Assembly (NCBI GenBank): GCA_013306675.1 | Contig: JABLUY010000001.1 | Coordinates: 337,544 to 401,543, forward strand | DNA length: 64,000 bases | Reading direction: 5' to 3' | From: Thraustochytrium sp. TN22 | Lineage: Eukaryota; Sar; Bigyra; Thraustochytrida; Thraustochytriidae | Part shown: positions 1 to 64,000 of the stretch, in pieces | How the letters are laid out: each line of letters begins with the position of its first letter | Position numbering within the stretch: position 1 is the stretch's first letter | The notes under the pieces: generated by a model | Databases searched by the model: none | What the model saw: the letters and a program-made list of their open reading frames with translations, nothing else | Told to the model about the DNA's origin: nothing | Program-made: the position numbers and the translations under genes

Positions 1-264
1 GACTAGTGAGTGACCCGGAGCCACTGCAGCAGGTGCGCTTCATGTGGTGCAGAGTTTGAGGCGGAGCGCGAACTGAGTCGGGGCGAGGCAAGTGAAGCGA
101 GCGTTGGCGAGGTGAAGGAGACTTGCAACGGTGGTGAGGTGGTCCTTCCCTCTCTATTGCACTGGCAAACGAGACTGCGTTGCCCCCCCCTAAAGAAAAA
201 GGAAAAATGATCGCAACATCCCGTTTGAAAGTATGTGAGTAAGAATACAGGGCGGCGCTCGTTT
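1..264. other. Intergenic segment at window edge
   Basis: No supportable gene. The segment lies downstream of the minus-strand gene that stops at 265. An imperfect tandem duplication of about 19 bp (core acagggcggcgctcgt) spans roughly 247-281 and includes the stop codon of that gene. Confidence 0.5.
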
Positions 265-1122
265 CTACAGGGCGGCGCTCGTGTTGACGACAAGGAGTTT
301 CTGCTGGCGATCCGTAGCGTGCACGGTGCCAAGCACACGACCTTGGATGTTTTGCACGGTGTAGCCCTTCTCGTAGCGGGCGACGTCGTCAGTGCGCATG
401 ACGACAAGGGTGCCAACGGGCATGTCCTGCTGATACACGATGATCTTGCCCTGGTCCTCGTCGATGCCAATGATGACTCCCTTGCGGTAGGACTGGCCCA
501 CGCGGTACTTGCTCACGTTCTTGCTGTTGAGACAGGTGACGAGGCCGCGGAACTCGGGGGCGAGCTGCGGGTAGAACTGCGCGAGGTCCTTGACGTGTGG
601 GTTGCCGAGCTGCAGGTCCTCGACCGGGACGGCCGGCGCGCCGCGGTTCATGTAGAACTCGGACGCCGTGCCCGCGCTCTTGGACCGGCGCACGTGGATG
701 CCATTGTCCAGCTCCATGGGCTGCACCTCGACCTCGGGGGAGTAAAAGTGACCGTTCGGGCCAACGTTGAAGGGTGAGGGCCCGGAGGAGAAAAAGGGCG
801 GGATGTCCACCGGGCTGCCGTGGGCCTGCGGAGACTCGAGCGAGCGCGACCGTGCCACGCGGTTGCGCGCCTCGTTGCCCAGCATTTGGAAGGCGTCCAT
901 GCCGCCGCCGCCATGCATGCCGCCGGTGTCCGCCATGGACACCGTCGTCGCCACACTCTCGCTACGCCCGTCGCGGCCCGTGGCCACCCCGATGGCCGGG
1001 CTCGCGCTCAGCGCGTCCGCGAGCAGCTCCTTGCCCGTCAACGACAGCCTATAGTTGATATTGAAGTAGGGCCGCTCCGTGTCCTCGGAGTAGCATCGCA
1101 CGACGCGCTGCTGCTCCTGCAT
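265..1122 (-). CDS. Uncharacterised protein, 285 aa
   Basis: An ATG-initiated open frame of 285 codons. I do not recognise the family. Residues 1-170 are Ser/Pro/Gly-rich and look disordered, with several R-S-x-S type possible phosphosites. Residues about 195-285 look folded and beta-rich, with alternating hydrophobic residues (for example KGVIIGIDEDQGKIIVYQQD and the segment ending QQKLLVV). The segment is free of low-complexity bias, which favours a real gene. There is no signal peptide or membrane segment. The stop lies within a short tandem duplication, so the last residues may be recent. It is transcribed divergently from the HMG/histone-fold gene at 2266, with a GC-rich spacer of about 1.1 kb. 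Function unknown. Confidence 0.6.
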   Translation of the reverse strand: MQEQQRVVRCYSEDTERPYFNINYRLSLTGKELLADALSASPAIGVATGRDGRSESVATTVSMADTGGMHGGGGMDAFQMLGNEARNRVARSRSLESPQAHGSPVDIPPFFSSGPSPFNVGPNGHFYSPEVEVQPMELDNGIHVRRSKSAGTASEFYMNRGAPAVPVEDLQLGNPHVKDLAQFYPQLAPEFRGLVTCLNSKNVSKYRVGQSYRKGVIIGIDEDQGKIIVYQQDMPVGTLVVMRTDDVARYEKGYTVQNIQGRVLGTVHATDRQQKLLVVNTSAAL

Positions 1123-2265
1123 CCTGCCGACCGCGCCCGGTCGCCGCGCCCGGTCGCCGCGCGCTCACACGCGCCACGCCACGCCTCGCCTCGCCTCGCC
1201 TCGCCCTGCCTTGCGGCCTCGCCGCCTGCTTGCCAGTCTGCTCGTCCGCCTGCCTGCCTGCTGCCCGTCCTGCACTTGCAAAACACGGCGAGCCTGCACG
1301 CCGCGAGCTCGAGCGAGAGCAGGAGCGCGCGCGCGCGCGTGCGTCCGAGTCGAGTCGGGGCTTCCGGCGGCGCTCCTAGTCGCCAAGCCAAGACGATACG
1401 ACACGGACACGCGTGCACCCGGCCTCGCCGCGTCCGCGGTCACTCGCTCGCTCGCGTGCGTCCTGGTCCGTCCAGGAACGGCGCCTCCGCCTGCAGTGGC
1501 GGCGCTGCTGGGCCGCTCGCCGCCCGCCGCCCGCGCCGCGCCGCTGGCGGTCTGCCGCCTCGCCCGGGCCCGGCCTGCCGCGCCGCGCCGCGCGCAACGC
1601 CCGCCGCCGGCTGGCTGGCCTGGCTGGTTGCCAAAAGCAAGCAAGCGATCGAGGCGCTGCTCTGCTCTGCTTGACGAGCTCCTCACTGCACCGGGCGAAA
1701 TGGATCCGCACTGCGCTGCGCCGCGCTGCGCCGCGCTGCGCCGCGCTGCGGGCGGAGTCGCGCGGGCCCGGGGGGGTGCCCAGCCGGCGCCGCGCGCGCG
1801 CGGGGGGCGAGGGTGTGGTTGCACTAGGTGCGCAGCCCTAATTGTGTGTTGTTGTGCTCTTCTCCATGATGTTGTCGAGTTGTTTCGCCGCGCTTCTTCA
1901 GGCGGGCACGGGGGCGGTGGGCGTGGGTGGCCGGCCGGGGCGGGGGGGACGGGGGCGGGGCGGAGGGGCAGCGCGCGAGCGGCCGCACGGGGGGACTCTC
2001 GGTCGGCACCCCCGTCCCGGGACAGCCCCCCCGGAAGGAAGCAGGAGAGGCCGAGGCAGGGAGGGGCGGCGGGCGAGTCCGGCGCGGTCGTTAGGATGCG
2101 AGCCCGCGGCGAGGCGCGGCGCGGCAATGCGCAAGGGGGCGGAGGCGGCGCGCGAGGGCGGCGCGCGGGCGAGGGCGGCGCGGGCGCGCGGCAGCGGAGG
2201 CGCGCGCGCGCGCGAGAGAGAGAGAGAGCGGCCGCGGCGGCGAAGAAATCCCCCGCGAGCCTGCG
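1123..2265. other. Divergent GC-rich intergenic region
   Basis: A 1.1-kb spacer between two divergent genes, presumably holding both promoters. It has simple repeats: a CCTCG run near 1183-1207, alternating CG near 1328-1340, a CGCTGCGC-type run near 1706-1750, and GA repeats near 2213-2230 just before the next start codon. Long open frames here on both strands are Arg/Ala/Pro-rich artefacts of GC bias. No TATA box or gene is evident. Confidence 0.5.
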
Positions 2266-3300
2266 ATGGCGGCGGAGGAGCTCGAGGACGAGGAGCGCGT
2301 GCTCGAAGACGAAGACCAGGAGCTGGCGCTCGAAGACGGGGCGGCGGCCGAGGAGCTCGAGGAGGAGGAGGTGAGGGAAAAGGAGAACGGCAGGAAACGA
2401 GCACAAACGGGCGAGGAGGAGAGGTGCCAGGAGGATGCAGCGCCCGTGAAGAGACGCAAGGCCCGGGAGGACGAGGACGAAGAAGCCTCCGGAGAGGCGC
2501 AGCGGGATGAGGATGATGAAGAGAAGGACGTGGAAAATGGCGGAAAGGCCGGCGGCAAGGAGTGCCAGGACGACGCTGCGGACGACGCTGATTCGGACTC
2601 AGACTCGGAGCATGAAGGCCGCGCAGAGGACGCTGGGACGGATGAAGCCGGCGCGGAGGAGCGCGCTTCGGACCCCAGCACGCTGGTGAGGCCAAAGCGG
2701 CCCAAGTCAGGCTACTTCGTCTTCACCGAGGAGATGCGCGATGAGGTCAAATCAGCTCTGCCCGGCAAGCCCAGCGTGGGCGATGTGGCCAAGGCGCTGG
2801 CGGCGAGGTGGCGCGAGCTGAGCGAAGAGGACAAACAGCCCTACCTGGACAAGGCCGTGGAAGACCGCGCGCGATACGAGAAGGAGCTGGAGACCTTCGT
2901 TGCTGCAGGTGGTTCACTCCTGATGGCCGACAACGGCAAGAGCGCGGGCGACGACCGCGGGGCGCAGCTCCCGCTCTCGGTTGTGACGCGCATCATGCGG
3001 CGTGACAAGGACGTCAAGCGTGCGTCCAAGGACGCCTCGCTGGCGGTCGCCAAGGCCACGGAGCTCTTTCTGGAGTTCGCCGCTATGCAAGCGCTGCGCT
3101 TCGTGGAGCCCAAGCGCAAGACCATTGGCTACAAGCATCTGCGGGACGCTGTGGTCAAGGGCGCGCCGTCGCTGGAGTTCTTGGCGCCGGACTTCCCGCG
3201 GCCCTCGGACCCCAAGGAGGTCGTGTCGTCTGCGCCCGCGCCCGAGCCGGAGCGCGATGAGGCGCAGCATAGTATCCGCGCCTTTTTTGGCAAGAAGTGA
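2266..3300 (+). CDS. HMG-box / histone-fold protein with C-terminal PIP box
   Basis: A 344-residue protein with three recognisable parts. Residues 1-140 are strongly acidic (Glu/Asp-rich) with a basic KRRK patch. Residues about 143-214 form an HMG box (starts PKRPKSGYFVF, contains the ARWRELSEEDKQPY helix), a DNA-bending fold. Residues about 228-312 form a histone fold of the NF-YB/POLE4/CHRAC1 class (LPLSVVTRIMRRDKDVK, then AKATELFLEF and KRKTIGYKHL). The last eleven residues contain QHSIRAFF at 334-341, matching the PCNA-interacting motif Q-x-x-[ILM]-x-x-[FY]-[FY], followed by GKK. By family knowledge, POLE4/Dpb3-like histone folds pair with a partner in DNA polymerase epsilon or CHRAC. A nuclear role at replication forks or in nucleosome assembly is inferred. 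The start is the first ATG after a GA repeat. Having all three modules in one chain is unusual. Confidence 0.85.
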   Translation: MAAEELEDEERVLEDEDQELALEDGAAAEELEEEEVREKENGRKRAQTGEEERCQEDAAPVKRRKAREDEDEEASGEAQRDEDDEEKDVENGGKAGGKECQDDAADDADSDSDSEHEGRAEDAGTDEAGAEERASDPSTLVRPKRPKSGYFVFTEEMRDEVKSALPGKPSVGDVAKALAARWRELSEEDKQPYLDKAVEDRARYEKELETFVAAGGSLLMADNGKSAGDDRGAQLPLSVVTRIMRRDKDVKRASKDASLAVAKATELFLEFAAMQALRFVEPKRKTIGYKHLRDAVVKGAPSLEFLAPDFPRPSDPKEVVSSAPAPEPERDEAQHSIRAFFGKK

Positions 3301-3823
3301 GGCGCGGACAGGACTGACTTGGAGCAAACAAATCAAGGCCACTCGACGGCGACTCTCGCCAGAATCTGCTTGGAATGTGCACTTGTTCTACTCTTTTACC
3401 CTTTTTTTTTCTTTGGTATTCTGATGCCATCTCATGGTTTGCAGGATCACTGCGACGGCGGCCCACAGCGCACTTTGAGCTTGCAGCGACGATCCGGGTC
3501 AAGCATGTAAGTTGCCAAGTGAAGTTCATCTCACTGACAGGCGCCGCGCCCCGGCGCCGCGCCGCGGCGTTTGCTGTTGCCAGGGTCGCGCGCGACCACG
3601 CGCACACTAATCCGGTAGCCAAAAACAGCGGGCGATCGAGCAAGCAAGCAAGGCAAGCACGTCGCTCAAGCGAGCAAAAGCCGCGGCGCGCGCGCGCTCC
3701 GCGCTGCGCTGCGACGCGACGCGACGCTACGCGACGCTACGCGCTGTGCTGCGCGGCGCTGCGCGGAGCCTCATCTCGGCCGCACTCAGAGTGCAGTAAA
3801 GTTGCACTCGCACCGCGGCCGGC
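3301..3823. other. Intergenic spacer, same-strand genes
   Basis: The spacer holds a T-rich stretch near 3398-3416 (probable 3' UTR of the upstream gene) and short CGACG/CTACG-type runs near 3711-3750 before the next start codon. No gene seen. Confidence 0.5.
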
Positions 3824-4873
3824 ATGGAGCGCGCCTCGCGTAAGTCGGTGCTGCGCGCCACACGCAAACAGCGCGCTAGGATAGAGCGCGTGACGCAGGC
3901 GAGCGAGCTTGACAGGTACCTGGACGCGCGGCCCGAGTCGACGTTGCTGGCAGAGACGACCTTCGACGTCGGCACGCTCAACAAGGGCCGCGACGGCTTC
4001 TGCCATGACCCGGGCGCAGTGATGTTTCTGGAGCCGCCGGGCCAGGGCGGCATCATCGGCTCCGGCTCGCCCGGATGCCGAGCCAAGGACGGTGCGGACA
4101 CGCTTATTGCCACCCGGCACGCCGAGCTCTTCGCGGAGGTGGACCGCATGCTGCGCCAGCCGCCGACCGCAGACGCGCCACAGCACCTTGTCCTGGAGAC
4201 CGAGGGCGACTTTCACCCGTACCGAGGCGTAGGCCAGCCGCGGCCCGCGCACATGGCGCGTCCCGCAGCCGCGGGCGCCGAGGAGACGCGTCTCTTAACG
4301 CCACATGAGCGCCGGCTCGCGCACGAGTTCGAGAAGAAGGCCGCCATGGCGCAAAAGGTGCTCCGCAAGGCGCAGAGCGATCGGGCGCATGCGCTCGAGG
4401 TACTGCGAAGACGGTATCCGAACGGCGTGCTGGGCGTGGACTCGCCCAACAACATGAACTCGACCATCTACGGCGACCGTGCCGTGCAGCTCGACCGTGT
4501 GCGCGCACACACGGCCGACGCTCGCGCGCGTCGCGCCGACGCGCTCGCCTTGCACAACAGTAGCAGCGTGCGCCTTGGCTATGACATCGTCTCGCTGCGC
4601 CAAGGCGCTTTCGGGCCCGGCGCCGGTGACAACGCTGGCGCCGCCCGTGGCCACGAGGGGGAGGACTACATCCAGCGCAAGCGCCGAGTGGACACGGCGC
4701 CAGGTCGCAATCATGACACGCACCAGCGTCTGTTTGCGCGCGACTACATCAAACCCAAGGGCGTGCGCCAGTGCAAGGCGGTGCCGCGGAACTTTGACAT
4801 TATCAATGGGGCCGTGGTCTCTGAGGAACGCCGGAGGCCCTCGCAAGCCTTTTTGCACGCGCTGGACCTCTGA
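3824..4873 (+). CDS. Uncharacterised basic protein, 349 aa
   Basis: A single open frame from ATG. The protein is Arg/Ala-rich with a predicted charged helical middle (residues about 160-200, EFEKKAAMAQKVLRKAQSDR) and a C-terminal segment, DYIKPKGVRQCKAVPRNFDI then INGA, that looks like a conserved block rather than composition-driven noise. There is no signal peptide, membrane segment or catalytic motif that I recognise. Short R/K-rich proteins with blocks of this kind occur among ciliary proteins of protists, but that is only a guess. A canonical AATAAA lies 50 bases after the stop. It converges on the RCC1-like gene. Confidence 0.65.
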   Translation: MERASRKSVLRATRKQRARIERVTQASELDRYLDARPESTLLAETTFDVGTLNKGRDGFCHDPGAVMFLEPPGQGGIIGSGSPGCRAKDGADTLIATRHAELFAEVDRMLRQPPTADAPQHLVLETEGDFHPYRGVGQPRPAHMARPAAAGAEETRLLTPHERRLAHEFEKKAAMAQKVLRKAQSDRAHALEVLRRRYPNGVLGVDSPNNMNSTIYGDRAVQLDRVRAHTADARARRADALALHNSSSVRLGYDIVSLRQGAFGPGAGDNAGAARGHEGEDYIQRKRRVDTAPGRNHDTHQRLFARDYIKPKGVRQCKAVPRNFDIINGAVVSEERRRPSQAFLHALDL

Positions 4874-4922
4874 CGACGGTGGCAGCACGAGGAGCCTTGT
4901 GAAAATGCCAGTGAGCCAGCAC

Positions 4923-4928
4923 AATAAA
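4923..4928 (+). other. Candidate poly(A) signal AATAAA
   Basis: An AATAAA hexamer lies 50 bases downstream of the stop at 4873. The surrounding sequence is A-rich against a GC-rich background. It probably ends the transcript of the 349-residue protein. Confidence 0.5.
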
Positions 4929-4970
4929 TGAAAATTTCGTGATCGGTGCCGACAGCGAGTGAGGAGAATC

Positions 4971-5230
4971 GATTCAAGTTATTGAGCCTTGCACAGCCTC
5001 GTGCAGCCTGGCGCAGCCTGACGCATGCCGCCAACGCTGGCTCGCACTGCATCTCCGCTACTGGAGAATGCACGTACTCTCGTCCGAGATGCCATCGCTG
5101 CCTTTGGTTGGGCCGGTCCTGGAGAGCGGGTTCCAGCCCACACAAAACTCGCGCTGCGGCTTGCTGTTGGCGTCGCGCTTGGGCTCGAAGGCTGGTGGGC
5201 GGCGCTGCGCCCCCGCCTGCAGCGAGCTGC
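4971..5230. repeat. 260-bp tandem repeat, copy A
   Basis: The unit begins GATTCAAGTTATTGAGCC and ends CAGCGAGCTGC. It is followed immediately by copy B (5231-5490) with no spacer. I see only two differences between the copies (positions 5030/5290 and 5192/5452). Copy B holds the 3' end of the minus-strand RCC1-like coding frame; copy A lies beyond its stop. The period of 260 is not a multiple of three, so an extra copy shifts the frame. Confidence 0.95.
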
Positions 5231-5490
5231 GATTCAAGTTATTGAGCCTTGCACAGCCTCGTGCAGCCTGGCGCAGCCTGACGCATGCCACCAACGCTGG
5301 CTCGCACTGCATCTCCGCTACTGGAGAATGCACGTACTCTCGTCCGAGATGCCATCGCTGCCTTTGGTTGGGCCGGTCCTGGAGAGCGGGTTCCAGCCCA
5401 CACAAAACTCGCGCTGCGGCTTGCTGTTGGCGTCGCGCTTGGGCTCGAAGGTTGGTGGGCGGCGCTGCGCCCCCGCCTGCAGCGAGCTGC
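5231..5490. repeat. 260-bp tandem repeat, copy B
   Basis: Second, directly adjacent copy of the 260-bp unit. On the minus strand it encodes the last 57 or so residues of the RCC1-like protein and its stop codon at 5318. The near-identity of the copies indicates a recent duplication or continuing homogenisation. Confidence 0.95.
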
Positions 5491-7723
5491 ACAGCAGCAC
5501 AGTGTGACCGGACATTGCTTCGAGGCCGCCGCCAACAGCGACTGACGTGATGATCAAGTTGGAGTCGTTGCGCGGATTGAGCGCCTCGAAGTCCGGGAGC
5601 CCGTTGCTGGCGGCGCGCACCGGTTGCCTGGGCTTGGGCGTGAGCTTGCTCGTGCTGGCGGGGGGCGAGATGGCGCTTTCAATCGTGGTCTCCAGCAGCT
5701 CGGGGACCTTGATGGCCTTGCCGAGATCCGAGGCCCCGAGCTGGCCGTTCGCGTTGCCGCCAAAGCCGAAACAGTGGCCAAAGGCCGTGCAGACAACAGT
5801 GTGGTTGTCGCTGGCCGCGATGGCGCGGACCAGGCCGAGCGGGCCACCCTCGAACACGATGGGCTCTGGCAGGTATGGATCGCCCTCGTTACGGCCGATG
5901 CGGTCATCACGGCCCCAGGTGTACACCTGCGTGTTCTGCCCTAGCGCCACAGAGTGCACCGCACCAGCGGCCACCGCCGTGGCCGGCACCGGGACCGGCA
6001 CGCGCGAGGGCACAGGCACGACGGAAGCGCTGGTGACCATGCTAGCGCCCAGACCCAGCTGGCCTTGCTGGTTGCTCCCACACGCGAGCACGGCGCCCTC
6101 GTCCGTCACGAAAAGAGAATGCTGGGCGCCGGCCGCGACGCAAGACACCTTGAAGCTGGAGAGCGCCGCCACACGGCGAGGCACATCCTGGTCTGCATCG
6201 TCGGCATGCACGAAGAGCAATGTCTGCGCGTCCGCGTCCGCGGTTGCCTGACTCTCGAGCGACTCTAGGCTTTCCCCAGAGAAGGCGTCGTAGAGCCCCA
6301 GCTCCGCGCCCCGAGCGAGCTGGCAAGTGCCAAAAACGGGAGGCGGGAAGGCCCGGCCGGGCTGCATGGCGCGCATGCGGGGCGCCGTAGGGTCCTCCGC
6401 GGCGGCGGCATCCTGCATCGCAGAGCTCTCGAGCGCAGCCACACCGGCCTCGCGCGCCACGCGCATGCCAACAAAGGCAGAGCGGCGGTCCGGGAAGACC
6501 GAGGTGGTGAACTCGGCGAGCGAGACGAAGAGCGGCTGGCCGGCGTCGCAGCAGAGCACGTGGCCGAGCTTGCCTTCGTCCCCGGCCCTGCCCCAGGACC
6601 AGCAGCGGCCAAGACTGGAGCAGCACAGCGCGTGTTGCCGCGCGCAGGCCACGTCGACGATGCGCTCCCCGTCGAGGAGCCCGAGACCGGGCACGGGCGT
6701 GGCCTCAAGAGCATCCTTTTCGAGGAAGCGGGCGCCCAGGCCAAGCCACGGGCCGGCGCTGCCAAATGCGAAGAGCTGCTGGCCACCCTCGGGTCGCGCG
6801 CGCTTGCTCGGGGTCCAGGGCGCGGCCGCGACGAGTGAGAAGGCGCTGCCGCACGCCACGAAGCGTGCACGCGCGCCGGAGGGCAGCTCGACGCGGCGCG
6901 GCGCACGCTGTACCTCGCCGTGAACCTCGCTCGGCGCGAACCCGAGACGCCCGTTGCGAGAGCTACCAAATGCGAGGACTTGGCCCTCGCGCGTGAGCAG
7001 GAGCGTGTGCGAGTTCCCGCAGGCGACCTGAACGACCTGGATGCCGCTCAGCGGCGGCACGAGGCGCGCCGTTGGCACCCGGACGGCCGCGGGGGCAGCG
7101 GCGTTGGGCAGGCCCAGCTGGCCTTGCGCATTGCTCCCACACACCAGCACGGCGTACGGCACCGGCGCGGCGCCGTCCGGGCACAGAAGGATCTTGTCGC
7201 CGCCGTCCAGCTGCCGCACCGAGACTACCTCGTCGAGGCGTAGCCGTACGGAGAAGAGGCGCGGCCGTGGGCCGTCATCGTCTTCATCCGTGTTCACGTT
7301 GAAGACCGTGCACGCGTGCTCGGCAAGGCGCTGCACGTCCCAAGACGGCTGCACGAGTACAACTCGCCACTCCGGCGTCCTGCCGTTGCCGAGGGCCACT
7401 TCGAGTGCGAATGCTTGTGGTCCAGGCGCCGAGTCCGAGGTCGCTACGGCCTGCGCTTCATGCTTGCCACCGTTTGCGGCGCCTTTGGCGAAGCTTGCTC
7501 CACCCGTTTGGTGCTCGTCCTCGTCCTTGATGCGGCTCTTGTTGGCCTTCTTGTCGACGATGGGCTTGTTGCCAGGCGGCCTGTTCTCGTCCTGGTATTG
7601 CTCGGGCGGCGGTAACGGCAGCACATCGACCGGCGCCTTGCGCGCCTCCTCTGTCCGCGCGTCTTGCTCCGTGCGGGCCTTTGCATTTTTCGCAAAGGAT
7701 TGCTTCTCTTCAACCGCGTCCAT
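5318..7723 (-). CDS. RCC1-repeat (beta-propeller) protein
   Basis: The frame encodes 801 residues from the ATG at 7723. An upstream in-frame start at 7822 would add a low-complexity Arg/Ala stretch and is less likely. Residues about 1-110 are charged and disordered. The rest carries about six or seven RCC1-type blade units, recognised by the G-S-N-x-x-G-Q-L-G and A-C/G-x-x-H-T/S-L-L signatures (VCGSNAQGQLGLP, VACGNSHTLLLT, ACGSNQQGQLGLG, GHCFGFGGNANGQLG). Two blades are separated by an insert of about 120 residues. RCC1 propellers act as guanine-exchange factors or scaffolds; which applies here cannot be told. The last blade ends at GHTVLLC; the following 60 or so residues are encoded by the 260-bp repeat and do not look like propeller sequence, so the original 3' end may have been replaced. 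Confidence 0.85.
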   Translation of the reverse strand: MDAVEEKQSFAKNAKARTEQDARTEEARKAPVDVLPLPPPEQYQDENRPPGNKPIVDKKANKSRIKDEDEHQTGGASFAKGAANGGKHEAQAVATSDSAPGPQAFALEVALGNGRTPEWRVVLVQPSWDVQRLAEHACTVFNVNTDEDDDGPRPRLFSVRLRLDEVVSVRQLDGGDKILLCPDGAAPVPYAVLVCGSNAQGQLGLPNAAAPAAVRVPTARLVPPLSGIQVVQVACGNSHTLLLTREGQVLAFGSSRNGRLGFAPSEVHGEVQRAPRRVELPSGARARFVACGSAFSLVAAAPWTPSKRARPEGGQQLFAFGSAGPWLGLGARFLEKDALEATPVPGLGLLDGERIVDVACARQHALCCSSLGRCWSWGRAGDEGKLGHVLCCDAGQPLFVSLAEFTTSVFPDRRSAFVGMRVAREAGVAALESSAMQDAAAAEDPTAPRMRAMQPGRAFPPPVFGTCQLARGAELGLYDAFSGESLESLESQATADADAQTLLFVHADDADQDVPRRVAALSSFKVSCVAAGAQHSLFVTDEGAVLACGSNQQGQLGLGASMVTSASVVPVPSRVPVPVPATAVAAGAVHSVALGQNTQVYTWGRDDRIGRNEGDPYLPEPIVFEGGPLGLVRAIAASDNHTVVCTAFGHCFGFGGNANGQLGASDLGKAIKVPELLETTIESAISPPASTSKLTPKPRQPVRAASNGLPDFEALNPRNDSNLIITSVAVGGGLEAMSGHTVLLCSSLQAGAQRRPPTFEPKRDANSKPQREFCVGWNPLSRTGPTKGSDGISDESTCILQ

Positions 7724-8285
7724 GTTTGCCTTTGGTTTGATGTTGATTCGCCGCACCCGGGCCGGGCTGCGCCGCGCCGTGCCGTGCCGCGCTGTGCCGC
7801 GCTGCGCCGCGCCGCACTGCACTGCACTGCACTGCGCGGGAGCGAGCGCCGCGCGGGCGGTCGCGCGCGGAACAGGACTGCCCGCGCGCTGAGGCGCTTA
7901 ACGCCATGCACATGCGCAAGCTACTAGAGAGGCTAGAGCCTGAGCTAGCTAGCCTCTGCCGGCGTTGGCGTTGGCGACTCGGCGACTCGTACTTGCAGGG
8001 GTCCCCGGCTGGCCGCTGTGTTGACATGACAGGAAGAGCTCAGCAGAGCTCACGCATTTACTTTTGTCTTTTGACGGTGAGTGCCTCACGTCACTGGCAA
8101 GTCGTCGTCATCGTCGTGACGCTCGTCGTGACGATTCTCGTCGCCTTGGCGCCGGACGTTCTTGTCATCTCATCTCTCCCTATCCGGGTACCATGACAAA
8201 ACTCTCTCTCTCTCTCTCCCGAAAGGCAAATCTGAATGTGTGTGTGTGTAAGTCTAACATCATCGGAGCACGTCCGAGATTTGGT
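7724..8285. other. Intergenic spacer with hairpin and microsatellites
   Basis: This 560-bp gap separates two minus-strand genes. It holds GCCGC/CTGCA-type runs (7770-7835), a perfect 9-bp inverted repeat agaggctag / ctagcctct at 7928-7936 and 7949-7957 with a 12-base loop, a CT run near 8202-8219 and a TG run near 8237-8248. No gene seen. Confidence 0.5.
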
Positions 8286-10127
8286 TCAAGGAGTGAGACG
8301 CGTGGGGTCGCGCACGAAGAAGCAACCGTTGCGGATGTTGGAGCAGCCGGTAAAGAGCATGACGAGACGCTCAAGGCCGATGCCACCGCCGGCGTGGGGC
8401 TGAGCGCCGTGGCGGAAGGCGTCAATGTAGAATTTGAGGGACTCGACGGGGATCTCCTTCTTGGCAATGGCCTCGGAGAGCATGTCCGGGTCGTGGACAC
8501 GCTGGGCGCCGGACATGATCTCCTGGTTGCGGAGCATGAAGTCATAGGAGTTGGAGTAGTCCGGGTTGGCCGGGTCCGGCATGGTGTAAAAGGGGCGCAC
8601 GTTCATGGGGAACTTGTCGAGGAAGTAAAAGTCGACACCGTACTTCTTCTTGACGAGCGAGCCGAGGTGCTTTTCGATCGGGGTGGAGAGGTCATCCAGG
8701 TCCGGGGCGTCCTCCTCGGAGATGCCGTCCTCGCGCAGAAGGGCGATGGCCTCCTTGAAGGTGACAAGGAGGGTCTTGGACTTGCGGCCAACCATGGTGA
8801 CCTTGCCCTCGAGGTCGGCGGACGGGCGGTACACGACCGGGTCCTCCGGGAAGTAGTTGCGGATGGTCTCGAGCTCGACCTTGTTCTTCTCGTTGAGCGA
8901 GTCGAAGATGTAGTGGAAGAGGTCGGAGAAGACGTCGAGAACCTCGTGGTAGTGCTCGTTGAAGCACATCTCAACGTCCAGGCCGTGGAACTCGCAGAGG
9001 TGGCGCGCCGTCTGGCTGTTCTCCGCGCGAAAGACTGGGCCGATCTCGAAGACCTTCTCAAAGCCGCTGCAGGCGGCGAGGATCTGCTTGTGCAGCTGCG
9101 GCGACTGCGCGAGGCAGCAGTCCTGGCCAAAGTACTTGGTCTTGAAGACCTCGCTGCCGCCCTCGGAGGTACCGCCAAGAAGCTTGGGCGTCTGCACCTC
9201 GACAAAGCCCTCGCCGTGAAGGAACTCGCGAAAGTACTGGCAGACAGACGAGGAGATGCGCATGATGGCCTGCTGCAGCGGCGTGCGCAGCGAGAGGTGG
9301 CGGTGGTCCAGCTTGAGGTCCTGGCCCACGACGACGACGCCGCCCTCGCCCTTCTCAATGCCCTCGGCGCGCTTGAGCTCCTCCTGAGTGCGGTCCGCGT
9401 CCGTGACCTGAAACGGGAGCTGCAGCGCAGCGCGGTTCACCACGAACAGCGTCTTGACCTGCAGCTCCACGGCGCTCTGCGTGCAGGCCGTGGGCTCCGG
9501 CGCCTTGACCAGGTCGCCGCGCACATCCACGATGGACTCGGCCGTGAGCGAGGCGCACCACTTGGCCATCTTCAGGTCCGTCACCACGCACTGCACGGTG
9601 GCCGAGTGCTGGCGCAAGACCACAAAGGCCATCTTGGACTGGGCGCGCACCGTGTGCACGTAGCCGCGGCAGACCACCTCGGAGCCGGCCAGGCTCTCGT
9701 CGAGGCGGCCCACCAGGGTCCACTTCTGGCCCTTGCGGTCCTCATCGCGCGACTGCACGAGCGGCAGGTCGCCGTAGGTGTCCGTGAGCACGCCCGGCCC
9801 GGTCTCGGCGTTCTCCTTGGCCTTGCGCGCCAGAATCTCCGCCTCGCGCTCCAGCCGGCGCTGCTCCTTTTTGAGCGCGCGTTCGTCCTTGCCGCCCTTC
9901 TTCTTCTTGTCGTCCTTCTTCTTGTTGTCGGCGCGGAACTCCGCCGGCACCTTCTCCTTGAGCGCCAGCAGCTCCGACACGGCCGCCTTGACCTCGTCCT
10001 CCGTCGCGCCGCCCTCCTTCTGCTTGGTCTTGAGCTCGCGCACCTTGGCGCCCTGCGCGTCCACCTGCGCCAGCAGCTCCGCCACCTCCGGCGGCGGCAC
10101 CGGCGGCGCCGCGCCCTCCTCCGCCAT
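8286..10127 (-). CDS. DARS1: Aspartyl-tRNA synthetase, cytosolic type, with WHEP domain
   Basis: A 613-residue class II aminoacyl-tRNA synthetase that charges tRNA-Asp in the cytosol. Residues about 13-62 look like a WHEP domain (QGAKVRELKTKQKEGGATED, then VKAAVSELLALK). A Lys/Arg-rich linker follows to about residue 105. An OB-fold anticodon-binding domain occupies about 125-245 (WTLVGRLDESLAGSEVVCRG). The catalytic domain has the motif 2 region FRAENSQTARHLCEFHGLDV, the QSPQLHKQ loop, and motif 3 GGGIGLERLVMLFTG. The C-terminus RDPTRLTP is the family hallmark. The start was set at the ATG preceding EEGAAPP because upstream in-frame sequence is Arg-rich leader. Cytosolic AspRS of animals and fungi carries a lysine-rich N-terminal extension rather than WHEP. 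The divergent neighbour is importin alpha. Confidence 0.95.
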   Translation of the reverse strand: MAEEGAAPPVPPPEVAELLAQVDAQGAKVRELKTKQKEGGATEDEVKAAVSELLALKEKVPAEFRADNKKKDDKKKKGGKDERALKKEQRRLEREAEILARKAKENAETGPGVLTDTYGDLPLVQSRDEDRKGQKWTLVGRLDESLAGSEVVCRGYVHTVRAQSKMAFVVLRQHSATVQCVVTDLKMAKWCASLTAESIVDVRGDLVKAPEPTACTQSAVELQVKTLFVVNRAALQLPFQVTDADRTQEELKRAEGIEKGEGGVVVVGQDLKLDHRHLSLRTPLQQAIMRISSSVCQYFREFLHGEGFVEVQTPKLLGGTSEGGSEVFKTKYFGQDCCLAQSPQLHKQILAACSGFEKVFEIGPVFRAENSQTARHLCEFHGLDVEMCFNEHYHEVLDVFSDLFHYIFDSLNEKNKVELETIRNYFPEDPVVYRPSADLEGKVTMVGRKSKTLLVTFKEAIALLREDGISEEDAPDLDDLSTPIEKHLGSLVKKKYGVDFYFLDKFPMNVRPFYTMPDPANPDYSNSYDFMLRNQEIMSGAQRVHDPDMLSEAIAKKEIPVESLKFYIDAFRHGAQPHAGGGIGLERLVMLFTGCSNIRNGCFFVRDPTRLTP

Positions 10128-10432
10128 GCTCTCTGCCGTCTGCCTGCCTCCCTGCCGAATCCGCCCCGCCGCCGCGCGCCTGCTGCCCGCGCTGCGCGAC
10201 TTTGATCTCGATTCCGATTTGCTCGCTCGCCTCCCTCTTGTGCGCTTCCTTGCTTGCTGCTTGCTTGGTTGGCTCACGGCCGCACGCCTCCGGAACGCGG
10301 CGCCGCGCCGGCCAACGCCGCCGCCGCCTCCGAGCGGGCCAACGCCGGGCCGCGCCGGCGCCGCGGGCGCGCGCGCGCGCAGGCGGGCGCCCCGCGCCCC
10401 GCGCGCGCCGCCGCGGGCGCGGGCGCGCGCGG

Positions 10433-10470
<38 letters not shown>

Positions 10471-10935
10471 CGAGGCCCTCCTTCGAGAAGACGAGATCCC
10501 GCAAGATTTAGCGGCCCAAGGCGAGGCCTAACCGCCGGGGGTGCGCGGGGAGTTCCTCCGCGAGACTCCCGAGGCGCGGAGCAGGCGCAGAGAGGGCGAA
10601 GATTTGAAATGTGTGCAGGGTGCCCCCGCGGGGAAAGCGCAAAGGCGGCGCGAGCAGGGCGCGAGTTCTGCCGACAGTCACCGGGATGGGCAGGATGCGC
10701 CGACCGCAGCAGAGCACCAACCGCGACGCGACGGAGGACGTCTGCGCGGACGCCGCCGGCGCGCGGCGCAGCGCCGAGCGCGCCGAGGCGGCGGCCGTAG
10801 GGAAGCGCGGAGCTTCGGGAGCGGCTACCGCGCGCCGTATAGGCCCCCGGGGCGAGACCGGACGAGGAGCGAGACCACACTCAGGCGCGGCGGACACGAC
10901 ACGACACCACTCGACACGGCTGCTGCACAGCGGCC
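10128..10935. other. Divergent promoter region, AspRS / importin alpha
   Basis: An 800-bp spacer between divergent genes. It is extremely GC-rich, with alternating GC near 10369-10381 and a GGC/GCG trinucleotide run near 10433-10468. No TATA box or gene evident. Confidence 0.5.
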
Positions 10936-12939
10936 ATGTCAGGGCTCTCCGGCCTGCACTTTGACGCACTGGAGGGCGGGGAAGGCGCAGGGAGCGGGCT
11001 CGGGAGCAGGAATGCGAGCTTCAGGTCGACAGCGGCTGCGAGCGATGAGGGCGGCACCCCCCGCCTCGCGAGGGGGGGCTCGTTTCGCAAGAGCCTGGAC
11101 GTCTCGCAGGCCAGGGAGAGCCGCACGCGGCGGTCGGTGGAGATCCGCAAGCGCAAACGCGGCGAGACCGCGCGCGCGAAGCGGCAGCGGTCCCTTGAGG
11201 CTGCCGAGGGCGCGGCGTCCGCAGGAGGGTACACCGCGGACCAGGTCGTTGCGGCGCTCGACCGTTTACTTGACCCGGCCACGGCGGCCAGCGCGCTCTC
11301 AGACTTGAGGAATTGGCTCTCGTACACGCCCCGCGACGCCTTCGACGGCGCTGAAGAGGATGCGAGCGGCACCGACGGCCACATGAGCAACGACGTGGCC
11401 ATGCAGCTTTGCGCCGAGCGCGGGCTCGCGGAGCGCGTGCTGCCCATTCTGCGCCAGGCCAGGGCCGAGGGTGGCGAGGCGCTCGCTCTGGACGCCGTCT
11501 GGTGCATTACCAATTTGGCCTCGGGCACGTCCTCGCAGACGGCCTCGACGCTGTGCGCCGCGCAGGCACTGGCCGACCTTGTCATCAGCGGGCGCCGCAA
11601 CCTGCAGGAGCAGGCGGCCTGGGCGCTGGGCAACATGGCCGCCGAAGAGCAGCAGGTGCGCGAGGAGCTCGTGGGGCGCGGCCTCTTGACGCCGCTCGTC
11701 GTGCTGCTCCGCGAGCCGGTGGCCGTCTCGGGGCTGCGCGTCAAGCGCACCGCCGCCTGGGCGCTCTGCAACCTGGCTCGTGGCCAGCAATCCTCGGGCA
11801 AGCCCTTCTTCGACGCCGCCGCTCACCTCGCGCTCGTTCAGCTCCTTGAAAGCTATGGCGAGGAGGCGGCTCGCTCGGGCGACCACGCCGAGGCCTCGCT
11901 GCTCATGGTTGAGGTGCTCTGGGCACTCACCTTCTTGAGCGCCAAGGAGCCCAACCTGTGTATTATCCTCGTGCACCAGAACGTGCTTACGCACCTGGTG
12001 CGCATCTTCACGGCCTGCGAGGGCCGCCAAGCGCTCTGTGTGCCGGCGCTGCGCGCGCTTTCGAACCTCGTGCCGCTGCGCGTCGAGACGCCGGCGCGCC
12101 GCGCTTCCCTTTCCTATTCGGTTTGCCAGCAGCCCGGCTTCCTCGACGTGCTGCAGCGCATGCTTAGCGACCACTCGCCGGGCTCGCTCGTGCGGGAGGC
12201 GCTCTGGGCGGTCGCCAATCTGCTCACCCCCGGCAACAACATGGGCCATGTCCAAGGCAACAACAGCTACACCAGCAGCCCGGGCGGCGATGGTGGCTCC
12301 AGCAAGACTTCGGCCAGTGGCGAGGAAGAGGCGCTCACACGCGAGCTCGCCGATCGCTTTAGGCTGCCCATCTGTACCCAACTCGCGCACGGCCCAGAGG
12401 GCGCCAAGATTCCCGCAGCCACGGCGCTGCTGAACCTGGTGCGCCGCGGCGGCGACAGGGCGCTCATCGAAATCGTTGCTACGCCCGTGGACCCTTCGGT
12501 CGTCGCCTCGGCCGTCGCCATGCTGCGCCACGGCGATGTGGAGTTGGTGTGGCGCGGCCTGGATATTGTAGAGCGTGTGCTTGTGCAGCTCAGCAACCCG
12601 TTCGCCGCGGCGCGCCTTGGCGGCAGGTCCGGCACGCAGCTCGTGCTCGAGGAGGACGGCATCGACGCGCTCGAGGCCCTTGAGATGCGCCAGCTGTCCT
12701 CGCCGTACCTGACTGACCTTTGCCAGCGCGCACACTACCTCGTGGACCGCTACTTTGGCGTCAACTTTGAGGACGACCTCGTCGATGAGGGCATCGGCAA
12801 CCCGGAGCGTGGCGCTAACATGTTTCATTTTGGCGTGGCGCCCTCCTCATCCGCCCCTGCGCCCGCAGCGCCGCCCGCGGCGTCCGCAGGCCGCGGTCGA
12901 GGCGCTCACCTGCTGCAGCCGGCGTGGCTTGTCCAGCAG

Positions 12940-12980
<41 letters not shown>

Positions 12981-13077
12981 ACAACAACAAACAGGGGTAC
13001 CACCTGCTACCACTCGGGACAACAAGCAGCGGACCCTGCCGGAGTGCGGCTTCGGTACCCGGATGGATACGAAGTAA
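10936..13077 (+). CDS. Importin subunit alpha with polyglutamine tail
   Basis: The frame encodes 713 residues; family members are usually about 520-550. Residues about 50-90 form the basic importin-beta-binding domain (RTRRSVEIRKRKRGETARAK). ARM repeats follow from about 95 to 590, with the Trp/Asn pairs that grip classical nuclear localisation signals (DAVWCITNLASG, QAAWALGNMA, TAAWALCNLA, EALWAVANLL). A loop insert near 435-460 is Gly/Ser-rich. The extra length is mainly the C-terminal tail: Pro/Ala-rich sequence, 19 consecutive glutamines, and about 28 more residues. It carries cargo with importin beta through the nuclear pore, so the Nup54 homologue at 57.8 kb is a functional partner. The stop overlaps a GTAAGT sequence at 13074, so the last exon might differ. 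Confidence 0.95.
12934..12990 (+). repeat. Polyglutamine CAG/CAA tract
   Basis: Nineteen in-frame glutamine codons mixing CAG and CAA near the 3' end of the importin alpha frame. The mixed codons show that glutamine is tolerated or kept at protein level, rather than a pure slippage product. Confidence 0.95.
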
Positions 13078-13120
13078 GTCCTCACGGTGGGGGAGGAAGC
13101 ATCGTCGATACCCAAGGAGC

Positions 13121-14845
13121 ATGGTCCGGGGCGGCAACGTCGCGCGCGCGCGGGCGCGGGCCTCTGCCGCGGGCCTTGGCCTGCTGCCTGTGCTCGCCGC
13201 CTGCCTCCTCCTCGTTTCTGCGGCTGCCGGCCGTGGCATCGCGGAGATGGCGGTCGGCGGCGAGCGGGAGGTAGCAACGACGCTGCAAGACGAGGCAGCC
13301 TGCGAGGCGCTCGTGGCAGGGCAAGGCCGCGTGTTAGGCGAGTGGTACGAGATGTTCCCAACGTGCGTGTACAAAGGCATCCCGTTCGGGCAAGCGCCGC
13401 GCTTTGCGGCGCCACTGCCCGCTGGCCCGTTCGTGAACGGAACGCTGCGCGCCACGACCTACGGGCCGGGCTGCATGCAGTCCTGCGACCTGCCATTTCC
13501 CTCGCACACGTGCCCGAGCGAGATCTCGGAAGACTGCCTCTCCCTCAACGTGTTCTCGCCCGTGCGATCGCTGCAGAAGAAGCAAGCGCCGCTTCCGGTG
13601 ATTGCGTTTATCCATGGCGGCAACTACATCGTTGGCGCTGGCGGGACGAACATGTACCACGGATCGCGCTGGGCCGCGAACCAGTCCGTGGTGGTGGTGA
13701 CCTTTAATTACCGGCTCGGCGTCCTGGGCGGCCTCTACACGAAGCGCGGCAGCATTCACGGCAACTATCAGTTGCAGGACCAGCGGCTGGCTCTACGGTG
13801 GATCCAGGACAACGTGGGTGCATTTGGCGGCGACCCGGCGCGCGTGGCGGTGGTCGGCCAGAGCGCCGGTGCCTTTTCCGTGGCCGCGCACCTAGCGAGT
13901 CCCAAGAGCTGGCCGTACTTCCAGGCTGCCATCGTCATGTCGGACCCGGTTGCGCTGCCCACGGAGACGACGCGCAAGGCGGAGGAGCTGAGCCACATTT
14001 TCGTGGAGCGCGTTGGCTGCAGACGACGGAGCGAGCAGGCGGAGGAGGCTTGCCTGCGCGCAGTGCCCGCAGAGACCATCATTGCCGAGCAGCGCAAGAC
14101 GGCCTTTCCCACGGAGCCTGGCCAGCTCCTGCACAAGTTTATGCCGTGGACGCCGGTCGTGGACGGCACGGAGCTGCCGCTGTCGCCCTTTGACGCGGCC
14201 GAAAAGGAGCGGCTCGCGCCGGTGCCCATTCTGATCGGCTCGGTTGCGAACGAGTCGCTCATGTTCATCTGGGAGGCCTCGCCGGAGCCCATGACCACGA
14301 CGGCCTACGAGCTGTTCGTCTCGGCAGTCTTCGGGCTGCGTTCGGCGCTTAAAATCTTTCGTCTCTATGGCCCTCCGGACGAGGCGCTCGTCCGCGCTGG
14401 AGACGTGCGGCCCTTCCTCTCCCGCATTGGCACGGACTACATCTTCACCTGCTCGATTCGCGCGTTCGCGCGCCGCGCCGCGCGGACCAACGACGTCTTC
14501 GTTTACCGCTTCGAGCATCTGCCGTCCTTTATTGACTTTTGGAGCCGCAATAGCGGCGACCCGGAGTGCTTCGCCTCGGTGTGCCACGGCATCGATTTGA
14601 ACTTTTTGTTCGGGTCCATCTACCTGCTCACGGGCGATCACCCTGACATGGACGCTCCCGAGCGGGCCATGAGCGCCTTTATACAGTCCGTCTGGGCTCG
14701 CGTGGCGGCTGGCGAGAACGCCTTGGAGCGCTTTCGCGGCGACAACTTTCTAGCCATCGACACGCCGTCTGAGGCCACCTCATATGGCGACTTCCAGACC
14801 AAGGTCTGCGATGTCTTTGACAACATAGGCTACGAGCTCAATTAA
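13121..14845 (+). CDS. Secreted type-B carboxylesterase (alpha/beta hydrolase)
   Basis: The frame encodes 574 residues from the ATG at 13121. An N-terminal signal peptide or anchor is clear: a basic start, then LGLLPVLAACLLLVSAAAG. The carboxylesterase/cholinesterase fold shows in order: SEDCLSLNVFSP, the oxyanion-hole HGGN, FNYRLGVLGG, the nucleophile elbow GQSAGAFS (Gly-x-Ser-x-Gly), and a catalytic-His region VCHGIDLNFLFGS matching the usual HG-[AST]-[DE]-[ILV]-x-[FY]-[LV]-F-G. The catalytic acid probably lies in the VANESLMF segment. It hydrolyses carboxylic esters outside the cell or in the secretory pathway; the substrate is unknown. Only 43 bases separate it from the importin alpha stop on the same strand. 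An AATAAA lies 3 bases after the stop, and it converges with the channel gene 56 bases away. Confidence 0.9.
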   Translation: MVRGGNVARARARASAAGLGLLPVLAACLLLVSAAAGRGIAEMAVGGEREVATTLQDEAACEALVAGQGRVLGEWYEMFPTCVYKGIPFGQAPRFAAPLPAGPFVNGTLRATTYGPGCMQSCDLPFPSHTCPSEISEDCLSLNVFSPVRSLQKKQAPLPVIAFIHGGNYIVGAGGTNMYHGSRWAANQSVVVVTFNYRLGVLGGLYTKRGSIHGNYQLQDQRLALRWIQDNVGAFGGDPARVAVVGQSAGAFSVAAHLASPKSWPYFQAAIVMSDPVALPTETTRKAEELSHIFVERVGCRRRSEQAEEACLRAVPAETIIAEQRKTAFPTEPGQLLHKFMPWTPVVDGTELPLSPFDAAEKERLAPVPILIGSVANESLMFIWEASPEPMTTTAYELFVSAVFGLRSALKIFRLYGPPDEALVRAGDVRPFLSRIGTDYIFTCSIRAFARRAARTNDVFVYRFEHLPSFIDFWSRNSGDPECFASVCHGIDLNFLFGSIYLLTGDHPDMDAPERAMSAFIQSVWARVAAGENALERFRGDNFLAIDTPSEATSYGDFQTKVCDVFDNIGYELN

Positions 14846-14847
14846 AA

Positions 14848-14853
14848 AATAAA
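14848..14853 (+). other. Candidate poly(A) signal AATAAA
   Basis: The hexamer starts 3 bases after the esterase stop. Because the convergent channel gene ends at 14902, the two 3' UTRs must be very short or overlap. Confidence 0.45.
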
Positions 14854-14901
14854 ACACGCACAATTTCTTCCATCAATACGCGCCCGGCGGCGTGAACCTT
14901 G

Positions 14902-17900
14902 TCAGTGTCGAAGTATGGACTTGCGCACGAGGGTGGTTCGGCGGTGCGCGGCAGTGAGCATCTTGGCATACTCCTCCGAGGCGAGAAACTGCGGCAGAAT
15001 CTCCTTCTCGAGCGTTCTCAGCGCAGCGATGTAGGCGAGGTGAAAGGCGTCCGCGCTGTGCTCCTCCTCGACGCGCGCGATGACCTCGCGGGCCACGTCG
15101 TCGTCCAGTGCAAGGGCGTCTGGGCTATCGCGGCGGATGAACTTGTCCAGTACGGCCGTGGCGCGCTTCTCGAGGACCTGCGGGTTGTTGGGCGCTTGCT
15201 GCAGGTCGTGAACGGCGCGCACAAACTCGTAAGCTTCCATCATGAAGCGGCGCTTGAGGAAGTCGACGAAGAAGCGAAGGTCCTCCTTGCTCTCCATGAG
15301 CTGGACCACGGACGCATAGCGACCGGCGATGGGTGGGCGCAGGCGCAGCAGCCGCTCGTAGACCAAGCGCTCGCAGATGAGCACCTCGCAGAAGCTGCCC
15401 GTGACGAGGGTGACGGGTGCGAGCTCGCCCCACGCAACGTTGGGGAGCAGGAGGCCTGGGTCGAAGAGGGTCGTGCTATTGTCATCGGTCTGCGAGACGC
15501 GGTCGTGGCGCGCCACGGAGGAGGTCTGCCTCTCCAAAATGAGGCGCGAGGAGCCGAGCTCGCGCACACGATGAACGGGCATAGCGCTTGTGCCAAACGC
15601 GAGGACGCATCCCCGCGCCACGAGAATGAGACGGTGCATGGGCTCTTTGGCTTGAAAGAGCGTCTCGGCGGGTACGATCACCTCGGTGTGCAGATTGCGA
15701 AAAAGTGCGACTAGAAGGCCATCGGAGAAGTCGCGCAGCGGCCTGCAGGAAGCCGGGCTCATGCGCAGCGCCTGCTCCGCGAGGACGTCGCGCGCCGCGC
15801 AGCGCAGCGAGAAGGGCAGCTCGCGAAGGCAGTTCTCGTCCACCATGGGCATGACGTCGATCCGATACTGATGGTACATGCGCACGAGCGCGGTTGTCTG
15901 CTCGGACAAGCGCATATGCGCGACGAGCTGTTGTGCGGCCTCATGGTAGCGGCTTTCAGCCGCGGCGGTGGAGTCTTTGATGTCGATGATGGAGACGAGT
16001 GTTGACGTGATGCCGGCGTCGCAAAAGAAGGAGCCAAGGATCATGACCAGGATGGCGAAGAGGCGCTCCGCCATTCCCCGAACCTCCACGTTGCCAAAGC
16101 CCGCGGTGGTGAGCGTGTAAAAGGTTGCATAGAGCACGTCAACATAGGACAAACGGTCCTCGGGCGCGTCCGTGGGCCGCGTGGACAGAAGGACACGGGT
16201 CCCGGCGCAGGCGAGCCAGTGCGTGAGAAGGAGGACGGCTGCCACAATCTTTGTCAAATGACGATAGCCGGCGCTGATGGATGCGTTGGATGCAGCGTCC
16301 AAGGCGTTGTCAAAGACCGTCCAGATGCGCGGTACATGGCGAATCCACAACAGGCGCAACAGGCGAAGATCGAAGACAGCCTCCGGCGAGGCACCGGCGC
16401 CTAGCGCGACCAGGTCGAAAGGGAGTGTCGCGAGAATGTCGAGCACACCCTCCATGGACCGCAAGTAGGCGCGGCGAATGTCCTTGGGTTCTGTGTACTG
16501 AATGCCGCGTTGCACGCGCGAGACGAAGAGGGTCTTCCACACGATGGCGGTCCATGCGCCAACGTCGAGGACCGCGTCGACGAGGTGGGCGGGCAGCGGG
16601 TCTTCGCGCAGGCCGCTGTCGGGCGTAGCTGAGCGTGCCGCCCAGAACGGCACGATGAGGCCATAGGCGAGCACGAGCGCGAAGAGCAGGCCATGAAAAA
16701 CAACGTAGCCAACGTGCGAGGGCAGCAAGACGTAGTTGTTGAGATCGAAGCGCGAGCGGCGGCGCGAAGTCTCGCGTTCCTCGTCGGCCTGAAACATCTT
16801 GGTGAGCTTGCGCTTGTCGAGGTTCTTCTTGGTGTGCTCGAGGTCGCTGGGCTTGGCAATGAAGGACTTGAGCTCCTGGGAGAACACCGCGAAGAGCTGC
16901 GGGTTGTCGAGCAGCGCGCGCAGGAGGTCGTCTCGCGTGAGAACGGCGACCTCGCAAGTCGTCTTGCAGCGCGCCGAGGCGGCGTAGCCAAGCGTGTTGG
17001 TCCGGAAGAAACCGTCGACGCCGGCTGCGCCACCCTTCTCCAGCTGGTAAAAGACTTTGGTCAGATCCGCCGAGACGATCTCCACGGTGCCGCTGATGAT
17101 GATGAAGAGGTAAGAGCTCTCCTGACCGGCGTGGTAGAGCAGGGTGTCACGGCGGTAGCGGTCGAAGCGCAGCGTGTCGGCAAGGAAGCGCCAGAGGCCG
17201 GATGGCCCGATGACTGGCAGCCTGCGCATGGTTTGCTCGCCCACGAGCTCGAGCGCAACTTGCGCTCGCAGCGAGTGGCTGAGAAAGCCGAGGATGTCGT
17301 CATCGTTGACGCCCTTTTGGTGCTTCCAGCAGCGGAAGGCAAAGGCGCGCAGGGAGGCGCGTAGAGCCACCGGGAGCTCGCGCAGGGTCGCGTAGGCGGA
17401 TATAAGGTCCGATTTCTTCTGGTAAAGGATGGAGGTGATGTCGGACTGGGCCACAATGTCCTCCAGGAAGGCGATGATGACCGAGTAGAGCAAGCCGCCA
17501 ATGACGAGCACGCCGACCGTGTAGATGATCTCGCTTTGCGAGATGGGCACCACATCGCCGTAGCCGACGGCCGTAATGGCGGCCACGGCAAAGTAGAGCG
17601 CCGCCACGTAATGGTGAACCCAGGTACTGTGGGCGTCAAGAACCACGAGGGTGGAGACAGGGCCTGAGGCGTCGACGCCAATGAGATTGGCGTGATTGGC
17701 GTCGACCCAGGACGACTCGCCGTTGCGGACCGAGCGGAGCGCGATGAGGTAGAATAGGCAGCCTGCCCAGTGCGCGATGAGCAAGAAGACGAAGACGAGC
17801 TTGGCGATGGTGGTGAAGCTGCGCTGTGCCTGGTTTTTCACGTGTCCGCCGAGCGACGCCAGGTGGTCCAGAATGCGCAAGCCGCGCAGAAGCTTGTTGA

Positions 17901-20900
17901 AGCGCAGCAAGGGACCCGTCGCTCCCACAGCGAGTGTAGCGATGAGGTCGATGGGCAGCGCGCTTACCACGTCGCCAATGCCAAAGAGCGAGCGCAAATA
18001 GGCGCCGCGAAACTCGGCCGGTTGGTCAAGGCGCTGGCCATCTGAGGTCTGGAACTCGAAGAATCGAACGCGCAGAAGAACGTCGACCATGAGCAGCACG
18101 TCGCAGCAGGCATCCACAGCCACAGCCAGCGGCGGCGATTGCGCGAAGCGCCAGCTAAAGGCGAGACGAATAGGGAAGAGGACGTACTCCCACATAAGGA
18201 CGAGAAACATGAGGAGCTTCCACGCGGTCTGAGTGCGCGACTCGAGTTTGAAGACGCGCGGGCCCTTGCCCTGCGCAACGACGGACTCCTCATCGCCAGC
18301 CATTTTGGCGAGCTTACCGCCGCGACGCAGATTCATGGCGATGGTCTCGCGCTGGTCGGCCGTGGCGAGGTCGCGCTCGGCTGCTGCGACAAGCGCGTCG
18401 TCGCGCTCGAAAAGCGCACCGAGATGGTGTATAACACGGCCCTGAAGCACCCACATCTCGCAGGCGGTGGTGGCGATCCACCGCGACTTGTCCACAGCCG
18501 ACGTCGGGCTGCGAGAGGAGATTTGCGCCTCTCCGCGCGCGGAGAGGCGGCCTCCATGCTCCTCAAGGACGATGCGGTTGGCCATGCTCTTGTGGGCAAA
18601 GACGCGCTCGCCAAATGGCTGTCCCTCTGCGATGCTGCGCAGCTTGATGTCGTTGGCGCCGCGCACCTCGACGTCTCCCTGCACGAGGAAAAAGAGCGCC
18701 CACTCGCTGTCGGTTTCGGCGATGATGATCTCGCCGGGCATGGCGACGCGGAAGTCAAGCAGGGCGCAAGCCTCCCGAACGAAGGCGTCGGACGCCGCGG
18801 CAAGCAGCTTGGACGTGCGCAGGAGGCCGCCAGCGAGGTCATAGACGAGCTGCTGGCGCTCGTCGGCGCATAGGTAGTCAGACTCATGCGAGCGCGGGCA
18901 GAGTAAGGTGTCGCGATACAGGCGCAGGTTAGGCAGGCGTGACCAGGAGGTCTGGGCGTGGTGCTCGCGCTCCTCGATTTGCTGGTCCCGCAGACGGACC
19001 AGGGAGTCCGAGGAGCTGGCCCGCACGAGGGCGTCGTTCCCCTCCTCTGGCATCGGCTTTGAGGTGAAAAGCGCCGGGTGCTGCTTGATGCGCGAGAAGG
19101 GCTTGGCAAAACGAGTCGTGCGGAGATCAACCGGGGTGCCCAGCACGCGGCGGAAGGTGATGAGGTCCCGCGCTTCGACGTGCTGCAAGTAGGCAAAGAT
19201 GCGAGATTGCAGGTGTGCCGAAATCTTGCGATCGAGCATAAAGGCAGTGAGACAGGTCCGGTGGTGCGCGATATTATGCTCGGAGAGCTCGACGTCCTTG
19301 AGCAGCGTGCCAATGAATGACACGAGGCAAGAGTAGGCGGCGATGCCGATGATGGCCAGGAGGGTTGTGATGAGCGAGGCACGCGCCGAGCTGGGCGAGA
19401 TGTCGCCGAAGCCAGTCGTCGTGATGGTGGTGAGCGACCAGTAGAAGCCGACGGAGTAGAGCTTGAGACCACTGTGCGCATGCTCTGCGGCCAGCGCTGG
19501 GTACGTGACGACGATTGTCATGCCATAGCAGGCAATGATGTGGGCCCAGAGGCAAAAGTAGACGCCGAGGCGCGCGGAGAGCGAGTTGCTGCCGATGTCG
19601 CTGGCGAGCTCGTCGGGGGCGTCCGAGGGCGGGCCCGCAGCTGCACCGCGGGAGGGTGCGGCAGTGTCGGCGCGGCGATTCGCGTGGTGGTCCGCGTGCA
19701 CAGCCTGGGCGAGGCGCCTGCGTTGCCGCCAGGCATGGAAGTGGACATGGACGCGATCGACGAGGCCGCCCAGATTGTAGAGTCGCAGGAGGAATGGAAG
19801 ACGCAGGATCGCAAGGGAGCGGTCCAGGTCGGTGCGCTCCGCCTCGCCGTGGCCGCCGAAGACGAGGCTAGCCTCGAGGGCGATGCTGGCCACGGAGCAG
19901 GCCGCGAGCAACGTCTCGAAGATCGAACGCGATATGCGCATGAGAACCCCCCAGCGCCGAGCCAAGGCGGCGCGGCGCGTGGCGAGGTATTCCTGCTGAG
20001 TGGCCCACATGCCCACGGCGAGGTTGACGGAGGAAGCCACGGAACGGCGACGGTCAGTGGAACTGCTCGTGCGCCTGAAGAGACCTCGGGGGGGGGCCGG
20101 CGCCTGTGCGCGGAGACGTGCTACCGCGGCGCGAGGACCTACTCACGCTGCTGCTCGCACGGAGGCTGGGACGCTGCTGTTGCAACTGCCTAAGAACAAG
20201 CTCCTGACCCTGCTGCGCCGAGGGGTCGTGCTGCGAGGCTTTGGCGTCGCTCTCATCAAGTAAGAGCGGGCGCACGATATAATAGGCGAACATGAAGGCG
20301 TCGACGAGGGTGATGAACAGGAGCGTCGAGAGGCTCGCAGCACTGAGCTGGAGGCCAGCAATGACGAGACCGAGGTTGAACGGAACGAAGACGCTGTAAT
20401 AGCCGAGGAGGAAACCAGTCGCGAGGCAGTCCCAAATCACCTCGGCGGCTGACTGTGGCTTGAAGCGGAAACGCTTGAGTCTGCGTCGCCAGCCGCTGAG
20501 ATCGGCGTCGGGAGGTCTCTTCTCTGCCTGCAGCACGAGTGCGGCAATCTTGGCTCCTTTTCTCTTGTTGGCTGCGACCTGAGACTGGCGCGCGTTGGAG
20601 GATTTGCGTATGGCGAGTGCGGGCACTGGACCTTGCTGGTTGCTGGTCCCGATGTCTTGTCCGTCGGCAGAATCTGCAGCCAGTCTTTCGCGTCTATCGT
20701 CGTCGTCGTCGTCGTTGTCTTCGTCGTCATCCAGGTCCGGAGCGAGGGAAGAGTATGCACATTCGGCATCGAGCTGATCGCAGACGCGCTCATCAAGGTC
20801 TAGATCGGCCAGCGGCGTGGCTGCATGTTGCACATGCAGCCTGGCGGATGCTGCATCGCCGTCGCTGGTCTTGGAGTCGGCATGCCTGCCGCCGTGGATA

Positions 20901-22714
20901 GCGCACATGACGGCTTCAGAGGTGGCGAGCATGTCCCACTCTGGGAAGGTGAGCGCGAGGCGGCGGAAGTCGACGTAGCTGAGGTGGATGACCTCGCAAC
21001 GCGTGAGCGCCGTGTAGCGTGGCGCCTGGCAGTGCAAAACGTCAAAAAAGCTGAGCGCACCGAGCGAGCTACCGGGCGCGAGCACGTCGGGGAAATGGCT
21101 CTGCACCTCGGCTTTGAGCTCGTTGGAGGGCTCCGCGTGGACGCCGCGAGGGGACTCGAGGTCTGCAAAGCCCCATAGCATCTCGGAGGAGGCCGTGAAG
21201 CTGCGGTCGATGGCGCGGCGGGAGCTTCCTTGCCGCAAGGATTCCATGCGGCGGTGGTTGGTAGCAGTGGTGGCGTTCGTGGTGTTCGTGGTGGTGGCGG
21301 GCTGGTCGTTCGCGGGCGCGTCGTGGTCCCGGTCGGCCTTGTCGGTGCTGTTTCGCGAGCGGAAGCGGCCAAAGGCGATGGAGCGCAGCGAGCGCGAGCT
21401 GGCGCCAAAGAAGCCGTGTTGCTTCGTCGTCTCTGCGCGGCGCGGTTTCGTGTTGCTGCGCTTGGACGCGGTGCCATTAAGAAGGAAGCAAAGCACGCCG
21501 GGGCGAAATGGCAGGGTGGTCCACGGATCGCGCAGCGTGCGGCCTGGCTCGAAGATCGAAGGTTCCATGAGGTCGACGAGCGCGAGCACGACCTGTCTGC
21601 AAGGTTCCTTGGAGCCCGGCATTCGGAAGAGTGGCACGTTCATGAGATGGGTGGCTCGCTCGACGAGCACCTCTCGCACAAGCGTGGGCGGGAGCGCGTC
21701 GAAGATCTTGGTGCGCGAGAGGCCGCGGGAGCGAGTCCAGAGGCGCTGCAGAGAGCGGACAACGATGCGCTTCGTGGCATTTGGAAACCTTCTCTCCCTG
21801 AGGACGAGGTCGACGCTCTCGATCGTGCCTCTGTGCGCGCTGGGCGTGGAATCGAGATTGATGAGGTAGGATGTGAGGTTGGCGATCATGTAGGCCATGA
21901 CGAAGACACCGGCAAGGCACAGGGCGGACCCGAAGAGTCGCTCGGCTGCGGTCGCCGGTGCGACATCGCCGTAGCCGACAGTAAGCAGGGTCTGCCAGAT
22001 GAAGTGCATGGAGCGTGCGAAACGCAGGGCAGCCGGCGAGGCCGGGTCTTCGAGGTTGCGCGTGGAGTTGGCGTTGCGCAAGCCATCATGATCGATCCAC
22101 GATAGCCCAGGCTGGCCGAGCTCGCCGAGCCAATAGTAGAGCGCGGATCCGAGCCCCTGCACGACAATGACGACGGCCGCAAAGCCGGCGAGGCGCATGA
22201 GCTGCTGCGGTGGGTTGGGAAAGACGCGCTTGACGACACTAAGAAAGGCGGGCACGTAGGCCTGGACCACCCTTTTCACGTGCAGCAGCTTGGCAAGCGA
22301 AAGGACGCTCGTTGCGAGCGAGACGCCGGAGGTGGCGTAGGCGACGAGCCCGAGTGGCAGGACCGCGAGGAGTGCGGCAGGTTTCCGGATGACGTTGCGG
22401 AAGAGGTTTGGTGGACTGCCATTGGCCTGCAGCCACGCGTCTCCGGCGAAGAGCACGGAGACGACCGAGTCAAGGCCGACCGCGACCAGCACTGCCACGT
22501 TCGAGCTCTCGGGGTGAAATTTGAGGAGAAGTGGCGAGGTGGACCCGATTACGAGGTAGCCGGCGAGGCAGGCGCAAGCCAGCGGCACGGTGCCAGGCCA
22601 CTCCGCGGTGTGGTTTTCTGCCTTATTGACGAACTCCTTGTCTCCGGGTGCCGCGTCTCCGGGGGCCGGGGCGACCGCCCGCGCCCCGCCGGAAGGTCGT
22701 AGCCAGCGGCGCAT
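14902..22714 (-). CDS. Four-repeat CNG/KCNH-type potassium channel on one chain
   Basis: Two adjacent open frames (22714-20147 and 19995-14902) join across a proposed 151-bp phase-0 intron into about 2,553 residues. The join is supported because repeat 2 is split: its S1-S2 helices are at the end of exon 1 and its S3-S6 at the start of exon 2. Each of four repeats has six membrane helices, an Arg/Lys-bearing S4, a P-loop filter and a C-linker/cyclic-nucleotide-binding-like domain. Filters are GYGD (about residue 247), GFGD (about 1051), GYGD (about 1666) and GFGN (about 2155). Binding-domain remnants include FGER (repeat 2) and YLFIIISGTVEI (repeat 3). Sea-urchin and fish sperm CNGK channels share this four-in-one plan. 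A plasma or ciliary membrane K+ pathway is inferred. In all four binding domains I could not find the phosphate-contacting Arg, so ligand gating is doubtful. The start at 22714 follows an Ala/Gln-coding repeat and could be extended. Confidence 0.8.
19996..20146 (-). other. Proposed 151-bp intron of the four-repeat channel
   Basis: On the minus strand the donor is AGC|GTGAGT at 20146 and the acceptor CACTCAG ends at 19996. Removing 151 bases joins a phase-0 serine codon to a phase-0 glutamine codon and shifts exactly from the frame of the first open frame to that of the second. A CTGAC branch-point-like motif lies near 20053-20057. A second CAG directly after the acceptor (NAGNAG) would drop one glutamine. 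Other AG sites I tried (20085, 20075, 20063) fail the frame test. Confidence 0.75.
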
Positions 22715-25646
22715 TCTGCCGGATACGGCGGCTGCGGCGGCTGCAGCTGCGGCGGCTGCAGCGGCTGCAGCGGCAGTAGCTGCAGCGGCTCGGCCGCGAG
22801 CTTTGAAGACTGCCTGCTGACTCTTGCCCTGTGTTGCTGTTTCGACTCCCCTCCAGCGCTGGCCACCTTGCCTTCGCCGCCCAGGTCAGGGTCGTAACGT
22901 TAGTTCCATCGGGCTTACAAAGGCACCATTGCTCCATCGCGCCAGCATGTACACCAGCTGCTTCGTTGCGGGCCAACGGCCCTTTAGGCGCTGCGTCTCT
23001 TGTCGCGCCTGGTGCCGGGTTTCGGATGCGGAGATGTTGTGGCCTACATTGGTTGGTACCACCTCCTCTTGGCAGTGGTCACAGATAGAGAGGTCTTCCT
23101 TCTCCTTGGTGCGCTGCGCAGCGCTGCGCGACAGAGCACAGGGCGGAGCAGTGCGGCGCTCGATCGGCGGCTGGCACAGCTTGCCGTGGAGGAGGAGAGA
23201 ACGCACGAAGCACCCTTGAGCCGCGAGACGATGGGTGTCGTGCAGTGGGGCCGTTAGGCTGCGCAACGCATATGGATAAAAGGCGTTGCGCAGATCGACC
23301 CGAGCGATGCACGTGCGCTTCTCGGTGCGCAGCGCGAGGCGCTGCCCGGCCTGCGCATGGCAACTGGCCCGCTGTGCTGCGCTGCAGCCAGCCAGCAACG
23401 AGCTTCGCAAGCGGGTGGGCACCGAGGCTCTGCTCACTCGGACAGGCTCGACTCGCGACTCGCGCAGCAATCGTCCAAAGCAGTCTTGGGGAAATGCGCT
23501 TGCCCACAGCTCCCAGGAGTGCTTCGCGAGGTGACTAGTGCTTCGCGAGGTGACTCTTTGGCTGCTGCTGCTGCTGGCGTGCGTAACGCAGAAGAAACAC
23601 GAGGATCCTGATCGTGGACACCAGGTTGTAAGGACTCGGACTGGGCTTTTACTGCCGTAAGGCACGGTGGTTGGCGCGGCCCGGGGGCGGTCATGGTCCG
23701 AGTCGGTCAGGCAGATTGGCGCGCTCCTTAAGGTCGCAGAGCAGGCATTCCCGGACAAGGTCCTCCGCTTCCCCTGGTGTTTCCGAGGCATAGAGAGAAG
23801 AGAAGAGACGCTCCGGTGCTCCGCGGCTCATGATGCAGCCGTGGCGGCTGGAGGCACAATCGCTCCGATTCGCTCGTGTCGCGAGCGCTTCACGGCAAGT
23901 ACGTCGCTCTTGATCTAGCAGGTAACACGCCGGCCGCACAGCACGAGCAGCGTGCAGCACAGGACGCAGCTCCGGCAGAGGGAGTCTCAGACAAAAGGAA
24001 AGCGTCGGCCTAGTGGGCCGGTTGATCGACAACGCTTCGAAAATTGGCGCTGGATAACCATGCGACTTTTGGATGTTGGCGAAGCATGAGATGGGCGCGA
24101 GCACTCCAACCGAAGCGGACGCCGCGATGCGAGATGCGACGCTCAGCACGCGCTCGTCCAACATGGCCCCTGCAAGCTCCAGCCTACTCCTACCCCACGA
24201 TGTGTGCCTGCCGCCAAAGGCACGCCGCAACCAACCTTGCGGGCTGCAGCGGCCGCCGCAGGAACACCATCAGCAGATGCTACTGGCTGCAGATGTTGCA
24301 GTGCTTCTTGTCGGAGCGCTGCACCGGCCCCGAGGTCAGCCTCGATGCACGTGAACGCTCCAGCGCAATTCTTGTCTGGGGGCGGTTGATCCAGCTACCG
24401 CAGTCACTCGGCAACTGGGGCCATCGTCCACCAAATCCCCGCACTGCGGTATAGGGCGTGGAGGGGCTAGCCAAATACTTGCCTCCAGCCCTGCACACCG
24501 TACCACCGCACGTTGGGCCAGGGGTGAGCGAGCGCGCGATCTCGCCGGCCACCGCCGACGCCTTGCCGGCCGCCGCGGGGCCGCGTGCGAGACGCGGCAG
24601 CGCCAGAGCAAGGACGGGCGGGCGGGCTGGCGCGCGCGCGGGCGGGCGGGCTGCCTGGCGAGCAAGCGAGCGAGCGAGCGAGCGCAGAGCGGGCGCGCCC
24701 TGCCGGTGCCGGGCCGACGCCGCTGGACAAGGCAACGCGAGGGTGGCTGGCGTGCTGAGGACGAGCGAGCGAGCAAGCTCGCATCAGGGCTCAAGTCGTG
24801 GCACCTTGGCAAGGCCTTCGACGCGCCTCAGCGGCTGAAGCATACCCCAAACTCCCTGGGCAGCGCCGCGGTGGTGCGAGGCGCGAGATCGCGAAGCACG
24901 CCAGCCGCCACGCGAGCGCGAGCCGAGCCAGGAAGGCGTGGCAAAGTCGCATCGCCCACGAGCGGGGCGAGCGCATCATCCCCTTGGCAGCCTGAGCTAG
25001 CAGCTGCGCGCAGGCGAGAGCACGAAGCGGGCGAGCGAGCGGGCCAGCGAGCGGGCGAGCGGGCGGGCGAGCGAGCGGGCGAGCGAGCGAGACGAGCGCG
25101 GCAGGCTTGGCGGCCTTGATCGCGAAAAGTCGGCGGCGAGCGGCGCCGCGCGGCCCGCCCGGTTGATCGAACGGGTCCGAGGTGCTGCGGAGGTCCCCGC
25201 CAACGGCGGGCGGGGACGCACGTGTGCGGCGGGGAGTGCCCTGGGCTCGAGCTCAGGGCAGGCGCGGTCAGGCTTCCGCAGCGTACGCGCGCAGGAGCCG
25301 CCTTGCGATCGCGGTCGCGCGAGAGAGAATCGGGGCGCGAGATCGCCAACCGGCGCGGCGCGGGTCGGCGCGGGTCGGCGCGGCGCGGCGCGGCGCGGCG
25401 CGGCTGGCGCGGGCTCAGCGGCAGCTCTTGTTGCGGGGCGCCGCGAGGTGTTGCAGCAGCAGCCTCAGCGGCCAGCAGGCGCCACAGCGGGAGGCTGCCG
25501 GGCGGCGAGGCGCAACACAACTGTTGGGTCCTGGGAACGCTCGCGCAGGGGCCGGAGAAGGAAAGCGGCGAGGCTGAGCCCGAGCGCGAGGGAGACTGGC
25601 GAGTGAGACTCTGGCTTGGCGAGCGAGGCGGAGGCGCGAGCAACAG

Positions 25647-25683
<37 letters not shown>

Positions 25684-26010
25684 GAGGTGCAGCTGGGCCC
25701 GGCCGTGGGCAAGGCAGACACCACGACGACCACGGGGCTCTCGTACCGGCCGCCCCTGGGCGCGGCGGCGGCGCGCGGGGCGGCTGGGCAGGGCGGCGGC
25801 GGCGGGCTGGGCTCCGCGCTGGGGTTTGGGCTCGGCGGCTTTGGCCTGGAGGCGCCGTCGAGCAGCGGACTGCTGGTCGCGCCCGGGCTCGCAGTGCCTC
25901 AGCCGCACCCGGGCGTGCAGGGCGGCCCGCTCTTCTTCGTGCCGCACCCGGAGCAGGTCAACCCGGGCGCGCTCACGCCGCTCATCCCGCCGCCCGCGGC
26001 TGAGCCCTTC
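22715..26010. other. 3.3-kb gene-poor region and long leader
   Basis: No supportable gene. It holds GCTGCAGCGG-type repeats (22728-22790), a perfect 19-bp tandem duplication (agtgcttcgcgaggtgact at 23518-23536 and 23537-23555), GCGA/GCGG runs (24660-24690, 25030-25095) and a GA run (about 25649-25682). From 24348 to 26010 the plus strand has no ATG at all, fitting a long 5' leader for the gene at 26011. Between about 25685 and 26010 the frame continuous with that gene is open and protein-like, but lacks a start codon. A minus-strand open frame at 22886-23791 was not accepted. Confidence 0.5.
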
Positions 26011-26307
26011 ATGATGACGCGCGGGGCGTCCAGCAAGCAGCGGCGCGGCAGGCCTGAGCAGCCTGAGCAGGACCAGGCTGACGACGCGGAGGACATACGG
26101 CGAGAGCGTCAGCGAGCAGTGCGTCATGGCCAGGGAGGCGCCAAGGGGGCGCCCATCTTCGGCGCGGACAAGGGCAGCGAGATGAGCAACAGCGACAGCC
26201 CGAGCACCACCACGACGGCCGTCCCTGGTGGGCTGTCAAGTCGGCTCGGGTTTCTGCGCCAGGCGACGCGCCAGGCGAGCGAGCAGTTTGAGCGCGAGCA
26301 GCAGGAG

Positions 26308-26341
<34 letters not shown>

Positions 26342-27231
26342 CGCTGCCATCGCCGTCGCCGACAGCCGCAGATCAGGATGATCTGGCGCGCCCGCGACGC
26401 GGGTCGTGGACCGGCAAGGGCGGCGCAGAGGCGCAGACTGCGAAGCAGCAGCTGGAACAGCTGCACATGCTTCTGGAGCACGAACGGCAGCAGGCAGACC
26501 TCGAGCGCGCGCAGGCTGAGCAGCGCAAGCGGCTTCTGGAGATGCAGCGCAGGGAGCAGGAGGAGGCCGGGTCGCGGCCCTCGAACCTCGCGGCGGCGTC
26601 CTCAACGGCCAGCTTCGGGCCATCGGCGGCCGGGGCGAGCTCGAGCGGGAGCCTCATATCCACGGAACGGGCCGCCTCGCTGGCCAGCGACTCAAGCGGC
26701 AGTGGCAGCTCGCGGCAGTCGCGCAAGCGACGCAAGTTCTTCCTCGATACGAGCGGCAGCGGCGGCAGCGGCGGGGATGTGGGCAGCGAGACGGACATTA
26801 CGGGTGCCGAGCAACTGGACGCGCCGACGCGCTCGCAGAGCTCGACTCCCGACTCCTTACGCGCCGCGCGTGCGCTCGTGAGCAACCTGGCCAAGCAAGA
26901 GCCGCCTTCGCAACCGCAGCTCTGGCGCCTGCATGCGCACGGGCCCTCTTCCGGGCCGGCAAGCCTGGCGAGCTCACCCATGCTTGGGCCCTCGCCCTCG
27001 CTTGGCCCCATGCAGCCGCACGCGCAGCAGCACACCGAGCAGGAGACAGAAATCGGCATGCATTTGGCGCAGGCGAGCGCCAAGGCCAAGGCCGAGGAGC
27101 AGGCGCACGCGCAGATTCGCGCGTTGCAAAAGGCGCAGGCGCAGGCGCGCGAGCAGCAGGCGCGAGAGTCCGGCGTGCTCGTACCGCCGCAGTCGCCGCA
27201 GGTAGAGCCGGCTCGCCAGGCGCGCTCGGGC

Positions 27232-27272
<41 letters not shown>

Positions 27273-27669
27273 GCAGGCGGCCAAGTCGGAGGCCCTCATG
27301 CAGGAGGGCTCTGCCGAGCGTAAGGCAGCCAAGGAGCGTATCGACGCCGAGGCGCTCAAGGACCCGGCGGTCGCCACGATGCTCGCTAGCTCCTCGCCCG
27401 ACGTCATCCTCATGGCAGCCTGCAGTATGCGCGGTAGCAACCGTGCCACGCAGTTTTGCTCCTCTTGCCTCGGCATTCGCCGCGTCAGCGGCGAGCTCTT
27501 CGGCGGGCACCGACCAGATGGTTGGTGTCCCGTGACGCAGCGCAGAGCCACTGCTGAGGAGAAGAAGGAGCTGCGGCGCCGTCGCCAGAAGCTCCGTCGC
27601 GCCATCCATCGTCGAAAGGGGAGCAGCGGGCCGAGCGACGACGATGGCGACGAGGCTGCGGCCGCCTGA
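26011..27669 (+). CDS. Gln-rich protein with C-terminal C-x2-C-x13-H-x5-C motif (paralogue A)
   Basis: A 552-residue protein starting at the first ATG on this strand for over 1.6 kb; the frame is open further upstream, so an unseen 5' exon is possible. Most of it is Gln/Ser/Ala-rich with two polyglutamine tracts, the second shortly before the C-terminal domain, resembling eukaryotic transcription regulators. The C-terminal 75 residues hold Cys483, Cys486, His500 and Cys506 in FCSSCLGIRRVSGELFGGHR then PDGWCPV, followed by a very basic helix (EKKELRRRRQKLRRAIHRRK). The same motif with identical spacing ends the opposed gene at 29868-31328. Zinc binding and a nuclear DNA- or RNA-binding role are inferred, not shown. 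I do not recognise a named family. It is followed by a broken ABC fragment and 3' repeats. Confidence 0.75.
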
Positions 27670-28000
27670 GCCTGAGCCTGTTTCGAGGACACTGCCTGTC
27701 TGTCTGCGTCGTCGCAGAGAGAAATCTCCACTTGCCCTCCTGCAAACACCTCTTCGAACATGAAAGGCCCTAGCGCGTGGCCTCTTTTGCACACAGCAAG
27801 CCAACCGAAACCGCGCGGCATTCTTCTCCCTCCTTTCCTTCTTTCCTTGGCCCCCTTTCCAGGCACCAGCCTGGCATGAACCACGATACTCATGGGCGCC
27901 CCCGCTATCGGCAAGTCGAGCCTGCTCCTCAAGCTGCTAGCCGGGCGGTGCCAGCCTACGCCGTGCCCAGCGCGCGCATCTTTCCCAGCACCTTTCCCCG
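27670..28000. other. Intergenic segment holding an ABC-transporter relic
   Basis: The segment follows the paralogue A stop. It is pyrimidine-rich near 27826-27860, then holds the P-loop relic annotated separately, and leads into the triplicated repeat. No intact gene seen. Confidence 0.4.
27863..27948 (+). pseudogene. Broken ABC-transporter Walker A fragment
   Basis: From 27892 one frame reads MGAPAIGKSSLLLKLLAGR, a good Walker A P-loop of the ABCG/PDR transporter type (usual form GAPGSGKSSLLKLLAGR). The residues before it read TTIL in the same frame, but a TGA lies just upstream at 27877. The usual preceding PGM is found one frame over (cctggcatg, 27871-27879), consistent with a single-base insertion. 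The fragment is preceded by a pyrimidine-rich stretch ending CCAG, like a splice acceptor. No other part of an ABC transporter follows, so I read it as a short relic. It may be chance. Confidence 0.35.
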
Positions 28001-28470
28001 CGAAAGCACGGACCAAACCAACCGGCCGTCAACTCTGGCCGAACCAGAACATTGCTGTAGTAGTACATAACTGAACTTGGCTACCCTTTTTCTCCATCCA
28101 TCTTTGGCACACGCACGCGCGCAGCGCTGCTGCTGCCGCTGCCGCCCTTGTCGTGCCGCTAGCCGCTCGCTGCTCGCTGTTCCCACCAGCATCTTTCAAG
28201 TTCTCCGCGAAAGCACGGACCAAACCAACCGGCCGTCAACTCTGGCCGAACCAGAACATTGCTGTAGTTGTATAAAACTGAACTTGGCTACCCTTTTTCT
28301 CCATCCATCTTTGGCACACGCACGCGCGCAGCGCGCGCATTTTTCCCACCAGCATCTTTCTCCGCGAAAGCACGGACCAAACCAACCGGCCGTCAAGTCT
28401 GGCCGAACCAGGACATTGGTGTAGTTGTACAAAACTGAACTTGGCTACCACCCCTTTTCTCCATCCCTAT
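28001..28470. repeat. Triplicated 3'-end repeat of the ankyrin gene
   Basis: Three direct copies start at about 28001, 28208 and 28365, each beginning cgaaagcacggaccaaacc. They continue through a shared tctggccgaaccag block and actgaacttggctacc to a tctccatcc tail. The last copy overlaps the final eight or so codons and the stop (28445) of the minus-strand ankyrin gene. The other two are therefore extra copies of that gene's 3' end and UTR. Copies differ by small indels and substitutions. Confidence 0.85.
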
Positions 28471-29368
28471 TTGGCTTTTCCCAGCCCAAGCTTACATGAA
28501 GAGCGCACGGTGCCCTGGCGAGCTCTTTAAAAGAAAGGGACGCTCGTGCATTCTGAACGACTGTCTTGCTCCACTCAAGCGAACCATCGGCCGTCTCGGG
28601 TAGCGCTCGCGTGGCTACGTCTGCTACGGCGGTATTGCCGGCCTCGTGCGATGAAAGGAGCACGATGGCGATGAGAAGAGGACTCCTGAGCTCTACGGCA
28701 CGGTCCAGACACGGCTTTTGCTCATGCACGCGAGACGAGGCGTCCAGGAAGAGCAGTGCTGCAACGTCGTCGTGGCCGTTCCAAAGCGCCCACTCTAGCG
28801 CGGTCCTGCCAAAGCGGGCGTCACGCACCTCGACGTCGGCGCTGTGGGCACGCAGCAGAAGATCAACGATGGCCACGTGGCCGCGCGCGCTGGCAAGGAG
28901 CAGCGCTGTCATGGCCTTGACGTCGCGAGCCTCGGGGTCGGCGCCAGCCGCCAGCAGCATGACGACGATCTCGAGCGAGCCCTGATCGCAGGCCCAGAGC
29001 AGCGGCGTACGGCGAAACTTTGCGTCTTCGACATCCGGGCGTGCGCCAGCCTCAAGCAGGAGCTCGACCGCGGCGGTCTTGCGCGTGCACGTGGCCTCGT
29101 GCAGCGGCGTACGAAAGGTGTCAGCGCCATAGCAAGTGGGCTCTGCACCGCGGCGCATCAGGTCACGCATGGCCGACAGCTGGCCCTTGCCAGCCGCGCG
29201 AATGAGCGCCGCGCGGCCTAGTTTGCTCTTGGCCGAGCCGAGCTGGCCTGTGCTCACCTTGACATCGAGGATGGCCGCGATGCCGGGAAGGTCACCGGTG
29301 GCGGCCGCCATGGCTAGTGCGTGGTCAAAGCCGGCCGCGAGTGGCCTCGCCTCGTCGCGTGTTGCCAT
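28445..29368 (-). CDS. Ankyrin-repeat protein, 307 aa
   Basis: An ATG-initiated frame. Residues about 15-215 form five or six ankyrin repeats, shown by the TPLHEA / TPLLWA / TALLLASARGH helix-turn signatures and by VELLLEAGARPDVED, VVMLLAAGADPEARD and VDLLLRAHSADVEVRD. These make a protein-binding surface. The C-terminal 90 residues are not repeat-like and no partner domain such as a kinase or SOCS box is seen. There is no membrane segment. The last few codons and the stop lie inside the 3' repeat array, so the C-terminus may vary among strains. The gene sits between the two opposed Cys/His paralogues. The binding partner is unknown. Confidence 0.85.
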   Translation of the reverse strand: MATRDEARPLAAGFDHALAMAAATGDLPGIAAILDVKVSTGQLGSAKSKLGRAALIRAAGKGQLSAMRDLMRRGAEPTCYGADTFRTPLHEATCTRKTAAVELLLEAGARPDVEDAKFRRTPLLWACDQGSLEIVVMLLAAGADPEARDVKAMTALLLASARGHVAIVDLLLRAHSADVEVRDARFGRTALEWALWNGHDDVAALLFLDASSRVHEQKPCLDRAVELRSPLLIAIVLLSSHEAGNTAVADVATRALPETADGSLEWSKTVVQNARASLSFKELARAPCALHVSLGWEKPNRDGEKGW

Positions 29369-29867
29369 CTCGCTGCGCGTTGCGCGTTGCGCGTTGCGCG
29401 TTGCGCGCTGCGCGCTCTGCGCGCTTGGGTGCCAGCTTATGTGTAACTTGTAAGCACTGCAGGCCAGCTGAGTGAGGTCCGCGGCGGGAGAGCGCAGCCA
29501 CTAGTACTCAGCTAGGACTTTGAGTAGTACCAAGTACACACGCACACTCTCATACCGAAGCACGTTCACAGCAGTCACTGACTCAGTGCGGTCCGTCGGA
29601 GCCGCCACTCCAAGGCGAGACGGCAGCAATCTTGAAAAAATCAGACGGCATCGAGAAAAGGGAATCATCACATTTAGGGACATTGAATAAACCTGTCAAA
29701 TGAGCCACAGGACAACGTGCTTCGCCCGCGGCAGCGGACGGGTGGCACCTTGTGTGTCGCGTCGTATGGCTCGTGCTAATGGAACGTCAAAAGGCAGTAG
29801 TCGCAGTGCGTGGTGGAAAAATTGCAAGGGCCACGCACGACCCCTCAATCCGGCCCGATCTGGGGCA
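29369..29867. other. Intergenic spacer with 7-bp repeat
   Basis: A GCGTTGC-type heptamer is repeated about six times near 29375-29421 just upstream of the ankyrin start. The remainder is less GC-rich and contains AATAAA near 29686 and several TAG/TGA-rich stretches. It probably combines the ankyrin promoter with the 3' UTR of paralogue B. No gene seen. Confidence 0.5.
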
Positions 29868-31328
29868 TTAGACGGCGACAGCGTCCGGGCGGCGCTTCTT
29901 GATGGCGCGACGCATCTTCTGGCGGCGGCGGCGGAGCTCACGCTTCTCCTGTGTGGTGGCCTTGCGCTTCTTGACCGGGCAAAAGCCGTCGGGGCGGTGG
30001 CCGGCGACAAGCTGACCACTCTGCCGGCGCACGCCGAAGCAAACACTGCAGAACTGGATGGAGCGGCGGGTGGCCGTCATGCTGGCGTGGGCCATGGTGG
30101 CGTCGGGCGACGCGGCGGAGAAGATGTCCTCGTCATCGGCGGGCTTCTTGGTGGGCTTGAAGTCGTCCATGGGCATGAAGGACGGGTCAAAGGCGGGCTC
30201 GAGGCCCACGCCCGAACCCATCGAGGTGGTGCCCGAGGAGAGGCTGCCGCTCGAGGCGGACGAGTAGCCGTCGCGCGAGAACGGTGCCGAGGGCGGCGGC
30301 GGCTGCGAGAACTGGTGCTGGTGCGGGATGTGCTGGTGCTGCTGCATCGGGTAATGGTGCACCGGCATGTAGGGAGAAGAGGGCACAGGATGCTCGACAC
30401 GCGGCGCGGCGACGGTGTGCGAGTCGGGGAGCATCGAAGTGGGGCCGAAAAGATCGGAGATCCCGCCGGTGGACAGCGCGCGGCCGCCGAGAGGGATGGG
30501 CTCGAGGCGGTCCATGTCGAGGCCGTCGGGCATGTCGAAGTTCGCGCCGGAGGCGCTGTTGTGAGTGTGGTGCGCGTCATGGTCTTCCTCGGCGCCGACA
30601 AGCTTGTCGATGTCGATGTTGGGCAGGCTCTCGCATGAGAGCGAGACCTCACTGATGGAGCGGAAGAGGAGCGGGACCTCGAGGCCGGCGTGCTCGTTGT
30701 CGCTGCCAGCGGCAGGCGAGGTGGCGAAGAGGAAGGCGAAGCGCGGGGCGTTCATGTCGAGGCCGTTCAGCGGGAAGCGCGAAGCGATGGCGGGCGGGAG
30801 CGCGCGCACGGACTTGGGGTTCCAGCCGCGGAAGGCGAGCGCGCAGGTCTGGCACTCATACTGCTTGGCGGCGACGTAGGTGTCGTCGCTGGCGGCGAAC
30901 CAAAAGTCCGAGGGCCAGACACCCTCGTCGACGTCGTGCGTGGAGGAGCACTGCGGGCAGGGCATCTTGCGCGAGAGCGGGGCACCGGGCGCCGAGAGCG
31001 CCTCCGGAACCCAGAGAATGAGACGCTGGTTGGCAAGGCCGTTGCCCATGCTCTGCAGGGGCACGACCAGGCGCACATCGCCGGCGCGCTGCGCATTATC
31101 GACGGCTGCCTTGACGGCGGCGAGCGCCGACTCGACGTGGGCGGCGAGCGGCGCGTTCTTGACGGACTGTGCGCCCTCCTGCTGCTGCTGGTCCTCCTGC
31201 TGCTGCTGCTGCTGCATGGACAGCGAGTCCGTGCGCTCGTCCTCGTCCATCTCGTCCCAGGTGCGCAGCACCGTAGACCCGATCTTGAGACCAGGGAGCA
31301 TGGTAGCGGCGGTGCTGGTAGGCGCCAT
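29868..31328 (-). CDS. Zinc-ribbon-like protein with C-terminal C-x2-C-x13-H-x5-C motif (paralogue B)
   Basis: A 486-residue protein starting at ATG. It has an early Gln-rich stretch (residues about 38-55), then a four-Cys segment at about 120-175 (PCPQCSST ... YECQTCALAF, then RGWNPKSVRALPPAIASRFP) that looks like a zinc ribbon followed by a helical region. The middle is Pro/Ser/His-rich. The C-terminus repeats the paralogue A motif with identical spacing: Cys427, Cys430, His444, Cys450 in FCSVCFGVRRQSGQLVAGHR, then PDGFCPV and EKRELRRRRQKMRRAIKKRR. Paralogue A lacks the first ribbon. A nuclear nucleic-acid-binding or regulatory role is inferred from the metal-ligand pattern plus basic tail. 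I recognise no named function. It is opposed to paralogue A and separated from it by the ankyrin gene. Confidence 0.8.
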   Translation of the reverse strand: MAPTSTAATMLPGLKIGSTVLRTWDEMDEDERTDSLSMQQQQQQEDQQQQEGAQSVKNAPLAAHVESALAAVKAAVDNAQRAGDVRLVVPLQSMGNGLANQRLILWVPEALSAPGAPLSRKMPCPQCSSTHDVDEGVWPSDFWFAASDDTYVAAKQYECQTCALAFRGWNPKSVRALPPAIASRFPLNGLDMNAPRFAFLFATSPAAGSDNEHAGLEVPLLFRSISEVSLSCESLPNIDIDKLVGAEEDHDAHHTHNSASGANFDMPDGLDMDRLEPIPLGGRALSTGGISDLFGPTSMLPDSHTVAAPRVEHPVPSSPYMPVHHYPMQQHQHIPHQHQFSQPPPPSAPFSRDGYSSASSGSLSSGTTSMGSGVGLEPAFDPSFMPMDDFKPTKKPADDEDIFSAASPDATMAHASMTATRRSIQFCSVCFGVRRQSGQLVAGHRPDGFCPVKKRKATTQEKRELRRRRQKMRRAIKKRRPDAVAV

Positions 31329-34300
31329 TCTGGTTTTGCTGGTGCTGGTGCTGGTGCTGCTGCCGAGACGACCAGTCTCGATGGCGATCGCGACCTGTGC
31401 GGCTGACCTTGCCGTCCCGGACGGCGGCGCGCTCAGACGGTCAGGGCGTGACGGGCCTTGCGCGCGCGCGCGAGGAAACCTGCCTGCTGGCTGCGGCGGC
31501 CTCGTGCTGTGCTGTGCTGCTGCGCGCTGGTTGCGCTGCGCCGCGCTGTGCTGCGCGGGGCGGGGTCTCCTCGCGAAGGCGAGACGAGACTTGACTAGCC
31601 TGGCTGGCTAGCTGACTGACTGGGCGGGTGCGGGACCAGGCTTACTGCCCCGTGCCCGTCGCAGGTCTGGCGATGAGGAGCGAGACGGGAGCTCGCGGCG
31701 TGGCGCGGCGCGGCGCGGCGCGGCGCGGCCTGGCCTTGTCGAGCGGAGGCTGGCTCGGCGCGCGGCTTGGCGCTGCGCGGCGTGACGTGCAGGTGCAGGC
31801 GCAGACGCTGGCTGGCGCGGGCACAGGCGCGGGCGCAGGCTGGACTGGCTGACGGAGCACGCCGGGTTGCGGTTTTGCCTGTCCTGGTGGCGGCGCGGGC
31901 GGCGCCAGCAGAGCGCCGAGGGGGCGCTCGCCGCCGCTCGCTCTGACATGCATGCGATTCCACTGTGGACAAACGCTTGCCTACCGTCCCCCCGCAGCGT
32001 CGTGCTGGAGAGCCTCGCAGTCTGCGGGAGCGCCGAGATTAGGGGCAATACAGCGCAGTGGCGGGAGAGGGCGGTCGCTCGCTGTGGGGGAGGCGGCGAG
32101 AAAAGTTTCAACGCTCCTCTCCTGGGCGCTGTGTGTCGCAGCTAAGCAACTGCGGCCGTTTGAGGGAAGATGCGGGGTGAAGTTCTGAGGAACGGCCAGT
32201 CAGCGCAGGTCTCCTTGCGGTGGCGACGGGCGCGACTGGCCAAGAACAGGGCTTGAGTGCGCAACGATCTTTGGGGGCAGAGCTAGCTGGCCAGCTGGCC
32301 AGGTAGCCTGAGGGCCCTCCGAGAGGGTCGGCGCGAGGGGGGTGGGTAGGGGCTGCGAAAGGCTGCGAGGAGGCGCGTGGGATGACGGCGCCTCCTCCCC
32401 CGCTCGCACGGACCGGCGCGCGGGGGCCTAGTGCCATGGCCAGCCGCCCAAAGCAACCACATATCACAGCCCTACCGCAGTGCGAGTGCACAGACCAGGC
32501 CCCAAGCTAGTCCAGCATGCTGGCCAATGCCGCCAGCATCTGCAAGGAAGCAATTTGCTTGCTGGATCCAAGGGCCGCCCTTACCAGTGCAGCCCCACAA
32601 AGACGAACGCCGAGATTCTCAAGACGCTTGGTGCGAAATGCAGGCTGCTCTGGGACACCGCAAAGTCAACGCGCGCAAGATCGCTCTCGAAGCAGCGTCG
32701 AGCGGGTTCCTTTCGCGGTGCTTGACGAACCAGCTTGCGGTGCCGTGCGGCGTCTGCGGCGCCGCCGCAGCACGCTGTGAACATTCTAGCCTGCCGAGGC
32801 GGGTCTTATCTGAGCAGTCAGCGGGACTGCGCGGGGAGCCGCGCGCTAATCCGCCTGCCCGCGAGCTGGCCGTGGCTGGCGATCGAGCGATGAACGAGAA
32901 GCCGCAGGCCAGGCCACGCAAGCGAGCGAGCAAGCGTCGGCGAGCAGCAATCGACGGGCTGCCTGCCACGAGCGACACAAGAAAGGGCGCCCCGGCCCGC
33001 GCCAAGCGTACGCACGCGCCAGCGCGCCAGCGCCAACCAAGCGCCGCATGCAGAAGGCCGGCCCCGCAAATCGCGCCGCACGAGCACAGCCAGAGTCCCG
33101 CCGGACGGACCCTCGGAATTCGCGCGCGCCGCCGCGCGGGCAGCCGGCGCGAGCCCTGCCGCCGACTTGCTGGCGTTAAGTTAGTAGTTAGCGAGCGAGG
33201 CAGGAGCCTGCCGCTGCTTGCGGGCGCAGCCTGGCGGCGCCCGGCCACGGCCAGCCAAGCAGCCAGCCAGCCGGAGGGCCAGCCACCGCGCCGCACCGCA
33301 CGGCTCGGCACAGCACCGCAAAACCGTGGACGGTGCATGAGAAAGGCTCGCCAGGGCCGGGCCAGGGCTGCCTGAGTCAGCCTGACCGCCGCGCACGGCG
33401 GTCGACGTGTCGACATGTGCCGCCGCTGCAGTCCGCGGCGCCACGCGCTGAAAGGCGGGGCTCTCAGAGCGCCGCGGCGCTGCGCTCTTGCGAGCGCGCC
33501 TGCGGAAGTCGCCGGGAAGCTCTGGCGCGCTCGCAGGGGTGGGCGTCAAGGCGCGCGAGCGCGTGGGGTCGCTTTCCTCGCCGCTTTGTTGCGCGCCCGC
33601 CGTCACGGTGCAGTTGGCCGCCTGCGGCCGGCAACTGTCGTGTCGTGCCGTGCCGTGCTGTGCTGGCTGTGTTGCGCGGCGCAGCGTGGCGCGGCGCGTC
33701 GTCCGCTGCAGCCGCCGCCGTCGGCCCTCCCTGGCTGAATGTCAGGAGGCGGCCACTGTGTCATTGATTCCCGTGCTGCGCTTCCACAGTGGTGCGGGAC
33801 GGCCACGCCGTGCTGCGCGCCGCGGGCGCTGCGCCCAGGAGACCGGGGGGGAGGCGGCCACCAGCCAGCACAGTGTTGTCGCGCCTCCCCTTCCCCCCCT
33901 CCCGACTGCCGGGGCGGGGCGGGCCGGACGCCAAGTTCGCCGCGGCCGGCGCTACTGGCGGCGCGGCCGGTGCGCCAGGCGCGGCCGGTGCGCCGCGCAG
34001 CCGCGGCGCCAGCCGCAATCACGACCCCGCCGGGCCCGCTCCCGCCGCCGGTCAAGGGCGCGGCAGCGGCGGTGGCGCGCTCGACCGCATCCGAGTTGGA
34101 CGAACTCCGGAGCCGCCCCTGTCCAGAACGTCCAGCTTTGGCTAAGAGCGTTCGTTCTCATCCGCGCAAGTTAGAACGACGCCCGCCGGCCGGCGGGCCG
34201 TCAGGGCGGCGTAACGGTGGCGTAACCGTGCGTATTCCGTTGGCCTAACCAACACGGCGGGATTTCCCGCCTCCACGCTGGAGCCGGATCAATCGGGGGT

Positions 34301-34723
34301 TCTGCCGAGGAGCCAGCGGAGGCGGTACGGCGCGTTGTTCGCGAAGGTCGGCGGAGCGGGGGAAAGCTCGCCAGAAAGTAGACAAACGGGGGCGCAAGTG
34401 GGGCTTGCCCATTTCGGAGCAGCCAATCAGAGTTTAGGCCGACCTGGCTGCCACTGGCGAGCGCTAATCGAGGGGAAGGGGTAGTCCCGCTTCGAGCCCG
34501 CCACGCTGGAGGGAGGGACGGCGCCGGTTCCTGGCGGCGACGTGGACGCGGGCGCCGGCCGCGCGCGCGCGCGAAACGAGCATCTGCACCTCCTGGCTGG
34601 CTTCGGACTGCCGATTGGAGGAGCGAGGCGCAGACTCGCTTCGCGACTTGCTGGACGGGCAGCACCAGGGCACGAGCAGTACCACCGTGCGGTGCTGACC
34701 GCCGAGCGCGCGCGGCCGCCGCG
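31329..34723. other. 3.4-kb intergenic region upstream of bZIP gene
   Basis: No supportable gene. It is GC-rich with GGCGC runs near 31703-31729, overlapping short palindromes of AGCTAGCTGGCCAGCTGGCC type near 32281-32304, and a tandem 18-mer near 33957-33993 (core ggcgcggccggtgcgcc). Open frames up to 314 codons here are Arg/Ala/Pro-rich and overlap equally long frames on the other strand, so they are taken as composition artefacts. The last 300 bases hold two CCAAT-type sites. Confidence 0.45.
34421..34618 (+). promoter_or_regulatory. Opposed CCAAT boxes before bZIP gene A
   Basis: AGCCAATCAG at 34421-34430 matches the NF-Y CCAAT-box consensus. A second site in reverse orientation (ATTGG at 34614-34618) lies about 105 bases before the start codon. 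CCAAT boxes within 350 bases of a start codon are typical promoter elements. Function here is inferred. Confidence 0.4.
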
Positions 34724-35740
34724 ATGACGGCAGAGGAGGCGATGATGGGCGGCGCCGAGTCGGACGCGACGACCACGGTGCAGTCGGACGTGTCGGAGTG
34801 CGCGAGCCCGCCGTTCTCGCCTGGGTCCGAGCAGGACAGCGGCGCCACGCCGCGCAAGCGCAGGCGCAACGCCGAGGACGACGAGGTGCGCAAGCACCGC
34901 CTCCAGGAGCGCAAGCGGCGCAACCGCGAGTCTGCCGAGCGCTCGCGCCAGCGCAAGCTCCAGTACTACAAGGACCTTGAGGTTTCGGTCGGCACGCTCC
35001 GCCGCGAGAACGCAGAGCTCAAGCGCAAGGCCGCCGCTTACGACTCCCTGCAGGCCGAGGTGGCCAAGCTGCGCGCTCAGCTGGCCGGTGCGGCCGATGC
35101 TGCTCCTGCTGCCGCTGAACCCGCCAAAGAGCCCGACGCGGACCTCGCGCCCCTCCCGACTGACGTTGACGAGGCCGACCTCACACGCCTCTCGGCTGAC
35201 GACGAGACCTCGCAGCTCGCGCAGAGCATCTCGCTGGCCCTCGACGAGGTCATGAACGCCGTTCCTGCTGCGCCCGCGTCCGCATCCGCGCGTGCAGCTG
35301 CGCGCACTGACGCTGGTGCTGCCGGCCCTGACGCGCTCGACCTCGCGCTCGAGGACCTCTTTTCCAGTGCCGAGGACACCACCAATACGAAGAAGGTCGT
35401 AACCTCCTCCTCCTCCTCCTCGTCGGAGGCCGCCGCCGCGCCCCGCGCACCCGAGGCGGATCTCTTCTTCAAGGACCTGTTTGCACCCCTTGAATCAGCA
35501 GTATTCAATCGCGGCGCCTCGATTCGTTCGCCTATGAACGCAACGTTGGCGACTGCACTCGCTTCCCTGCAGCTGGAGCGCAAACTGGCCCTGATGACGA
35601 TGATCTGCTCGCTCGCGTGGCCCACGACGGCCTTGACGACGACCTTCTGTCCCTCCCGAACCTCGACCTGTGATTTTAGTAGTGGCTCTAACGAAAGCGC
35701 ACCCAGTTCTTGTGAAGGTCCTTTTCCTTGCAACCGTTGA
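34724..35740 (+). CDS. bZIP transcription factor A
   Basis: A 338-residue frame from ATG. Residues about 45-110 form a bZIP domain. The basic region ERKRRNRESAERSRQRK has the N-x7-R DNA-contact signature (NRESAERSR), followed by a leucine-zipper heptad region (LEVSVGTLRRENAELKRKAA). It is a nuclear, dimeric, sequence-specific DNA-binding protein. An acidic, Ser-rich region follows. The annotated C-terminus after about residue 285 is suspect: a +2 frame from 35587 reads an acidic stretch ending VAHDGLDDDLLSLPNLDL, stopping at 35673, which looks like an activation tail and resembles LAHDEAVDLDLKLE of bZIP B. A TTCCCTGCAG acceptor-like site ends at 35572, so a short intron or an indel near 35370-35572 is likely. 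A close paralogue lies opposed at 37722-38984. Confidence 0.85.
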   Translation: MTAEEAMMGGAESDATTTVQSDVSECASPPFSPGSEQDSGATPRKRRRNAEDDEVRKHRLQERKRRNRESAERSRQRKLQYYKDLEVSVGTLRRENAELKRKAAAYDSLQAEVAKLRAQLAGAADAAPAAAEPAKEPDADLAPLPTDVDEADLTRLSADDETSQLAQSISLALDEVMNAVPAAPASASARAAARTDAGAAGPDALDLALEDLFSSAEDTTNTKKVVTSSSSSSSEAAAAPRAPEADLFFKDLFAPLESAVFNRGASIRSPMNATLATALASLQLERKLALMTMICSLAWPTTALTTTFCPSRTSTCDFSSGSNESAPSSCEGPFPCNR

Positions 35741-35944
35741 CGTGGCGAACCTTGCCTTGATGCTGGCTGGCTGATGGCAAGCGGAAATTACCTTTTCAGC
35801 GTGTTCCAGCGCGCAAGGTGCCAGAACACTTGACTCGGAGCGAAGGAAGACATGGTCCGCACCTCAAACCAATCTTCCGCTCCTCGAGACGAATCTCCTC
35901 CACGGAAGCACCCGGCGCATCGCAGCGAGTGCGCCGAGCACGCA

Positions 35945-36210
35945 TGCACTGTCAACGCGTTGCGAGCACGCCTGCACTGTCAACGCGTTGCGAGCACGCC
36001 TGCACTGTCAACGCGTTGCGAGCACGCACACACTGTCAACGCGTTGCGAGCACGCATGCACTGTCAACGCGTTGCGAGCACGCATGCACTGTCAACGCGT
36101 TGCGAGCACGCCTGCACTGTCAACGCGTTGCGAGCACAACGCACTGTCACGCGTTGCGAGCACGCCTGCACTGTCAACGCGTTGCGAGCACGCATGCGCT
36201 GTCAAGGTAT
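35945..36210. repeat. 28-bp array of palindromic ACGCGT sites
   Basis: About ten direct copies of a 28-bp unit (tgcactgtcaacgcgttgcg + agcacgc[a/c]). Eight copies contain the perfect 10-bp palindrome CAACGCGTTG, one a TCACGCGTTG variant, and the last is degenerate. Each core contains ACGCGT, the MluI cell-cycle-box sequence bound by MBF in yeast. A period of 28 bp is not a multiple of three, so coding is unlikely. The array lies 200 bases past the bZIP A stop. Confidence 0.95.
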
Positions 36211-36242
36211 GCTCGCAATCCTCCTGTGCTCGGTCAACCTCC

Positions 36243-36400
36243 CTTCGCACGGCGAGTTGCTTGTTGGCTCCCGCCCTTCGCACCGCGACTTGCTTGTTGG
36301 CTCCTGCCCTCCGCACCGCGAGTTGCTTGTTGGCTCCTGCCCTTCGCACCGCGAGTTGCTTGTTGACTCCTGTGCACCGCGAGCTGCCTGTTGACTTTCG
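36243..36400. repeat. 33-bp tandem repeat, about five copies
   Basis: Direct copies of a 33-bp unit (cttcgcaccgcgagttgctt + gttggctcctgcc) begin at 36243, 36276, 36309 and 36342, with a degenerate fifth copy. The unit length is a multiple of three, so an 11-residue repeat could be read, but no gene context supports translation. Confidence 0.9.
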
Positions 36401-37721
36401 CTCGCATGCCACTTTTCTCAAGCCCGTTGGCACAACTTGAAGCTCGCGAGCCTGCGTAGAAGCGCGATAACGTTACCTCAAAGAGGGCCCGTCTGCAGCA
36501 ACCTGCGCCGCTGGAATGCGCTGCGTGCTTGCCACACACCGTCCAGGCGAGGAAGTAGAAAGTGCTTTGCGGAAGCATCTCAGCTCAAGTTCTAGCTAGC
36601 TTCAAATTCTCTAGCTAGTTGCATACCCGCCAAGAGACGACAGTCCTCAACCAGCGGGCTGCCGGGCTGCGGCATGCGGCGCACGCGGTGCAGCCCCGCG
36701 TGAGCGCATGCGGCTGCAGCGCGGGATCCACGCAAGTGCAATTCACGGACGTGCTCAGGATCAAAGCTTTGCACCAGCCTCCTAGGCTAGGCTAGAGAGC
36801 GCGTCGAGCACGCTCGCGTCGGGGTCCACGACTGCTCGAGCCGCACGGCTGCGAGGTTTTTGCTAGAGGGCAAAGGTCGCCTCTGCCCGACTCTTGCCAG
36901 CCTGGCTGACTCCGCGTGCGAGTGACACCTCATTGCCAGGCTGGCTGGCCCAGGCTGGCAAGGCCCACACTGGGACGGGCAATCCGACCCATGCCAGCCT
37001 GTCCCCAGCCTCAGCCCGCACTCGACTGGCACCCACGCACTCTTCTCCGCGAGCCCTTGCCAGGCCCAGCTAAAATAAGGTCAATCGACCTCACCACGCG
37101 ATCGAGGAAATGTGCTCGTGCCACGTGGCTCGGGGTGGCTTCGAGTCGTGCACACTCCACATTCGTGTCGCTCCATGATTGCTTCGAAAGAGCCTTCTTC
37201 TGGACCTGCGAGCCTCGCGGACGGGCCCTGCAGTGTCACGGCAGGCGGCCGGGTGCAAGTTCCATCAATGATTGACTGCGCCACACGTTGACCAAGAGTA
37301 TGTCGCATGTTTCGAAAAAAGGGGGAACCCGTTGACCTCAGCCGGCTCGCGAAAAGTGTACGTACAAGCCAAGGGTGTTGTGCGCTATGCTGAGTGACGA
37401 GTCGGTGACGCGTCTGCCAGTGGGGCGAAGTTGGATCGCTTAAACGGCTCGACGTGGGGTCGTGGGACACCGCGGGACACCGTGGGACACCCGCACATGC
37501 TTTGTTCCCGGGTCTCCATCGTGGCGTGTGAAACTTTGCGGAAACCGATGGATGGCATTGCACCAGTTCGGGTCTCTTTGCGTGCTTGCGTGGTAGCAAT
37601 CCGTCATGGAATCGCGCGAGATCGACGGCCTCCCTGCGCCAATCCATTTCGGTTGTGAAGCCTCCGTCAAACGTGCGAATCACAAAGCTTCCGCGGAGAC
37701 GAGCGGCGGCTCGCAACTAGC

Positions 37722-38984
37722 TCAGGTAGCATTTTGTGAAACCTGTCGCTGCCGCTGGAACAGCAGACCTCGTCCTTGAAGACGACAAGGGCACACACAG
37801 CCAGACCCATTCCAATTGGGCGCCAGCCAGGCCTTGGGCGAAACAAAGAAACAGGCAAATGAAGATGCATTGTCGAATGTCAGGTGCATGGGGAGGGCGC
37901 GCGGGAGTGATGCGGACGACCTACAAAGGTTTTTTGCTGGGGGTTCTGAATCAAAGCGCTCCAACTGCGGGGAGTTTGCGGGCTTGTCCAACGTCTTGAT
38001 CATAGCTGCCAAGATCGAGGAGTCGCGCACCTTTTTGGTGCGAGTTGCCGCGACGAATTCTGCCGATTCGAGCTTCAGATCCAGGTCCACCGCCTCGTCA
38101 TGTGCCAACGAGGACAGTTCCAGCTCCTTGAAGGAGGGGTCCGTATTGAAGAGGCTAGCGCCGAGTTCTTCCATGCAGAGCACGTCCTCGAGGAGACCCT
38201 TGAGGTCGTCCCCGTGAGCGTCCTCTTCTTGCTTCATGGGCATGTCGGCCCGGGTTTTGTGCAGATGCTCCAGCTGCACTTGCTGCTCTTGCAGCTGCCT
38301 GGCGGCAGCGGCCTTTTTGTTCTGCGCGGCGCTTGCGCGCGGCGGCTTGGGCGCGGCGACTGGCGCGCTGGGCACTGGCGAGGCCGCGCCGGTCTTCTGG
38401 CGCTTGCGCGGCTGAAGCGTGGCGGCGAGCTCGGCCTGGAGGCGATCGACCTGGGCCTGGAGGGCGGCGTTTTGGGCGCGCACCTCGGCCATCTCCGTGG
38501 CGTCCACCGCCGCGGGGCCGCCGCTCCGAAGCTGCTCGACCTCGGCGCGAAGCGCCGAGTTTTCGGCGCGCAGGCCGGTCACGTCCGTCTCGAGCTGCTT
38601 GTAGTACTGGATGCGGCGCTGGCGCGAGCGCTCGGCGGACTCGCGGTTGCGCCGCTTGCGCTCGAGCATGCGCTGTGCCTTGTTCTCCGAGTTCTCGCTG
38701 GCCGGCGAGCCCATCTGCAGCGGTTGCTGCTGCGGTTGCTGTTGGGCCGTCAGCTGCTGGTGCTGCTGGCCGTTCCGCGAGCGCTTGGTGCCCTTGCCCT
38801 TGGCCTGCGCGCCGCGCTTGGTCTGGCACGTGGGCGGCAGCGGCGAAGCCGGCGGCGTGCGCGAGCCCTCCGAGCACGATGCGCTCAGGCTCACGCTCTC
38901 GTCGCGCGGCGATGCATACGCCTCGCTGCCGGTCTTACTCGCGGCGGCCGAGCCGGTGCCGCTGCTCATCGTTGAGGCCACCAT
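37722..38984 (-). CDS. bZIP transcription factor B
   Basis: The frame encodes 420 residues from the ATG at 38984; the frame continues upstream only to a TTG. The bZIP domain lies at about residues 100-165: basic region ERKRRNRESAERSRQRRIQY with the NRESAERSR contact signature, then a zipper (LETDVTGLRAENSALRAEVE). The basic region is nearly identical to that of bZIP A. It is preceded by a Gln-rich stretch and followed by a KRQK basic patch, a Gln-rich helix and an acidic region (LEDVLCMEELGASLFNTD, LAHDEAVDLDLKLE). The last 65 or so residues after PPAKNLC lack conserved character and may be read past an unrecognised splice or stop. It is presumed a nuclear dimeric DNA-binding regulator. The two bZIP genes converge and probably arose by inverted duplication. 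Confidence 0.85.
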   Translation of the reverse strand: MVASTMSSGTGSAAASKTGSEAYASPRDESVSLSASCSEGSRTPPASPLPPTCQTKRGAQAKGKGTKRSRNGQQHQQLTAQQQPQQQPLQMGSPASENSENKAQRMLERKRRNRESAERSRQRRIQYYKQLETDVTGLRAENSALRAEVEQLRSGGPAAVDATEMAEVRAQNAALQAQVDRLQAELAATLQPRKRQKTGAASPVPSAPVAAPKPPRASAAQNKKAAAARQLQEQQVQLEHLHKTRADMPMKQEEDAHGDDLKGLLEDVLCMEELGASLFNTDPSFKELELSSLAHDEAVDLDLKLESAEFVAATRTKKVRDSSILAAMIKTLDKPANSPQLERFDSEPPAKNLCRSSASLPRALPMHLTFDNASSFACFFVSPKAWLAPNWNGSGCVCPCRLQGRGLLFQRQRQVSQNAT

Positions 38985-41900
38985 GGCTGCGGCTGCGGCT
39001 TGTGCCTTGGGCGAAATGAAACGAAGCAAAAGGCGCGGCGAAGCCCAGTGCGGTGCGGCGCGGCGCGACGCGACGCGACGCGACGCAGCGAGGAGTTTGG
39101 CGGCGAGCGCAGCGGGTTTGGGCTAGCGGCACTCGCGGGAGAAGCTTTGCTTGCGCGCTTGCCTGCTCGGCCCGTTGCCGGTCACACGCGCTGGGTGGAA
39201 AGGGTCTGTCTGCCAGATTTGATTTTGCGGACGCGGGGCGCAGCAACTGCCGAAGGCGCGATCGGGAGCGCGCTTACCCCGCCGCAGAGCAGCCCAGAGC
39301 AAAGCAGAGCAGAGCAGAGCAGAGCAGAGCAGGCAGGAACAGGAAGACCGCAGCAAGCGCGGCCGCGCGCGCCTCTCGCTCGCGCTCGCGCAGCGGCACA
39401 ACGGCCGGCCGTTGCCTTCTTGCGCAGCGCAGCGCAGCGCAGCGCAGTCTTGCGCGGCCTTGCGCAGCGCAGCGGGCTCCTCGCGCGGCGCAGCTCCACG
39501 CGCGCCGGCCGGGACGGGACAGGACAGGCCGCGACGAGGCGCGGAGTGGATTTGCTCGAGTTTGGGCTTTGCTGCGGCGCAGCGTGCCACGGCGAGCGCG
39601 GGCTGGCCGGTAGGAGGCGAGCGAGCGAGCGGGCGCGAGCTGCTTGTGCACGCTCCGGCACTGCATTGCACGCAGTGCGCCGCCGCTTGGAAGCCGCGCG
39701 CCGCAGCCGCAGAATCTGGAGGATTGCGCGGCCGGGCTGGGCGGGCAGGCAGGCAGGCCGCCCCAGTGGGCGCCGCCCCGCGCCCCGCGCCCCTGCGCCG
39801 CGCCGTGCCGCGCCGCCGCGCAGCGCAGCGCAGCAGCGCAGCAGCGCAGCAGCGAGGCCCGAGGCGCGACGCGGCGCGATCGCGGCCGCGCGAGCGAGGC
39901 CGACGCGGAGGCGCGAGGCCCAGGCCCGCGACCGACGGCCCTGCCTTGAGTCGCCGCGGAGCGCCCCCCAGCTGCCACTGGCTGGCTAGCTCTAGCTAGC
40001 TAGGCATGAGCGGGCTGGGCATGGGCGGGCGGCTGCAGAGGGCCCGCTGGCACCCCGGCCGGCCTGGCCAGGGCAGCCACGCTCGCTGCGGCTGCGCAGC
40101 TCAGAGCGAGCTCGGCGAGGCGAGCTCGGCGAGGCGAGGCGAGCTCGGAGGAGTCCGTCCTGTCCCGAAGGCACGCAACGCTGGCGAGGGCGCGGCGACG
40201 CTGAGCACGGCGGGTCGCGCGCCGGAGGCCTCGGAGCGGAACGCGCGCGAGCGAGCGAGCGAGCGAGCGCTACGCGGGCGTGGTCAAGATCGAGCGCCTC
40301 CTGCCGGCCGGCTGAGCCGCCGCCTTGCTCCCTCCCTCCCTCCCCAGAGGCGGAAACCGCTGCGCTTAGCAGCAGCGGCGCGGTGACGGCGCGCTGCGGC
40401 GCGGCGCCCCGGCGCCCTGCGCAGACTTGTGCACGGCGCCGGGAAGCGCGCGCGGGCGCGCGGCGAGTCAGGAGACGCCCGCGCTCGTCATCGCCGCGGC
40501 ACGGCGCGGGTTGACACTGCACTACATTCTCTGGCGCGCTGCCTGCACACTCGATGACGATGGATGGCGAGCTCGGGTTGGATCAATCAACGCAAGTCCT
40601 GCCTGCAAGTGCAAGCTGGGAATGATTTTGCAAGCAAGTTCAAGCGGCCTCCGGCGAAGGTCGGCCAGGCAGAAATGCGTGCGGCGGGCGTGCAGCGCGC
40701 GAGCGGGCTCGTCGCCGTACCGCCTCGCCTCGCCTCGCCTCGCCTCGCCGCACGCGCGCGCGCGCGCGCGGCGCCACGCGGCTCAGGCTTAGCTTGCGAC
40801 GATCTTTCAAGAATGCGCCTGCAACTGCTGGGCTGGCTGCGGGCACGCGGAGGCACGCCGTGGCACGCCACCGCCCGACTTGGAGAAGGTAAGGGGCACG
40901 CGGCGTGGGTTGTCCGGAAGTGTCCGGAAGAAACAGGACCCACTTGGACGCCATGGCTTGCGACTGCGGACTGGGGCGCTCGCGGCTCGACTCGGACCGC
41001 TGCGCCGCGAGCTGCTCAACGCATACCCCGGGCGGAGGCCAGGTCCGCCAGGAAGTAAGAAAGCTCCAGCAGGCGCCGCCAGCCGCTTGCGGGCCGAGTC
41101 GAGCGGCACCAGCCAGCAGAAGTTAGGACTCGACTTCGACATCGTCCGAACAGCGGCCAGCAGCGCTCGGAGGCCCCCAGGCGCTTCTTACGACGACGGA
41201 GTGAGCTAGCCTAGCGCTGCTCGGCGCTCGCGTTGCCATGCTCGGCCTTGAGCGAGCCGCGCTGACTCAGCTGGCTGACCGCCACGCCACGGTCCTTCCT
41301 TGAGCCTCGATCCGAAGCTCGACGCGCAGAAATGTGGGCCGGGGCTCGATCGTGCGAGGACATCGAGCTGGAGACAGCTCGCAGGCGATCGAGGCGGCCG
41401 CCGAAAGCCGCTTACGCGGCTGGATCGATCCGACGCCGGCGCATCATCCACTTGCAGGCGGCGGCCCGCGCCTCGTCATGGCGGGCCGGCCAGGCGGCGT
41501 TGGCCGAGCTCGAACAAGCGCGCGGCCAGGCCGGGCAGTTCGCGGAGACTGCCTTGCCTTCCCATGCGCTCCGACGCCTGATGTTGTTGTCAGGCCAGGG
41601 CCTCCTAGCTTCTGCAAATGGCCGCGCGGACCGCTCGCACCGGCAGGATGGGAAAGCACTTGGATTGTCGGCCAGTGCCGGCAGCGGGTGACTCTGCTTT
41701 GATAGACATGCATGGGGCTGCGTCGAAAGATGGCTTCATTCCAGGCCTCTGCGTGAGGCTTCAGCTCAAGCTGGCCGGCGACTCGAAGACGCTCTGGCTG
41801 GGGGGCCGCAGGCGGCGCAGGGCAGCCCGGCAGCCCGCGGCAGCCCCCTCTTTTTGTCGATCCGGCTCGACTGGCGGCTTCGACAGTGAGCACTCCGCTC

Positions 41901-42616
41901 CTTTGCTTGAAGGCAGTTGGACAACTGCGGGCACGGGCTGACCATTTACGAGGTGCGCGAAGCTACCAGGGCTGTGGGACATCAGCTCGGGCCGCCTCCG
42001 CTGTCCCGCTTTCAAGTGCGACCCACCTAACATAGCCGCCCCCTTACACCTCTGCCGCTTCGTAGGGCTAGAGTGCCCAGGGTGAAGCGGTTTCTTCACG
42101 GAAGCGGGAATCTTGCAGTGCGGGCATCTTGCGGGCGTTCCGCCTTGTTCTCTTGAAAAAGGGTCTGGTTTGAGATTTACCGGTTTCTTAAACCATTGCC
42201 ACCGTACGGGACTTTACGTCCCTCTTGCACATAGACGACCCACGCGGCCTCGGCGCCTCCTCCCCCCCCAGCTCAGATCCTCCCCCACATCCCTCACATC
42301 ATCATGCCAAGATACAACCCAGTGGCGCGTCGCCCGTACCTTCCCCTGGATAGCGTCCCCCGTCCATCTTTTCCCTCCCACCTCCGCCACTATCCCTCTG
42401 TGAGTCAGTGATCCCCTTCGGATTTCGCCGAACCGCTCCGCCTGCCTACTCACCTACACTACCAGTGAAATTCCCAGTGTTTCCAGGGTGAAGAAGAAAC
42501 TCTGCGGGGGCCGTTTCCCGCCCAGGGGGGGGCAGAGCTGGGGGGGGCCGGGAGGCGCGCGCGGCCAGCCAGTCAAAAGCAGCAGCGGCAGGCGGCGTGG
42601 CAGGCCAGCAGGCGGG

Positions 42617-42655
<39 letters not shown>

Positions 42656-43660
42656 CGGCGGCAGGCGGGCGAGGCGCGGCAGCAGCAAGGCGTGGAACAA
42701 GGCGGCGGCGACCTAAGGCGCGAAGCAGGCGCGCGGCAGCAAGCAGGCGCAGCGGCTAGGCGCCGCGCAGCGAGGTAGGTGGTCGTGGCGGCGGCGGCGG
42801 CGAGGCGGCGCGGCGGCCGGCGGCCGGCATGCGGCGCGGTCGGCTCGGCCGGCCGGCCGGCCGGCCGGCCGGACGGACGCGCGCGCGAGGCGCGAGCGCG
42901 CGCGCGCGCGCGCAGGGGCAGCGCGCGCAAGGGGGCGCAGCGCGCGCGACGCGGCGGATGAGGCGCGCGCGGCGGAGGAGGAGAGGGCGGCGGCGCGGCG
43001 GCGCGCGAGAGAGAGGAGAGGCCCGGCCGGCGTCGAGGCCGGCGTGGACGCGCGCCAGGACGCGCAAAAGGGCGCGCCCGAGGCCGCCTCCTGGCCGCGC
43101 GCGGGCGCGAAAGCCCGCGCAGCCGCGCCGCCAGCGCGGGATTTTGCCGCGGCGACCCCGGGAACAACGGGACCCGGAAACGCCGAGGGAAAAACCTGCC
43201 GCGCCGCCTGCTTGAGGGCCGCAAACCCTCAGCTCTCCAGGCGGCGCGGTGCGTAGACGGCGGGCGGCGCAGCGCGGCGGCGGCGCGGCGGCGGCGGCGG
43301 CGGGGGCGGCGCGCGCGCGTGGTGGCGGCGCGGCGCGGTGCGCGGGTGCGGTGCGGCGCGGCGCGCGGCGCGGCGCGGCGCGGCGCGGAGGCGCGCGACA
43401 GGCTTACGGCTCGGGCGTGATGAGAGAGTTGGCCGAGGTTGGGCGAGATGGCCAACCTAACTGGCGCTGACGGTTAGGACCTTCTGCTCAAGCTTGCCGT
43501 GGGGCGCGCGGGCGAGGGGAGGCGTGGCCGGAGGGGGGGAAGAGGGGCGGGAGGCGAGGGCGGGGCGAGAGGCCGAAGCGAGAGGCACCGACATACTGAC
43601 GAACGAGTCGTGACGTGGCGTTGCACAGGAAGGACAGCTAAGCAAGCGAGGACAAGCAAG
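38985..43660. other. 4.7-kb gene-free, simple-repeat-rich region
   Basis: No supportable gene on either strand. It holds an AGAGC pentamer run (39294-39329), GCGCA/GCAGC runs (39423-39451, 39817-39857), a GAGC run (40245-40268), CG alternations (40753-40772), a GGCA tetramer run of about ten units (42612-42653), a CCGG run (42838-42873) and GGC/GCG runs (43262-43305). A less GC-rich island at about 41940-42470 contains no convincing frame, tRNA or element. Long Arg/Ala-rich frames are artefacts. The final part presumably holds the HMGB promoter. Confidence 0.5.
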
Positions 43661-44329
43661 ATGGGCAAGGCCAAGAGCGCCAAGAGGGACCCGAACAAGC
43701 CCAAGCGGGCGCTGACGGGCTTCCTGTTCTACAGGTAGGTCTTCGTTGTCCTTTTTCGCGCCTCCATGTGACTCTGCGCAGTCCACTAACGATATGCCTC
43801 CCCCCCTTCCAAAACCAACAGCAAGGAGCGCCGGCCGCAGCTCAAGGAGCAGCACCCGGACATGCAGTTCGGTGAGATCGGAAAGAAGCTGGGCGTGGAG
43901 TGGCAGAACATGAGCGACGCGGAGCGTGAGCCGTTCAACAAGCAGGCGGCCGACGACAAGATGCGCTACGACAGCGCCATGGCCAACTACGAGCCGGACC
44001 CTTCCTACTCCAAGGCCGGCAAGCGCAAGGACCCCAACAAGCCCAAGCGCGCCATGTCCGCCTACCTGTACTTTTGCAAGGCCATGCGTGACTCTGTCAA
44101 GGCCGAGTACCCGGAGAAGTCCATGGTCGAGATCCAGAAGGTGCTCGGCGCCAAGTGGAAGGAGACCAGCGAGGCCGAGCGCCAGCCCTTCATCAAGCAG
44201 GCCGAGTCCGACCGCCAGCGCTACGACCAGCAGATGCTGCAGCTCTCCCAGAACAGCGCCGGCGGCATGGGTGGTGTCGACGAGGATGACATGGGCGACG
44301 ACGATGAGGATGATGATGACGGCTACTAA
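43661..44329 (+). CDS. HMGB-type protein, two HMG boxes, two exons
   Basis: Exon 1 is 43661-43734 and exon 2 is 43822-44329, giving 193 residues. Box 1 (residues about 10-78) is split by the intron (DPNKPKRALTGFLFYS then KERRPQLKEQ); box 2 (about 92-160) begins DPNKPKRAMSAYLYFCKAMR. The C-terminus is a short acidic tail (DEDDMGDDDEDDDDGY). This is the classic HMGB chromatin-architecture layout: non-sequence-specific DNA bending, with the acidic tail regulating binding. It is an abundant nuclear protein. Splicing restores the conserved FLFYS-KER box sequence, which confirms the intron. The 3' UTR is pyrimidine-rich with a CT run. Confidence 0.95.
43735..43821 (+). other. 87-bp intron in HMGB gene
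   Basis: Donor CAG|GTAGGT at 43735 and acceptor CCAACAG ending at 43821, with a pyrimidine tract at 43799-43810 and a CTAAC branch-point match near 43786-43790. The join completes a serine codon (AG|C) and restores a continuous HMG box. It serves as the local model for splice signals. Confidence 0.93.
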
Positions 44330-45057
44330 GCGCGCAGGGACGCGGGCCAGCGAAAGACCGACCCGTTCTCTCCTACCAAGATCTCCCCTTTCCTCTTGAC
44401 GTGGTCTCTCTTCTATGCTTTTTCCTTTCCCGTTGGACTGCGCGCCCGCCCGCTTTCCCTCCCAAAGCAGAAACCTTTCTGGTTCTTTTTTTTCTGAGCT
44501 CTCTGTTTTTTCTTCCTTCTCCCTGCTTGCTTGCTTGTCTTGGCTGTCATGTCTGTTTCTTGTAGCTCAGCCTGAGTCAGGTCGCGGTACTTGATGGAGT
44601 AGCTGGGAAGTGCCGCGTCCACGATGCCGTCCTTGTCGCCGCACTTGACCTTGACTGGCTATCATTGCATCCTTGCATTTGACTCTTTCCATTCCTCTCT
44701 CTCTCTCTCTCTCTCTCTCCCTGTGTCCCTCTCGTGTTCTCGACCTAGCCGAAGTCACCTGTCGCTGGCACTGACATGAAGACTTGAGCTTGCGACCCGG
44801 TGAGCTGAGCTCGAACCTCGAGTTACAGCGAGCCTCTCTGATGACTGTCGGGCAGCCAGTGGGTCTTGCCAAAGCCGCGTGCGGCCTCGCAGTGGCCGCG
44901 GGCGGACAGGCTCGTTCGTAGTAGGCCTTGGTCGGCCTGGGCGTGGCCGTGAGCACGTGCGCTCAGCAGACGGAGCCCACCAAGCACAGCGTACACCTGC
45001 GCCGCCAGCCACCACCGGCCACGGTGCCCGGCCGGCGCCAACGCAGACAAGGCATCG
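44330..45057. other. HMGB 3' UTR and spacer
   Basis: Pyrimidine-rich sequence with T-rich stretches near 44485-44515 and a CT dinucleotide run near 44695-44720. No gene seen. Confidence 0.5.
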
Positions 45058-46143
45058 ATGAGCACCAGCCTCATGTCGCGCTTCCCAGCCTCGCTGCGCC
45101 AGGCAGCGCAGAGCGCAGGTGCGCTCGCGCTCGTGGCGGCCTTCGTGCAGCTGCTGCGTCTCTTCGTGGTGCCCGGCGCGCGCCGCCGCCGCCGCCGCCT
45201 CGCGTACGCGCTGGCCAACCTCGGCAGCCCGCCCAAAGGCCTGCCGACGCTCGCCGACGTCGAACAGGTCTCCGACAGGGTGCTGCGCGTGCTCGGCCAG
45301 AACCCGGGCGCTTTCACGCTCCAGGGCACGAACACGTACGTCGTGGGCACGGGCGCCGAGCGCGCGCTCGTTGACACGGGCGACGGCAACCCGCGCTACC
45401 ACCGCCTCCTCGAGCTCGAGATGCGCAAGCGCGGCGTCACCATCGTCGAGGTCGTCATCACGCACGCCCACGAGGACCACCTCGGCGGCATACCGCGCCT
45501 GCGCGAGGTCTACCCGGACGCGCGCGTCTGGAAGCGCCCGCGCCGCAACGGCGAGCGCGATCCGGCTGGCCGACCCTACGACGGCGTCCTGGAGAACGGC
45601 ACCGTCGTTGCCGTGCAGGGCGCCACGCTGCGTGCCGTGCTCACGCCCGGCCACACACCCGACCACGTCGCGCTCGTCCTTGAGGAAGAGGGCGCCATCT
45701 TCACCGGCGACTGTGTGCTTGGCTCCGGCACCGCCGTCTTCGAGGACCTGCACGAGTACGTCGGCAGCCTTCGAATCCTGCAGCGTGAGCTCGAGCTCGC
45801 CAAGTCCGAGCTCGGCCAACGCCAACCTTCGAGTAGAGACGGCCACATCGGCCGTCTCTACCCGGGCCACGGCCTCGTCGTGGCCGACGGCGCGCAGCGC
45901 GTCGCTGACTATCTCGCGCATCGTCAGCTGCGCGAGGACCAGATCGTCTCTGTCCTGATGGCGCGCGACGCTCCGCAGTCTGAAGATGACCTCGTTGAAC
46001 ACATTTACGCTGACCAGAAGCTCTCCTGGGTCCTCAAGCGCGGTGCCAAGCGCTCCGTTGTCCAGCACCTCGACAAGCTCAAGCGCGAGGGCCGTGTGCA
46101 GCACCTCCACAATCGCTGGGCCGTGGTGGGCTCCAGCCACTAG
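45058..46143 (+). CDS. LACTB2: LACTB2-like metallo-beta-lactamase-fold hydrolase
   Basis: A 361-residue protein from ATG. The N-terminus has a hydrophobic segment (residues about 20-38, ALALVAAFVQLLRLFVV) followed by a run of arginines, suggesting a membrane anchor or mitochondrial targeting. The metallo-beta-lactamase fold starts near residue 65. NPGAFTLQGTNTYVVGTG is typical of LACTB2; HAHEDH at 136-141 is the metal-binding H-x-H-x-D-H; PGHTPDHVAL supplies the next His and FTGDCVLG the bridging Asp. LYPGHG supplies the last His. A C-terminal winged-helix-like region (RQLREDQIVSVL, then HLDKLKREGRVQ) also matches the family. Human LACTB2 is a mitochondrial single-strand RNA endonuclease; the same activity is inferred. 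Confidence 0.9.
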   Translation: MSTSLMSRFPASLRQAAQSAGALALVAAFVQLLRLFVVPGARRRRRRLAYALANLGSPPKGLPTLADVEQVSDRVLRVLGQNPGAFTLQGTNTYVVGTGAERALVDTGDGNPRYHRLLELEMRKRGVTIVEVVITHAHEDHLGGIPRLREVYPDARVWKRPRRNGERDPAGRPYDGVLENGTVVAVQGATLRAVLTPGHTPDHVALVLEEEGAIFTGDCVLGSGTAVFEDLHEYVGSLRILQRELELAKSELGQRQPSSRDGHIGRLYPGHGLVVADGAQRVADYLAHRQLREDQIVSVLMARDAPQSEDDLVEHIYADQKLSWVLKRGAKRSVVQHLDKLKREGRVQHLHNRWAVVGSSH

Positions 46144-47300
46144 CGCCGCAGCTCCGACGAAGCCTGTGGTGGTATTGTTATTGTATTCGCACCGAGACCA
46201 AGCGCGCGCAAATTAGGTTTCTTAGTAGGTTACAAGCTTGAAGATTGATTGACTTGCCTGGCTGATCAATCACGATGAGAGCCTTGCCGAGCCTTGCCGA
46301 GCCTTGCCTTGCGAAGTCACGGCCAGCCCTGGGCGCCGAGGCCTCTCTCTATATAAGTCGGCTCGCCTTCGAGGTCACGACGCGGCTGCCTCGGCGTCGC
46401 CTCGGCGCCCAGGCCAACGTCGCCGAGTTGCAAGTTGCCGTCATGCGAACTCCGCCCGCCGCACCCTCACGGTCCAGCGCGCACACCAAGGGGGGCCCGC
46501 AAGGACTCCCCGCACCGCGTCTGCCCCATCCTCCCTCCTCCCGGCTCCACTGCGCCGGCGCAGTCGCAGTGACGCCGCCCGCTCCGAGCTGCCTAGGAGC
46601 GCGTGGAGCGCTCAAGAACAGCCCGCACCCCCCCGGCCATAGCCGCCACAGCGCCCGCAGCCCAGAGGCCACGCAGGCCAGTGGAGCGGGGGGTAGAGGA
46701 GGGCTCGAGGCCTCCTCCCAGACTCCATTCCAGCGAGCGCCGAGAGCCCATCTCCGCGCCTCGCGAGCGGGAGAGCGAGAGGCGCGCGCGCGGCGCCGGC
46801 GCCGGCGGCAGACGCGCGCGCACGGGCCAGCAGCCCCCCCCGCCCTTGGCGCGGCGCGGCGCGGCGCGGCGGCCCGCGGCGGCCCGCGGCCAGCAGCCGC
46901 GGCACGAGCGGCACGTGCATCGCCTCGCCTCCCTACGCTCCCTCCCTCTCTCGCCCGCTCGCAGCAGCGGCGCGCGCCCGGTCTTCGGTCCTGGACCCGG
47001 CGGCGGCGCGCGCGCGCGCGGCAGACCCGCGCGGGGCCGGCGGCCGGCGCGCGAGGCTTGCCCGCCCGGAGCGAGCGAGCTAGCGAGCGCGCGCGGGCGC
47101 GAGGAAGCGAGCGAGCGAGCGAGCGAACGAGCGAGCGTGCGTGCGTGCGTGCGGGCGGTCGCGCGTGTAGTCGTGTTGTTGAGACGGAGAAGAGCAGCGG
47201 CGCGGTGCACGCGCGGCGCCACGCACGAGGTACATACAGGCAGCGTGCGCGAAAGGTAGCCTAGCTGCTCGGCGAAAGGTAGCCTAGCTGCTCGGCGAAG
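46144..47300. other. Intergenic region before WASP gene
   Basis: It holds a TATA-like element at 46350-46357 and, farther on, GCGA/GCGT runs (47098-47150). Directly before the WASP start codon, a perfect 23-bp tandem duplication (unit gcgaaaggtagcctagctgc + tcg) lies at 47249-47271 and 47272-47294. Open frames on both strands are composition artefacts. Confidence 0.5.
46350..46357 (+). promoter_or_regulatory. TATA-like element
   Basis: TATATAAG, a strong TATA-box match in an otherwise very GC-rich region, lies 207 bases after the LACTB2-like stop and about 940 bases before the WASP start codon. If used, it implies a long WASP 5' leader or an unrecognised short transcript. Confidence 0.35.
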
Positions 47301-49334
47301 ATGCCGCTCATCACGCAGGAGGAGCGCGCCAGGCTGCAGTCGGTCGTGGGCACGCGGCAGACCGTGGTGGCAGCGGCCGTGGCGCGGCTCCACCTGGCCT
47401 CGCCCGATCCCAAGGCGGCGCGCAAGCCGCCCAAGGACTCCATCCTGCGCACCTTCAAGAACCTGAGCAACGAGGAGTGGACCACCACCAACGTGGTGGG
47501 CGCGCTTGTGCTCATCATCGACCGGTCCGTGGACGCCTTCGTGTTCCAGATCTACGACCTCACCTCGTTCACGCTGCGCTTCAGCTATGAGCTCTACCTG
47601 GACATCTCGTACGAGGTGCTCAGCGCGCAGTTCCATGCCATCGAGATCGAGGACGCCGTGGCCGGCTTTTGCTTCGCCGACCCCGCCGAAGCCAAGACCT
47701 TCCTGAGCAAGGTCATGGCCCTGCGGCCCACCAGCAAGTCCAATGCCGGCGCCAACCTGTTGCGCGAGAAGAAGAAGGGTCTCTTCGGCGGCATCTTCGG
47801 CGGCGGCGGCAGCAGCAGGAACAAGCGCGACTCGCTGCAGATTGGCGAGGTGCGCATGCTGCAGCACGAGCAGCATGTTGGCGTCAACGCCGACGGTACC
47901 TTTGACGTCAACCACCTGGCGCCCCAGTGGAAGCAGCTCTTCAAGCAGGCCGGCATCCGCAAGCGCGATCTGGAAAACCCGGAGACTGCTGCGGCCATCA
48001 TGGCCACCATCCAGCAGACCGAGCGCCAGCAGCAGGTCACCGAGCTGTACCAGCAGGACCCCGAGTACGAGGGGCTCACCGAGGATCAGATTGGCGATGC
48101 CGTGGAGGAGCTCTCCGAGGAGGAGCTTGCAGCCTACGCCAAGTACGAGGAGGAGATGCGCCAGTACTACGAGGACCTCGCCGCCTACGAGGCCGAGCAG
48201 GCCGCGCTGGCCGCCTGGGAGGAGGACAACCGCGAGATGCTTCTCCAGCAGGAGCGCGACGCTATTGCCGCCGAGGCGGCCGCGGAAGAAGAGGAGGACG
48301 CCGACGTTGAGGACTTTGCCGAGGAGGACGAAGAAGAGGAGGAGGAGGACACCACGCTGGACCTGGGCTCCACGCGCTCCTCGACCGTTTCCGGCAGGCT
48401 CTCGGCCAGGTTTCTAGGCAGTGGCGCCACGCCGCCCCCGCTCCCGCCGCGCAAGGCCTTGAAGAAGGCTGAGAAGGAGCTGCGCCAAAAGGAGAAGGAG
48501 GCCAAGGTCCACGTCAAGGCTGCCGTCGCTGCTGAGCAGCAGCTGCAGGATGCCGTCGTGTCGTACCGCCAGAGTATCGCGCACGCGCGCAAGTCGCCCG
48601 AGGAGGAGGCCGCCGAGCTGGCCGCCGAGGAGGCGCGCGAAGCCGCCGAGCAGGCGCACCGCGAGGCAGAGGAGGCCGCCGCCGAGCGCGACCGCATCAT
48701 GGCCGAGATCGCCGAGATGCGCGCCAAGAACGAGGCCGCGCGCGCCAAGTTGGGCGCCGCCAAGCCGGAGCGCACCAGTCGCCGCCTCTCGCTCAACCCG
48801 CTCAAGGCCAGGGCCAAGCCGCCGCCCGTACCCACGTCCAAGCCCCCCTCCGTCGTCAACGCGCCCCCGCCCCCACCGCCGCCGCTGCCTGTCGTGCCGC
48901 CCGCCCCACCCCCGGTGCCCGAGCTGCCGCCGCTCCCGGCGCTCCCGCCTGCGCCCTCGTCTGCCCCGGCCCTCCCGCCCATGCCCAGGCGCGCTGCACC
49001 CGCGCTCCCGCCCGCTGCGGCGCCAGCACCGGCAGCACCGCCCGCGCTCCCGCCCGCGCTCGCCGCCAGGCCGCCCACCGGTCTCACGCGGCCCCGCCCG
49101 CCCAAGCCCAACTCGGGTCTCCTGGCCGGTATCCAGGGTGGCGTCGCGCTCCGCCGCGTCGGCACCCCGTCGGTCGCCCCCGGCGGCGCGCGCAAGAAGA
49201 GCACCGCCCTCCCGGATCTTGGCCAGATGAAGCCCAAGGCCCAGAACCAGCTCATGGCCAAGCTCATCGAGACCATGAATCAGCGCCGTGCCATGATGAG
49301 CGACGACGATTCCGACGACGAGTGGAGCGACTGA
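47301..49334 (+). CDS. WASP/N-WASP family actin nucleation-promoting factor
   Basis: A 677-residue protein with the full WASP order. An N-terminal WH1/EVH1 domain spans about 15-145 (EEWTTTNVVGALVLIIDRSV, then AFVFQIYDL). A CRIB/GTPase-binding domain lies near 185-225 (IGEVRMLQHEQHVGVNADGT, then FDVNHLAPQWKQLFKQAGI), which binds activated Rho-family GTPase. A long Glu/Ala-rich coiled region covers about 240-490. A proline-rich segment (about 510-590) binds profilin and SH3 proteins. A WH2 motif (LLAGIQGGVALRRV) binds actin. The central helix (LMAKLIETMNQRRAMM) and acidic tail with a penultimate-region Trp (SDDDSDDEWSD) bind and activate Arp2/3. It drives branched actin assembly at membranes. 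The coiled region is longer than in animal N-WASP. The start codon follows a 23-bp duplication. Confidence 0.95.
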   Translation: MPLITQEERARLQSVVGTRQTVVAAAVARLHLASPDPKAARKPPKDSILRTFKNLSNEEWTTTNVVGALVLIIDRSVDAFVFQIYDLTSFTLRFSYELYLDISYEVLSAQFHAIEIEDAVAGFCFADPAEAKTFLSKVMALRPTSKSNAGANLLREKKKGLFGGIFGGGGSSRNKRDSLQIGEVRMLQHEQHVGVNADGTFDVNHLAPQWKQLFKQAGIRKRDLENPETAAAIMATIQQTERQQQVTELYQQDPEYEGLTEDQIGDAVEELSEEELAAYAKYEEEMRQYYEDLAAYEAEQAALAAWEEDNREMLLQQERDAIAAEAAAEEEEDADVEDFAEEDEEEEEEDTTLDLGSTRSSTVSGRLSARFLGSGATPPPLPPRKALKKAEKELRQKEKEAKVHVKAAVAAEQQLQDAVVSYRQSIAHARKSPEEEAAELAAEEAREAAEQAHREAEEAAAERDRIMAEIAEMRAKNEAARAKLGAAKPERTSRRLSLNPLKARAKPPPVPTSKPPSVVNAPPPPPPPLPVVPPAPPPVPELPPLPALPPAPSSAPALPPMPRRAAPALPPAAAPAPAAPPALPPALAARPPTGLTRPRPPKPNSGLLAGIQGGVALRRVGTPSVAPGGARKKSTALPDLGQMKPKAQNQLMAKLIETMNQRRAMMSDDDSDDEWSD

Positions 49335-51253
49335 GCGAGCGACCCTGTCGAAGAGAAGAGAGGTTCTGCCTGCAGGACGGAAGCGATCGAGAAGAGGCTT
49401 TGCAGGACAGAAGCCATCGAGGAGAGGTTCTGCAGGAGTCTGTTTGTCCAGGCAGTCTCCGCGCGTCGCAGGCCTGAAACTTTGTTCATGACTCTGGTAT
49501 GAAAAAGGTGATGTCACTGTTGTTCTTGTTGTCCACACACCCTTTCCATGTTGTCTTGCCTTGTGCGCGCCTTGTCGGCCTTTCTTGCAGCGCGACTTGG
49601 CTGCGCGCCCACTGAAAAGGGTCTTCTTTGCAGGCACTCGCAGAGGTTCCTCCCTGCGCTTTTGTCACCGTGTATTGGGCGCGCGGGGAATATTTTATCG
49701 GCGTCTGCTGCTGCACCTGTTCACGTGCTTTTTCCTCCGGGCCGGGCATTGTTCACGTCGTGATGACCAAAAGTAATTGTCGGCGGCGAGTGATGCGCTG
49801 CGACCTGTCTGTGAGTCGCGATCAAGATCGAGAAGCACGATGCTGAAAGCTGGTCCACACCCAGCGCGATCGTTGAGGCGAAAGGCGCTCCTCACGATGA
49901 CCGAGGGACGGCGAGGGACGGCGAGGGACGGCGAGCGACACGCACCCCGACACGACCCGCCAAAACGCAAGCGGGAAAGCCCAGCAAGCGTTTGATGCGT
50001 TCCCTCGGCTGGCCCGGGACGCCCCGCCCCGCGAATCAAAGCCTTTTGATGCGGACTGAGTCAAGCAGCCGTAAGCCCCGTCCTTCTCATCCTCTTCGCT
50101 CGTCTCGCCCGTGCTGCCGTAACGTTGCGTGCCGTTGCTCGCCCGGCCTCCGCGTCGCCAGCACTCACCGTCAGGCTCGCATCGCGATCGCGGCGCCTCG
50201 CGCGGCACTCGACCGAGTCACCTCCGGCGACGACGTCGGCGCGCGTGCGCAGCCGTGCGCATCGCGGAGCAGCGTGCGCAACTTCTGCGGGGACACTGGC
50301 AGCAGTGGCAGGCACGGGCCACGGGGACGCCCGGGACCAGTCGGCGCTGCTCAGCGGCGAGTCGGCGACCGCCACCGGCCGCGGGGCGCAGACGCGGGGC
50401 GCAGACGCGCACAGCATCCTCCAATCACGAGGCGGCGGCGGCGGCGGCGGCGGCGGCGGCAGCGGCTGGCCGCGCTGGCGGCGGGCGGCCGCGGGCCGCA
50501 CGGGCCGGGCAGCGAGCGTGAAAGTGCTGTCGCCGGGCTGGCCTCCCTCGCCGACAGCGACGCAGGCAGGAGGCAGGCAGTGACGCGTTGTGGCGACGGC
50601 ACAGCTGCTGTGCGACGTCCAAGCGGCACGGAACCACGGCGACTGCCGAGGGCCCGCGAGCGGCGCAAGGAGGGAGAGTCGAGGCGCCGCGAGCTGAAGC
50701 TGCGCCACGGATGGCTCGGACCGGCCGCCAGCCCTCGCTGGTCGGCGGCAGCTGGCGGCGGCCGACGGGGTTCCGAGTCGAGGTCGTGACGGTGATGCCA
50801 TGTGTAGGCGCTCGAGAGTGCATTGCTTGATCAAACAGTATAACTTGCGAAGCCGCTTGACGCCGCTTGACCGCGGGCCAGAGCAGTTGCGAACTCGCAA
50901 GTGCGTGCGCGCTGGCGCGGCTGAGAGGCAGGTCGTGCAATCCTCGGCGGCTCATGACTTCGTAGCAGTTCCCAGTGGGCTACGCCCTGCTCCTTGGTTC
51001 TTGGTTCCCAGAGCTTCTTGTTGGGGCAGCGTCGCCCCACCGACGCGACGCCGCGCGTCATCGGCGACAAGATCCCGCTGTGCTCCGTGTCCGGGTCACG
51101 TGTCTGCCAGTGCCAGACTCTGCCTGCGAGCCAGAGCCAGAGCCGAGCTGCGCCGAGCCGAGCCGAGCAGAACCGCAACGACCTCCAGCGAGCTCTCTCC
51201 ATCTCAAGCTCAAGGTCCGAGTCGAAAAGGGACCAAAGGCCTAAGCAAGCACC
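49335..51253. other. 1.9-kb intergenic region
   Basis: Just after the WASP stop, a degenerate repeat of about 35 bp (gttctgc/gctttgc-aggac[g/a]gaagc) runs from about 49360 to 49437. A 10-bp unit GACGGCGAGG is repeated three times near 49909-49937. A GGC trinucleotide run lies at 50430-50461. No supportable gene. Confidence 0.5.
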
Positions 51254-52639
51254 ATGGGTCGAGGCGCGCAGCGCGAGCAGGACTCTGTGGCAGCGGAGGC
51301 GAAGGCTGCGAAGCTGGCAACGGCGCAGGACCCGGACGCAGACGAGAACGGGCGCTACTGGCTCCTGGTGGATGGCCTGGAGCACGACATCACCGATTTC
51401 ATTCCGCGGCATCCTGGCGGCAGCGTCATCAAGTACTCGCTTGCGAACAACGGCGCAGACGCGACCTCGGCCTTCAATGCCTTCCACTACCGCAGCCGGC
51501 GCGCGCGCATGATCCTGCGCTCGCTGCCCAAGCGCGCGCCGCAGCTCAAGGTGCAGCCTGGCCAGTCCGCGACGGAGGACTCTGCCGAAGGCAGGATCAA
51601 CCGCGACTTTCTGGAGTTCGAGCAGCAGCTCGTGGCGGAGGGCTTCTTCGAGCCGAGCCCGCTGCACATCATGTGGCGCCTGTCGGAGCTCGTCGTCCTC
51701 TTCGCGCTCGGTCTCTTCGCCTTCTCGCGCGGCTGGACCTTTACCGGCATTTGCCTGCACGGCCTCTTTGGCGGCCGCTGCGGCTGGCTGCAGCACGAGG
51801 CTGCGCACGGCTCGCTCGTCAATTCCATGTGGCTCAACCGCCGCATGGGCCACGTCCTGCTCAGCTTTGCCATGGGCTGGTCCTGCCACCTGTGGCGCAG
51901 CCTGCACAACAAGCACCACGCCGCCACGCAGCGCATCAGCCATGACCTCGATATCCAGACCACGCCGGTCGTCGCGTTCTTTAAGACCGCCGTCGAGACC
52001 TCGCGCTTCAAGACCCCGATGCGTCCGATCTGGGCGCGCCTTCAGGCCTTCACCTTTTTGCCCATCACCAGCGGGATTCTCGCGCTTCTCTTCCACGCGC
52101 TCTTCCTGCACCCGCGCCACGTGATTCGCAACGGGCGTTGGGAGGACGGCTCGCTCATGCTCATGGCACACGCCGTGCGCTCGCTCAGCGTCCAGTACGT
52201 CACGGGCTGGCCCTTCTGGAAGGCCTACTTTGTCGGCTTCTGGGGTGCGCTCTGGGCCACCAACATGTACCTGTACGGCCACTTTGCGCTCTCGCACTCG
52301 CACACCGACGTCATCGACGAAGACGTGCACAAGTCCTGGCTGCGCAACGCCGTAGAGCACACCGTCGACATCGACCCTGGCTTCTGGCCCGTCGACTGGA
52401 TCATGGGCTACCTCAACTGCCAGGTGGTGCACCACCTGTGGCCGCAGATGCCGCAGTTCCGCCAGCCCGAAGTTTCGCGTCGCCTTGCTGTCTTTTGCAA
52501 GGAGCACGGCATCAAGTATGAGACCATGTCGTACTTCCAGGCCTGGTGGGCCACCTTTCACAACCTGCACGAGGTTGGCCGCCATTACGCGGAGAACGGC
52601 GGCGCCGACGCTGCGGCCGCCGCGCCGAAGCAAGACTAA
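51254..52639 (+). CDS. Cytochrome-b5-fused front-end fatty acid desaturase
   Basis: A 461-residue membrane enzyme. The N-terminal cytochrome b5 domain has the haem ligand HPGG at 53-56 and a second His at 78 (AFHYRS). The desaturase domain carries three His boxes: HEAAH at 181-185, HNKHH at 218-222 and QVVHH at 390-394. The leading Gln in the third box is the mark of front-end desaturases. Hydrophobic stretches near 145-175, 200-215, 265-290 and 320-345 fit ER membrane helices. The enzyme inserts a double bond between an existing one and the carboxyl end of a polyunsaturated acyl chain, using electrons from its own b5 domain. The C-terminal KQD and general layout recall thraustochytrid delta-5 desaturase, but regioselectivity (delta-4, 5, 6 or 8) cannot be read from sequence. 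The box-3 VV in place of IE is unusual. Confidence 0.92.
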   Translation: MGRGAQREQDSVAAEAKAAKLATAQDPDADENGRYWLLVDGLEHDITDFIPRHPGGSVIKYSLANNGADATSAFNAFHYRSRRARMILRSLPKRAPQLKVQPGQSATEDSAEGRINRDFLEFEQQLVAEGFFEPSPLHIMWRLSELVVLFALGLFAFSRGWTFTGICLHGLFGGRCGWLQHEAAHGSLVNSMWLNRRMGHVLLSFAMGWSCHLWRSLHNKHHAATQRISHDLDIQTTPVVAFFKTAVETSRFKTPMRPIWARLQAFTFLPITSGILALLFHALFLHPRHVIRNGRWEDGSLMLMAHAVRSLSVQYVTGWPFWKAYFVGFWGALWATNMYLYGHFALSHSHTDVIDEDVHKSWLRNAVEHTVDIDPGFWPVDWIMGYLNCQVVHHLWPQMPQFRQPEVSRRLAVFCKEHGIKYETMSYFQAWWATFHNLHEVGRHYAENGGADAAAAAPKQD

Positions 52640-52965
52640 GCCACCTACCCCTCGAACGACCGACCGTTCCAGAGCGGCTGGAAGCCCGAACAAATGCCGC
52701 TGTCCCAGCGTCCTCCCAGCTTTGTGGGCCCCACCGACGACGCCTCCCGCGTCCTATGTTTCACCTTGACAATATGTCTGCCTAACCTGCCTGCCAGTGC
52801 TGTCCTCGCTTTATCCTGCCCCGCTTGTAGCAAACGCTGTACATGAGCTTTCATTTCGAAAATTGATTCCCTGTCAGAGGAGAGCGAGAGAGAAAGAGTA
52901 AAGAAGTCTACAAGTTGGGTTGAGAGAGAGAGAGAGGGAGAGGGAGAGAATTGACGCACGCACAA
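52640..52965. other. Convergent 3' spacer with GA repeats
   Basis: A 325-bp gap between convergent genes. Purine-rich GA/GAGG runs occupy about 52876-52949 just beyond the kinesin stop. No gene seen. Confidence 0.5.
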
Positions 52966-55719
52966 TCAGCGCCGCGACTTCTTCTTACCACGGCCCGTCA
53001 CCTTCCTGACAATCGCTTTGATTCTGCGCCATGGCGTGCTCTTCTTCTTCTTGGGCGGCGGCGGCAGCTCCGCGCTGCGTTGCTCAGGCTGCGTCTCCTT
53101 GGTCGCTCGCTGATGTTGCTGCTCCTGCTCCTGCACCTCGAGCAGCGCCTGCTCACGCTCCTCAATGCCCTGCTTCTCCTCATCCTCGGTGCTCTTGTTG
53201 TCGTCGTCGTCGTTGTCGTCTTGATCATGATGGGTGAGCCCCCCCTCAGGCACCGCCGGCGCCGCGGGTGCGTCGCGCAAGGCCTCGCGGTACGGGCGCG
53301 AGCGGTTCATGAGCTGCGTGAGACGCGCAAAGTGCGGCAAGCCACGCAGAATGCGGCGTGCTTTGCGGCCGACCGTGGCGGCGGCCGCGGCGGCCGCGAC
53401 CGCGGTGGCGTCAGCCGCCGTGGGCCGGGGCGGCCTCCGGTTGTTGCTGCTCTTCTTGCTGCCGTCACCGCTGTCAGCGCTGCCGCTGCTCGCCTTGGCC
53501 TTGGCTTCTGCTTCGAGCCGCGCAATCTGCTCCTGGGCCGCCGCGAGGTCCTGGCGCGCCATGGAGAGGTCGGCACGCAGCTTGGCCTTGGCGGCCTGAG
53601 ACTCGACGAGGTCGCTGCGCGTGGCGTCAAGATCAGCCCGAACCTCGTCCAGATCCGCCTCGAGGACGATGCGCGCCTGCTCCGAATCCTTGAGCTGCTC
53701 CTCGACGCGGCACATCATCTCAACGTGGCGGCGCTTAGCGGCCACCTGCTCGAGCAGCTGCATCTCCATGTTTTCGTTGGCCTCCTCGAGCGAGCGGAGC
53801 TGCGCGCTCGTCTCGGTGTGCGCCGCAAGGCGCTCGCGCAGGAGGTCAATCTCCGTGCGCAGCTCCGCAATGATCTCCGTGTTTGAGTCCCGGTTCACGA
53901 CCGCCTTGTTGACCACGCGCGCGCACTCCTGCGCGTAGCGCAGCGTCGTGAGGCTCTCCTCGAAGTTGACCGTGGCGGGACTCACGGTGGCGAACATGGT
54001 GGTGCGCGAGTTGCCGCCCAGACTCGGCTTGAGCAGCCACGTCAGCGTCGAGTCGCGGTAAGGAATGAGCGGCTCCCGCGCCGGGCTCTGCGGCGAGCCC
54101 ACCGGCGTAGACCCGGGTGTGTAGTAGCCGACGGGCCGCTTGCGCGCCGTCGGCGGCTTGGAGAGTGCGTTGATCACACGGCCCAGCGTGTGCAGCGACC
54201 GGTTGATGTTGGCCGCCTCCGTCAGCTGCTTGCCCTGGACGCCACTCGCCGTCACGCGCTCCGAACCGGCCAGGTCCACCAGGTTGATCTTGGAAATCGT
54301 GTCCATGGCGCTCGACAGATCGCCAGCAATCGTCGTCTGCTTGAAGACCAGTGTGAAGATGGCGTGGCTGCGGCTCGACTTGCTGTTCATGTTCGTCGCC
54401 GCCACGGTGCGCGCACGCGCGCCCACCGCCATCATGCGCCGGATCTCCGCCATGCTGCGCACCGGCACGGTCGTGAGCGCCTCCACATAAGGGCCCATCT
54501 TGGGGTCCTCGCGCACGCGCAACTTCGGCGACGGCTCCTTGTCGTCGGGCGGCGCGGCCAGCAGGTCGATGCACCGCTCGTTGTAAATCTCCAGGTACGA
54601 AGCCTCCAGCGAGTACGTGGTCGACTCCGTCCCGTTGGCCAGGCACGAGACGTCCGGGTCGCCGCGCACGTCCGTCTCACCCAGCTTCTCCACCAGCCGG
54701 CTGCAGATACGAGGGATCAAGCCGGCGTCCGGGCTCGAAGCGCGCCCGGCGCCCAGCATCGTGTGCGTCTTGCCGGATCCGGTCTGTCCGTACGCGAACA
54801 CGCTGGCGTTGTACCCAGCAAAGGCATTCTCCAGCACCCCCGTGCCGATGTCCTCAAAGATCTGCTCCTGCTCCGTGTCCGTGCCGTACACGTAGTCGAA
54901 GCTGAAGGAGCGCGTCACCGCCTTGTGCCGCCCGGGGTACCCCGGCGTCCCGGTGGGCGTCAGGCACGTGCCTTCCGGGTCTGCTGTGATGGTCAGCTCG
55001 TCCTCATGCACCTTGACGCACGACACCGCACCGAGCTCGCGCTCGCGTTCATTCAGAGGCCGGCACCGCACCGCCACCTTGATCGAGTTCGCCTTGGCGC
55101 GCATGCTCGGAGTCTTGCTCGCGTTCGTGCGTACGCTGTACGAGTCCGACTCGCGCGGCGCTTTCACCGGGGTCGAAAATGGGTCGCTACGCGGCCCACT
55201 GTTGGCATCCTGCGCCTTGTTCTCCTCGTCCACCTCAGACTCGTCGGACTCCTCCTGCTCCTCCTCATCGTCATCGTCATCGTCGTCTTCCATCACGGTG
55301 GCCGGCGACCCAGGCACGGCGAGATGCTCTGCAAAGGTCTTTTGCACGAGCCGCGGAATGTTCTGTTGCTGCTGAAGCGGGTGCGGCTTGCGCTGCTGCA
55401 GCACGCTGTGGTGCTGCTGGGATGAGGACAGCACTGGCGATGACTGCCGCCGCGGCGACTCCTGCCGCCGCGGCGACTCTTGCTGCCGCGGAGACTCCTG
55501 CTGCCGCGGCGACTGCCGCACCTCCTGCAGCGGCGTTGAGAACGAGTCGTCCGAGTCGCCGTCCTCGTCCGAGCCATCCTCCATCACGTGCGGCTCATTC
55601 TCGTCCGCGTAGTCGTACTCGGACGACTCCGCCGACAGGCTATGCTGCTGGCGGCCGGCCGCAAGCTCCACCTCCTCGTTGGCATAGGCCACGTCGGGCC
55701 CCGCCATCGCCACGTCCAT
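52966..55719 (-). CDS. Kinesin-3-like motor protein
   Basis: The frame encodes 917 residues from the ATG at 55719; the frame upstream starts only at TTG. Residues 1-200 are acidic and Ser/Gln-rich with an SPRQQE-type repeat. The kinesin motor follows (about 215-600): IKVAVRCRPLNERE, P-loop GQTGSGKTHTM, switch I NMNSKSSRSH, switch II DLAGSE and the microtubule-binding region YRDSTLTWLLKPSLGGNSRT. The neck VVNKAVVNRDSNTEIIAELR resembles kinesin-3 (usual VNEDPNA...IRELR). An insert with GYYTPGSTPVGSPQ sits in the loop before YRDST. Coiled coil runs about 610-730, then a basic and acidic tail ending in a KKKK/RGKKKSRR cluster. It is a plus-end-directed microtubule motor by family inference. No FHA or PH domain is seen, so the kinesin-3 assignment is tentative. 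Confidence 0.9.
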   Translation of the reverse strand: MDVAMAGPDVAYANEEVELAAGRQQHSLSAESSEYDYADENEPHVMEDGSDEDGDSDDSFSTPLQEVRQSPRQQESPRQQESPRRQESPRRQSSPVLSSSQQHHSVLQQRKPHPLQQQQNIPRLVQKTFAEHLAVPGSPATVMEDDDDDDDEEEQEESDESEVDEENKAQDANSGPRSDPFSTPVKAPRESDSYSVRTNASKTPSMRAKANSIKVAVRCRPLNERERELGAVSCVKVHEDELTITADPEGTCLTPTGTPGYPGRHKAVTRSFSFDYVYGTDTEQEQIFEDIGTGVLENAFAGYNASVFAYGQTGSGKTHTMLGAGRASSPDAGLIPRICSRLVEKLGETDVRGDPDVSCLANGTESTTYSLEASYLEIYNERCIDLLAAPPDDKEPSPKLRVREDPKMGPYVEALTTVPVRSMAEIRRMMAVGARARTVAATNMNSKSSRSHAIFTLVFKQTTIAGDLSSAMDTISKINLVDLAGSERVTASGVQGKQLTEAANINRSLHTLGRVINALSKPPTARKRPVGYYTPGSTPVGSPQSPAREPLIPYRDSTLTWLLKPSLGGNSRTTMFATVSPATVNFEESLTTLRYAQECARVVNKAVVNRDSNTEIIAELRTEIDLLRERLAAHTETSAQLRSLEEANENMEMQLLEQVAAKRRHVEMMCRVEEQLKDSEQARIVLEADLDEVRADLDATRSDLVESQAAKAKLRADLSMARQDLAAAQEQIARLEAEAKAKASSGSADSGDGSKKSSNNRRPPRPTAADATAVAAAAAAATVGRKARRILRGLPHFARLTQLMNRSRPYREALRDAPAAPAVPEGGLTHHDQDDNDDDDNKSTEDEEKQGIEEREQALLEVQEQEQQHQRATKETQPEQRSAELPPPPKKKKSTPWRRIKAIVRKVTGRGKKKSRR

Positions 55720-57844
55720 CGCGAGCTCGAGCGCGATCGACCCCGCCGGCAAGCGAGCGAGCGAGCGAGCGAGCGAGCGAGCAAGTCTGCCGCTTGCTGC
55801 CTTGCCCTCGCCCCTCGCGAGTCTGCTCCACGCACGGGGTAGCCCGGCTCTGCGGTTTCCTCAATGTGCTCGGCTTTAACAACACTCACTAGCGAGCCAG
55901 CGGAGCCAGCGAGCTAGCTTCGCGTTCGAGCGCGAGCGCGAGCGCAACGCTGCACTGCTCTGCGCTGCTCGACAGTGCCGCTGCGCCGCACCCGCGACCC
56001 CGCCGCGCTCTCGCAGCCGGGCAGGCCTCGCCAGCCAAGCCGACACGAGCTTGCCGCGACGCGTCCCTCTTGGTCGGGCCGGTGCCCGCGCGATGCGCCC
56101 TGGCGCCGCGATGGCGCCCCGGCTCGCCGACCCCATCGCTTCGACGTTTCATGCGCGCGGTCCCGAGCCCGGCCTGGAGCGCGTGTGGGACCTCGGAAAC
56201 GGTCCCCGCGCCCCCCCTTGCTTCGCACACTCCCGCGGTTCTTGCTCTCTCCATCGAGTCCATCCAGTCTCCAAGGAAAGCCCAGAGGGCGCCAGCGGGC
56301 GGCGGCGACCCGGAGCGAGTCATCTTGGAGCGAGGCATCTTCAAGCTGGAGCAAGGCATGCGAAGCGGCGATGCCGCATGTCTCGTCAGGAGCCCGCTTT
56401 TTGTTACAGGGTCACTCGGGTCGAGATATACGATCGACGCGGGACGCGTAGACCATGAGACCGGGTATGCCTGGACGCAACAAGCTGTGCTCTTCGGTTT
56501 GTCTTGATCAGAGGGCAGCATTTGAACGGCGGTAGGTCTGTAAAAAAAAAAGAAAAACAAAACGCTTGCGCGGGAGGAATGAATGAGCTCGTCTCTGGGA
56601 CGTACGATCAGCGCTGGACAAGCAATTCCTTGGCAAGCGGAGCTCATGATGCTGCCGACGTGCAAGCAGAGGGATCGAGAGCCCAGGCCAGGCATCCCGA
56701 CTCGGATGGACGCACTTTTGTTCCCAAGAAAGGGATGGAGAGCCCAGCACAGGCATCCCGACTCGGACGGAAGCACTTTAATCCCAAAGAAAGCCTCGCT
56801 CTTCGTCCGCAGAGGCGGCTGAGAGGAGGGAAAGGGCAAGAAAGAGTTGAACGGGCATACATGTGCTCCGCGGCAACTCCTGCTCTTCCATGCGGCACAT
56901 CGTGGAACCTTTGATATCTCGTTGCGGACGTCTGCGCCGCAGAATTTGCCGTTCCTGCTCCGCCCATGCTGATCGTATTTCAAGGCGAAAGCAGCATGTG
57001 CATAACCTCCTCGCAAACGAGCTACACGGCCAGCATCTTGACCATAAGCTCGACGTTCGAATCGTCTTTCATGAACTTGCCATGCAAATAGCGACTTTGT
57101 CAGCCCAAGCATCTCTCGACACCGCGCGTATGTGCATGTTCGATGCGGACGAAGCCGCACGGGCTCATGATGCGGCCGACACAGAAGCGGAGGAAGACGA
57201 ATGGCTGGCCCAGTTGACCGAAGGCAGAGACAGGGCCAAGCCCGGGATCCTTCGTCACCGCGGTCTGCAAGATCGAAGCTTTAGTCGAGCTTTGTTTTTC
57301 CTGAGCGGGCGCAAGAGAACTCTCGTCCTTGCGTCGCTGTAGTAGATGCGCGGGCGAGTTCGGATCTTGAAGCATCCCTGCGAACACGTCTGCAAGTCTG
57401 AAAGCACCGCATCGTGTAGAAGCCGCCGAGCCGACTGGCCAGGGAGAGCCGCATGACAACCGCAATCATATGCGAATGCCAACCTGCGTCACAGCGCATC
57501 CACCGGGCTCTCTCTCGCGTACATTCGCAGATTGGCAGCGGCGCCTCCTGTCGTGCCACGATCTGTGTGATCCTGGCCACGAGGTCGACAACGTGGACGG
57601 CCAGGACGGCCTAGTAGTCCTTCGGCCCGGTTTGGCTTGACTTGACTTGGCTTCGCGCCGCGCTGCGCCGCGCCGCGCCGCGCGGTGGTTGCGGCAGGTA
57701 AACACGAGCGACGCGCGGGCGCGGGGGCGCAGCGCGCGCGGCGCGGCGCGGCGCGGCGCAGCGCGCGACACGCTCGCTCGCTCCGGCGGCGGCGAAGGCG
57801 CGGCGGCTCGCGGCCACGGGCTAGCGGCCGCTAACCGCGGCGCC
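55720..57844. other. 2.1-kb intergenic region
   Basis: It holds a GCGA run (55751-55783) before the kinesin start, an A-rich tract (56539-56555), an imperfect tandem duplication of about 58 bp near 56688-56800 (shared core ggcatcccgactcgga), and GCCGC runs (57655-57760). Two open frames (minus 55889-57160, plus 56890-57342) were considered and not accepted. Confidence 0.45.
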
Positions 57845-57849
57845 ATGTT

Positions 57850-57880
<31 letters not shown>

Positions 57881-57888
57881 AGCCTCTT

Positions 57889-57924
<36 letters not shown>

Positions 57925-58147
57925 GAGCCTGTTCGGGTCGTCGAGCGGCGGCGGTGGCGGCTTCGGCGCGCCGGCCGGCGGATCCGGCGGCGGGCTGTTC
58001 GGGAGCTCCGCGACGCCGGCAACCAACAACAGCGGCGGCGGCCTCTTTGGCGGGAACTCAAACACCGGCGCGGGCGGCGGCGGCGGCCTCTTCGGCGGCT
58101 CGTCGGGCGGCTCGTCGGGCGGCTCGCTCTTCGGCGGCTCGGCCGGC

Positions 58148-58185
<38 letters not shown>

Positions 58186-59554
58186 CGCCGGCGGGCTCTT
58201 CGGAAGCACCGCGAGCAACAACAGCGGCGGCGGCCTTTTTGGCGGCTCAAACACGTCGAGCGGGGGCGGGCTCTTCGGGGGCAGCTCGCAGCCGAGCGGG
58301 GGCGGCGGCGGCCTCTTCGGCAGTTCAAACAACAACTCGGGCGGCGGACTCTTCGGCGGCGGCAACCAGCAACAGCAGCAGCAGCAGCAGCAGTCGGGCG
58401 GCCTCTTCGGCAGCAGCAACCAGCAGCAGAGCGGCGGTCTGTTCGGCAACAACCAGCCTCAGCAACAGGGCGGCGGCCTTTTTGGGAACAGCAGCACCTT
58501 TGGCAACCAGCAGCAGCAGCAGGGCGGCCTTTTCGGCAACAACTTCAACAACAACTACAACAATAACAATGGCGGCTTTGTCATGGCACCCTCGCAGCAA
58601 GGCCAGCAGCAGATGGAGAGCATGCACCAGCTGCAGAGCCAGCTGAGCACGGCGCCGTGGTGGTACCGTGAGCTGATGAACATCCACAATGCGTATCGCG
58701 TTGGCCAGGGCAGTCGGTTCCAGACGATGCTGTACGAGGTGGTGGGCATGGCGCCTGAGCTCATCGTGCACCCGGGCGCCATCTCCTTGAGCCAGGTGGA
58801 CTACCTCAAGGCGCAGCGCAAGCGCGTGATTCTGCAAAACAACCCGTGGCTGGACCAGCGCGACTACCAGCGTGCCGAGGACAACAATCCGGACCCGATG
58901 AACTGGGTCCCTTCGCCCATTGTGGGCATCGACGCGCTGTACAAGCGCGTGGAGGCGCAGGCGGCCTACGTGCGCTCGCAGCTCGACATGCTGAGCGCCG
59001 AGACGAGCGGGGCCTCGTCAGGGTCCACGTCGCTGGCGCTCATTCCGGCAGACGGCGCCCAGGACGAGGCGGAGAGCAAGGAGCCCTCGGCCGGGCTCTG
59101 GCTGCGCATGGACTTTGGACAAGGCTTCGAAGAGCAGATCGAGCAGTGCAGGCACGAGCACGTGCGGCTCAAGCACCGACTTATCCGTGCGCTCGGCCGC
59201 CTGGAGCGGCTGCAGGCCATTCCGCAGCGCGGCGCGCGCTCGCACGCCGAACTGCAATATGCGGAGCGCCTGGACCGCTTGGACCGCGCGCTCGGCGACC
59301 CGCGCGGCTGCCGCGCGCAGCTCACGCAGATCGTCACCCAGCTCGAGCTGGAGGACCACCAGGACGCCTCGGCCTTCGGGCCGGGCGATCTGCGCCAGGC
59401 CAACGGCACGACGATGCAGGATCAGGACCAGGAGGCGCTCTTCAACTTTCTCGAGCTGCAGCGTGATGGCATCGGCAAGCTCATGGACGTTGTCAAGCGC
59501 GACATGCGCGACCTCGAGATCATCAAGCGAAAGGTGCACAGCACGCGCTCTTGA
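57845..59554 (+). CDS. NUP54: Nucleoporin Nup54 (FG-repeat)
   Basis: A 569-residue protein starting at ATG MFGGG. Residues 1-255 form a Gly/Asn/Gln-rich FG domain with many SLFG/GLFG units plus polyglycine, polyasparagine and polyglutamine runs. Phe-Gly repeats bind transport receptors and make the permeability barrier. Residues about 270-380 carry the conserved Nup54 block (WWYRELMNIHNAYRVGQGSR, then PWLDQRDYQRAEDNNPDPMN). The C-terminal part is alpha-helical (EEQIEQCRHEHVRLKHRLIR, LFNFLELQRDGIGKLMDVVK), typical of the coiled coils that assemble with Nup62 and Nup58 in the central channel. GLFG-type repeats are more like yeast Nup57 than animal Nup54. Trinucleotide-rich coding makes the FG region prone to length change. 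Confidence 0.93.
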
Positions 59555-59813
59555 AAAGCACCTTGAACGGCCCAGGCCACCGTTGGCGTCTCGCAAAGTA
59601 GCTGGCTACTATCTTCGCAAGGAGAGCTGTCTTGCCTGCGTGGGGGCATTGGCATTCCGAAGCACGGCGACGGCGGCAAGGAGGGCTCGCGTCCGTTCTT
59701 TTCGCTCTCAGTCTCTCACGCGCGCGGTTTCTCTCCCTCCCTCCCTCCCTCCCTCCCTCTCTCTCTGTGTGAAAAGAAGTTGATGACGAGAGATTTGTTC
59801 GGGCCAATAATTC
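59555..59813. other. Nup54 3' flank before transposon
   Basis: Pyrimidine-rich sequence with CCCT and CT runs at 59728-59766, then slightly AT-richer DNA up to the ATAT target site at 59814. No gene seen. Confidence 0.5.
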
Positions 59814-59817
59814 ATAT
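59814..59817. other. Target-site duplication ATAT, left
   Basis: ATAT directly precedes the CCC terminus of transposon copy 1. The same four bases recur between copies 1 and 2 (62155-62158). Confidence 0.6.
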
Positions 59818-62154
59818 CCCAATCACACCTCTATGCTTACTCGTATCCGCCTACCACGCGGGGGTCCCTCGGTGACGCCCGGCACAGGGGGCACTAAAGC
59901 GTATTAAGAGGGTACTTTACTCCCGATTTGCTCCAAAAAAGTGGCCTAGAGTCTGGCGAAGTTAGTTCCGCATTCGATCAAAAACGCAGCGATGGGGCCG
60001 AGCTTGAAGAGGCCCACTCGAAGCGACCCAAGGCTCCTGCCCCCTATTCATTTTGGCCGAAGGCGTGGTGGTTAGGATGAGATGAGCTCGGCAGTTCGCC
60101 CAGAGCGGCTTTGGGGGGAGCTCGCGCGCGACTTCGTCGCGGAGCGCGCTGGAGCCGCAGGCGCTGCGGCGCGCGGCTGCAGGCGGCCCTGGCGGGTGCC
60201 TTGTGCCTGCTCTCAGCTCGCACGCCCCTGCCGCAGCGCTTGGACGTGGAGTCGGGCCCGCACTGCGACATCATGGCATCGGCGAGGCCTAACCACCGCG
60301 TGGAGGACGACAGCGACAGCGACAGCGACAGCGAGTTCGTGCCCCTGGACAAGCGGGACACAGGGGACGAAGACGAAGAAGGAGAGGAGCTTGGCGACGA
60401 GGATGCTCGTGCTGAGGCCGCTGCGCAGCAAGACTTCGAAGACATACTTGCGTTGGTCGACGAACCGACGCGTGGTGCGAGTGCATGTTCGAGGTCGGCC
60501 TCATTCAGCACAAGACCGTTCCGGGGCTCGCAGTCTCGCCGGATGGAGTCGCTCGCGTCCGGCTTCCAGGCGCGGAGTGCGACGCATCGTCAGTACTATG
60601 CAGCGTCGAGATCAAGACGCGCGTCGCGCCTGGAGGCGCGGTAGACGCACGTATCGTGAGCACCCAGATGAACACGTGGGGGACGAGACTTGGTGGAAGG
60701 CCATACCTGCCGAGCACCGCGCGCAAGTCTTGCACCAAGCTGTGGTCCTCCAAATCGATCACGTGCTCTACGTTGCTGCCAGCACGAGTTCGTGTTTGTA
60801 CGCCTGCCTCGTTGAAGTGCCTCCGGACGCCCGGCTCGCCATGGAGCGCGCTCTGAAACCGTGGGCGGACAAGCTCACGACATGGGCGCACCAGAGCATC
60901 GACAGCGGGTGCGCCGCCCAAGCCACCTGCCATCTTCGGCGAGGAGGAGGGGGCGGTGCTGAGCTCGCACTTCCGGCTGTGGCGCGCCATGCGCAAGCTT
61001 GTCGCTCTGAAGGGGCCCATGCGGCCCGTGCATGTCATCAAGTGCTTACCGCAGGAGCTATACAACGTCGCAAAGGGCGGCGTCGACGGAAGCACACAGT
61101 ACGTGGAGCAGATCACCAACACGCAGTGCATGAATCTGAGCTGCGACCAGAACATCGCGTTGCGCACGTACAAGCAGCTCGTTGTCAACGCCATCGTGGT
61201 CTACCGCTACTTACAGGCTGCGAGGAAGAGCAACCTCGAAGACAGCGACGGGCTAAAGGCCCTCCGCGACAAGGTGAACCGCTCTGAAGCGCTCAGCACT
61301 GTCTCGTTCCGCCTCACTGTCGACATGGTCCGTCACGTCTACAGGAGCAGGCAGCTCGATACGGCGCAGGTGGAGTTCAACATGCAGCCAAGCATGCCCA
61401 AGCCCACTGGGCTCACCAGGGAAGCGGCGAGGGACCTCGTGACCGCCGGTAAGCGCAAGCGAACCCCCGAGTTGCAGAAGTTCTTCAACCACGGCCAAGC
61501 CCGCGACATCCGCCTCGATGCCGCACTGCAACATGACTCAGAGGCAGCGGGAAAGGCATCCTTCAACGCCAACAACAAGAGGATTCCCGCCAAGCGGCTC
61601 TGCGTCATCTGCGGCAAGCAAACGCACCGTCGTTGCACCATCTGCGGTGTGCCTCTGCACGTGTTCATGAGAAAGAATGAACGCACAACCTGCTTTTCCA
61701 AGTGGCACACGCGCGTGCGCGTCGAGCCTCACGAAGGCTTCAAGAAGCGCAAGACAAACGTCAACGGAACACCTTCGCCCATTTGCCTCGATCATGTCGA
61801 TTCGAGCAGCGCCAGTGCCTCGTCCGGTACCCCTACAGCGCAGAGCAGGAACGACCACGTAGCCCAAGCCAGCTACACCGACACCCCATCAAGCCATAGT
61901 TCAAGATCCTCTCGCAGCAGCCTCAGCACGAGTCCATCGTGCCCTTGATGCAGCCCAAGTTGGCCTCAGCATCCGCACAGGCCAGTCGGAAGTGACCAAC
62001 ACTTTACGCTTCCATACAAACCCAGTAGTTGAAAGTTCCAAAAATGATTAGAATCATGATAGCAACAGGTCAGTCGAGCGCAAGCAGGAGAGCCGATTTA
62101 CTAGGGATAATATGGCTATCCTGATTAAACTCCGTCTAGGGCGATGGGATTGGG
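59818..62154 (+). mobile_element. 2,337-bp DNA transposon, copy 1
   Basis: The element begins CCCAATC and ends GATTGGG, a 7-bp perfect terminal inverted repeat extendable with mismatches (10 of 12). It is bounded by ATAT on both sides. A 4-bp target site and CCC termini recall piggyBac-class elements, though those use TTAA. The internal coding region (about 60111-61948) is broken into three frames. The left 270 bases are non-coding. Copy 2 follows head to tail with period 2,341. Confidence 0.8.
60111..61948 (+). pseudogene. Frameshifted transposon protein, YqaJ-like nuclease plus piggyBac-like C-terminus, copy 1
   Basis: Four consecutive blocks read in shifting frames. Block 1 (about 60111-60475) is acidic, with an SDSDSDSEF stretch. 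Block 2 (about 60473-60650) resembles a YqaJ/PD-(D/E)xK nuclease core: GLAVSPDG, then VEIKT. Block 3 (about 60650-60900, another frame) continues with ETWWKAIPAEHRAQVLHQAV, the Gln-bearing helix of that fold. Block 4 (about 60900-61948, in the block 2 frame) contains KGGVD, NAIVVYRYLQ and a Cys-rich end (CVICG, CTICG, then CFSKWHT) like the third-Asp block and zinc domain of piggyBac transposases. The first two DDE aspartates are not found. The shifts are not explained by convincing introns, so the copy is probably non-functional, or expressed only with frameshifting. Confidence 0.6.
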
Positions 62155-62162
62155 ATATCCCA
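62147..62162. repeat. 16-bp palindrome at transposon junction
   Basis: ATTGGGATATCCCAAT is a perfect palindrome formed by the right end of copy 1, the shared ATAT and the left end of copy 2. It is what a tandem insertion into the target-site duplication of an existing copy would produce. Confidence 0.9.
62155..62158. other. Shared target-site duplication ATAT, middle
   Basis: The single ATAT between copies 1 and 2 serves as the right duplication of copy 1 and the left one of copy 2. Confidence 0.6.
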
Positions 62163-64000
62163 ATCACACCTCTATGCTTACTCGTATCCGCCTACCACGC
62201 GGGGGTCCCTCGGTGACGCCCGGCACAGGGGGCACTAAAGCGTATTAAGAGGGTACTTTACTCCCGATTTGCTCCAAAAAAGTGGCCTAGAGTCTGGCGA
62301 AGTTAGTTCCGCATTCGATCAAAAACGCAGCGATGGGGCCGAGCTTGAAGAGGCCCACTCGAAGCGACCCAAGGCTCCTGCCCCCTATTCATTTTGGCCG
62401 AAGGCGTGGTGGTTAGGATGAGATGAGCTCGGCAGTTCGCCCAGAGCGGCTTTGGGGGGAGCTCGCGCGCGACTTCGTCGCGGAGCGCGCTGGAGCCGCA
62501 GGCGCTGCGGCGCGCGGCTGCAGGCGGCCCTGGCGGGTGCCTTGTGCCTGCTCTCAGCTCGCACGCCCCTGCCGCAGCGCTTGGACGTGGAGTCGGGCCC
62601 GCACTGCGACATCATGGCATCGGCGAGGCCTAACCACCGCGTGGAGGACGACAGCGACAGCGACAGCGACAGCGAGTTCGTGCCCCTGGACAAGCGGGAC
62701 ACAGGGGACGAAGACGAAGAAGGAGAGGAGCTTGGCGACGAGGATGCTCGTGCTGAGGCCGCTGCGCAGCAAGACTTCGAAGACATACTTGCGTTGGTCG
62801 ACGAACCGACGCGTGGTGCGAGTGCATGTTCGAGGTCGGCCTCATTCAGCACAAGACCGTTCCGGGGCTCGCAGTCTCGCCGGATGGAGTCGCTCGCGTC
62901 CGGCTTCCAGGCGCGGAGTGCGACGCATCGTCAGTACTATGCAGCGTCGAGATCAAGACGCGCGTCGCGCCTGGAGGCGCGGTAGACGCACGTATCGTGA
63001 GCACCCAGATGAACACGTGGGGGACGAGACTTGGTGGAAGGCCATACCTGCCGAGCACCGCGCGCAAGTCTTGCACCAAGCTGTGGTCCTCCAAATCGAT
63101 CACGTGCTCTACGTTGCTGCCAGCACGAGTTCGTGTTTGTACGCCTGCCTCGTTGAAGTGCCTCCGGACGCCCGGCTCGCCATGGAGCGCGCTCTGAAAC
63201 CGTGGGCGGACAAGCTCACGACATGGGCGCACCAGAGCATCGACAGCGGGTGCGCCGCCCAAGCCACCTGCCATCTTCGGCGAGGAGGAGGGGGCGGTGC
63301 TGAGCTCGCACTTCCGGCTGTGGCGCGCCATGCGCAAGCTTGTCGCTCTGAAGGGGCCCATGCGGCCCGTGCATGTCATCAAGTGCTTACCGCAGGAGCT
63401 ATACAACGTCGCAAAGGGCGGCGTCGACGGAAGCACACAGTACGTGGAGCAGATCACCAACACGCAGTGCATGAATCTGAGCTGCGACCAGAACATCGCG
63501 TTGCGCACGTACAAGCAGCTCGTTGTCAACGCCATCGTGGTCTACCGCTACTTACAGGCTGCGAGGAAGAGCAACCTCGAAGACAGCGACGGGCTAAAGG
63601 CCCTCCGCGACAAGGTGAACCGCTCTGAAGCGCTCAGCACTGTCTCGTTCCGCCTCACTGTCGACATGGTCCGTCACGTCTACAGGAGCAGGCAGCTCGA
63701 TACGGCGCAGGTGGAGTTCAACATGCAGCCAAGCATGCCCAAGCCCACTGGGCTCACCAGGGAAGCGGCGAGGGACCTCGTGACCGCCGGTAAGCGCAAG
63801 CGAACCCCCGAGTTGCAGAAGTTCTTCAACCACGGCCAAGCCCGCGACATCCGCCTCGATGCCGCACTGCAACATGACTCAGAGGCAGCGGGAAAGGCAT
63901 CCTTCAACGCCAACAACAAGAGGATTCCCGCCAAGCGGCTCTGCGTCATCTGCGGCAAGCAAACGCACCGTCGTTGCACCATCTGCGGTGTGCCTCTGCA
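62159..64000 (+). mobile_element. 2.34-kb DNA transposon, copy 2 (cut by window end)
   Basis: Head-to-tail second copy at an offset of 2,341 bases. Every stretch I compared to the window end matches copy 1, and the translated frames are the same. The right terminus lies beyond the window. Identity over at least 1.8 kb implies very recent duplication, gene conversion or an assembly duplication. Confidence 0.85.
62452..64000 (+). pseudogene. Frameshifted transposon protein, copy 2 (partial)
   Basis: The same acidic, YqaJ-like and KGGVD blocks as in copy 1, with the same frame changes, truncated by the window end inside the Cys-rich region. Shared breaks mean they predate the duplication, or that they are not disabling. 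Confidence 0.6.

Follow-up and report, generated by a model that had tools for sequence, protein, structure and literature searches.

A putative four-repeat CNBD-type K+ channel gene of a probable thraustochytrid, with a C-terminal RGS domain and open frames probably split by an assembly error

Two neighbouring minus-strand open frames in the 64-kb stretch of DNA analysed here (the window) very probably form one gene, because a colinear paralogue, C445, and other four-repeat paralogues are found in unbroken frames. The reading we favour, with a probability of about 0.73, is that this gene, of probable thraustochytrid origin, encodes a single chain of four CNBD-type channel repeats followed by an RGS tail, and that its frames are split by an assembly error, likeliest of one base in a run of nine C residues. 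The joined product would probably have about 2,550-2,610 residues. Positions of the features are collected in Table 1.

The original prediction described two adjoining frames with one and three pores, with repeat 2 divided between them, and this is what we find. The 943-aa frame contains one Pfam Ion_trans stretch and the 1746-aa frame three, the whole-protein Ion_trans score exceeds the curated cut-off for both, and repeat 2 has S1-S2 in the upstream frame and S3-S6 in the downstream one. The upstream frame has its first ATG at 22714-22712, which coincides with the end that had been predicted for the gene, 22714, and the two frames overlap by 89 bp (20142-20054). The filters of repeats 1 to 4 are, in order, TVGYGD, TTGFGD, AVGYGD and TAGFGN, all of K+ type. 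The repeats have the six-helix voltage sensor and pore, with a TVGY/FG-like filter, of CNBD channels (the KCNH/CNG/HCN group), in which the S4-S5 linker is short, under ten residues, according to the part of a survey consulted here (PMC7576140). All four align over S1-S6 and the C-linker with 18 other repeats of the same genome (22 in total).

Table 1. Features of the putative channel gene, with positions in the window
Feature	Position	Strand	Basis or content
Upstream open frame, 943 aa	20054..22885	minus	repeat 1 and S1-S2 of repeat 2
Downstream open frame, 1746 aa	14902..20142	minus	S3-S6 of repeat 2, repeats 3 and 4, RGS domain, stop
Repeat 1 S1-S6; filter TVGYGD 21965-21982	21851..22600	minus	Pfam Ion_trans and Ion_trans_2, PDB match, alignment
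Repeat 1 C-linker and degenerate CNBD, long insert	20921..21850	minus	local HMM E 0.0067 (22 sequences), weak; phmmer match of repeat 1 extends into this stretch
Repeat 2 S1 and S2 (upstream frame)	20246..20434	minus	
Proposed 151-bp GTGAGT...CTCAG intron	19996..20146	minus	alternative to an indel
C9 homopolymer within frame overlap	20088..20096	minus	likeliest place of frame change (assembly indel)
Repeat 2 S3-S6; filter TTGFGD 19402-19419	19297..19938	minus	Pfam, alignment
Repeat 2 CNBD	18400..18834	minus	local HMM 9.6e-10 (22 sequences)
Repeat 3 S1-S6; filter AVGYGD 17554-17571	17440..18234	minus	Pfam; best PDB match KCNH1 4.9e-37
Repeat 3 CNBD	16900..17214	minus	Pfam cNMP_binding; genome scan 1.1e-11; local HMM 1.9e-9
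Repeat 4 S1-S6; filter TAGFGN 16090-16107	15985..16719	minus	Pfam, alignment
Repeat 4 CNBD-like region, strongly degenerate	15340..15744	minus	local HMM E 0.092, below inclusion
C-terminal RGS domain	14950..15309	minus	Pfam RGS 3.1e-13; PDB RGS18 2.5e-10; genome scan

The best PDB match of repeat 1 was 8vtb (6e-17), with entries named SthK from 1.4e-16 (phmmer). The C-linker is present in the alignment, and the CNBDs are clear in two of the four repeats (2 and 3), weak in repeat 1 and not significant in repeat 4. The CNBD of repeat 2 retains the FGE motif and has an insert ahead of its distal part, while that of repeat 3 appears by eye to be without the Glu and Arg of the phosphate cassette.

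In the same genome, three paralogues have unbroken frames, of 2604, 2468 and 2823 aa, that each hold four repeats, so this genome does use the four-repeat plan, however the frames at 20.1 kb are joined. This lends weight to the predicted arrangement of four six-helix CNBD-type repeats with K+-type filters on one chain. Four Ion_trans matches were also found in each of four further frames (C87, C432, C375 and C205). The closest paralogue is C445, which is colinear with the window gene: its same-numbered repeat is the best match for each of window repeats 1-4 (4/4). In the reverse direction, the second repeat of C445 matches C112 best, and window repeat 2 falls outside its top four.

A tree of the repeats paired window and C445 repeats with branch values of 97/97 for repeat 3, 96/98 for repeat 4, 67/66 for repeat 1 and 72/43 for repeat 2, in a topology that is weakly resolved (12 of 19 inner branches open); the pairs of repeats 1 and 2 were flagged as long-branch joins. 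Quick leave-one-out trees in which both members were present (two for each pair) kept these two pairs, with SH-aLRT values of 66 and 89 for repeat 1 and of 86 and 72 for repeat 2, and removal of either partner of these pairs sent the remaining member elsewhere. The tree omits C242 and C29, which were read and have no K+ filter by pattern, as well as C67, C158, C162 and C273, which were not fetched whole.

That the frames are two separate genes, or one gene truly broken in this strain, is very improbable. Truncated products with 1.3 and 2.7 repeats would then result, and the frames are indeed separate as assembled, with an ATG at 20010 available in the downstream one. However, since the split falls between S2 and S3, neither half has a whole repeat 2; C445 has the same repeat order without a break; and the remaining ~8 kb of both frames is open.

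How the two frames are joined is best explained, as far as the sequence allows us to judge, by a one-base indel in the C9 run, which probably accounts for the frame change better than an intron does. The run is the sole stretch of at least nine C or G in the 64-kb window and lies inside the 89-bp overlap. Among the sense frames, codon use was best for the upstream frame before the run and for the downstream frame after it. Over the 16 codons before the run, the upstream frame had a low score, -6.6, below those of two antisense frames (1.0 and -0.0). This half of the codon test is weak, because in a control on 264 coding windows of 16 codons rich in S/R/T/P/G/A, only 44% had the true frame as the best. 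When the DNA of the genome was searched for a second copy of the junction, the window itself was the sole match.

The original prediction instead joined the frames as exons across a 151-bp spliceosomal intron, 20146-19996, which would leave the four-repeat chain unchanged but for an S2-S3 linker in repeat 2 that is shorter by about 50 residues. The length and phase 0 of this stretch hold, and we found no stop in the spliced reading, whose chain from the ATG, 2553 residues, agrees with the ~2,550 predicted; its status as an intron is put in question by the C9 run in the overlap, the codon use and an atypical donor. Besides a GTGAGT donor, a CTCAG acceptor, phase 0 and the lack of a stop, the intron has in its favour a branch-like site, CACTGACC, as in the intron of locus L055, and the presence of introns in two of seven channel loci (L049-L055), which were chosen for a short or split match. 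Scored whole in one frame, 20146-19996 also looks non-coding (-15.0 to -33.8), though either model predicts this.

Four genuine introns of the same genome, read by eye, start with GTACGT (two) or GTAGGT (two), contain CTAAC or CTGAC, and end in CACACAG (three) or GCGCAG (one). The proposed intron starts with GTGAGT, a start seen in none of the four, contains CTGAC and ends in GTGGGCATGTGGGCCACTCAG; its GC content is 70%, and that of two genuine introns is 52% and 60%. Three of the four have a pyrimidine-rich tail, which the genuine intron at C431, like the proposed one, lacks. Among the 12 kinesin genes examined whose N-terminus was clipped, the first motif was in frame in 10, an intron accounted for one and one was unresolved, which also speaks against an intron. 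Finally, under splicing the position of a C9 run within the overlap would be a coincidence, and the sense frames on each side of it match the indel model. We consider the intron unlikely.

The downstream frame ends in an RGS domain which, among the 45 genomic RGS matches listed, is the only one whose frame also has an Ion_trans match. In the alignment to PDB RGS18, the Asn residues of the EEN and VNLD motifs, which we take to be Gα-contact residues (positions from RGS4), are both replaced by Ala in the window domain, making its GAP activity doubtful. Neither this domain nor the degenerate CNBDs of repeats 1 and 4 had been noticed in the original prediction. Among the open-licence papers listed, none dealt with an RGS-channel fusion. 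The downstream frame had no relative among the viral contigs scanned, and Rfam gave no match in the window at gathering thresholds.

The host is suggested to be a thraustochytrid stramenopile because of PUFA-synthase-like genes: a PfaA-like frame of 3044 aa (2540 bits) and a divergent neighbour of 2083 aa, which matches part of the same model. The cut-off of the PfaA-like model was passed by none of 14 control genomes. A probable stramenopile origin had been predicted, and it is these genes that support it. The GC content of the window, 61-73% in 2-kb steps, exceeds the range of 43-57% among the thraustochytrid genomes compared.

The known channels most like this one are the CNGK channels (sea urchin ApCNGK, zebrafish DrCNGK, which is gated by pH, and choanoflagellate SrCNGK), which share four six-helix repeats on one chain, K+-type GYG/GFG filters and a CNBD region after the repeats, clear here in two of the four. 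Four repeats per chain are seen directly in the paralogues C417, C401 and C445, and rely on the frame join in the window gene. A survey from 2020, with a labyrinthulomycete among its organisms, reported in the portions consulted CNBD channels of four repeats from metazoans and choanoflagellates, and CNBD tandems of two repeats from oomycetes and dinoflagellates (PMC7576140). Within the open-licence literature naming CNGK (mostly title and start of abstract), no title was on stramenopiles.

The window gene would be a true CNGK orthologue if it shared descent, or a transfer, with those of animals and choanoflagellates. The common plan of four repeats, GYG/GFG filters and CNBDs (PMC4749565, consulted in part) fits this, but several differences make it improbable, rather more so than the intron. 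In CNGK, repeats 1 and 3 and repeats 2 and 4 are closest to each other (PMC7576140), and the repeats differ very little from one another and are separated by short linkers of equal length (PMC6259924), as far as the portions consulted describe; no such pairing was seen in the weakly resolved tree of this genome's repeats, window repeats are 22-30% identical to their closest row over the trimmed alignment, and their linkers are long and unequal. Repeat 3 is the cGMP site of the sea-urchin CNGK (PMC4749565, in part), whereas window repeat 3 appears by eye to lack the cassette Glu and Arg. The window gene also differs from CNGK in its degenerate CNBDs 1 and 4, its RGS domain and its probably stramenopile host.

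Other relatives share less. C310, a two-repeat tandem of 1714 aa in the same genome, has tandem CNBD-type repeats with K+ filters, but two per chain rather than four. Of the channels with solved structures, KCNH1 (of the EAG/hERG channels) comes closest to repeat 3 and SthK-type channels to repeat 1; unlike the window gene, these have a single repeat per chain and, to our knowledge, no RGS domain. The 24-helix covalent plan is common to four-domain Nav/Cav channels, which have an acidic selectivity ring and, as far as we know, neither GYG/GFG filters nor CNBDs; all four window filters are GYG or GFG.

We consider it an even bet that the window gene belongs to a thraustochytrid family of its own, of four-repeat CNBD K+ channels apart from animal CNGK, with at least four genes, one of which acquired an RGS tail. 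On the favoured reading, the single chain would form a pseudotetramer that encloses one K+ pore, with the CNBDs acting as gating rings, at most one of which (repeat 2) looks able to bind cyclic nucleotide. The RGS tail may dock the channel to heterotrimeric G-protein signalling, and channel opening would hyperpolarise the cell. If a separate family with one RGS-tailed member does exist, a G protein on the receptor side could have a direct effect on a covalent pseudotetrameric K+ channel whose gating by cyclic nucleotides is weak at most.

Four-in-one channels of a class previously described from animals and choanoflagellates would thus be present in a protist, here with an RGS tail. Four such genes, three of them unbroken, in one probable thraustochytrid genome would imply either that the plan long predates animals or that it has more than one origin. 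Thraustochytrids have flagellated zoospores, and in this protist group the RGS fusion would connect G-protein signalling with membrane potential in a way that can be tested.

What is very probably a single channel gene lies on the minus strand as two frames (see table) that share an 89-base overlap and differ in phase, and for every family found in either frame the whole-protein Pfam score was above the cut-off. In an alignment that adds 18 further CNBD-channel repeats from this genome, all four of its repeats (R1-R4) cover S1-S6 and the C-linker, with the selectivity filters TVGYGD, TTGFGD, AVGYGD and TAGFGN. Repeat 2 is divided: S1-S2 finish in the upstream frame and S3 starts in the downstream one.

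Features of the channel gene, its relatives and other loci (positions without a contig number are those of the window)
Feature	Position	Strand	Remarks
Upstream frame	22885-20054	-	943 aa; Pfam: one Ion_trans stretch
Downstream frame	20142-14902	-	1746 aa; Pfam: three Ion_trans, two cNMP_binding, one RGS
Carboxylesterase frame	12713-14845	+	convergent with channel gene, 56 bp between frames
Kinesin motor protein	52966-55860	-	single 964-aa frame
Further four-repeat CNBD channels	C417 (L009), C401 (L010), C445 (L021)		unbroken frames of 2604, 2468 and 2823 aa
Two-repeat tandem CNBD channel	C310:138500-146000 (L012)		1714 aa; filters AVGYGD, TVGYGD
Genuine introns	C72 (myosin), C431 (kinesin), C158, C396 (channels)		junctions by eye
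PfaA-like PUFA synthase pair	L060 (C124) and C124:38227-41142

Scanning of the genome (37.9 Mb, 453 contigs) gave at least 90 Ion_trans matches, and on three contigs four CNBD-type repeats stand in a single unbroken frame. In C417 the K+-type pattern detects three of the four filters; repeat 1 has TVGLGD, and repeat 3 has VVVIGD instead of GYG/GFG. Among repeats of other proteins, the best match of every window repeat is the same-numbered repeat of C445 (4/4), reciprocally for R1, R3 and R4; the R2 match is narrow (56.6 versus 56.2 bits) and not reciprocal. In the repeat tree R3-R3 (97/97) and R4-R4 (96/98) join firmly, and R1-R1 (67/66) and R2-R2 (72/43) weakly, on long branches. By these best matches and tree pairs, the repeat order over both window frames is that of an intact gene. 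In the same tree both C310 repeats cluster with the single-repeat channels C112 and C227 (97/98). Four other frames with four Ion_trans matches each (C87, C205, C432 and C375; L002, L003, L004) look like four-domain Nav/Cav channels; in the two that were read, C87 and C205, the K+-filter pattern search found no GYG/GFG.

The original prediction joined the two frames by an intron (20146-19996), which is possible, being 151 bp long, GT-AG, in phase 0 and provided with a CTGAC site; the evidence, however, favours a one-base assembly indel, by our estimate at about 4 to 1. The only C/G run of nine or more in the window (C9, 20096-20088) falls within the overlap, and 316 kb of examined sequence (some loci overlapping) holds just two, this one included. 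When codons were scored by a table built on 31 partly overlapping loci, each represented by its longest frame, the upstream frame tops the sense frames over the 16 codons before the run (-6.6 versus -15.2 and -17.3), with two antisense frames outscoring it (1.0 and -0.0); over the 30 codons after it the downstream frame does so (+1.6 versus -15.9 and -16.3; antisense -9.3 or lower). A second table, from four channel genes, gave -3.3 (others -14.2, -13.6) before and +4.6 (others -13.4, -13.2) after. Control coding windows of like composition, which overlap one another and the genes used to train this table, gave a mean of -1.4 and a 5th percentile of -10.9 at 16 codons (n=264; the true frame outscored its two rivals in 44%), and 2.0 and -13.2 at 30 codons (n=892; 81%). 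Both flanks therefore look like ordinary Ser/Arg-rich linker, the downstream one more firmly. Two genuine introns scored -8.5 to -38.7 in their sense frames, and the donors of four are GTACGT (2) and GTAGGT (2). Of 12 N-terminally clipped kinesin genes examined, 10 had the N-terminal motif in frame, one an intron, and one was unresolved; an intron was found in 2/7 channel loci that had given a short or split match.

The C-terminal end of the window chain matches RGS (Pfam 3.1e-13; RGS18 2.5e-10). It shares one unbroken frame with repeat 4, and the fusion is therefore independent of the junction. When positions and frames were compared, only this one of at least 45 genomic RGS matches listed shared a frame with a listed Ion_trans match; both lists are lower bounds, and intron-split genes would escape. 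C417, C401, C445 and C310 had no RGS match. Docking by the predicted tail would be likelier than GAP activity, because two RGS18 Asn (at EEN and VNLD), which we take to be G-alpha contacts, are both Ala here. CNBD and RGS occur together in at least four frames (C453, C38, C409 and C233), the first (L022) having three CNBD stretches and one RGS; by eye, L023, L024 and L025 carry several hydrophobic helices ahead of the RGS domain, like seven-helix RGS proteins.

A local model made from five CNBDs of this genome (22 sequences searched) detected repeats 2 and 3 clearly (9.6e-10, 1.9e-9); its match to repeat 1 was weak (0.0067), and that to repeat 4 (0.092) fell short of the inclusion level. By eye, repeat 2 retains FGE and has an Arg ahead of the last strand, with an interrupting insert; repeat 3 has VD for GE and no such Arg. 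On these scores and motifs, cyclic-nucleotide gating appears doubtful and, if any, would most likely act through repeat 2. The available text of PMC4749565 offers a precedent for single-site gating: in sea-urchin CNGK one cGMP on the third CNBD gates the channel.

A probable stramenopile host, as originally proposed, gains support from PUFA-synthase-like genes. A 3044-aa frame matches omega-3 PfaA with 2540 bits; its neighbour, a divergent frame of 2083 aa, aligns to a portion of that model with a score under the cut-off. Matches also came from 11 of the 14 control genomes, none above cut-off. This pair of frames, beside the myosins and kinesins also present, is what we take to be the thraustochytrid PUFA-synthase arrangement. 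However, the window GC of 61-73% counts against thraustochytrid placement, the available source text reporting 43-57% for thraustochytrid genomes.

The text available from PMC7576140 records CNGK from metazoans and choanoflagellates, with its repeats pairing 1-3 and 2-4; oomycetes and dinoflagellates are described there as having CNBD tandems of two repeats. CNGK repeats are nearly identical and their linkers short and equal (PMC6259924, in part), whereas the window gene has neither feature; we do not file it as CNGK. Given those tandems and the CNGK plan described in the accessible part of PMC4749565, the four-repeat plan belongs to a known kind; the novelty lies in the host group, in how divergent the repeats are and in the RGS tail.
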